Of a DNA stretch of 36,290 nt, positions 1-36,290 are shown in pieces; position 1 is the first letter of the stretch, and each line of letters opens with the position of its first letter. The stretch spans positions 1-36,290 of the forward strand of contig JAJYGP010000036.1 in assembly GCA_021785035.1 (NCBI GenBank). Direction: 5' to 3'. The DNA comes from Pseudomonadota bacterium. Lineage in GTDB: Bacteria > Pseudomonadota > Gammaproteobacteria > Acidiferrobacterales > Acidiferrobacteraceae. The notes beneath the pieces were generated by a model. The model did not search any database. It was not told the origin of the DNA and saw only the letters and a program-made list of their open reading frames with translations. The position numbers and the translations under genes were made by a program.

Positions 1-1091
1 TAAACGCCGGCCTGCTACCGAACCCGCGTTTTTCCTACGGAATCGGCGTGCCTATGAGCGGTACTGGGCTCAGTAAGGCGTTTCGCGTCGGGTTGGGGCT
101 TTCGATTCGCACTCTTGTCACTCGCAGGGCCCGCCTAAGGGCCGCCCGCTATCATGCCCAGGCCGTTGATCTCATGGTGGCGTGGCAGGAATGGCAGGTT
201 GCGGCACGGGCTAAGGCCCTGGTCTACGAGCTTTTGGTTGGCCGTCGCGAAAAGCGCCTACTAACACGCGAGGTACGGGCCTTGCGGCGTAGTGTCGAAT
301 TGCTCTCGGATGCCGAGGCTGCCGGCTATGTCACCATTGGTGTGGCGGGCGCGGCCCGGCTTACACTTCGCGAGACAGAAATGGCGCGGCTTACGATGCG
401 CCGGAATTGTGCGCTCAAGGGTCTGCAGCTACGAGCGCTGCTTGGGGTTGGAGCCCGTTCGCCCTTGTCTTTGCGTCGCGGCTCGATTGCAGGGCGCTTT
501 GTCAAACCCGTGTCGCCGGCCTTATGGTTGAGAGGCCTTGCGCATCGGCGCCTTGATTTGGTGGCGCTGCGACGCGGTTACCAGAGTCAAGACGCCGCGC
601 TTCGGGCGGCCATTGCTGGCCAGTTTCCGGCCATTACCATCGGTATTAATCGCGCGCGCGATACGAGCGACATCAATACTTTGGGCGGCGGAGTGAGTGT
701 AAATCTCCCGATCTTCAACCATAACCAGGGGCGGATCGCGATGGCCCGGGCGACGCGCCGCTTGCTGTTTCGAACCTATGTAGCGCGGCTGTATGGGGCC
801 CGCGCCGAGATTCACCACCTCCTTGCGGCCATGTACTATCAGCGCCTTGAAATCCGCAGGGTTCGGTCGTCGGTGCGCGCGCTGGCCCACCTTGAGGCCG
901 TGTATCACCAAGCGCTTGCACGAGATCGGATCGCGGCGCTCACCTACTACCAGTTGCTCGGTCGCGCGATGGCTGAGCGGCTCTTACTTCTCAAGGATAA
1001 GGCCCGCCTCGCCCAGCTCGGGGTCGCCCTGGAGGCGGCGAGTGGGCGCTTTGAATGGCCGAAGACGGCGGAGAAGGGAGCAGTGACGTGA
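1..1091 (+). CDS. TolC-family outer membrane efflux protein (5' end outside window)
   Basis: This is the C-terminal part of an outer membrane channel of the TolC/CusC type, which forms the exit duct of a tripartite efflux pump. The frame is open from base 3, before the first possible GTG start at 48. The peptide upstream of that GTG (LLPNPRFSYGIG) continues a typical TolC-like strand, so the gene begins left of the window. About 362 codons are visible. They are rich in Arg, Ala and Leu with long amphipathic helices, and contain the family-like stretches GGGVSVNLPIFN and RGYQSQDAALRAA. The stop overlaps the next gene by 4 nt (GTGA at 1088-1091). With the adaptor and RND pump downstream it forms one operon. 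The substrate cannot be told from the sequence. Confidence 0.85.
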   Translation, partial: NAGLLPNPRFSYGIGVPMSGTGLSKAFRVGLGLSIRTLVTRRARLRAARYHAQAVDLMVAWQEWQVAARAKALVYELLVGRREKRLLTREVRALRRSVELLSDAEAAGYVTIGVAGAARLTLRETEMARLTMRRNCALKGLQLRALLGVGARSPLSLRRGSIAGRFVKPVSPALWLRGLAHRRLDLVALRRGYQSQDAALRAAIAGQFPAITIGINRARDTSDINTLGGGVSVNLPIFNHNQGRIAMARATRRLLFRTYVARLYGARAEIHHLLAAMYYQRLEIRRVRSSVRALAHLEAVYHQALARDRIAALTYYQLLGRAMAERLLLLKDKARLAQLGVALEAASGRFEWPKTAEKGAVT

Positions 1092-2149
1092 GACTTCGGC
1101 GTGGGATTGGGTTTGCGATTGTGCTGGTGGCGCTCATCATTGCGTGGCGAGTCTCCGACTCGGAATCGACGGCGCGCCGGGAGGTGCGCGCTGTGCCCAC
1201 GGCCACCGTGCAGGTCGCGCCGATCCGCAAGGCTCCCATCGTGAATCGCTTAGTGGCCTACGGACGCGTGGTCGCCGCCCCGTGGGCGGTCCATGCCTTG
1301 GTCCAACCCTTTGAGGTGTCGGTCTCCCAGGTGTTTGTGAACCGGGGGCAAAGCATTGCCCGGGGAGCTGTGTTGCTCGCACTCACGCCGGGGCCGAAGG
1401 CCCGCTTGGCCTTGTTGGAGGCGCGTAATCGGTTGCGTTTGGCGGGTCTTGCGCTCAAGGAAGAGCGTATCCGCATGCAGCTGCGTCTCGCCACGCGCAC
1501 CGGCCTATTGCGGGCCGAGAGGGCCTTCGATGATGCCGCATTGCAGATGCGCGTGTTTCATGAGGAGGGGTTGGAGTCCTCGCTAAAAATCAGGGCCCCG
1601 GTGGGTGGGGTGGTGCAGCGCATCTTTGTTCAGGAAGGGACGACCATCGAGCCTGGTCAACCGCTCATCGATATTGTGGCCGGTGATCGCCTGGAGGTGC
1701 GCCTAGGGGTTGAGCCCGAAGACGTGCCGAGTATTCGGGTCGGCGAAAATGTGCGGCTATCGTCCTTCGAGGGGCCGAACCAGGCCCATGTCCACGGGCT
1801 TGTGTCCGTGATTTCGCGGGTCATGGACCCGGCCACGCATATGATCAATGTGTTCGCCACCTTGCCCGCCCATAACCCTTACTTGCTTGGCGAATACGTC
1901 GAGGGACGCTTTACGGTCGTGTCGCCACTCGGCTTGGTCGTAGCGCGCTCGGCGGTCGTCCCGGCGGGCCATCATTATGTCCTGTACACGGTCGTCGACG
2001 GCCGCGCGCAGGTCCATAAGGTCCGTCTCGGGGCGCGTAATGGACGCTTCGTTCAAGTGATCGATCCTCACCTTGCGCCCGGAATGGAGGCGGTCGTCCT
2101 TGGCAATTACGAGTTGAAACCGGGGATGCCGGTGCGCGTAAGCCGATGA
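1088..2149 (+). CDS. Efflux RND transporter periplasmic adaptor (HlyD/MFP family)
   Basis: This is a membrane fusion protein that links the RND pump to the outer membrane channel. I chose the GTG at 1088 because it overlaps the upstream stop (GTGA) and has the purine-rich ribosome site AGGGAG 7-8 nt upstream. An ATG at 1055 would add 11 residues but lies deep inside the upstream gene. The product is about 353 aa. Residues 6-19 form an uncleaved membrane anchor (IGFAIVLVALIIAW). Then come a first lipoyl half (about 75-105, VSVSQVFVNRGQSI), a helical hairpin (about 110-160), the second lipoyl half (GGVVQRIFVQEGTTI) and beta-barrel and membrane-proximal domains. It ends with an ATGA overlap with the RND gene. 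No metal-binding His/Met cluster was noticed, so the substrate stays open. Confidence 0.85.
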   Translation: MRLRRGIGFAIVLVALIIAWRVSDSESTARREVRAVPTATVQVAPIRKAPIVNRLVAYGRVVAAPWAVHALVQPFEVSVSQVFVNRGQSIARGAVLLALTPGPKARLALLEARNRLRLAGLALKEERIRMQLRLATRTGLLRAERAFDDAALQMRVFHEEGLESSLKIRAPVGGVVQRIFVQEGTTIEPGQPLIDIVAGDRLEVRLGVEPEDVPSIRVGENVRLSSFEGPNQAHVHGLVSVISRVMDPATHMINVFATLPAHNPYLLGEYVEGRFTVVSPLGLVVARSAVVPAGHHYVLYTVVDGRAQVHKVRLGARNGRFVQVIDPHLAPGMEAVVLGNYELKPGMPVRVSR

Positions 2150-5100
2150 CGTTTACGGCTTGGATACAGCGGCACCGTAGATCGCTGCTTTTCCTTTTGA
2201 CTTTGCTGGTATTGGGTGGCGTGTTTGCGAGCCCCCGATTGCCGGTGGCGCTCTTTCCGCATGTGGCGTTTCCGCGCGTCGAAATCTACGCGACCGCTGG
2301 CGACCGGCCGGCGAAGCGCATGTTGATTCAAGTGACCTATCCGGTGGAAGAGGCGCTACGCGGTATCCCAGGGGTGGTCGGTGTGCGTTCGACGACCAGC
2401 CGTGGTAGCGCCGATTTTTACGTCAATTTCCGTTGGGGCGAAGACATGACGACAGCGACCCTCGAGGTCCAGGCGGCAGTCGCCGAGGTCGACCGACGGC
2501 TGCCGGCCGATGCCAGTCTTGTCGTGCGGCGCATGCGCCCCACGGTCTTTCGCATGTTGGCCTACACTTTTACCTCACGGCGCGTGTCGCAAGTGGCGCT
2601 TCGCGATATGGCGCGCTATCGTTTGCGCCCGCTTTTATCTTCGATCCCGGGGGTCGCTCGGGTCGGAATCCTCGGAGGGCGCACCGAAGAGTACCGAGTG
2701 ACGGTTGACCCCGCGCGGCTGGCCGAGTACGGACTCACCATAGGCGATGTCGGGCGGGCACTTTCGGCCAGCAACGTGCTAAAGACAGTAGGCCGCCTTC
2801 AGGAAAATTATCGGTTCTATCTCGTCATCTCCGATACCCGCTTGCGCCGCTTGCAGGATATTAAGCGCACGGTGTTGCGTTCCGGGGGCAATGGCATCGT
2901 GCGCCTAGACGAGGTAGCGACAGTGGCGCGGGCCTTAAAGCCGCAATGGACGCAGGTAGTGGCCGACGGGCAACCCGCAGTGAGCGTGCAGATTTATCAG
3001 CAACCACGGGGTAATACGGTCGCCATTACCCGCGCCGTGAAGAAGGTTCTGCATCGTTTTGAGCGCCAATTACCGCCGGGCGTTCATGTCCAGAAATGGT
3101 ACGACCAGAGCACCTTGATTCAGTCGGCCGCTCAAAGCGTGCGTGACGCGGTGCTGGTCGGAGCGCTGCTCGCGGCCTTGGTCCTGCTCGCATTTTTACG
3201 CAACTTTCGCGTCACCATGATCGCGCTCATTGCCGTACCGAGCGTCTTGGCGGCTACGGTCTTGCTACTTTTCGTGCTCCACATGAGCTTCAATATCATG
3301 ACGTTGGGCGGCATGGCGGCCTCGGTCGGGCTCATTATCGACGACATGATTGTCATGCTCGAGCACATTATGCGTCGGCTGCGCGAACGGAAACGAGATC
3401 CGACCACCGCTTGCGTGATGGGGGCGGTGCAGGAATTCACCAAGCCGCTCGTAGGCTCGTCTATGTCGACTGTGATTATTTTTGCGCCGCTCGCCTTTTT
3501 GTCCGGAGTGACTGGGGCGTTTTTTCGGGCACTGTCTTTGACGATGGCGGCGAGCCTTATCATCTCGTTTTTGGTGGCCTGGCTCGCGGTGCCGATTTTG
3601 GCCGACCACTTCTTGCGAGCGAAGGACTTCGAGGCCCAGGAGGAGGGGGGGCGGATGGTGCGCGTCCAGGCGCTCTACGAGCGCCTCATGCGTGCGGTGT
3701 TCGCGGCGCCGCGGCGCGCGGTTGCGGTTATTGTGATATTTCTGGTGCTGGGCACCCTCGGTTTTATTATGACCGGCTCGGGTTTTATGCCCCCCATGGA
3801 CGAAGGCGGATTTGTCTTGAACTATCGCGCTCCGGCCGGAACCTCGCTCAAAGAGACCAGTCGCCTGCTTGATCAGGTCGAGCGGATCCTATTGGCCAAT
3901 CCGGCTGTGAAGACCTTTTCTTTGCGCACGGGCCTCCAGCTCGGCGGGGGTATCACCGGGACCAACGAAGGGGATTTCTTCGTGCTGCTTGGATCCCACC
4001 CCCGGCCTTCGGTTTGGCGCATTATGGCGAGCGTGCGGCGTAAAATCGCGGCCTCGGTCCCAGGCCTTAAGATTAGTACCGACCAGCCCATGCAGGATTT
4101 GATCGGTGATCTCACGGGCGCGCCGCAACCGGTTGAGATCAAAGTCTTCTCGGGTAATGGCCGCTTGTTGCAGCGCCTGGGTCCGAGGATTGCTGCCAAG
4201 CTTCGTCGTATCCGCGGTATCGTGAACGTACGCGACGGTATCGTGTACGCGGGAAGCGCGATCGATATCCGGGTGAGCCGCGCGCGAGCCGCCATCGAGG
4301 GCGTCTACCCGCGTAGCGTCACGCACCAGCTGAACGCCTATTTAAACGGCGTCGTAGCGACTCACGTCCAGCGCGGCGTGCGGATGATTGGGGTGCGAGT
4401 GTGGGTACCGCGGCCCCTGCGCCATTCCTTGCGCGCGATCCGTAACCTGCGGTTGCGCGCCGCGAACGGCCGACTCTTTCCGTTGCGTGCAGTGGCCACG
4501 GTGAGCCTTTCGAATGGCCAGCCTGAGATTATACGCGACAACCTGAAGCGCATGATCCCGATAACGGGACGTATCGCCGGACGGAGCCTGGGCGGGGTCA
4601 TGCACGACGTTAAACGGCTTATCGACGCGCCGCATTTTTTACCGCCCGGGGTCTATGCAAGCCTGGGGGGTTTGTATGTCCAACAGCAGATCGCCTTTGC
4701 CGGACTTCTGGGTGTGTTTGTGGCCGCCGTGGCGCTGGTCTTTTTGCTGTTGCTGTTTTTGTATGAACGCTTTTTGGTGGCTTTGGCGATCATGGGGACC
4801 ACCTTGCTTGCGATTGCGGCTGTCTTTGTCGGGCTCTGGGTGACTGGCACCGAAATTGATATCTCTTCTATGATGGGTATGACGATGGTGGTCGGCATTG
4901 TGACCGAGGTGTCGATCTTCTATTACTCCGAATATCAGGAGTTGGATCTTGGGCTGCCGGTGGCCGTGCGTCTGGTGGCGGCCGGTAAGAACCGGCTGCG
5001 ACCTATTGCCATGACCACTTTGGCCGCCATTCTGGCGCTTCTGCCGCTCGCGACCGGCTGGGGCCAAGGGTCGGCCATGCAGCAGCCTCTCGCTATCGCA

Positions 5101-5199
5101 ATTATCGCGGGGCTTTTGGTGCAGCTGCCGCTCGCACTCGTGGTGTTGCCGCTCTTCCTTTCGGTGGCGGCCCGCGTCCGTCCGTCAGCTGGGCAATAA
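2146..5199 (+). CDS. RND-family efflux pump permease (AcrB/CusA superfamily)
   Basis: This is an inner membrane proton-driven exporter of 1017 aa, within the usual 1000-1050 aa. TM1 is at about 13-29. Two large periplasmic loops follow (about 35-335 and 545-860), with TM2-6 at about 336-480 and the last helices near 870-1005. TM4 carries the acidic pair D399-D400 (VGLIIDDMIVMLEH), as in drug pumps of the HAE type. TM10 has E921 (GIVTEVSIFYY) where AcrB has its relay lysine, which resembles metal pumps of the CusA type. TM11 reads LRPIAMTTLA, like AcrB. The subfamily is therefore mixed, and the substrate may be metals, organics or dyes. The start overlaps the adaptor stop (ATGA). The whole operon is on one strand with no internal gaps. 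Confidence 0.9.
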   Translation: MTFTAWIQRHRRSLLFLLTLLVLGGVFASPRLPVALFPHVAFPRVEIYATAGDRPAKRMLIQVTYPVEEALRGIPGVVGVRSTTSRGSADFYVNFRWGEDMTTATLEVQAAVAEVDRRLPADASLVVRRMRPTVFRMLAYTFTSRRVSQVALRDMARYRLRPLLSSIPGVARVGILGGRTEEYRVTVDPARLAEYGLTIGDVGRALSASNVLKTVGRLQENYRFYLVISDTRLRRLQDIKRTVLRSGGNGIVRLDEVATVARALKPQWTQVVADGQPAVSVQIYQQPRGNTVAITRAVKKVLHRFERQLPPGVHVQKWYDQSTLIQSAAQSVRDAVLVGALLAALVLLAFLRNFRVTMIALIAVPSVLAATVLLLFVLHMSFNIMTLGGMAASVGLIIDDMIVMLEHIMRRLRERKRDPTTACVMGAVQEFTKPLVGSSMSTVIIFAPLAFLSGVTGAFFRALSLTMAASLIISFLVAWLAVPILADHFLRAKDFEAQEEGGRMVRVQALYERLMRAVFAAPRRAVAVIVIFLVLGTLGFIMTGSGFMPPMDEGGFVLNYRAPAGTSLKETSRLLDQVERILLANPAVKTFSLRTGLQLGGGITGTNEGDFFVLLGSHPRPSVWRIMASVRRKIAASVPGLKISTDQPMQDLIGDLTGAPQPVEIKVFSGNGRLLQRLGPRIAAKLRRIRGIVNVRDGIVYAGSAIDIRVSRARAAIEGVYPRSVTHQLNAYLNGVVATHVQRGVRMIGVRVWVPRPLRHSLRAIRNLRLRAANGRLFPLRAVATVSLSNGQPEIIRDNLKRMIPITGRIAGRSLGGVMHDVKRLIDAPHFLPPGVYASLGGLYVQQQIAFAGLLGVFVAAVALVFLLLLFLYERFLVALAIMGTTLLAIAAVFVGLWVTGTEIDISSMMGMTMVVGIVTEVSIFYYSEYQELDLGLPVAVRLVAAGKNRLRPIAMTTLAAILALLPLATGWGQGSAMQQPLAIAIIAGLLVQLPLALVVLPLFLSVAARVRPSAGQ

Positions 5200-5200
5200 A

Positions 5201-5219
5201 AACCCGGCAAGGCCGGGTT
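5201..5219 (-). terminator. Intrinsic terminator of the cold-shock gene
   Basis: A perfect 8-bp stem (AACCCGGC / GCCGGGTT) with a 3-nt loop is followed on the minus strand by TTTTTATTG. This is a standard rho-independent terminator for the cold-shock gene that ends at 5259. On the plus strand the hairpin follows the RND stop directly but lacks a T tract, so it would act there weakly at most. Confidence 0.8.
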
Positions 5220-5258
5220 CAAGCTGCTAATATGGAGGCAGTGGATTAGTGGAGTATT

Positions 5259-5462
5259 TTAGAGGGGGCGTATATTGGATGCCTGCGGTCCTTTGGGCCC
5301 ATGCTGGACCTCGAACTCGACATCCTGACCTTCCTTTAAGGTCTTATAGCCTTCCATCTGAATTGCGGAAAAGTGGGCGAACACATCATCTCCGCCCGTG
5401 CTTGGCGAAATGAAACCGTAACCCTTGCTTGCATTGAACCACTTCACAGTACCTGTTGCCAT
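5259..5462 (-). CDS. CspA-family cold-shock protein
   Basis: This is a 67-aa single-stranded nucleic acid binding protein with an OB fold, the normal length for the family. Both RNA-binding motifs are visible: RNP1 as KGYGFI (residues 13-18) and RNP2 as VFAHF (about 27-31). It probably acts as an RNA chaperone, either cold-induced or constitutive. The sequence does not show which paralogue it is, so I give no symbol. The start ATG follows a purine-rich AGGGGGA. The gene stands alone between the efflux operon and clpS, with a terminator 40 nt downstream. A long leader is likely if the candidate promoter at 5564-5591 is used. Confidence 0.95.
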
Positions 5463-5563
5463 CCTAGGTCCCCCTACTGGTGTCGTGCAGCCCGCGCATG
5501 GCCGTGCTTGAAGGCGGGTCGTATTTTAGGTCATGCTTATATTCAGGCGGTGGTGCGAGCCCA

Positions 5564-5591
5564 TCACTATCTTGCGTATTTCCTTTGTCAA
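5564..5591 (-). promoter_or_regulatory. Candidate promoter of the cold-shock gene
   Basis: Read on the minus strand, a perfect -35 box TTGACA (5586-5591) is followed after 16 nt by TAGTGA (5564-5569), a weak -10. Transcription from here would give a leader of about 95-100 nt before the ATG. Long leaders are common for cspA-type genes. The -10 match is poor, so confidence is low. Confidence 0.3.
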
Positions 5592-5687
5592 GTCAAGACG
5601 GGGGATCCGGCGCTCTTGTGCCTAGACGTGGGGCCGGGATCAGACGACAATTTCTGCCACGATCAGGGTTTCTCAGGAGGAGGTTCG

Positions 5688-5720
5688 GTGCAAGTGGTGG
5701 GGGCATGTAATGGCCGTTAG
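5688..5720 (+). other. Possible 10-codon leader ORF overlapping the clpS start
   Basis: The strongest ribosome site in this region, AGGAGGAGG at about 5675-5683, is too far from the clpS ATG (5710) to serve it. It sits 4-5 nt before a GTG at 5688. That GTG opens a 10-codon frame ([10 protein letters not shown]) ending in TAG at 5718-5720, just after the clpS ATG and in another frame. Ribosomes ending there could re-start on clpS. This is an inference from spacing only. Confidence 0.3.
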
Positions 5721-6027
5721 ACAGCCGCATTACCGCGATGATCTGGATGTGCAGGAGGCCAAGCCGAAAGTCGCTTTGCCGCCTCTGTATAAGGTTATTA
5801 TCCTAAACGACGATTATACTCCTATGGAGTTCGTGGTTCTCGTGCTCGAGCGTTTCTTTGCCAAGAACCGCGAAGAGGCAACTCGTATCATGCTACACGT
5901 TCATCAGCGCGGTGTGGGGGTCTGCGGAGTATATACAAGGGAAGTTGCCGAGACTAAAGTAAGACAAGTGACAATGTTTTCCGGTGAGAATCAGCACCCG
6001 CTGCAGTGTACGCTGGAGCCTGAGTAG
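5710..6027 (+). CDS. clpS: ATP-dependent Clp protease adaptor ClpS
   Basis: ClpS is the 105-aa adaptor that recognises N-degrons (destabilising N-terminal Leu, Phe, Tyr, Trp) and delivers substrates to ClpA. The length is typical. The binding pocket is present: N33-D34-D35 in [11 protein letters not shown], gatekeeper M39, and the conserved His in LHVHQRG (H65), followed by [16 protein letters not shown]. The first 20 residues are the flexible N-terminal extension needed for delivery. The ATG at 5710 is the only start in frame. It has only a G-rich upstream site, and a stronger ribosome site lies about 27 nt upstream before a short overlapping frame. clpA follows after 36 nt, so the two are co-transcribed. 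Confidence 0.97.
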
Positions 6028-6063
6028 GGGCGGTCCTTACGCAATTTGGAGGTGTTCCTTTCC

Positions 6064-8325
6064 ATGTTATCCCAGGAACTCGAATTTTCTCTCAATATGG
6101 CGTTTCAGGAGGCGCGTGAGAAACGCCATGAGTTCATCACCGTCGAGCACTTGCTGGCAGCGCTTCTCGATAATCCCAGTGCTGCTCGAGTTTTGCGAGC
6201 CTGCGGCGGGAACATCGACGAGCTGCGTCGGAGCCTGACAGCCTTTCTGCGGGAGAATGTTCCGACCTTGGCGCCCGGTAGCGCCGTCGAGACTCAGCCG
6301 ACACTCGGCTTTCAGCGGGTGATCCAGCGGGCCGTCCTCCATGTGCAAGGGGTCGGGAAGAAGGAGGTCACGGGCGCAAACGTGCTTGTGGCGATTTTTA
6401 GCGAAAAGGAATCGCACGCCGTCTACTTCCTCCAGAAGCAAAATATAACCCGCTTTGACGTCGTTAATTACATTTCGCATGGCATCTCCAAGGTTCCGGG
6501 CGAGGGTCACGAGCTGTCGGCTTCAGAAGAGACTGAAGAAGGGGCAACACCGGGTGAGCGCGGGGCGCTCGATGTCTTTGCTGTCAATCTCAATGAGCAG
6601 GCGCGGCTGGGGAAGATCGATCCCTTGATCGGTCGCGATCATGAAATGGAGCGTACGATCCAGATTCTTTGTCGGCGCCGCAAGAACAACCCGCTTTACG
6701 TCGGAGAAGCGGGAGTCGGGAAGACGGCCATTGCGGAAGGTCTTGCCAAGAAGATCGTCGATGGCGAGGTGCCGGAGGTTTTGGCGCACAGCACGCTCTA
6801 CGCGCTCGATATGGGCGCACTTTTGGCCGGCACCAAATATCGCGGCGACTTCGAGAAGCGCTTGAAAGCAGTCATCTCGCATTTGAAGAAGCACGAGAAC
6901 GCGATTCTTTTTATCGATGAGATCCACACCATTATTGGGGCTGGCGCGGCATCCGGTGGGGCGATGGATGCCTCGAATCTTCTTAAGCCGGCTTTGGCTT
7001 CGGGCGAACTGAAGTGTATCGGCTCTACCACCTACCAGGAGTACAGAGGGATTTTCGAGAAAGACAGGGCCTTGGCGCGTCGCTTCCAGAAGATCGACGT
7101 ACCGGAGCCGTCGGTGGAAGAGGCGGTGCTTATTCTCCGTGGTTTGAAGGGGCACTTCGAGAAGCATCATGGCGTGCGTTATACCCAGCAGGCGTTGCGG
7201 ACTGCGGTAGAGCTTTCTAGTCGCTACATCGGAGATCGACATTTGCCGGACAAGGCGATCGACGTAATCGACGAGGCCGGTGCCAGCGTGCACCTGAGTG
7301 CGCCGAGCAAGCGCAAGAAGACCATCGGCGTGCCCGAGATTGAGGAGATCGTTGCGCGTATTGCGCGTATCCCGCAAAAGCACGTCTCGAGCTCGGACCG
7401 CGAAGCGCTGAGGAACCTGGAGCGCGATTTGAAACTCGTTGTCTTCGGGCAGGATGCCGCCGTAGACGCTCTGGCGGCCTCGATCAAGATGGCGCGTTCG
7501 GGATTGCGCGAAGGGGAAAAACCCATCGGCTCCTATCTGTTTTCGGGTCCCACCGGAGTCGGCAAGACCGAGGTGACGCGCCAACTTGCTTACATTTTGG
7601 GTCTTCAGTTGATCCGCTTTGATATGTCCGAGTATATGGAGCGGCATACAGTTTCGCGGCTGATCGGTGCACCCCCCGGTTATGTGGGCTTCGATCAAGG
7701 CGGGCTTTTGACGGATGCGGTGAGCAAGCATCCTCACTGCGTGCTGTTGTTAGATGAGATCGAAAAGGCCCACTCGGGCGTATTCAATCTGCTATTGCAG
7801 GTAATGGATCACGGGACCCTCACCGACAATAACGGTCGCAAGGCTGACTTTCGACACGTCATTATTGTCATGACCACGAATGCCGGCGCAGAACAGATGG
7901 GGCGCAATAACATGGGCTTTATGCCGTCCGATCGCGTGGGAGAAGAATTTGCAGCCATCAAGCAGACTTTTACCCCTGAATTTCGGAATCGCCTGGATGC
8001 GATCATCAGTTTTGGGGCGCTGTCTCCGGCCACAATCGCCCACGTTGTCGACAAGTTTGTCGTCGAGCTCGAGGGACAATTGGAGGAAAAGGGGGTGACG
8101 ATCGAGATCGAGCCGTCGGCGCGTATATGGCTTGCGCATCATGGTTACGACGTAGCGATGGGCGCGCGACCCATGGCGCGTATCATCCAAGATCGCATCA
8201 AGAAGCCGCTAGCCAACGAACTTTTGTTCGGACGGCTTGCGAACGGTGGCAGCGTGTCTGTTCGAGAAGCGAATGACGAACTTGTGTTCGACTATGCCGA
8301 AAAGCCCGTGGACGTCCAAGAGTAA
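6064..8325 (+). CDS. clpA: ATP-dependent Clp protease ATP-binding subunit ClpA
   Basis: This is an Hsp100 AAA+ unfoldase that feeds proteins to ClpP. The ATG at 6064 is preferred over the TTG at 6046 because GGAGG lies about 11 nt before it and the product then starts MLSQELEFSLNMAF, like known ClpA. The product is about 753 aa (E. coli ClpA is 758). An N-domain with two Clp repeats covers about 1-150. AAA-1 has Walker A GEAGVGKTA and Walker B AILFIDEIHT. There is no long coiled-coil insertion, which separates it from ClpB. AAA-2 has GPTGVGKTE and [11 protein letters not shown]. The ClpP-docking loop is M617-G618-F619, a variant of the usual IGL/IGF. clpS lies directly upstream. No clpP is in the window. 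Confidence 0.97.
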   Translation: MLSQELEFSLNMAFQEAREKRHEFITVEHLLAALLDNPSAARVLRACGGNIDELRRSLTAFLRENVPTLAPGSAVETQPTLGFQRVIQRAVLHVQGVGKKEVTGANVLVAIFSEKESHAVYFLQKQNITRFDVVNYISHGISKVPGEGHELSASEETEEGATPGERGALDVFAVNLNEQARLGKIDPLIGRDHEMERTIQILCRRRKNNPLYVGEAGVGKTAIAEGLAKKIVDGEVPEVLAHSTLYALDMGALLAGTKYRGDFEKRLKAVISHLKKHENAILFIDEIHTIIGAGAASGGAMDASNLLKPALASGELKCIGSTTYQEYRGIFEKDRALARRFQKIDVPEPSVEEAVLILRGLKGHFEKHHGVRYTQQALRTAVELSSRYIGDRHLPDKAIDVIDEAGASVHLSAPSKRKKTIGVPEIEEIVARIARIPQKHVSSSDREALRNLERDLKLVVFGQDAAVDALAASIKMARSGLREGEKPIGSYLFSGPTGVGKTEVTRQLAYILGLQLIRFDMSEYMERHTVSRLIGAPPGYVGFDQGGLLTDAVSKHPHCVLLLDEIEKAHSGVFNLLLQVMDHGTLTDNNGRKADFRHVIIVMTTNAGAEQMGRNNMGFMPSDRVGEEFAAIKQTFTPEFRNRLDAIISFGALSPATIAHVVDKFVVELEGQLEEKGVTIEIEPSARIWLAHHGYDVAMGARPMARIIQDRIKKPLANELLFGRLANGGSVSVREANDELVFDYAEKPVDVQE

Positions 8326-8677
8326 CGTTGTCCCGTTTCGGGGCCACGACCTGCGCGCTAGGAGCCCAGGGCTCTATGCGTCTGGCCCGCTCTACGAGCG
8401 GTTGCCGACGCGCGACGAAAGTGGACACCTGCTGGGCGATTTTATGATGCTGTTCCCGGGGTTGAGGGAGCGGCCGAGCAGTGAGTGTCGGGAGCGCGTG
8501 GCGCGCGTCAACGCGATCCTAAAGGGCTTTCCGGAAGTGGTGTTCGCGGACATTAACCTCAAACTCAATCTCCTGTGGGTTAGTGTCCGAGCCCGGCCGG
8601 GCGTGATTCTCGATATCGCCTGCTGTATGAAGTTCCATATGCCGGAGGCGTTGCTGGTGGCCCCCCGCTATACCTAG
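8294..8677 (+). CDS. Hypothetical protein overlapping the clpA 3' end
   Basis: This is a frame of about 127 aa that I do not recognise. The likely start is the ATG at 8294, inside the last 11 codons of clpA in another frame. A TTG near 8401 is the only obvious later alternative. The second half looks like a real compact domain: GDFMMLFPGLRERP, then an Arg-rich helix, then EVVFADINLKLNLLWVSV, which reads as beta strands, and a C-terminal Cys pair (ACCMKF). There is no signal peptide or membrane segment. The stop lies 1 nt from the infA stop on the other strand. The position suggests co-transcription with clpSA, but no function can be assigned. Confidence 0.55.
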   Translation: MPKSPWTSKSNVVPFRGHDLRARSPGLYASGPLYERLPTRDESGHLLGDFMMLFPGLRERPSSECRERVARVNAILKGFPEVVFADINLKLNLLWVSVRARPGVILDIACCMKFHMPEALLVAPRYT

Positions 8678-8678
8678 C

Positions 8679-8897
8679 TTAGCGGGCGCGAAAGACGATG
8701 CGTCCTTTGGTGAGATCGTAGGGGGTGAGCTGGACCGTCACCTTGTCGCCGGTCAGGATGCGGATGTAGTTCTTCCGCATTTTGCCGGAGATGTGGGCCG
8801 TAACCACATGGCCATTGTCTAACTTGACGCGAAATAAGGTATTTGGCAAGGTATCAATGATCGTACCTTCCATTTCGATATGTTCTTCTTTAGACAC
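8679..8897 (-). CDS. infA: Translation initiation factor IF-1
   Basis: IF-1 is a 72-aa S1/OB-fold factor that binds the ribosomal A site during initiation. The length is exactly that of the family. Characteristic stretches are present: [50 protein letters not shown] and KGRIVFR. The second residue is Ser and the start is ATG. It lies downstream of bpt-aat on the same strand across a 221-nt gap that holds a candidate promoter, so it probably has its own transcription as well. The closeness of infA, aat and bpt to clpA is a known conserved arrangement in proteobacteria. Confidence 0.98.
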
Positions 8898-9118
8898 TCT
8901 CGAGCTCCCAGGGAAGGCGTGTATGATGCACGAAGGTCGAGGTCCCGTAAAGACATTTAGGTCTCTTGTCGGGCACGGCGAACCCCGAGGTCGTACCCCC
9001 GTAATCCACCACTCCCGTCCTTATCAAAAAATGACGTCGCGTGAAGCACTGACAGCGCGGGAAGGAAAGGTCTTTCGGCAGCTGGGTGGGACCTCCTCGC
9101 TGTGCGAACCTTAGGGCG
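8898..9118 (-). promoter_or_regulatory. infA upstream region with candidate promoter
   Basis: On the minus strand a -35-like TTTACG (8946-8951) is followed after 17 nt by CATCAT (8923-8928). Each matches the sigma-70 consensus at 4 of 6 bases. The start of transcription would be about 20 nt before the infA ATG. The rest of this 221-nt gap shows no tRNA and no convincing gene. Confidence 0.35.
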
Positions 9119-9871
9119 CTACCGGGCGTGAAAAGAGGGCTCATCGGGTGTCGTTCCCGAAATGACCAGGGGGCCCCAACATCCGTTTTGGTAGCCCTCC
9201 AGGGGCTGGAAGCGGGATTTATACGCCATCTTCGGACTTTCCTTGACCCAGTAGCCTAAATAAAGATAGGGAAGATTGAGAGCTAAGGTCTTCTGGATCT
9301 GCCACAGGATGGCGTACGTTCCGAGACCGCGTTGCGGCGAGGCCGGGTCGTAGAAGGTGTAGACCGCCGACAGACCGTCTGGAAGGTGGTCAACGACGGC
9401 TACCGCCACCAAGGTTTTCGCGGCCCGAAATTCGAAAAACGTGCTGTCGACGTGGCGCCCCACAAGGAATCTGAGATAGGTCGGGGGATCCGGATTGGCC
9501 ATAGTGCCACCCGGATGGCGAGCGTTCTGGTAGCGCAAGAACAACATAAAGTGTTCAATATCGAAGGCTGGCGCTTTGGCGATCACGATCAGATCCCTAT
9601 TGTGATCGAGTGTGCGTCGCTGTCCACGGTGGGCCTTGAACGCGTCTACGGGAATCCGCACCGGCACGCAGGCCTGGCAGCTCTGGCAGTGCGGCCGATA
9701 GATCAGGTCACCACTGCGACGGAACCCACGGCGGTTGAAGTCCCCAAAGAGTTCGGGCGTAATCGGGAATCGCGGGTCCATGAAAAGGGTATTGGCCGTG
9801 TGCTCGGGTAAATAGCTGCAGCTATGACCTGTCGATAAAAACAGGTTCGGCGATTGTTTCGCGATACTCAT
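9119..9871 (-). CDS. bpt: Aspartate/glutamate leucyltransferase (arginyltransferase family)
   Basis: This enzyme moves Leu from Leu-tRNA to proteins that start with Asp or Glu, which makes them ClpS substrates. It has 250 aa, about the family norm. The N-terminal ATE domain shows the Cys-containing start (HSCSYLPEHTANTLF) and the Cys motif CQSCQACVPVRIPV. The C-terminal half is GNAT-like, with GLSAVYTFYDP, RGLGTYAILWQI and YLYLGYWVKESPKMAYKSRFQPLE, all typical of bacterial Ate/Bpt proteins. It overlaps aat by 4 nt (ATGA). With aat, clpS and clpA it forms most of an N-degron pathway within 5 kb. The substrate assignment (Leu, not Arg transfer) follows the bacterial subfamily and was not tested here. 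Confidence 0.93.
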   Translation of the reverse strand: MSIAKQSPNLFLSTGHSCSYLPEHTANTLFMDPRFPITPELFGDFNRRGFRRSGDLIYRPHCQSCQACVPVRIPVDAFKAHRGQRRTLDHNRDLIVIAKAPAFDIEHFMLFLRYQNARHPGGTMANPDPPTYLRFLVGRHVDSTFFEFRAAKTLVAVAVVDHLPDGLSAVYTFYDPASPQRGLGTYAILWQIQKTLALNLPYLYLGYWVKESPKMAYKSRFQPLEGYQNGCWGPLVISGTTPDEPSFHAR

Positions 9872-10557
9872 GAAAAGGCTCTCGGTGTGGACGACCAGCG
9901 GCCAGGGCCCAGTGGCTGCGCGACAGCCTGCTTCAATTGCGCCAAGAACGCGGCGCGGCTAACCAGGGTCGCGCCGAACGCGGCCATATGCGGCGAGGGT
10001 ACTTGGCAGTCGACGAGCGCGAACCCCAGTTGGCGGAGATGGTCAACGAGCGATACGAAGGCGATCTTCGAGGCATTGCTCATCGTGCCGAACATAGATT
10101 CGCCAAAAAACGCCCCACCAATCGCCACGCCATACACCCCGCCGACGAGCACGTCGTCTTGCCAGCATTCGGCGCTGTGGGCAAACCCCTGCCGAAACAA
10201 CTCTTCATAAGCCTCTACCATATCTTCGGTGATCCAGGTCCCCGCTGTGCCCTTCCGGGGGGCCTTGCAGCCGCGAATCACCTCGGGAAAGGCGGTATCA
10301 AAAGAAAGCGAGAAGGTCGATGCGCGAAGCGCCCGCGCGAGGCTGCGGTTTTTTTTCAGCCGATCGGGCAAAAGAATCATGCGCGGATCCGGCGACCACC
10401 AAAGGATCGGAGGCTCGTTGTACCAGGGGAATATCCCGAGCGAGTAGGCGGATAAAAGCCGATCGACGGAAAGATCGCCGCCGATGGCGAGTGGGCCGTC
10501 GGCCGGCCCGAGCTCAGGTGGCGGGAACCGGGGTTCCTCCGGCAAAAGCCAAAGCAT
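9868..10557 (-). CDS. aat: Leucyl/phenylalanyl-tRNA--protein transferase
   Basis: Aat adds Leu or Phe from tRNA to proteins that start with Lys or Arg, creating primary N-degrons for ClpS-ClpAP. The product has 229 aa, the usual size. Family motifs are clear: FPPPELGPADGPLAIGGDLS, YSLGIFPWYNE.PILWWSPDPRM, GTWITEDMVEAYEEL, GGVYGVAIGGAFFGESMF, NASKIAF and DCQVPSPHMAAFGA. It starts with ATG, shares 1 nt with the stop of the upstream 70-aa gene and overlaps bpt by 4 nt. It is therefore the middle of a translationally coupled operon. Confidence 0.97.
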   Translation of the reverse strand: MLWLLPEEPRFPPPELGPADGPLAIGGDLSVDRLLSAYSLGIFPWYNEPPILWWSPDPRMILLPDRLKKNRSLARALRASTFSLSFDTAFPEVIRGCKAPRKGTAGTWITEDMVEAYEELFRQGFAHSAECWQDDVLVGGVYGVAIGGAFFGESMFGTMSNASKIAFVSLVDHLRQLGFALVDCQVPSPHMAAFGATLVSRAAFLAQLKQAVAQPLGPGRWSSTPRAFS

Positions 10558-10769
10558 CAGCGCTCGTCCCCCTGATCAGAAAGCCACATCGTCCAGGAGG
10601 CGTGGTCCGAGACATCGACCCCGACCCGGCGCGCCTCGCTGATCAAGTGGGTCTGAAGATCGGCCAGCAAGTTGCTGTCCATAAGGAGCGAATCCCGGGA
10701 AAGTGCCGCGTGCAAGGTGGTATAGATTCGTTTGAGATCGGCAAGTGAGTAGTGTGTGAGCGGGTTCAT
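10557..10769 (-). CDS. Small hypothetical protein in the aat operon
   Basis: This 70-aa protein is one I do not recognise. It is predicted cytosolic and mostly helical, with no Cys, no signal peptide and no membrane segment. Segments such as YSLADLKRIYTTLH and NLLADLQTHLISEARR look like two helices, and the C-terminus is acidic. Its ATG overlaps the upstream gene stop (ATGA, 10766-10769) and its TGA shares 1 nt with the aat ATG. That exact fit between two coupled genes is the main evidence that it is real. Confidence 0.7.
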   Translation of the reverse strand: MNPLTHYSLADLKRIYTTLHAALSRDSLLMDSNLLADLQTHLISEARRVGVDVSDHASWTMWLSDQGDER

Positions 10770-11893
10770 GATGACTTATGGAATGGAGAGTGGTCGGTCA
10801 ATTCGTTGATGGCCAGTTCCAGGCCCTGGTTCTCGCGCAGCAAAAATTCTTCCACGGCCCGGTTGAATTGGGGGTGGCGAAGCCAGTGAAGGGAGTATGT
10901 GGGGTTCGGAAGAAAGCCGCGACTCAGCTTATGTTCGCCTTGCGCCCCTGCTTCAAAGCGCCTTAAGCCGTGGGCTAGGCAATACTCGATCGCCTGGTAG
11001 TAACAGGTTTCGAAGTGCAGGCCGGGAACTCCAATGTTCGTTCCCCAATAACGTCCGTAAAGAGTGTCATCGTCCCGAAAATACAAGGCCGTGGCTACTA
11101 TTCTTCCGCTTTGCTTGGCCATAAGGAGTATGACCCCTGGGACGTTTTTCCCGATCAAGGAAAAGAACTGCCGAGTGAGATAAGGGATGGCCTCGTACTT
11201 TTGGATAGTGGTGAGATAGAGTTCGTAGAAGGTGTCCCAAAGCGATTCCGTGAGGGCGGTTCCCTCGTAGGTGGTATAGGTGATACCGGCATCGGCGACT
11301 TGCCGCCGCTCGCGTTTGATATTTTTACGCTTGGGAGCGGACAGCGCCGCCAGAAACTCCTGAAAGTCTGACCATCCCGCGTTCGCCCAATGAAATTGAA
11401 AGCTCGTGCGCCGCAAAAATCCCTCGGCTGACAACAGGGCGCATTCCGGTTCAGGACTAAAAAGCCAGTGTAGGGATGAGGCGCCCGTGGCACGCGCGTG
11501 ATCTCGCAGCGCCGTGCTCACGATATGGGCGATCTCCGGGGTCGGCGTGCTGGCCGTCAAGAGACGCCGGCCGGTCACTGGGGTAAAGGGAGTGGCGGCT
11601 ACGAGCTTCGGATAATAGTTGAGGCCGGCTTCGCGGTAGCTGTGAGCCCAGGCCCAGTCGAACACGTATTCGCCGTAGGAGTGCGATTTACGATAGAGCG
11701 GGACTGCGACCTTGAGTTGCCCCGCATCTTTCATGATAAAGGTTTCGGTTTGCCAGCCGGTGTGTGGTCCGACCGATCCGCTCTCTTCAAGCGCCATAAG
11801 AAACTCATGACGCAGGAATGGCTGGGGCCCCGATATCGTGTTCCACGTATCGCGAGGAATCTCCGTCATGCTGCTAAGGAAAGAGGCGATCAT
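10766..11893 (-). CDS. FemAB-like / peptidogalycan GNAT-family protein (COG3146, DUF482)
   Basis: This 375-aa protein belongs to the DUF482 group of acyltransferase-like proteins with a double GNAT fold. Their exact reaction is not settled; a role in cell envelope or peptide modification is usually proposed. Recognisable stretches are QPFLRHEFLMALEESGSV, GEYVFDWAWAHSYREAGLNYYPKL, FTPVTGRRLL, SSLHWLF, LSAPKRKNIKRERR, GRYWGTNIGVPGLHFETCYYQ and RFEAGAQGEHKLSRGF. It opens the operon of this gene, the 70-aa gene, aat and bpt. An aminoacyl-tRNA-using fold next to aat and bpt is suggestive, but that link is my inference. Confidence 0.85.
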   Translation of the reverse strand: MIASFLSSMTEIPRDTWNTISGPQPFLRHEFLMALEESGSVGPHTGWQTETFIMKDAGQLKVAVPLYRKSHSYGEYVFDWAWAHSYREAGLNYYPKLVAATPFTPVTGRRLLTASTPTPEIAHIVSTALRDHARATGASSLHWLFSPEPECALLSAEGFLRRTSFQFHWANAGWSDFQEFLAALSAPKRKNIKRERRQVADAGITYTTYEGTALTESLWDTFYELYLTTIQKYEAIPYLTRQFFSLIGKNVPGVILLMAKQSGRIVATALYFRDDDTLYGRYWGTNIGVPGLHFETCYYQAIEYCLAHGLRRFEAGAQGEHKLSRGFLPNPTYSLHWLRHPQFNRAVEEFLLRENQGLELAINELTDHSPFHKSS

Positions 11894-11922
11894 GCCGGCG
11901 AGTTTACCATCGGTACCATGGC

Positions 11923-13311
11923 TTAACCGCGCGATCCGACATGGCTGCTCCGGGGGGAGGAGCCGGATGGCGGCCTAAGAAGGGCGTTGAGCTGGCGGAT
12001 ATCGCCTACGGTCAGTTCGCTCACGGCGGCCTTGAGGCTGAGGCGGCTTAGTAAATAAGCAAACACTGCACGCGCAAAGTCCCGCCGCGCCTGATAATAG
12101 TTCTGTTGCGCGCGCAAGACCTCGACATCGTTGCGCACACCCACTTTAAGCCCGAGCCGGTCAGATTGTAGCGCAACGTGCGCCGCCTTTTCGGCTACGC
12201 GCAGCGCGCGGACTTCGGCGTAGCCATTGCGCTCATTGAGAAAGGCTTGGCGTACGTCAAATTCGACCGCCCGTTCGGTGCGCAATACCGCCACGTGGGC
12301 TTTATAAGCGCGGGCCTCGGCCCTGGCGCTTGCCGCTGAAAGTTCGCCCCCTTGGTAAATGGGAAGCGAGAGGTTAAGGCCGATTGATTTTTCTCGGATG
12401 ACTGAACCAAAGCCAAATTGGCTATTGCCGGCGCGATTATAGGTGTAGGCCGCCTCGGCCGTGATGGTGGGGTAGCGGCCGGCCGCTGCGGCCGAGGCGC
12501 GAGCTCGGGCTGCCCGAGCCTCAGCCCGGGTGGCAAGGAGAACGAGGTTGTGGCGGGATGCACGACTTTCTTCCAGGAGCACGCTGCCGCGACTGGGGGG
12601 CGGTGGTAGTTTGCCAAGCGCAAGCGGCCAGACGTGGCGCGCCCGGGCCCCGGTCATTTGCTCGATACGGCTGCGTGTGATGCGCACCGCATTGGCAGCG
12701 TCGAGCGCCTGGGCCCGGACCGCTTCATATCGGGCGCGGGCATCCTTGGCGTCGATAACGGTGGCGGTCCCCAGGCGGAAGCTGCGTTTTGCCCGGGCCA
12801 GTTGCGCGCGCAAGGCGTGCTCTTCGGCCTGTCTTAAACGGAGTTCGCTTTTTGCAAGAAGCAGATCGAAATACCGTTGGGCAACGGAGAGAACCAAACG
12901 GCTTGCGGAAAGTCGGTAACGGATTCGCGAGGCCTTGAGGCTTTGGCCAGCGGCCCGATAGTCATAAAGCGCCTGCACGTTCAAAAGGGTTTCGGTCACC
13001 GAGATGCCATAGCCGTTTGAGTTAAAGGCGAAACGACCGCTCGGAAACGTAAACCCGGTGGTGCCGCCAAGGATCGTAGACTGGAGGATGTTGTAGGCCG
13101 TATTGGCGTTCGCCGAGACGTGGGGAAGGAAGGCTGAGCGCGCGACGGGTATCAGTGTGCGCGCCTCGCGGTAGGAGGCGCCCGATTCCGCGTAACGCAT
13201 ATCGTGGACCACGGCCTCGGCATAGAGGTGCGTAAGGTTTAGGGCGCGAGCCGCGTCTGGTGTCAGCGTGAACGCTCCGGCGGCCATGACAAGTAGCAAA
13301 AGGTTTTTCAT
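11923..13311 (-). CDS. TolC-family outer membrane protein
   Basis: This is a second TolC-like channel of about 462 aa when started at the ATG at 13311. That start gives a clean signal peptide (MKNLLLLVMAAGAFTL, cleavage likely after ARA), and a longer start at 13386 would bury it. The two repeats of the family are present, with ATVIDAKDARARYEAVRAQAL in the first and RNDVEVLRAQQNYYQARRDF in the second. Strands such as SIGLNLSLPIYQGGELSA are typical. The ribosome site is poor. The gene follows the adaptor lipoprotein after a 138-nt gap, and no inner membrane transporter is next to them. Confidence 0.9.
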   Translation of the reverse strand: MKNLLLLVMAAGAFTLTPDAARALNLTHLYAEAVVHDMRYAESGASYREARTLIPVARSAFLPHVSANANTAYNILQSTILGGTTGFTFPSGRFAFNSNGYGISVTETLLNVQALYDYRAAGQSLKASRIRYRLSASRLVLSVAQRYFDLLLAKSELRLRQAEEHALRAQLARAKRSFRLGTATVIDAKDARARYEAVRAQALDAANAVRITRSRIEQMTGARARHVWPLALGKLPPPPSRGSVLLEESRASRHNLVLLATRAEARAARARASAAAAGRYPTITAEAAYTYNRAGNSQFGFGSVIREKSIGLNLSLPIYQGGELSAASARAEARAYKAHVAVLRTERAVEFDVRQAFLNERNGYAEVRALRVAEKAAHVALQSDRLGLKVGVRNDVEVLRAQQNYYQARRDFARAVFAYLLSRLSLKAAVSELTVGDIRQLNALLRPPSGSSPRSSHVGSRG

Positions 13312-13449
13312 TTTGAGGTTTAGTTTCCTTTGGGTATGCGGGCGTTTTAGACCCGGATACCGAAGCACGACTGTGTGCCGCAACATTTACATTCTGGTAT
13401 GTCTCCCGTCTACCGGTCCGCTACGCTTGACGCTCGCGCGTGTCGGTCC

Positions 13450-14307
13450 CTAATGTCGCCCGCTGATCCTCACCCGGGTCCCGTTGATGAGGGATTGGCT
13501 GGGGTCCGTGACGACGGTGGCGCCGGGCGCAAGGCCCGAGGAGATGACCGCCAGCCGACGAAGCCTTGCAGCGACCGTCACGTTTTGCATGCGCACGATT
13601 CGATGATGGAGCACAAAAACGACATCGCCAGAGCGCCGAAGCGCGACACTTGATTTTGGCAACACAAGAACGGGCCTATCCGCTATGACGACATCGGCCC
13701 GTACCGGACTCCCTACGACCCATCCGTGCCGTGGCGGTAAGGTGATTATCGCGAAGATGGCATGGTGTTTGAGGTGCGGTATGAGGCGTGCGATGGTTCC
13801 AGTGACCGGCGAACGAGGGGCTAGAGGGCTATGGAGAAGCACCGCTTGGCCGATGTGCAGGTCCGGGCTGAGTGTTGCCGAAAATGGTACTCGGGCTTGC
13901 CGCACGGTCGCCCCCCTCCAACCGAAAAGGGCCTGCCCTTGATGAATTCTAGTTCCCGCCGGCACCAGAATTTGGGTGATGACCCCGGGTGCTGGCGCGA
14001 CAATCGGAGCCAAGTGCCCCCCGGGGCCTTGGGGTCGTATATAGGCCAATGGGGCGCCGGCGGCAACAGATTGATCGACCGCGACCCGCAGGCGCGTCAA
14101 ACGACCCGCGATGCGGGCATTGATCACGGGGGAAAGCCCGGGCCCCACATCCCCTATGGCCGTGACAAGGCGTGGGACGGGGCGGATAACAGCGAGAGCG
14201 GTATGGACCGTGACTTGGCGCCGAAGCGTCCCGGGCGAGTCGTGGGAGCAGGCACTAAGACCTGCGGCGAGAGCGATGAATGCGACACGCTTGATATCTA
14301 CGGCCAC
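13450..14307 (-). CDS. Efflux adaptor lipoprotein without alpha-hairpin (HlyD/MFP family)
   Basis: This is a periplasmic adaptor of about 285 aa. The GTG at 14307 is chosen because AGAGGA (14314-14319) lies 6 nt upstream and the product then has a short lipoprotein signal (VAFIALAAGLSAC) with the acylated Cys at residue 20. Two lipoyl half-motifs are visible (GRLTRLRVAVDQSVAAGAPL and APGVITQILVPAGTRIHQGQ). Only about 15 residues separate them, so the usual helical hairpin is missing. Beta-barrel and membrane-proximal domains follow (HIGQAVLLHS, LAPGATVVTDPSQSLINGTRV). The TolC-like gene lies downstream and no pump gene is adjacent. It is divergent from sucC. Confidence 0.8.
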   Translation of the reverse strand: MAVDIKRVAFIALAAGLSACSHDSPGTLRRQVTVHTALAVIRPVPRLVTAIGDVGPGLSPVINARIAGRLTRLRVAVDQSVAAGAPLAYIRPQGPGGHLAPIVAPAPGVITQILVPAGTRIHQGQALFGWRGATVRQARVPFSATLSPDLHIGQAVLLHSPLAPRSPVTGTIARLIPHLKHHAIFAIITLPPRHGWVVGSPVRADVVIADRPVLVLPKSSVALRRSGDVVFVLHHRIVRMQNVTVAARLRRLAVISSGLAPGATVVTDPSQSLINGTRVRISGRH

Positions 14308-14375
14308 TGCGAGTCCTCTTAAGGGCGCCATAGTAGTCGGGCGATCGCGGCTCTGCAAGCCAGCGGCGCTTGCTA

Positions 14376-14384
14376 TGGCATAAT
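14376..14384 (+). promoter_or_regulatory. Candidate extended -10 promoter of sucCD-nadE
   Basis: TGG-CATAAT at 14376-14384 is a TGn-type extended -10 element 35 nt before the sucC GTG. No good -35 box is needed with an extended -10, and none is clear here. It lies in the 111-nt gap between divergent adaptor and sucC genes. AAGGAGAG follows as the sucC ribosome site. Confidence 0.5.
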
Positions 14385-14418
14385 AGCGTTTTGTGACCGG
14401 GATAATAAGGAGAGTGCG

Positions 14419-15570
14419 GTGCGTCTACATGAGTACCAGGCTAAGGCTCTATTTGCGCGGTATGGCCTGCCAACGCCTGTGGGATCGGTAGTAGCGACAG
14501 AAGACGAGGCCGCGCGCCTCTGTGCGCGTTGGCGGTGTCCGTCGTGCGTGGTTAAGGCCCAGATTCATGCCGGGGCTCGCGGAAAGGCGGGCGGGGTACG
14601 CGTTGTGCCGATAGCCGAGTTGCCCAAGACCGTGCGTCAGTGGCTGGGATCGCGACTCGCCACCGCGCAGACCGGACCCGGTGGACAACTCGTGACGCGT
14701 GTGTTGGTCGAGGAACCGGTTGCCGTGGCATCCGAGCTCTACCTTGCGTGCGTTGTTGATAGGCGGCTTGGCAAGCGGATGATTCTGGCCGGGACCCAAG
14801 GCGGAGTCGGAATTGAGGAGGGATCCGCGCCGCTTCAAATCCCGATAGATAGCCTAAAGGGGTTCTCGCCCTACCAGGGACGCGCGCTTGCCAAGGCCCT
14901 TCATCTCTCTGGGCGCCTAGTCGGCGCCTTCGGGGATTTCGTGGCGCACCTCGTCGATCTGACGATAGCGACGGATGCCCTTTTGGTTGAGATCAATCCC
15001 CTTATGGTGACGACGGAGGGGACTCTGGTGGCCGGAGACGGCAAAATCGAGATTGACGACAACGCTTTATGGCGCCAACCCGAACTCGATGCTGAGCGTG
15101 ATCCGCAACAAAGCGATCAAAAGGACGAGCAGGCACGTGCATTAGGGCTTCAGTATATTGCTTTGGACGGGGATATTGGTTGCTTGGTCAATGGCGCGGG
15201 CTTGGCTATGGCGACCATGGATTTGATTGCGCTGGCGGGCGGTCGACCAGCGAACTTTCTCGATGTCGGAGGCGGCACGACCGCGCAAAAGGTCGCCGAA
15301 GCCTTGGCGCTCTTAGTGTCCGATAGGCGCGTGAAGACCGTGTTAGTCAATATCTTTGGCGGTATTGTGCGCTGCGATCTCATTGCTGAAGGCCTGGTGT
15401 TGGCGGCCAACGGTTTTGGGCGCTCGCTTCCGATCGTGGTGCGGCTCGTGGGTACGCGACGCGAAGAGGGTCAGAAGATCCTGGCGGAAAGTGGCCTGGA
15501 GGTGGATGTGACGGACAGCTTGCAAGACGCGGCAGAAAAGGCCGTGAGACGTGCCGGGGCAATCGTATGA
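14419..15570 (+). CDS. sucC: Succinate--CoA ligase (ADP/GDP-forming), beta subunit
   Basis: This TCA-cycle enzyme subunit makes ATP or GTP while converting succinyl-CoA to succinate. It has 383 aa (E. coli SucC has 388). The GTG at 14419 follows AAGGAGAG. The product begins [20 protein letters not shown], the family start. The ATP-grasp region has [17 protein letters not shown]. The metal and phosphate region has LLVEINPL and [11 protein letters not shown], and the CoA-ligase domain has [19 protein letters not shown] and [10 protein letters not shown]. sucD overlaps by 4 nt. A malate-CoA ligase role is possible in methylotrophs, but no such genes are near. Confidence 0.96.
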
Positions 15571-16439
15571 GCGTGTTGATTCATAAGGGGACGCGGGTCA
15601 TTTGCCAGGGCTTTACCGGCAAGCAAGGCACGTTTCATTGCCAACAGGCGATAGAGTACGGGACCAGTTTGGTGGGGGGAGTGACACCTGGGAAAGGCGG
15701 TACGCGCCATCTTGATCGTCCGGTATTCGACACCGTGTCCGAGGCGGTGGCGGCCGTGTCCCCGGATGCCTCCGTGATCTACGTACCTCCTATGGCCGCT
15801 GCAGACGCCATTTTAGAGGCCGGCGCTGCGGGTATCGGGCTTGTGGTCTGTATCACGGAAGGCATACCCGTCGCCGACATGGTGCGGGTGAAGGCCCTCT
15901 TACCGCAGACGACGCGGCTAATCGGACCCAATTGTCCGGGCGTCATTACCTCTGGGGAATGCAAGATCGGCATCATGCCCGGATCGATCCATCAACGGGG
16001 CGTGATCGGGATCGTGTCGCGTTCTGGAACCCTCACTTACGAAGCCGTCGCGCAAACCACCGCGGCCGGCCTTGGCCAAACCACCTGTATAGGGATAGGC
16101 GGTGATCCGATTCATGGCTTGAGTTTTATCGACTGCCTGCGTCTCTTCGAGGCCGACCCAGCCACTGAGGCTATTTTGATGGTGGGCGAGATTGGTGGCG
16201 AAGAGGAGGAGAAGGCGGCCGAGTTTATCCCGGACCACGTCACTAAACCGGTGGTCGCCTATATCGCGGGGCTTACGGCGCCGCCTGGGCGGCGCATGGG
16301 CCATGCCGGGGCCGTAATTGCGGGGTCGCGCGGCACGGCGCAGGCGAAGAAGGCGGCGCTGGCCACAGTGGGCGTGACGGTTGTGGAGTCACCGGCCCAT
16401 ATGGGTCAAACAGTCGCGGCGCGCTTGAGGTCGTCGTGA
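15567..16439 (+). CDS. sucD: Succinate--CoA ligase, alpha subunit
   Basis: This subunit carries the phospho-histidine and binds CoA. It has 290 aa, the usual length. The CoA-binding Rossmann start is [28 protein letters not shown] and [13 protein letters not shown] are typical of the family. The catalytic His is H246 in [18 protein letters not shown], the same number as in E. coli SucD. It overlaps sucC (ATGA) and nadE (GTGA), so subunit stoichiometry is probably kept by coupled translation. Confidence 0.97.
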
Positions 16440-18052
16440 CCACCATTGCGCTCGGCCAAATGCGTTGTGAGGTGGGTGATCTTCGCGGCAACGGCGATCG
16501 CATGGAGGCTTTGGCGCTGCGGGCAATCGCTGAACAGGGCGCGGACCTCATCGCTTTTCCGGAACTGTCTCTCACGGGTTATCCCCCCGAAGATCTCCTT
16601 CTTAATGCCGGTTTTGTGGCGGAGGCGAAAGCAGCCCTTCTGGCGCTTGCGGCGCGCGTGGACGGCATAGATATGCTGGTGGGCCTTCCCTGGGCGGAGG
16701 GCGGACAGCTCTTCAATGCCGCGGCCTGGGTCCATGGGGGTCAGGTGGTCGGCCTCTATCGCAAACGGCTTTTGCCCAACTATGGGGTGTTCGATGAGCG
16801 GCGGTATTTTGCGCCCGGGGACGCGGTGTTTGTGCGGTCTGTAGGGGACGTGGCGGTTGGCGTCACTATCTGCGAGGACTTATGGGAGCCCGGCCCGGCG
16901 CGGGCGGCAAATGAGGCCGGGGCTCGCGTCCTTATCACCATAAACGCCTCCCCTTATCACCGAGGAAAAGATCTGATCCGTCTCGAGACGGGGCGCGCCC
17001 GCGTAGCGGAGACCGGAATGGCGATCGTCTACGTAAATATGATAGGGGCCCAAGACGAACTGGTATTTGACGGGGAATCGTTTGTTTTGGGATCGGACGG
17101 GCGGGCCGCGGTCCGTGCGCACGCATTTGAAGAGGATCTTGTGGCGGCTCGTTTTGGTTCCAAAGGCGAGACCCTAGACGGCGAGCAGCGAATCTGGCCG
17201 ATGCCCATCGCCGGGGTTTATCGAGCCCTGACGCTCGGTCTGCGCGAATATGTCCAGAAGAATGGTTTCACTGAGGTCGTGCTGGGTTTATCGGGAGGGG
17301 TGGATTCCGCCTTGGCCTTGATTTTGTGTTGCGATGCGTTCTCAGCTGACAGGGTGCAGGCGGTTATGATGCCGTCTCGCTACACACTACCCATGAGCAT
17401 CGAAGATGCGCGGACCCAGGCCGAAAACATCGGTGTTCGATTGACGATGGCGCCGATAGGTGAGATCTATGGGGCTTTTGCGCAGGTATTGGATGGCCAT
17501 TGGCAGGGTCCAGGACACGGCTTGGCTACTGAAAATCTTCAGGCACGTATTCGTGGGACGCTTTTGATGGCGCTTGCCAATGCTCAGCGGGGGCTCGTTG
17601 TGGTGACCAGCAACAAGAGCGAACTTGCGGTCGGTTACACGACGCTCTATGGAGATATGGCGGGCGGATACGCGCCGCTTAAGGATGTCTTTAAGACCGA
17701 TGTGTATGCCTTGGCCAACTATCGTAACGGCGTCTCGGAGGTGATACCTGAGCGGGTCCTTACTCGACCGCCCACGGCCGAACTTCGTTTTGATCAGAAG
17801 GACACCGATAGCCTTCCTCCGTACGAGTTACTCGACGCCATTCTTGTGCGTATGGTGGAACAGAATTGCGGGCGACAAGATTTATTGGCCTCCGGCTACG
17901 ATCCCGCGATTGTCGATCGCGTCCTAAGCCTCGTTCGGCTTGCGGAACATAAGCGCAAGCAAGCTCCACTTGGCACCCGCGTGAGCGCTCGCGCCTTTGG
18001 GCGCGATTGGCGCTATCCGGTGAGCGCGCGCTATGGCGTCGGTAAGATGTGA
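16436..18052 (+). CDS. nadE: Glutamine-dependent NAD+ synthetase
   Basis: NadE makes NAD+ from deamido-NAD+, ATP and glutamine. This is the long form (538 aa) with a nitrilase-type glutaminase domain fused to the synthetase. The nitrilase triad is visible as E43 ([15 protein letters not shown]), K110 ([19 protein letters not shown]) and C146 ([13 protein letters not shown]). The synthetase P-loop is [14 protein letters not shown], followed by [33 protein letters not shown] and [19 protein letters not shown] (contacts with ATP and substrate). It begins at a GTG overlapping the sucD stop. It converges on bamD and overlaps its 3' end by 22 nt. Confidence 0.97.
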
Positions 18053-18813
18053 GCGCCCCGAAGTTTGGCAAGGTAAGGGCTTTGGGGAAAGTTGCGTGCC
18101 AGTATCCGTGCGGTGTCCCGGCTTAATCCCGCCATACCCATGCGTTCATAGGCCATCGCCATAAGACCGAGGGCATCGGCCACGGCCGGTGTGCGCGGAT
18201 AGTGTTCTATGACGAACTTGCAGCGATCGGCGGTAGCGACGTAAGCCCCGTGGATGTAGTAGTAGCGGGCGACCGCGATGTTGTTTCGGGCCAGCATATC
18301 CCGGAGATAATTGATGCGTTCTGCGGCATCGATCGCGTATCGGCTGTGGGGATATTTGGTAACAACCGTTTCGAAGGCGCGCAAGGCCGCGCGCGCCGCG
18401 CTGTTATCGCGCCCGCGTAGCGGGTTTACGCCAAACGCACGTTCGATAACGCTCTGATTCTTATTGAAATCAATGAGGCCTTGCAGGTAGTAGGCATAGG
18501 CCACGCGGCGGTCGGTTGGGTGAAGGCGAATGAACCGCTTCGCGGCATCAACCGCGGCCACCGGTTCCGAGGCCTTATAGTAGGCGTAGGCAATGACGAT
18601 TTCGGCCTGAGTGGCGTAGCGTCCGTAGGGGTAGGCCGCTTCGAGGCCTTGAAAGAGCCGAATGGCGCGTTCATAGTTGCCATTTTTTAGCGTGGCCACG
18701 CCTTGGGCGTAGAAGCGCTGGGCAGACCAATGATGCGTCTTGTGGTGGTCACGGCCGCAAGCGGTTAGGCTTGCGAGCCCTACGATGAGACAAAAGCGGA
18801 TCAGGCGACGCAT
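18031..18813 (-). CDS. bamD: Outer membrane protein assembly factor BamD
   Basis: BamD is an essential lipoprotein of the BAM complex that inserts beta-barrel proteins into the outer membrane. The ATG at 18813 follows AGAGGA and gives a lipoprotein signal (RFCLIVGLASLTAC) with the acylated Cys at residue 19. The mature part consists of TPR repeats, with the hallmark FYAQGVATLKNGNYERAIRLFQGLEAAYPYGRYA followed by QAEIVIAYAYYK. It continues with GLIDF and a later helix run with SRYAIDAAERINYLRDMLA. The product is about 260 aa (E. coli BamD has 245). It is divergent from rluD across 59 nt, a conserved arrangement in gammaproteobacteria. Confidence 0.96.
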   Translation of the reverse strand: MRRLIRFCLIVGLASLTACGRDHHKTHHWSAQRFYAQGVATLKNGNYERAIRLFQGLEAAYPYGRYATQAEIVIAYAYYKASEPVAAVDAAKRFIRLHPTDRRVAYAYYLQGLIDFNKNQSVIERAFGVNPLRGRDNSAARAALRAFETVVTKYPHSRYAIDAAERINYLRDMLARNNIAVARYYYIHGAYVATADRCKFVIEHYPRTPAVADALGLMAMAYERMGMAGLSRDTARILARNFPQSPYLAKLRGAHILPTP

Positions 18814-18872
18814 GGCGGTTCCTCTGGCATTCGAGGGCAAGCTTAACCGGATTTGCACCGAGCGGAAAGACC

Positions 18873-19787
18873 GTGGACCCTGAGCGACACTTTTGGCTAC
18901 AATTTTCCGACGCCGAGGCGGGATTACGACTTGATCGAGCGCTCGCGTTGCGCTTGCCGCAATTTTCCCGGACGGCGCTCCAGGGATGGTTGCGCGAGGG
19001 ACGCGTAACCCTAGACGACCAGCCGGTGGCGGCGACTCGCCAAGTCAAGAGTGGGGAGCGCTTGTGGCTCAATCTCCCAGAACCAGTCCTATCCAATATC
19101 CAGGCAGAAGAGATCCCCCTTACTTTCATCTTCGAAGACGACACCGTACTTGTGATCGATAAGCCGGCAGGTCTCGTCGTGCATCCTGGCGCCGGTTGTC
19201 GCGCGGGCACCATGCAAAACGCGCTTTTGTATCATGCCCCCGATCTCGCCGCCTTACCACGTTCGGGGATTGTCCACCGGCTCGATAAGGACACCTCGGG
19301 CTTGCTTGTGATCGCGCGGACCGAGATCGCAAGGCTTGCCCTTATCGAGCAACTGAAGACCCGTGAGATGGGCCGTGAGTACGAGGCCTTGGTAGTCGGT
19401 ACGCCGCCGGCCCGGGGCCATGTCGAGGCCCCTATTGGGCGCGATCCTCGTCATCGGACCAGGATGGCGGTAACGGCGCACGGCCGGCCGGCCCGTACTG
19501 AATACGAGCTTATTGAGCGATTGGGGCGCTTTAGTCTTTTGCGTGTGCGGCTTAAGACGGGTCGCACGCATCAGATTCGGGTGCACATGACGCACATAGG
19601 CTTCCCGCTCGTAGGGGATGCCGTGTACGGTCGAGCGAAGACCCGCGATATTCTGCCGCGGCAGGCACTGCATGCGCGGCGTCTTAGCTTGGTCCACCCA
19701 AAGAGCGGAGAGCGCCTGATGTTTGAGTGCCCCATGGCCGCCGACTTCGCAGACGCCCTGCAGCGCTTACGCAAGGAGGCGGTGTGA
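18873..19787 (+). CDS. rluD: 23S rRNA pseudouridine synthase RluD
   Basis: RluD isomerises uridines in helix 69 of 23S rRNA (1911, 1915 and 1917 in E. coli). It has 304 aa. An N-terminal S4 RNA-binding domain (RLDRALALRLPQFSRTALQGWLREGRV) is followed by the RluA-type catalytic domain, with the signature HRLDKDTSGLLV and catalytic Asp D138. KTGRTHQIRVHM and FPLVGDAVYGR are also family marks. The GTG at 18873 follows GGAAAG. The identification as RluD over RluC/RluA rests on the bamD-rluD-pgeF order. The stop overlaps the pgeF start (GTGA). Confidence 0.95.
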   Translation: MDPERHFWLQFSDAEAGLRLDRALALRLPQFSRTALQGWLREGRVTLDDQPVAATRQVKSGERLWLNLPEPVLSNIQAEEIPLTFIFEDDTVLVIDKPAGLVVHPGAGCRAGTMQNALLYHAPDLAALPRSGIVHRLDKDTSGLLVIARTEIARLALIEQLKTREMGREYEALVVGTPPARGHVEAPIGRDPRHRTRMAVTAHGRPARTEYELIERLGRFSLLRVRLKTGRTHQIRVHMTHIGFPLVGDAVYGRAKTRDILPRQALHARRLSLVHPKSGERLMFECPMAADFADALQRLRKEAV

Positions 19788-20512
19788 TCGAGTGTGTGGC
19801 GGCCGCATGGCCGATCCGGGGAGTGCGTGTCTATACCACAACGCGCCACGGCGGCGTCAGCCGTGGGCCTTATACCTCACTGAATTTAGGGATCCATGTC
19901 GGGGACTCCCCCGAGGATGTTCTGGTGAACCGGATAAGGCTTGGGCAGGCGCTTGGGCTTCCGTCGGTACCGCGGTGGCTTAATCAAATCCACGGGTCCC
20001 GGGTCGTAGACGCAGGACGGGTGGAATCGGCGCTTGATGCCGACGGCAGCGTCACAAGCGAACCGGGGCTGGTGTGTGCCATTTTGACTGCCGATTGCTT
20101 GCCGATTGTGCTCGCGGATCGGCAGGCGCGCTGTATTGCGGTCTTGCATGGTGGTTGGCGGGGGCTTGCGGCGGGCATCATCGAAGCGGGAGTCGCGGCT
20201 CTCCCGGTGTCTTCGTCGGAGCTGGTCGCATGGCTTGGGCCCGCCATAGGTCCGCTTCATTATGAGGTCGGTGAGGCGGTCCGTGACGCCTTCGGAGACG
20301 GCGCCCGGGCGGCCTTTCGGGCGGTCAGTAAGGGGCGCTACCAAGCGGATCTCTACGCTCTCGCTCGTGTCCGTTTGGCGGCCTGCGGTATTAGCGAGGT
20401 GTACGGCGGGGGTTTTGATACCCTCGCCGATCCGCGTTTCTACTCTTATCGGCAAACCCAGGTCTGTGGGCGGATGGCGACGTTGGCGTGGATAGAGGGA
20501 CACTCTTCGTAG
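19784..20512 (+). CDS. pgeF: PgeF/YfiH multicopper-oxidase-like purine nucleoside phosphorylase
   Basis: This is a DUF152/YfiH protein of about 242 aa. Family members act on purine nucleosides and also guard peptidoglycan composition. The GTG at 19784 has AAGGAGG just upstream and overlaps the rluD stop. An upstream ATG at 19727 would add 19 unrelated residues. The metal-site residues are present: His in WLNQIHGSR, Cys in LTADCLPIV and His in AVLHGGWRGLAAGI. AWLGPAIGPLHYEVG and FYSYRQTQVCGRMA complete the fold. In many gammaproteobacteria clpB comes next. Here a pseudogene follows after 14 nt. Confidence 0.93.
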   Translation: MIECVAAAWPIRGVRVYTTTRHGGVSRGPYTSLNLGIHVGDSPEDVLVNRIRLGQALGLPSVPRWLNQIHGSRVVDAGRVESALDADGSVTSEPGLVCAILTADCLPIVLADRQARCIAVLHGGWRGLAAGIIEAGVAALPVSSSELVAWLGPAIGPLHYEVGEAVRDAFGDGARAAFRAVSKGRYQADLYALARVRLAACGISEVYGGGFDTLADPRFYSYRQTQVCGRMATLAWIEGHSS

Positions 20513-20526
20513 GTCTATTCCATCCT

Positions 20527-21103
20527 GTGAAGGAACAGCTGACGAGGGGAACTTTGCGGGGTGAGCGCGTTGCCATGCTCCTTACGGACGGCGTCGAGCA
20601 AGTCGAATACGAAAACCCCGGCAATTTTTGGAGGAGCAGGGCGCCACTGTCGATCTCGTGTCCTTTCAAAAGCGTGGTGCGTCCGTACAGGCCTTTAATC
20701 ACCTGAAGCCGGGGTCGCAATTCACAGTCGAAAGACCGTTACGGAGGCGCGCCCAGAGGAGTATGACGCCTTGGTATTGCCGGGAGGCGTCGCGAACCCG
20801 GATCAGTGACGCCTGAGTACGCAGTCGGTGGACTTCGTGAATCGTTTTTCTCAAACCGGCCAACCGCTGGCCACCATTTGTCATGGCCCCTGGCTTTTGA
20901 TCAATGCGGGTTTAATGTTCGGTCGTCATGTGACGAGTTGGCCGAGCTTGGAGGCCGATATCCGTAACGCCGGAGGCCATTGGACGGACGAGTCCGTGGT
21001 CGTCGACGGACTATGTATCACGAGCCGCAATGCCGATGACATCCCCGCCTTCAATCACCAAATCGAGAAGGCGCTTCTCAAGCCGCACGCGGCCAGTGTC
21101 TAA
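20527..21103 (+). pseudogene. PfpI/DJ-1-family protein (YhbO type), frameshifted
   Basis: Three frames must be joined to recover one protein of about 190 aa from the PfpI class I glutamine amidotransferase-like family. Frame one reads GERVAMLLTDGVEQVEYE (from GTG 20527). A base is lost near 20614-20617 and the next frame reads PRQFLEEQGATVDLVSFQK and VQAFNHLKPGSQFTVE. A second base is lost near 20734, and the third frame reads TVTEARPEEYDALVLPGGVANPDQ. A TGA follows at 20807-20809, then VDFVNRF..ATICHGPWLLINAG (nucleophile Cys in ICHGPW) to the end. The nucleophile, glyoxalase/deglycase-like fold and C-terminus are otherwise preserved, so decay is recent. Sequencing error could explain one lesion but hardly all three. 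Confidence 0.88.
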
Positions 21104-21111
21104 GCTCGCAG

Positions 21112-21993
21112 CTAGCCGCGCCCCCCAAACGCAGGCCCCGTGAAGCGCAGAGAGAGGTCGAGGGCGCGCGCGTTTTTGGTGATATCGCCGATGGAAATAA
21201 AGTCGACACCGGTCTCGGCGACCGCGGCGATTGTCTCTAATGTGATGCCGCCCGAGGCCTCGAGCTGAGCTTGGTCGTGGCTACGCGCGACCGCTAAACG
21301 CAGATCGGGCACCGAGAAATTATCGAGGAGAATGCGTGAGGCCCCGGCGGCGAGGGCCTGATCCAGTTCAGCTAGGGTCTCGACTTCGATCTCGACTAAT
21401 TTGCCCTGGGCGATCTTTTGCGCGTGGCGTAATGCTGCCTCGATGGATCCCGCGGCGGCGATGTGATTTTCCTTGATCAGCACGCCGTCATAAAGACCAA
21501 GACGATGGTTCTGACAGCCTCCGCAAAGCACTGCGTATTTTTGGGCCAAGCGTAGGCTCGGGAGCGTCTTGCGGGTATCGAGGATGCGGGTCTTGGTGTG
21601 GGCGACCTGGTCGGCGTAGCGGCGCGCCGCCGTTGCGGTCCCGGAAAGGACTTGAACGAAGTTAAGGGCCGTGCGTTCGCCCGTAAGCAGGGCGCGGGCA
21701 TCCCCTGAGAGTTCGCACAGCGTCATACCGGCGGAAACCCGGTCCGAGTCTTGGGCGTGCCACTGAATCTCACAGTGCGGATCAAGACGTCGGAACGTGG
21801 CATCAAACCACGCTTGGCCGCATAAAACACCGTCTTCGCGTGTGATAAGGACCGCTGAGACCGACCTTTTAGGAACCAGAATTGCGGTCAGGTCGCCTGG
21901 TCCTGTGTCTTCCTCCAAGGCGGCACAAACGGCTTTTTCAACAACCGCTGGTGTGAGATACGAGGTGAACACAATTGCCTCCCAAAATGCCAT
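21112..21993 (-). CDS. nadC: Nicotinate-nucleotide pyrophosphorylase (quinolinate phosphoribosyltransferase)
   Basis: NadC converts quinolinate and PRPP to nicotinate mononucleotide in de novo NAD synthesis. The product is 293 aa, or 286 aa from an internal GTG at 21972, so the start is uncertain. The N-terminal EEDTGPGDLTA, GERTALNFVQVLSGTAT, the substrate loop ILDTRKTLPSLRLAQKYAVLCGG, the HRLGLYDGVLIKENH motif, VEIEVE, ILLDNF and LEASGGITLETI are all typical. nadE lies 3 kb away but on the other strand and in another operon. A degraded gene lies 42 nt upstream on the same strand. Confidence 0.97.
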   Translation of the reverse strand: MAFWEAIVFTSYLTPAVVEKAVCAALEEDTGPGDLTAILVPKRSVSAVLITREDGVLCGQAWFDATFRRLDPHCEIQWHAQDSDRVSAGMTLCELSGDARALLTGERTALNFVQVLSGTATAARRYADQVAHTKTRILDTRKTLPSLRLAQKYAVLCGGCQNHRLGLYDGVLIKENHIAAAGSIEAALRHAQKIAQGKLVEIEVETLAELDQALAAGASRILLDNFSVPDLRLAVARSHDQAQLEASGGITLETIAAVAETGVDFISIGDITKNARALDLSLRFTGPAFGGRG

Positions 21994-22035
21994 GGCCTGA
22001 TTGCAAATAGGATTGGACCCAAAGGCCGAGTGTCC

Positions 22036-22530
22036 CTAATGGGTGTGTCCATGCTCGTCGTCGAGCGCGGACTTACGAGGATAACAGTTGCGCGCCAGAA
22101 CGCGGCCATCCTCTTGTCCCACAAGCCCCTTTTGCGGGCCCACGACCGCCTCATACCCGATTAAGTCGCCTGTGGGCGCCGGTAGCGCGGGCGTTGAGTG
22201 GATGATGGGCCCAGGAAGGTTTCCTGCCCGAAAGATTACGTGACGCTGCAGTCCGGGTGCAACATTTTCTTATGATCGGCGATATCAAGATCAGTACGGA
22301 TCCACCCTTCTTTTGGCCCAAATCTAGAAAGGAAGCCTACTTGCGACAGCCGGCCGGTTTCCAAAGGGTGCCCTCCATTGCTTCCCGTGCGGTCTGTGCA
22401 CGGCTAAGGCGTCGCTGCCCGCATCACCGTTAAATCTTGCAGGGAGCGCGCCTCCTGATCTAGGCCACGACAGATAGGGAGGACGAGCATTGCTCAGGAC
22501 ATAGAAGTCGCCGCCTTCTTGACGGTCCAT
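22036..22530 (-). pseudogene. Degraded gene of unknown family upstream of nadC
   Basis: No intact gene covers 21994-22619. Joining minus-strand frames gives a coherent protein-like sequence of about 165 aa. It starts MDRQEGGDFYVLSNARPPYL (ATG 22530). It shifts near 22455 to GLDQEARSLQDLTVMRAATP, passes a TAG, and continues TGSNGGHPLETGRLSQVGF and FGPKEGWIRTDLDIADHKKM. It then shifts near 22255 to RHVIFRAGNLPGPIIHSTP, GYEAVVGPQKGLVGQEDGRV and ARNCYPRKSALDDEHGHTH, with the stop at 22036-22038. I do not recognise the family. The low-complexity-free, protein-like reading in successive frames is the evidence. Chance is possible. Confidence 0.45.
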
Positions 22531-22561
22531 GAAATGCGGATATAAATTATCTAGATTAGAA

Positions 22562-22578
22562 AAGCCTTGATCAGGCTT
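22562..22578. promoter_or_regulatory. Inverted repeat upstream of the Rrf2-type regulator
   Basis: AAGCCT-TGATC-AGGCTT is a perfect 6-bp inverted repeat 42 nt before the regulator start. It follows an AT-rich stretch (TATAAATTAT, about 22540-22549) that could hold a -10 box. The right arm GGCTTC also appears in the repeat at 23100-23129. It could be an operator for self-control. Confidence 0.4.
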
Positions 22579-22619
22579 CTTGAATAAAACGTAGGCGTGA
22601 GGCCTTAGGGGGACAGATC

Positions 22620-23090
22620 ATGCGGATGGGTGAAGGGGTGGAGTGGGGGCTTCATTGTTGTTTAACGCTCGCCTGGATTGGCGACCAAGAGCCTATTTCG
22701 ACCGCGAAACTTGCCGAGCACTTCGGCGTTCCTCCCACCTATCTCAATAAGTGTCTGCAGGCCCTTGTTCGCGCCGAGATTCTAAGGTCCGTATCCGGGG
22801 CGCGTGGCGGGTTTTGCTTGGCGAAACGGCCAGATGAATTGACTTTTCTGGATGTTGTGATCGCGGTCGAGGGGCCGGATGCAGCTTTTCGTTGTACCGA
22901 GATCCGACAGAATGAGGGCTGCTCGCGCGACGAAAAGAGACGGCCTTGCGCTATTGCAGGGGCCATGCAGGAAGCAGAGGAGGCGTGGCGCACAGCACTC
23001 AAGGCCCAGACTTTGGCGGATATTATGCAAAAGGCCCCCGCAGCCGCGGCTGAACGCACGCGCCGTTGGTATCAAGAGGTGCGACGCTAG
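22620..23090 (+). CDS. Rrf2-family transcriptional regulator with cysteine triad
   Basis: This is a winged-helix regulator of 156 aa, the usual Rrf2 size. The helix-turn-helix is in STAKLAEHFGVPPTYLNKCLQALVRA and the wing in SGARGGFCLAKRPDELTFLDVV. Three Cys at C92, C101 and C110 (RCTEI, GCSRD, RPCAI) sit where Rrf2 proteins such as IscR and NsrR bind an Fe-S cluster, so sensing of redox, NO or iron is likely. The ATG follows AGGGGGA. Palindromes lie upstream (22562) and downstream (23100). The next gene is a broken MFS exporter, its probable target. Confidence 0.9.
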   Translation: MRMGEGVEWGLHCCLTLAWIGDQEPISTAKLAEHFGVPPTYLNKCLQALVRAEILRSVSGARGGFCLAKRPDELTFLDVVIAVEGPDAAFRCTEIRQNEGCSRDEKRRPCAIAGAMQEAEEAWRTALKAQTLADIMQKAPAAAAERTRRWYQEVRR

Positions 23091-23099
23091 CTGCATGGC

Positions 23100-23129
23100 T
23101 ATGAAGCTACCGGGCTTGGCGGCTTCATA
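23100..23129. promoter_or_regulatory. Inverted repeat between regulator and MFS gene
   Basis: TATGAAGC and GCTTCATA form a perfect 8-bp inverted repeat around a 14-nt centre. It overlaps a possible -35 (TTGGCG, 23116-23121) upstream of an AT-rich -10-like GATAAAAT (23135-23142) for the MFS gene. That placement fits an operator better than a terminator, since no T run follows. Confidence 0.45.
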
Positions 23130-23173
23130 ATCTGGATAAAATATGTCCTTAATACGCAAAAGCGGGGGGGCCT

Positions 23174-24376
23174 ATGGATGACAAACCGAGTAGTGAACGT
23201 GCCCGGGAAAGAGGCGGTTTGACGCCGGTTGTGATCTTGTCGCTGGGTACTTTTGCGGTCGGCACGGATGCCTTTATCGTGGCCGGATTTTTGCCCTCCC
23301 TGGCTGCGAGCTTGCATGTCTCTGTGGGTGTGGCTGGACAGAGCGTCACAGTCTTTGCGGTCACGTATGCTGTGTTTGCGCCTATCCTAGCGACACTTGC
23401 CGCGAGAGCGCCTCGTCGCACCCTGTTGGTGGCTGCGTTAGTCGTTATAGCCGGCGCAAATCTCGGCGCGGCCGTGGCCCCCGACTTTACCGTCCTGATG
23501 GTGTTTCGCACCCTGGCCGCACTGGGGGCCGCCGCGTATACGCCTACTGCAAGCGCGGTGGCGGCATGGCTTGCGCGCTCCGCTTTGCGCGGCCGGGCCT
23601 TGGCTTTGGTCCTAGCCGGTTTGACTTTCGCTACCGTGTTGTCGGTGCCGATTGGGAGTCTCATGAGCGACTGGACGAGCTGGCGGGTTGTTTTAGGTTT
23701 GGTCGCTGGGCTTGCGCTTTTGAGTAGCGTCGCTGTATTGCGAGTGTTGCCGGTTCTTGGCGGTGGACCCTTTGTTCCGCTTCGCGATCGGCTGGCCGTT
23801 TTGCGTAAGCCCGGCGTGATCAGCCTACTGCCGCTGACCGTACTTGGCATGGCGGCGAGCTACGCAATTTATGGGTATTCGGTGCCGGCGCTGCAGGGTG
23901 TGGGAGTCGAGCCCGCGGGAATAGGGGGATTTTTATTTCTCTATGGCCTTGGGGCTATATTAGGCAGCGGCCTGTGCGGCTATGTCATCGACCGGTGGGG
24001 GGCTACTCGTATGTTATCGGTGACCTATACCATCATGACCCTTTCTCTAGGGCTGCTTGGCTGCTGCGCGCTGCACACGCGCTTTCGGGGGCACCATATC
24101 GACGGCGGTTGTGGGTCTTCTGGTTAGTCTCTGGGGCGCGAGTACATGGTCGCAGACGCCGCCCCAGCAGCACCGGCTTATCGCTGCCGCACCGGAGATC
24201 GTATCGCTCGTTTTGTCTTTGAACGCCTCAGCAATTTATTTAGGAATCGGATCGGGTACCGCCTTGGGGGTGTCGCGCTTACAGCCGGCGTGCCTGTGCT
24301 CTATGGAGTCGCTACCATGATCGCAGCGATCGCTTGGCTTTATTTTATTGGCACGCTACGGCGTAACAGGGTATGA
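23174..24376 (+). pseudogene. MFS drug-efflux-type transporter, two frameshifts
   Basis: The first 300 codons encode an intact MFS half and more: a cytosolic start, then GTFAVGTDAFIVAGFLPSLA (TM1) and VTYAVFAPILATLAARAPRRTLL (TM2 and the conserved loop). VFRTLAALGAAAYTPTASAVAAWLA and LTFATVLSVPIGSLMSDWTSWR follow, as in the AraJ/YdhP-type sugar-drug exporters. Near 24060-24080 the frame moves and continues TAVVGLLVSLWGASTWSQ and SLVLSLNASAIYLGIGSGTALG. At the G run near 24265 it moves back and ends GVALTAGVPVLYGVATMIAA. Joined, it gives the usual length of about 400 aa with 12 helices. The un-joined product stops in the tenth helix and is probably inactive. Confidence 0.85.
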
Positions 24377-24818
24377 GGCGCCTGAGGGAATAAGGGAGGC
24401 GTCGATAGGGGTGCGTGTCGCTCCGTAATTCTGGCAAAAAAGGTCGGTACTGAGGGTCGAGACCGTCACTTTTTTGGAAGAAACAGGCATGTGTGCGGTA
24501 TCACGCGTGCGCAGAACGCTTTGGGTGGTCGGATACAATTACACGATGAGCTTCCATAAATCACTATGATGATGGGTTGCACTGACAGGAAAGGACGGTG
24601 ATTACTAAGACAATCCGGGCGGCGCGTTTTCAATTGAATCGCGGCGGGCCGGGATCCGGTATTTCGGTATGGAAGATGGAGCGTGTTTGATGGAGGTAGT
24701 AGGTCCTGCTACGCTGGTAGGCCGTTTAGATAAAAATCTTTTTATGCACAACTGAAGGTTGCGGAGTTTATGCATCAGGGAATATTCGGCGAATAAACAG
24801 CCGATTTGGAGTGAAGGC
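24377..24818. other. Intergenic region with hairpins and AT-rich palindrome
   Basis: No gene is seen in these 442 nt. An A6/T6-flanked imperfect hairpin (24436-24475) could act as a two-way terminator after the MFS pseudogene. An inverted repeat with one mismatch, GTAGTAGG-T-CCTGCTAC (24696-24712), and a near-perfect palindrome ATAAAAA-TC-TTTTTAT (24730-24745) lie shortly before the transglutaminase-like gene. These two may be operator or promoter elements of the operon that follows. Confidence 0.4.
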
Positions 24819-25463
24819 GTGAGCGTAAACAGATATCATCTACCCGCAACGGATTTTCTTCTGAATGCCGAGGTCGTTGACTGCAATCATCCGCAGATTC
24901 AGGACCTGGCGGCCTCTTTGTCCGGTCGGACACCCCTGCTAACGGCTAAAAACTGCTTTGATTGGGTGCGGGATCAGATCGAACACAGTATGGATTTTCG
25001 CCGTGAGGAGGTTGTCTGTAGGGCATCTGATGTGCTGCGTGTCGGCACCGGCTTGTGCTTTGCCAAGAGCCACTTATTGGTAGCCTTATGGCGCGCGAGC
25101 CGCATACCTGCCGGGTTTTGTTATCAACGATTAACGTTTGATGGTCCTCGTGCGCCCTATTGTACACACGGTTTCACCGCTGTCTGGCTAGATAATTGGG
25201 GCTGGTATCGTTGTGATGCGCGCGGCAACAGCAAGCCCAATATCCAGTGTGAATTCACGCCCGAACGGGAGAACTTGGCCTACCCGACCAGTCATAACGG
25301 CGAGATGACCTATTCTGATGTTTGGGCAGAGCCTTGGCCGGATTTGATCGCAGCCATGGGCAAGTTGCAAACCATGTCGCAGTATCGGCGCTGTCCCATT
25401 GACGCCCGCCCGCCCGTTGCGGACTTATGCGTAAGTGAGTCTGCGGCGCCGAACATTGAATAG
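24819..25463 (+). CDS. Transglutaminase-like superfamily protein
   Basis: This cysteine-protease/transglutaminase-fold protein has about 214 aa. The GTG at 24819 has GGAG about 8 nt upstream. A start at 24759 would add 20 residues of poor quality. The triad is visible: C80 in GTGLCFAKSHLLVALWRASRIPAGF, H117 in YCTHGFTAVWL and D133 in WYRCDARGN. There is no signal peptide, so it is probably cytosolic. Standalone proteins of this kind may hydrolyse or make amide bonds on small peptides. It is first in an operon with PaiB-like, DJ-1-GNAT and PhzF proteins, which suggests action on an amino-acid-derived small molecule (inference). Confidence 0.85.
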   Translation: MSVNRYHLPATDFLLNAEVVDCNHPQIQDLAASLSGRTPLLTAKNCFDWVRDQIEHSMDFRREEVVCRASDVLRVGTGLCFAKSHLLVALWRASRIPAGFCYQRLTFDGPRAPYCTHGFTAVWLDNWGWYRCDARGNSKPNIQCEFTPERENLAYPTSHNGEMTYSDVWAEPWPDLIAAMGKLQTMSQYRRCPIDARPPVADLCVSESAAPNIE

Positions 25464-25477
25464 CATGGAGACGAACC

Positions 25478-26137
25478 ATGTACTGCCCCGGAACGTTTGC
25501 GGAAACTCGTCCCGAAGTGTTACGGACACTGATTCAGCATTATCCCCTCGCAACCTTGATCACCATAGGTAGCGAGGGACCAGAGGCCGACCATATCCCG
25601 CTGTATCTCTTGCCCGGGAAGGGGCCGCATTACGTGTTACAGGGACATGTGGCGCGCGCTAATCCGCTATGGCAAAAGGCGTCCCCAGGCAATGAGGTGT
25701 TGGCCATCTTCCAGGGGCCACAACACTACATAAGTCCTTCTTGGTATGCCACAAAGGCGGAAAACGGCAAGGTAGTGCCGACTTGGAACTATGCCGTCGT
25801 CCACGTCCATGGGCTGCTTCACGTCAAGGACAATCCCGATTGGGTCCGGCAACAGATGGTCGGCCTGACCACGCAGCAGGAGAGTCGCTTTGCGCGGCCC
25901 TGGCAGGTGGATGATGCGCCTCAGGGTTTCACGGAGTCGCTTATCGGACAGGTGGTGGGCATAGAAATCCCGATCTCGCGGTGGGCTGGTAAATGGAAGG
26001 TCAGCCAGAACCAGCCGCTTTCCAACCGTGACAGTGTCGGGGCGCACCTGGAGAGGCAAAATCAGTCTGGCTCCTTGGCTATGGCTGAATACGTTCTGGC
26101 CTGCGCAAAAAACGGGGAAAAGGACCATCCTGAATGA
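25478..26137 (+). CDS. PaiB-family FMN-binding protein
   Basis: This 219-aa split-barrel flavin protein is of the type called FMN-binding negative transcriptional regulator. The opening MYCPGTFAETRPEVLRTLI, DHIPLYLLP, LQGHVARANPLW, VLAIFQGPQHYISPSWY, VPTWNYAVVHVHG and GFTESLIGQVVGIEIPISR.GKWKVSQNQP are all family marks. In Bacillus the homologue PaiB is paired with the polyamine acetyltransferase PaiA. Here the next gene also carries an acetyltransferase domain, a parallel arrangement. It overlaps that gene by 4 nt. Whether it regulates DNA or acts as a flavin enzyme is open. Confidence 0.92.
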   Translation: MYCPGTFAETRPEVLRTLIQHYPLATLITIGSEGPEADHIPLYLLPGKGPHYVLQGHVARANPLWQKASPGNEVLAIFQGPQHYISPSWYATKAENGKVVPTWNYAVVHVHGLLHVKDNPDWVRQQMVGLTTQQESRFARPWQVDDAPQGFTESLIGQVVGIEIPISRWAGKWKVSQNQPLSNRDSVGAHLERQNQSGSLAMAEYVLACAKNGEKDHPE

Positions 26138-27339
26138 CGACTCGTGTCGGTTTTTTGGTCTTCCCCGGCCTCCAGCTTTTGGATCTGGCGGGCCCGTATG
26201 AGATTTTTAGTGCCTTATCGGATTGTGAGGTGCATCTTTTCTGGAAAACCCGAGAGCCTTTGGCCTGTTCAGCAGGTATGCTATTTCAGCCGACGGCCAC
26301 CCTCGACTACGAACTGCCGGTGGATGTTCTCTGTATACCCGGAGGCGTCGGTCTCAATGTTTTGTTGCAGGATGAGGAAATTCTAAGCTGGATACAGCGC
26401 CAGGCGGCAACGGCGCAGTTTGTCACCTCTGTATGCACCGGGGCGCTGTTGCTCGGTGTGGCAGGATTGCTTGCCGGACGGCGCGCGACGACACATTGGC
26501 GTTATCTTGATCTCCTCACTGAATGTGGCGCCATACCTATCCGGGAGCGTGTGGTTCAAGACGGCAATCTGATCACCGGTGGCGGTGTTACTGCCGGGAT
26601 AGACTTTGGTCTTGTGCTGATTGCAGCCTTGCGTGGCCAAGGTGCGGCTGAAGAAATTCAGCTTGCCATGAAATATGCGCCGGAACCGCCTTTCCAGGCT
26701 GGTAGGCCGGATGATGCGCCCAGGGATGTCTTGGAGGTCGTCAGATGCCGCACTGAAGCACTGCATGCCGAACGTGAACGGATGATTGGGACCTGGCGGA
26801 ATATTCCCCTTAGCTTGTCAGATAAGGGCGAAGACGTGATCTGCGCCCCCCTCGTTCGCGAACTAGGGCAGGACGACGATTTCGCTTATCGCTCACTCTG
26901 GCAGGATGCCATGCAACAACACGCGCAGTATTTCCGCATAGCGGCGGGAGATGATGTTCCCGTGGGTATTCCCACGCGAGGAGCAAATGACAGCTTTACC
27001 TTAGGCGCCTTCGAGAAAAATGTGCTAGTCGGGATTGTCAGTCTGGAGCGGGATCGCGGTCTGAAATTGCGGCATAAGGCGTTACTTTTTCGCATGTTCG
27101 TGGCGCCGGAGGCGGCCGGCCGTGGTCTCGGTAGGTCGCTTTTGCAGGCGGTTCTCTCCCGTGCACAGGAGATCGATAATTTACGGTCCGTTCGTTTGAC
27201 TGTTCTGGAGCGAAATCATCGGGCCCGAGCGCTGTATCGGTCGCTGGGTTTCGTAGATTTCGCACTGGAGCCAGATGCCGTTCACATGGACACAGATTAT
27301 GTGGCTGAGGTACAAATGATACGATTTCTCAAAAAATGA
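26134..27339 (+). CDS. DJ-1/PfpI (isonitrile hydratase-like) domain fused to GNAT acetyltransferase
   Basis: This is a 401-aa fusion. Residues 1 to about 215 are a DJ-1/PfpI domain of the isonitrile hydratase type: D17 (LQLLDLAGPYEIF), CIPGG, the nucleophile elbow SVCTGALLLG with C101-T102, and GLLAGRRATTHWRYLDLL. From memory, D17, C101 and T102 match the catalytic positions of Pseudomonas isonitrile hydratase. Residues about 216-401 are a GNAT domain with the acetyl-CoA loop AGRGLGRSLL (about 329-338) and ALYRSLGFVDF. The first part may hydrate or deglycate a substrate and the second acetylate an amine. It is coupled on both sides by ATGA overlaps (26134, 27336). Confidence 0.9.
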   Translation: MTTRVGFLVFPGLQLLDLAGPYEIFSALSDCEVHLFWKTREPLACSAGMLFQPTATLDYELPVDVLCIPGGVGLNVLLQDEEILSWIQRQAATAQFVTSVCTGALLLGVAGLLAGRRATTHWRYLDLLTECGAIPIRERVVQDGNLITGGGVTAGIDFGLVLIAALRGQGAAEEIQLAMKYAPEPPFQAGRPDDAPRDVLEVVRCRTEALHAERERMIGTWRNIPLSLSDKGEDVICAPLVRELGQDDDFAYRSLWQDAMQQHAQYFRIAAGDDVPVGIPTRGANDSFTLGAFEKNVLVGIVSLERDRGLKLRHKALLFRMFVAPEAAGRGLGRSLLQAVLSRAQEIDNLRSVRLTVLERNHRARALYRSLGFVDFALEPDAVHMDTDYVAEVQMIRFLKK

Positions 27340-28211
27340 ATACCGTGACGCTGATCCAGTATCAGATTGATGCTTTTAGTCACCGGGTTTTTTCTGGCAA
27401 TCCGGCGGCTGTTATTCCTCTAGACCAGTGGCTCCCCGATGCGGTTATGCAAGCCATTGCTGAAGAAAATAATCTCTCTGAGACCGCCTTTTATATCCCG
27501 GCAGAAAACTCTGGCACCTTCCATTTACGCTGGTTCACACCGGTGGCTGAAGTGGATTTGTGCGGCCACGCTACCCTAGCAACAGCACACGTTCTCTTTC
27601 ACGAACGGGGATTTCAAGGAAATAAGGTCACCTTCGAAACCCGTAGTGGTGGCCTGTATGTGACCAAAGACGGCAATAAGCTCACTATGGATTTCCCCGC
27701 CTGTTCGATCCATCCGGTTGAGATGCCAAACGCATTGCGGCAAGGGTTGCGGCTTACACAAAAGCCTGCAGCGATTCTTGCCGGAGACGACTATATCGTG
27801 GTACTTGAGAACGAAGAGGAGATCTGCAGCGTTCGTCCTGACTACCAATTTCTGGCGCAACTCGATTTACGGGGCGTGGCAATTACGGCACAAGGGACAG
27901 AGGCGGATTTTGTTAGTCGCTTCTTTGCGCCGAAATTTGGCGTTTCCGAGGATCCGGTTACCGGGTCCGTGCATTGTGCGCTAGTTCCCTATTGGGCAAA
28001 AATACTGCATAAAGATACCATGTGCGCGAGACAGCTATCTAAGAGGGGTGGCACTATAACATGTGTGTTTGATGGCGGTCGCGTGCACCTTTCTGGCCAC
28101 GCCGTCACCTTCATGGAAGCGAGGATCATTATTGACGCCGCATCGGGGCCCACGGCGAGTCATAATCCGACAGCGCGGGGCGAATTAGCGCAGAACCCAA
28201 CGAAATTATGA
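27336..28211 (+). CDS. PhzF-family isomerase/epimerase
   Basis: This 291-aa protein has the diaminopimelate-epimerase-like double domain. It shows YQIDAFSHRVFSGNPAAVIPLDQWL, the catalytic Glu in NNLSETAFY (E49, matching E45 of PhzF), FTPVAEVDLCGHATLATAH and GVSEDPVTGSVHCALVPYW. PhzF itself isomerises a phenazine precursor. Most homologues have no known substrate and occur in secondary metabolism or stress operons. The C-terminal tail of about 25 residues (after EARIIID) is polar and longer than usual. No phenazine genes are nearby, so the gene name phzF is not warranted. Confidence 0.93.
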   Translation: MNTVTLIQYQIDAFSHRVFSGNPAAVIPLDQWLPDAVMQAIAEENNLSETAFYIPAENSGTFHLRWFTPVAEVDLCGHATLATAHVLFHERGFQGNKVTFETRSGGLYVTKDGNKLTMDFPACSIHPVEMPNALRQGLRLTQKPAAILAGDDYIVVLENEEEICSVRPDYQFLAQLDLRGVAITAQGTEADFVSRFFAPKFGVSEDPVTGSVHCALVPYWAKILHKDTMCARQLSKRGGTITCVFDGGRVHLSGHAVTFMEARIIIDAASGPTASHNPTARGELAQNPTKL

Positions 28212-28215
28212 GATA

Positions 28216-28861
28216 TTGAGGGTGACTATACGCGACGGATATCTGCTCATTATGTTGGGAGGTGGATTAGTCGCCCCAATAATCTATTTTTTGAATATTC
28301 TTTGGGCGGCTGCCGTTTATCCTGGCTATCGACATCGGAGCCAATTTATCAGCGAACTTGGTACCCGTATTTCTCCGGGCGCCCGCTACTTCAATAGATG
28401 GCTCAGCGTTACCGGGACAATGCTGGTAGTGTTTGCTTTCGGTGTATATGTGAGCCTCGGTAGTCAAAGAGAGGCACTGGGTATCCTGCTAGGACTTGTG
28501 TTGTTTGGATTGACCGTGGTGATTATGGCAGTTTTCCCTTGTGATTCTGGGTGTCCGCGTACTCCGCAATCGCGGGCAGGAATGGTGCACGGTTTTTTTT
28601 GGTGTCTTGGGCGCGCTTGCGTTTGTGACTTCCGTCGCACTGTTTTGTTTCGTCTGGTGGCTGATACACCCGATATTCGCCATATATTCTTTTATCACAG
28701 TTCTTACGAGCACCATTTGTCTGGTCATTTTAATGCTGGAGCGAACATCGGGTTGGCAAGGGATATGGCAGCGAATTTATGCGGGCGTAGTATTCAGCTG
28801 GGTACAGGCGCTAAGCGGGCTGATCTTGATATCGGGCAGGAGCCTATTAGCATTTCATTGA
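28216..28861 (+). pseudogene. DUF998 membrane protein frameshifted at a T8 run
   Basis: The reading begins at TTG 28216, GTG 28222 or ATG 28252. It encodes LIMLGGGLVAPIIYFLNILW, HRSQFISELGTRISPGARYF, LVVFAFGVYVSL, VVIMAVFPCDSGCP and AGMVHGFF, all typical of the six-helix DUF998 family. At 28593-28600 eight T residues shift the frame. With seven T the reading continues GVLGALAFVTSVALFCFVWW, AIYSFITVLTSTICLVIL and VFSWVQALSGLILIS to a TGA near 28861. As written, translation enters a hydrophilic tail to 28866. It may be a true mutation, a sequencing error, a phase-variable tract or a slippage site. Confidence 0.82.
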
Positions 28862-28866
28862 GGTAG

Positions 28867-29478
28867 CTTAAGACCACTCGGGAATTGAGCTACTGCGCCC
28901 GCGCCACGATGACTTGTACGGGCAGTAGGCTCGGATCGGAGTGAGCGGCAGGACGAGGTCCGAATACGCTACCAAACAACAATGAGGCCTTTACAGGCGT
29001 TCTTGTGGGGAGGAAGCCGGGTATTGGGTTTATGTAGGGTGTGTCCGCGGGTACGTACGGCGCCATCTCTACGCAATCGCGGGACGTTGTGTTCTCTATC
29101 CTGCGGGGTGTGCGCCGTGAGGCGTTTATGGACCACTGACACGACCCTGAAGACTTTTTTATCAAGACGCTCTTAAAACAGTACGCTGGCTTTTCTGAGC
29201 GACCTTCGAGATAGGTCACTTGGGTGGTCAGGATACGGCTTGTCAGGACCATAGGCTGGCTTTAGGCTTGATCATTGGCCATATAGGGCGACAAGATGCG
29301 GTGGTGAAAGTTACAGATCGACGGCGCCACAGGCTTCACGCGGCTTTCGCGTCATCGGTGCGGTTCCTAGGGTTACCCACCACAACCAGTCGTACTCATG
29401 GCGCGACTATACAAGGTCGGTGAAAGCGGTCATGAAGATACTTGCCCAGCCATGTACCCCGATGGTTGAATAGGACAA
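28867..29478. other. Intergenic region without a recognisable gene
   Basis: These 612 nt contain no gene I can identify. A 120-aa minus-strand frame (28890-29252) is listed separately at low confidence. Past 29252 there are only short frames on either strand. No tRNA, insertion sequence end or clear terminator was seen. The promoter of the two-gene unit that follows should lie near its 3' end, but no good box was found. Confidence 0.4.
28890..29252 (-). CDS. Doubtful 120-aa hypothetical frame
   Basis: The frame has an ATG at 29252 and 120 codons. The C-terminal half (YVPADTPYINPIPGFLPTRT, FGSVFGPRPAAHSDPSLLPV) reads somewhat protein-like. The N-terminal half is Ser/Arg-rich with no clear secondary structure. 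There is no clear ribosome site and I recognise no family. It may be a remnant or chance. Confidence 0.2.
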   Translation of the reverse strand: MVLTSRILTTQVTYLEGRSEKPAYCFKSVLIKKSSGSCQWSINASRRTPRRIENTTSRDCVEMAPYVPADTPYINPIPGFLPTRTPVKASLLFGSVFGPRPAAHSDPSLLPVQVIVARAQ

Positions 29479-29484
29479 ATGCCC

Positions 29485-30903
29485 ATGGATCTTATGCTTG
29501 TAAAATGCGGTACATGCTTTCGAAGCCCGCTGAATTGTGATACCGCCTTTTTGCTCTCAGACCCAGAGGGCGCATGCGTTTTCCTGGAAAGAGTGCAGGC
29601 AGTCCTTGAAGAGCAGGGCGTAGGCCTCGTGGAGGTCGTATTCAACCAAACCAAACGTAAGGCCAAGTGGCGGTATGCGACATCCGAGGACGACGATGAC
29701 AGCGTGCTTCTCGACCCACTGCTTAGAATCAGTAACCTACAAATACCTGCAGCGACAAGGTTTCGGATCGAAGACGCCATCAAGGCGTCCGAGTTTCCGA
29801 CCTCCCTATTCTCGGAGCACAGTGTCGAACTCTACGTCTACGACAATCTCTTTGGTATGTTGGAATGGGATTTTACGCTTCGATGCCTGGGGCGCGACAT
29901 AACAGCCGCAGACAGGTCGGAAATAGAACTCTTGATCCATACCATTTCCGTTGAACTGATGGAGGCTATTACTCAGACTGACATATTCAGCCAGATCCAC
30001 GCTGCGGCCGCGAGCACTCTTCCAATCAAGGCCTTGAGGGGACGACGGTTTGGCCCCTTGTATTTGGAAAGAGAGCAGGACTACATCGATCTTTTAGTGC
30101 GCAATAAAGAAACTAAGGTCACAGCGCGGCGCCCTGTTATCGTACCAAGTATTTTATGGACGGCGCGGCTTTATATTTGGCCGCATGGGGGAGTGAGCCA
30201 GGAACAAAAGCAATTTTTGCTGGCTTTATTGCATAAGGATACGGTCTGTGTGAGCGCAAGCAATTGCCGAATTTATTGCGCGTGGGGTTCGAGCGCCGTC
30301 GCAAGCGACACCGAGGTCGACGAAGGGGTCGTGGAGCGGATTTCCGCCATTCGCAGGGAGCTTCAGTACATATTTGCTGTGACCAACGAGTACGCGAAAA
30401 AGACTGGTAACGCCTATTTTCGATCTTTGGGGGGGCTTGTGCGCAGAGGTACGGACGTGTCGGATTGGCTGGAAAGCGCCAAGACGCACTTGAGCCAGAT
30501 GCTATACATCTGCAAAGACCGAGACATGGGTTTGCAAGGCTGGAAAAGCGAGTGCTTTGTCGCGTATATGCGGCTATGGAAGGTCGAGCCTTATATTGTT
30601 ACCACGATCAACAAAGTGGATACGGCCCGCAATCTTGTGGACGCCATGCGCGCGAGACAGGGCAGTCGGATGCAAAAACAGATCAAGAATATTCTTGCGG
30701 CTCTCGGGCTCATGGAGGCGCTCGGCGTCATCACCGAAATTACTGAGTATTCTCATAGCCCTGACTATCGCCCCAGCACGACTTGGGGAATTCTTCGTGT
30801 GTTTCACTCATGGAGACCTGATGTAACGATTTCGGTGGCAGCTCTTCTTATACTGTCATTCTTGGTGGTGGCAATTTTGTACATAGGGACCCTGAAGGAG
30901 TAA
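29485..30903 (+). CDS. Unrecognised 472-aa protein with C-terminal membrane anchor
   Basis: I do not recognise this protein. The ATG at 29485 is preferred over 29479 because AGGA (29472-29475) is then 9 nt away. Near the N-terminus is a CxxC with a further Cys (KCGTCFRSPLNC, C8, C11, C18), which may bind metal. An acidic run EDDDD follows at about 70. The middle has mixed alpha/beta character (VELYVYDNLFGMLEWDFTLRC). From about 300 to 440 it is mostly helical. The end is a single membrane helix (VTISVAALLILSFLVVAILY, about 447-466) and a 6-residue tail, so it looks tail-anchored with the bulk in the cytosol. The layout faintly recalls CorA-like helical stalks, but only one membrane helix is present. 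The lyase-like gene follows after 4 nt. Confidence 0.8.
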   Translation: MDLMLVKCGTCFRSPLNCDTAFLLSDPEGACVFLERVQAVLEEQGVGLVEVVFNQTKRKAKWRYATSEDDDDSVLLDPLLRISNLQIPAATRFRIEDAIKASEFPTSLFSEHSVELYVYDNLFGMLEWDFTLRCLGRDITAADRSEIELLIHTISVELMEAITQTDIFSQIHAAAASTLPIKALRGRRFGPLYLEREQDYIDLLVRNKETKVTARRPVIVPSILWTARLYIWPHGGVSQEQKQFLLALLHKDTVCVSASNCRIYCAWGSSAVASDTEVDEGVVERISAIRRELQYIFAVTNEYAKKTGNAYFRSLGGLVRRGTDVSDWLESAKTHLSQMLYICKDRDMGLQGWKSECFVAYMRLWKVEPYIVTTINKVDTARNLVDAMRARQGSRMQKQIKNILAALGLMEALGVITEITEYSHSPDYRPSTTWGILRVFHSWRPDVTISVAALLILSFLVVAILYIGTLKE

Positions 30904-30907
30904 GTGA

Positions 30908-32320
30908 ATGGACACGCCATACCTGAACCAGTTGCTAGAGGCCTCCGAGCGGCATGTGCTGCCGCCGGCGGTGCTTGAGGCGGCGGCGAGAATCGCGGCC
31001 GAGCGTGCGTGGGTGGAGGAATTGCTGCAGCAAGGGCACGTTAATTCGATTTACGGGTTCAACACGGAACTTGGGCATCGTGATTTTGTGACGGTCGATC
31101 CCAAGGCCGGCCCCGATTTCCAAAAAGCGATCTTCGCCAGCCATCACATGCGGCCCAGTTATGCGCGTGGTGTGTATCCGCGGGCCGTAGCCTCACTTAT
31201 AGGTTATGTAAAGGCGTTTCAATTGAGTCGGGGCGGGAGCGGAATTTCCTCGGAGGCCTACGCGCGTATCGTGCAGAAGGTGACCAACCCCGAGTTTTGT
31301 CCACGCATTCCGGCCGGGCAGTCGTACTCCTCGGGTGATGTGTTGCCCGCGACCCACTGGGTCAGTGCGGTATTTGACCTCGATGGTTCGGCGCCCTATG
31401 CCCTGAAGCCGGGCGACATGATCGCCTTGATCAACGGCAATTTCGTACACACGGCCTTGGCTGCGGACAATTATCGGGAATTGAAGCAGCTTACTCAATA
31501 TGTGGTCGTAAGTGGCGCCTATGCCGGTCGCCTCTGTGAACTGGCCCGGATCAACTACCTACGGGATTTGCCCCGGGATAAGGAAGCGGCGCAGAAGTCC
31601 CTTGACTATCTCGTGCGTACGGCAGACGGTCGGAAAAGTCTTTCAACCTCTCCCCAGCGCGCCGTCTCGATACGGGCGATTCCTGACGTGATTATCGAGT
31701 TTTGTAGTGCGCGCCACGCGCTTGGTCGGGAAATCGAGATGTTGATTCCAACGCAGTCTGCAAATCCTTTATTCGATCTTGCCCGTAAAGAGGTTTTTTC
31801 CAGCCCGGGTTTTTTGGCGATCGGACTGGCCTTGGCTCAGAACAAGATGATCGAGACCTTACTGCTGGTGTTGCGGGCATCGGTCGCTAGGCTCAGTTTC
31901 ATTTTGTCGGGTCGGGTGGCAGGTATCCCTGAGGATGGCTGGGACCCGACTGCGGAGGCGGGCCTCGGTTTTATCCAGGTTCCCAAGGAATTGACAGCCG
32001 TGGTCGAGGCCGCATATCAGGCCTATGGCCGGCGCGGGTTTGCCTCGGGGGGCGCCACCTCCTACGGTATTGAGGACTTATGGACCCAGGGCGAGGCCTT
32101 GTCTCGGGATATCCATAAGCTGAGCCTTATCGCCCGAGACGTATTGCGGCGCGAGATTGCGGTCTATGAGGTCGTAAGCCGGCGCTGCGTACCCGCCCGA
32201 TCTATGGGTTTGTGCCCGGAGGGCTCGCGGAAGGGCTTAGGGATGGTGGCCGAGCTTCACTTTGTCGAAGATGTTTTGCGGGGGCTTAAGGGCCTCACGA
32301 CTGAAGACCTTGGGGATTAG
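30908..32320 (+). CDS. Divergent aromatic amino acid ammonia-lyase (MIO family) homologue
   Basis: This 470-aa protein is of the histidine/phenylalanine ammonia-lyase superfamily, shorter than HutH (about 510). GGAG lies 7 nt before the ATG. The loop Tyr is kept as Y49 (SIYGFNTELG; YGINTGFG in HAL). The cofactor triad is S141-S142-G143 followed by D144 (GQSYSSGDVLPATHW), where HAL has A-S-G at 142-144. N177 (LINGNFVHTALAA) matches HAL N195. Q250 and R256 (QRAVSIRAIP) match Q277 and R283, but HAL Y280 is Val here. E389 (YGIEDLW) may match E414. The FHGEP-type segment is lost (GFLAIGLAL). It may still form MIO but probably has altered substrate or mechanism. It is coupled to the membrane-anchored unknown protein. 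Confidence 0.88.
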   Translation: MDTPYLNQLLEASERHVLPPAVLEAAARIAAERAWVEELLQQGHVNSIYGFNTELGHRDFVTVDPKAGPDFQKAIFASHHMRPSYARGVYPRAVASLIGYVKAFQLSRGGSGISSEAYARIVQKVTNPEFCPRIPAGQSYSSGDVLPATHWVSAVFDLDGSAPYALKPGDMIALINGNFVHTALAADNYRELKQLTQYVVVSGAYAGRLCELARINYLRDLPRDKEAAQKSLDYLVRTADGRKSLSTSPQRAVSIRAIPDVIIEFCSARHALGREIEMLIPTQSANPLFDLARKEVFSSPGFLAIGLALAQNKMIETLLLVLRASVARLSFILSGRVAGIPEDGWDPTAEAGLGFIQVPKELTAVVEAAYQAYGRRGFASGGATSYGIEDLWTQGEALSRDIHKLSLIARDVLRREIAVYEVVSRRCVPARSMGLCPEGSRKGLGMVAELHFVEDVLRGLKGLTTEDLGD

Positions 32321-32486
32321 CGTGGCGGGTCCCGGGCGATTGTGGGAAAAGGGCGCAAGAAAGCTCAAGTTAGCGCATTCCTAGAACGATCCACTCTTTC
32401 GGACAGGGATCGGGCGTCGATCCGGTTCATTGAGGTGGGTGTGGGGCCTTTTTCTGTGCTTGCTCCCGCGTCTCCGGGACTCATGC

Positions 32487-32515
32487 CTTGAAACTCTGGC
32501 CTTTCTCCCCCATTT
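32487..32515 (+). promoter_or_regulatory. RpoH (sigma-32) heat-shock promoter of clpB
   Basis: CTTGAAA at 32487-32493 and CCCCATTT at 32508-32515 are separated by 14 nt. This is essentially the RpoH consensus (CTTGAAA-N11-16-CCCCATNT). Transcription would begin about 25 nt before the clpB ATG. The rest of the 226-nt gap after the lyase-like gene shows nothing else clear. Confidence 0.92.
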
Positions 32516-32546
32516 GTGAGGGCATCTTACGAAGTAGGTGGCTCTC

Positions 32547-35153
32547 ATGCGCATGGACAAACTGACCAATCGGTTCCAACAGGCGTTGGCCGATGCCCAA
32601 TCTCTGGCCATTGGTAGGGACAATCAATTCATCGAGCCTATCCATTTGCTCGCGGCTCTGTTGGATCAAGAGGGCGGAGGGGTGCGGCCCTTACTCGAAA
32701 AGGCGGATGTGGCCGTCGACGCCTTACGCACTCAACTGAACCAGGCGCTTGATCGCTTACCGAAGGTCGAGGGATCGGAGGGGGAGATTCATATCGGCAA
32801 CGACCTGTCCCGACTTTTAAACCTGACCGATAAGTATGCTCAGAAGCGCGGCGACCAATATATCGCGAGCGAACTCTTTTTGTTGGCGGCCATGGAGGAC
32901 AAGGGTGATGCGGGTCGGCTCTTACGTGAGGCCGGTGCATCCCGGACCGGGCTTGAGAAGGTTATTGAGGAATGGCGGGGAGGGCGTAAGGTCGATGATC
33001 AGAATGCCGAACAACAGCGTGGCGCGCTCGACCGCTATACGATCGACTTAACCGAGCGGGCCGCTCAAGGGAAGCTTGATCCGGTCATTGGCCGCGACGA
33101 TGAGATCCGCCGTGCGATTCAGGTCTTGCAGCGCCGGACGAAGAACAATCCGGTGTTGATTGGGGAGCCGGGCGTCGGTAAGACCGCTATTGTCGAGGGT
33201 CTGGCGCAGCGCATCGTGAATGGTGAGGTGCCCGAAGGGCTTCGCGGGCGCCGCCTTTTGGCGCTGGATCTTGGGGCTCTGATCGCAGGGGCGAAGTTCC
33301 GCGGGGAGTTCGAGGAGCGCCTGAAGGCGGTCTTGACCGATCTTGGGAAGCAAGAGGGTCGAGTCATCCTTTTTATTGACGAATTGCATACGATGGTCGG
33401 CGCCGGAAAGGCTGAAGGCGCGATGGATGCCGGCAATATGCTCAAACCGGCGCTCGCCCGCGGTGAACTCCACGCCATTGGCGCCACGACCTTGGACGAA
33501 TACCGGCAGTACATTGAAAAGGACGCCGCGCTCGAGCGTCGCTTTCAAAAGGTGCTGGTCGATGAACCGAGCGTCGAGGACACGATTGCGATCCTGCGCG
33601 GCCTCAAGGAAAAGTACGAGGTCCATCACGGAGTGAGTATTCTGGATCCAGCCCTGGTGGCGGCGGCAACCTTGTCGTATCGCTATATAACGGATCGCCA
33701 GCTGCCGGATAAGGCCATAGATCTTGTGGACGAGGCCGCCGCTCGTATCCGTATGGAGATCGATTCCCGTCCGGAATCGATGGATCGTCTCGATCGTCGT
33801 TTGATTCAACTGAAAATCGAGCGGGTCGCCTTGCGTAAAGAGACTGACGAGGCCTCGCGTAAGAGACTTGCGGCCTTGGAAGAGGAGATCGGTAAGCTCG
33901 AGCGCGAATATGGGGAGTTAGAGGAGATCTGGCGGGCGGAGAAGGCCGATCTTCAAGGCGAGCAGCACATCAAGGAGGAGCTAGATCGGGCTCGGGTCGA
34001 GATCGAGACGGCACGCAGGGCCGGAAATCTTGCCCGGATGTCGGAACTGCAGTACGGGCGGATCCCGGAACTCGAAAAACAGTTGGCGGCGCGTGCGAGG
34101 CCTGTGGCCCCGAAACTGTTGCGTAAAGAGGTGGGGGAAGAGGAAATTGCCGAGGTGGTATCGCGCGCCACCGGGATTCCGGTCTTGCGCATGATGGAAG
34201 GCGAACGCCAGAAGCTGTTGCGTATGGAAGAGGAGCTGCATCGCCGAGTCGTAGGCCAACAGGAGGCGGTTCAGGCGGTAGCCAACGCGATTCGTCGTTC
34301 ACGGGCGGGTCTCTCCGATCCCCATCGCCCGAACGGCTCTTTTCTTTTTCTCGGGCCAACGGGGGTTGGCAAGACCGAATTGTGCCGGACTCTCGCCTCA
34401 TTTCTGTTCGATGCAGATGATGCCATGGTCCGCATCGACATGTCCGAGTTTATGGAACGGCATTCCGTGGCGCGTCTGATTGGTGCACCCCCTGGTTATG
34501 TAGGCTACGAACAAGGCGGTTACCTGACCGAGGCCGTGCGCCGGCGGCCGTATTCGGTCATTTTGTTAGACGAGATCGAAAAGGCGCACTCGGATGTGTT
34601 CAATGTCCTTTTACAAGTTTTAGACGAAGGACGACTTACCGATGGCCAAGGTCGGACGGTCGATTTTCGCAATACCATCATCGTGATGACATCCAACCTG
34701 GGTTCGCAGGTCATTCAGGAGCTGGCAGGCGAAGATAATTACCAGCGCATGAAGCGCGAGGTCATGGAGATCGTCGCTCAGCACTTCCGGCCCGAGTTCA
34801 TCAATAGGGTGGACGACGTTGTGGTTTTTCATCCCTTGGGTCGCGACGATCTGAAGCGGATTACTCGTATCCAGTTGGGTTATTTGGTCGAGCGCCTGAA
34901 GGCGCGGGATCTCGGGCTGGACGTGACTGAGCCAGCAGTAGAGAGGTTGGCGCAGACTGGTTTCGATCCCGTCTACGGGGCACGGCCTTTAAAACGAGCC
35001 GTGCAGCAGTATTTGGAGAATCCACTTGCGGAGGAAATCTTAAAGGGGCAGTTCGCTCCTGGTGACAGCATAGAGGTTGGGGTACAAGACGACCGATTCA
35101 CTTTTTCCGCCCGACCAAACGGAGGGAGCGATCGCAGCATACGGACGGCCTAA
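32547..35153 (+). CDS. clpB: ATP-dependent chaperone ClpB
   Basis: ClpB is the Hsp100 disaggregase that works with DnaK to rescue aggregated proteins. The ATG at 32547 is preferred because the product then starts [20 protein letters not shown], like other ClpB proteins. A GTG at 32538 is an alternative. The product is about 868 aa. The N-domain (1-145) is followed by AAA-1 ([24 protein letters not shown]), then the coiled-coil middle domain at about 405-525 (Glu/Arg-rich, [19 protein letters not shown]) that separates ClpB from ClpA, then AAA-2 ([20 protein letters not shown]). There is no ClpP loop. It has an RpoH promoter directly upstream. Its stop overlaps the yciA stop on the other strand by 4 nt. 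Confidence 0.98.
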
Positions 35154-35554
35154 GCCTCGGGACAGTTCTTGGGAACCGGTCGCGGTTTACGGTCCTGGCC
35201 CATAGCGACATAGGTTAAGGTCGCCTGGGTGACGCGGACGCATTCGGCGTGGCAGGCGTCCCGGAAGCGTTCGGCATAGACAGCGACCTCGACCGTAAGC
35301 GAGGTGGTCCCGACGCGAGTCACCTCGGCGTAGAGGCTGACTAGGTCACCTACGAACACCGGTTGGTGGAACTGGACCGCGTTGACCGCTACCGTGATCA
35401 CGCGCCCTTGGGCACGACGATGCGCCGCTACGCTGCCGGCAATGTCGATTTGGGAGAGGATCCAGCCCCCGAAGATGTCTCCGGCGACGTTTGTGTCAGC
35501 TGGCATGGGTACGACGCGAATCGTCGGTGCGCCCGGGGGAAGGGGGTCTGACAT
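35150..35554 (-). CDS. yciA: YciA-type acyl-CoA thioesterase
   Basis: This hot-dog-fold thioesterase of 134 aa releases CoA from acyl-CoA esters. The catalytic stretch [24 protein letters not shown] (Asp in GDIFGGW) and the strands [38 protein letters not shown] and [10 protein letters not shown] are characteristic of YciA/BACH-like proteins. AGGAGAACCT before the ATG is a fair ribosome site. It converges on clpB. Confidence 0.93.
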
Positions 35555-35655
35555 AGGTTCTCCTGGTGTAGCCGCTATATTATCAGTAAGCTTATATATC
35601 CGGCTATCGATGGGCGCATATCAGAGGTGTCGCGTGGGCCCAACACTCTCGATCG

Positions 35656-35974
35656 GTGGGAACCTATGCATATACTAACAAGTCAAGTAAGGATGAGTTT
35701 CTCGATCTGCTCGACGAGGCCCTATTCGAGACCCGGGACATGCTGAGCGCCATTGAAAGCGGGGGCAAGGAATGCGAACTCGTTCACTCTATCGGAGTTT
35801 TTGAAGCGCTGGGGAATATCCTTGTCGGTTTATATGCGGATGTGCGCGATCACCGCCACGCTGTCGGCGGACGGCCCCCTGTCCTACATGGATTTGCTGA
35901 CGCGTTTTCGATCGCGGATCCCTTTTGCGGACGTTTTGGAGACCATAAATAAGGTTAAAAGGAACGGGTTCTAG
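35656..35974 (+). pseudogene. Small unknown gene before aroC, possible frameshift
   Basis: From GTG 35656 the frame reads KDEFLDLLDEALFETRDMLS and LVHSIGVFEALGNILVGLYA, which looks like a real helical protein, then degenerates after about 35860. One base further on, another frame reads DGPLSYMDLLTRFRSRIPFA and [14 protein letters not shown] to a TAG at 35972-35974, just before aroC. The joined protein would be about 105 aa. I do not recognise a family. A +1 shift near 35860-35875 is the simplest explanation; two short separate frames are the alternative. Confidence 0.5.
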
Positions 35975-35975
35975 C

Positions 35976-36290
35976 GTGAGCGGAAACACTTTTGGACGGC
36001 TTTTTTCTGTGACAAGCTTTGGCGAAAGCCATGGCCCGGCGATCGGTTGTGTGGTCGACGGCTGTCCGCCTGGCTTACCGCTGACAGAGTCCGATATTCA
36101 GCCCGATCTCGACCGCCGTAAACCCGGGACCTCTCGTCACACGACGCAACGCCGCGAAGAGGACAAGGTGCGCATCCTCTCGGGGGTCTTTGAGGGGGTG
36201 ACGACTGGGGCACCGATCGGCCTCTTGATCGAGAATACCGACGCCCGGTCCCAAGATTACAGCAAGATTGCCGAGACGTTCCGGCCGGGC
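35976..36290 (+). CDS. aroC: Chorismate synthase (3' end outside window)
   Basis: AroC makes chorismate from EPSP with reduced FMN, the last common step to aromatic amino acids. The first 105 codons are present from the GTG at 35976, with AAGGAA about 12 nt upstream. Motifs are [33 protein letters not shown] (the GESHG signature), [40 protein letters not shown] and [10 protein letters not shown]. The start lies 1 nt after the stop of the small unknown frame. The gene runs off the right edge. Confidence 0.97.

Follow-up and report, generated by a model that had tools for sequence, protein, structure and literature searches.

A stretch of 36,290 nucleotides from a pseudomonadotal genome (the window, meaning here the whole stretch that was analysed) carries the gene of a 470-aa homologue of the MIO-family lyases (PF00221), which by its sequence appears to form a new deep branch of this known enzyme family and which, in the reading we hold with moderate confidence, would be a compact MIO enzyme, catalytically active and of new specificity. 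Directly in front of it lies the gene of a partner protein, and the two close relatives of the lyase, on the contigs L002 (genome G001) and L003 (genome G012), both come from MAGs of the same genus. The features to which the text refers are the following:

29398..29484, forward strand: about 87 nt 5' of the partner gene, conserved in L003 too (blastn), probably a cassette leader or promoter
29485..30903, forward strand: partner gene, 472 aa, with a C-terminal hydrophobic helix at about residues 447-469 and no family match (ORF, family searches)
30908..32320, stop codon included, forward strand: divergent MIO-family (PF00221) lyase homologue, 470 aa (ORF, translation, Pfam, alignments)
31328..31336, forward strand: codons of the presumed MIO triad Ser141-Ser142-Gly143 (translation and alignment to HAL Ala142-Ser143-Gly144)
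31664..31666, forward strand: Val codon 253, aligned with HAL Tyr280, flanking Gln250 and Arg256 retained (alignment)
32072..32074, forward strand: Glu codon 389, aligned with HAL Glu414 (alignment)

The lyase frame starts with ATG and runs over 470 codons. Its product matches PF00221 (Lyase_aromatic) with E=1e-25 and 90.8 bits, exceeding the Pfam gathering cut-off of 27.3, and profile-profile comparison (hhalign) with eight canonical lyases gave a probability of 99% (E=3.2e-18, 329 columns); on both scores, the family match is not by chance. The profile search that the preliminary description had proposed thus upheld the family, whereas the NCBIfam models for HAL, PAL, TAL and aminomutases all stayed below their cut-offs. 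Six lyase and aminomutase models matched at 20-60 bits, all far under cut-off: two HutH models (TIGR01225, 49.3 bits, cut-off 539; a second one, 59.9 bits, cut-off 524), two aminomutase models (TIGR04475, 32.8 bits, cut-off 800; TIGR03832, 27 bits, cut-off 501) and two TAL models (NF053541, 22.3 bits, cut-off 700; NF041222, 20.1 bits, cut-off 1000); TIGR01226 (phenylalanine ammonia-lyase) gave no match up to E=1 in this search. As a yardstick, a plasmid-borne annotated tyrosine aminomutase and two plasmid-borne aromatic lyases reach 390-518 bits on TIGR01225, and the 470-aa protein is therefore further from HutH than these are. In the PDB its best match is HAL (1gkm), and its own assembly (94.5% complete) contains no second PF00221 gene. 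The AlphaFold2 model, built from 5 sequences (pLDDT 39.6, pTM 0.27), was too poor for a fold search.

Tree placement, the other check proposed earlier, was done by maximum likelihood on 32 rows: the three cassette lyases fall outside the 29 other lyases with support 100/100, on a branch of about 10 changes per column (8.8 and 1.2 on either side of the midpoint root). Long rows are unsurely placed in this tree, its bootstrap is unsettled and PAL (plant/bacterial) and ergothionase sequences were left out of it; it gives the distance of the cassette lyases and no sister group. The initial interpretation is right in part: its MIO-family homologue beyond the characterised clades is upheld by the six models far under their cut-offs and by the separation from these 29 lyases. 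Close relatives turned up in no more than the two genomes G001 and G012; the scan of all genomes used short exact lyase peptides, which distant members would escape, and the profile searches, which covered the window's own phylum only, gave matches in 22 of 369 genomes of the class (E 0.001) and in 31 of 398 genomes of the phylum (E 1e-6), the window's own genome being counted in both. The lyase matched 419 plasmid records with the threshold at E=1 and 431 with it at E=10, all below 60% identity, and those among the best 20 of the 419 and the best 60 of the 431 were annotated as HutH, aminomutase or aromatic lyase or had no annotation. Protein searches and a motif pattern found no relative of lyase or partner in viral contigs, and among the literature matches listed, mainly from openly accessible journals, there was no paper on this lyase.

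For the active site, the lyase and its two relatives were aligned with 44 lyases of other Pseudomonadota, the best profile matches (L032, another fragment of the L014 gene, was excluded; the counts leave out lyases L055-L083 and ten of the eleven phylum-search matches without a locus, the other one being L015), with HAL numbering counted along alignments to 1gkm (P. putida), in which the motif residues are Y53, A142-S143-G144, N195, Q277, Y280 and R283. Identity of the lyase to the 44 is 18-24%. Retained are Tyr53 (Y49), Ser143 (S142), Gly144 (G143), Asp145 (D144), Asn195 (N176), Gln277 (Q250), Arg283 (R256), Asn313 (N286), Phe329 (F302), Glu414 (E389) and His83 (H79), among them all six catalytic positions Tyr53, Asn195, Gln277, Arg283, Phe329 and Glu414. 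Translation confirmed much of what had been described before: the triad S141-S142-G143 in the MIO-forming context SYSSGDVLPATH, the loop Tyr in YGFNTELG (Tyr49), the Asn of LINGN (Asn176), and Gln and Arg kept around a Val in place of the motif Tyr (QRAVSIR, that is Gln250, Val253 and Arg256). Altered in all three cassette lyases are Ala142 (Ser141), Tyr280 (Val253), the Gly of NTG (Glu54), His330 (Leu) and Gln413 (Ile); the alignment also shows deletions of about 18 residues following the MIO helix and of 6 near KPFD. The statement that a FHGEP-like segment is absent stands only for its His, which is lost; PGFLAIG aligns with GNFHAEP, and its Phe is kept (F302 for F329). The retained Glu414 and His83 and the Glu54 of NTG are additions to the preliminary description.

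The emphasis first placed on S-S-G as unusual does not hold, since Ser is named as an alternative first residue of the MIO triad, X-S-G with X being Ala, Ser, Cys or Thr, in a passage of PMC9002059; the S-S-G-D of all three cassette lyases fits this pattern followed by Asp. Rarer than the triad change is that of Tyr280: Val stands there in 3/3 cassette lyases and Tyr in 43 of the 44 compared ones, the only other Val being that of L017, a protein without an X-S-G triad, and the Gly of NTG, adjoining the catalytic Tyr, is Glu in 3/3 and Gly in 44/44 others. The loss of Tyr280 and the two-gene cassette are the real surprises, S-S-G being ordinary; conserved as it is, we do not take Tyr280 as defining the whole PF00221 family. 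According to passages of PMC11432326, Tyr277 of GkHAL, its equivalent, is described as possibly assisting Glu411, activity is abolished in GkHAL by Y52F, H82L, N194D or E411D, and MIO does not form in PpuHAL F329G. The 44 compared lyases are otherwise very uniform, with ASG in 42, A-C-G in L020 and M-A-G in L017. The latter (G268, 979-2532) is HutH-like with 314.7 bits to TIGR01225 (under cut-off), has GHGMAGDAS in place of X-S-G, a tyrosine aminomutase as best PDB match and a branch of 7.3, and is perhaps a MIO-less lyase relative; L020 (G080, 922-2496) is HutH-like as well, and L008 (G045), with an ASG triad and Gln in place of Glu414, is encoded by an open frame exceeding 970 codons and is possibly a fusion.

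At least 40 of the 44 lyases agree in ninety-nine columns; the cassette lyase keeps 45 of these and has lost 54 (3 through gaps). The losses are unevenly spread: ten catalytic or MIO-forming positions, picked from knowledge of HAL, are kept in 9/10 cases (the sole exception being Tyr280, now Val253), the other conserved columns in 36/89 (Fisher exact, one-sided p=0.0033). Alternative sets, chosen after this first test, gave 9/11 with Ala142 added (p=0.012), 10/12 with Ala142 and His83 added (p=0.006) and 6/7 without triad and Asp (p=0.033). This column test is the best argument that selection has acted on catalysis and not on the fold alone. The active-site residues are also identical among the three cassette lyases, a weak argument given their overall identity of 79-89%.

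The lyase starts 4 nt past the stop codon of the partner gene, and order and gap are alike in 3/3 loci (window, L002 and L003). The partner, for which an alternative in-frame ATG at 29479 would add 2 aa, closes with VTISVAALLILSFLVVAIL, a very hydrophobic stretch (mean Kyte-Doolittle 2.9), and it is therefore probably anchored in the membrane by its C-terminus; the coupling of the lyase to a membrane protein, noted at the outset, is thus well founded in the 4-nt gap and the hydrophobic helix. No family above cut-off was found for it in Pfam (AAA_lid_6, E=0.05) or NCBIfam (TIGR02880, E=0.005), nor was there a match in PADLOC, PHROGs, the PDB or plasmids, and its structure prediction (pLDDT 38.2, from 3 sequences) was too poor for a fold search. 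A defence system was considered and set aside, PADLOC giving no match. Among 57 genomes of the order, three have the partner gene (all within the 14 of the genus), and this type of lyase is encoded in exactly these three. Both genes are under purifying selection, with pairwise dN/dS values of 0.10-0.12 (lyase) and 0.11-0.14 (partner). By blastn, similarity between the window and L003 spans 29398-32320, ending at the stop codon of the lyase, and in the roughly 87 nt upstream of the partner promoter-like matches were no more frequent than by chance.

In all three carriers the cassette lies between clpB and nadC, pointing toward clpB in the window and G001 and, reversed, away from it in G012. Seven stretches of other genomes of the genus (six reaching aroC) show the order aroC, thioesterase, clpB, marC, egtC, egtB-like and nadC, with egtD between marC (or clpB) and egtC in L128, L130, L131, L132, L166 and L167 (clpB, marC, nadC, aroC and thioesterase were named via Pfam, egtC and egtD via NCBIfam above cut-off; the egtB-like protein matched SenA and EgtB models under their cut-offs). 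The marC gene has 77-91% identity in nine other loci and none was found in the window, L165 or L167. In G012 the cassette lies between marC and egtC, with egtC and the egtB-like gene intact behind it, and is flanked by ends of egtD (L003, 4293-4457 and 7499-7657), one flank carrying roughly the final 54 codons, the other matching the first 53 codons weakly (E=6e-4); DNA similarity to L132 backs these remnants. By these alignments the G012 cassette appears to sit inside a broken egtD, in a 77% complete MAG in which a misassembly at this point is possible. At the cassette locus of the window and of G001, egtD, egtC, egtB and marC were not found, and close copies of egtB, egtC and egtD were not found elsewhere in these two genomes either. 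Full-length egtC and egtB-like genes are present in 10 of the 13 genus genomes searched and an intact egtD in 9 of 14, all nine lacking the cassette (0/3 carriers, 9/11 non-carriers). In G004, which holds no cassette, the egt genes are lost except for remnants, and egtD is missing from G013 too, so decay of the slot needs no cassette; in G004 (L164, 6000-10000) egtC and egtB remnants are found and a Lipoprotein_16 ORF stands at the egtD slot of its relatives.

Synonymous divergence between the window and L003 is 1.07-1.11 in the cassette, below that of clpB (1.97) and nadC (1.81), and between L002 and L003 it is 0.94-0.99 versus 1.41 for clpB, a smaller gap; between the window and its nearer relative it is no lower (0.60-0.66 versus 0.54 and 0.39). 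The lower values suggest that the cassette has moved between lineages, with saturation as a caveat. Its ends share no 8-mer in L003 and no 9-mer in the window that would indicate repeats, and the text of a paper on Acidiferrobacter mobile elements (PMC8889020) does not contain clpB, ergothioneine or histidine. The absence of a hut operon, already pointed out in the preliminary description, was confirmed, as no hut gene was recognised among the ORFs around the cassette in the window, L002 and L003 (by eye and some family searches), and no substrate, pathway gene or regulator is common to the cassette flanks of all three carriers. Several neighbouring genes show irregularities of their own: an MFS transporter ORF (window 23174-24127, 317 aa; best model Cmx/CmrA with 374 positions, far under cut-off) looks truncated or frameshifted at its C-terminus, a DUF998 ORF (28216-28866, 216 aa) overlaps a second ORF of 106 aa that resembles a membrane protein and is read in a different frame, suggesting a frameshift within one gene, the DJ-1/PfpI-GNAT fusion at 26134-27339 corresponds to two overlapping ORFs in L002 (2783-3987), and about 1.55 kb (window 27638-29194), which begins within a PhzF-like gene and reaches the region just ahead of the cassette, is missing at L002 4286, leaving PhzF truncated there.

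Against our own reading stand the small sample of three sequences, the two relatives being from MAGs, and the replacement of Tyr280 by Val and of the NTG Gly by Glu and the loss of 54/99 strongly conserved columns. Could the protein have kept the lyase fold, lost ammonia elimination and taken up a role as binding partner or scaffold for the membrane protein? The two replacements and the lost columns would speak for such a pseudoenzyme, as does the invariable pairing with the membrane protein (3/3). It is rendered rather unlikely by the better conservation of catalytic and MIO-forming positions than of other conserved columns (9/10 vs 36/89); of the non-catalytic role raised earlier, the possibility survives, now as the less likely one given this selective retention. 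An ordinary, merely diverged HutH deaminating histidine would agree with HAL as best PDB match and with the kept equivalents of His83 and Glu414; set against 49.3 bits on a model with a cut-off of 539, on which other plasmid lyases and the aminomutase reach 390-518, a branch of about 10 and no recognised hut gene beside the cassette, it appears highly improbable. We give little credit to a MIO aminomutase, which would perform a 2,3-amino shift and supply a beta-amino acid for a secondary metabolite: R256-A-I-P-D-V is nearer to RAIPQV of the tyrosine aminomutase 2rjr than to RCQPQV of HAL and TIGR04475 and TIGR03832 match weakly, but 32.8 and 27 bits contrast with cut-offs of 800 and 501, and the ORFs read at the three loci include no biosynthetic gene cluster beside the cassette.

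A role in the metabolism of ergothioneine or hercynine (histidine betaine), as a stand-in for EgtD or in product breakdown as by ergothionase, is suggested by the G012 locus, where the cassette sits in the broken egtD between marC and egtC, next to intact egtC and egtB-like genes, by the distribution of intact egtD (0/3 carriers, 9/11 non-carriers) and by the retention of the imidazole-contact residues His79 and Glu389. In G012, dN/dS of EgtB and EgtC is not raised, although pairwise values would hide a recent change. The link is weakened by two of the three carriers, the window genome and G001, having the cassette and no detected close EgtB, EgtC or EgtD, and by G004 and G013, where the locus decays anyway; furthermore, the triad is kept although a betaine offers MIO no free amine, and ergothionase 6s7j is absent from the matches of the lyase at E up to 10. 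Altogether, we consider this role improbable.

In the active MIO enzyme that we prefer, Ser141-Ser142-Gly143 would self-cyclise to the MIO group, the equivalents of the helper residues for MIO formation (Asp144 and Phe302) being retained, Tyr49 would serve as the catalytic base, and Asn176, Gln250 and Arg256 would grip the amino acid substrate. The enzyme may remove ammonia from an L-amino acid or shift its amino group; as the equivalents of His83 and Glu414 are kept, a side chain contacting His79 and Glu389 by an imidazole or another hydrogen-bonding group is our first guess, and Val253 and Glu54 would reshape the pocket for a substrate that is probably not plain histidine. The partner, probably on the same mRNA, may tether or regulate the lyase at the membrane, and the gene pair would travel as a two-gene accessory cassette inside one genus. 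A bolder version, which we regard as doubtful, is a new class of MIO enzyme that would make up, together with the partner, a mobile two-gene membrane module and might act beyond the classical free aromatic amino acids (on a peptide or protein, a derivative of histidine or a metabolite that the partner handles at the membrane) and spread among acidophiles via the ergothioneine locus. Against the uniformity of the compared lyases, a lineage that is shortened, paired with a membrane protein and devoid of Tyr280, with the catalytic set otherwise kept, would test which residues MIO chemistry needs; it may reveal a new substrate and would assign an activity for the first time to a membrane-protein family as yet unclassified, and its cassette shows the interval between clpB and nadC to be a place where genes turn over in this genus.

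Compared with known systems, the lyase shares with HAL/HutH (1gkm) Tyr53, Ser143, Gly144, Asp145, Asn195, Gln277, Arg283, Phe329, Glu414 and His83, but differs in S-S-G, Val for Tyr280, Glu for the Gly of NTG, its length of 470 aa with deletions of about 18 and 6 residues, the lack of a recognised hut gene alongside and a score far under the HutH cut-off. With the tyrosine/phenylalanine aminomutases and AdmH (2rjr, 3unv), the latter presumably also with a non-Ala triad, it has the MIO-family residues in common, and RAIP[Q/D]V follows the Arg as in 2rjr, which, however, keeps the Tyr where the lyase has Val, and the model scores of 27 and 32.8 bits are far from 501 and 800. The cystobactamid aminomutase domain was discarded as a likeness, the ASG motif being absent from that domain according to a passage of PMC7966384. 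Ergothionase (6s7j, 6s7q) belongs to the same superfamily, being matched by a canonical lyase, and in one carrier an egt locus surrounds the cassette; 6s7j itself was not among the matches of the 470-aa lyase, either in phmmer (E up to 10) or in profile search (E up to 1). We take ergothionase to lack MIO, whereas the 470-aa lyase keeps the triad.
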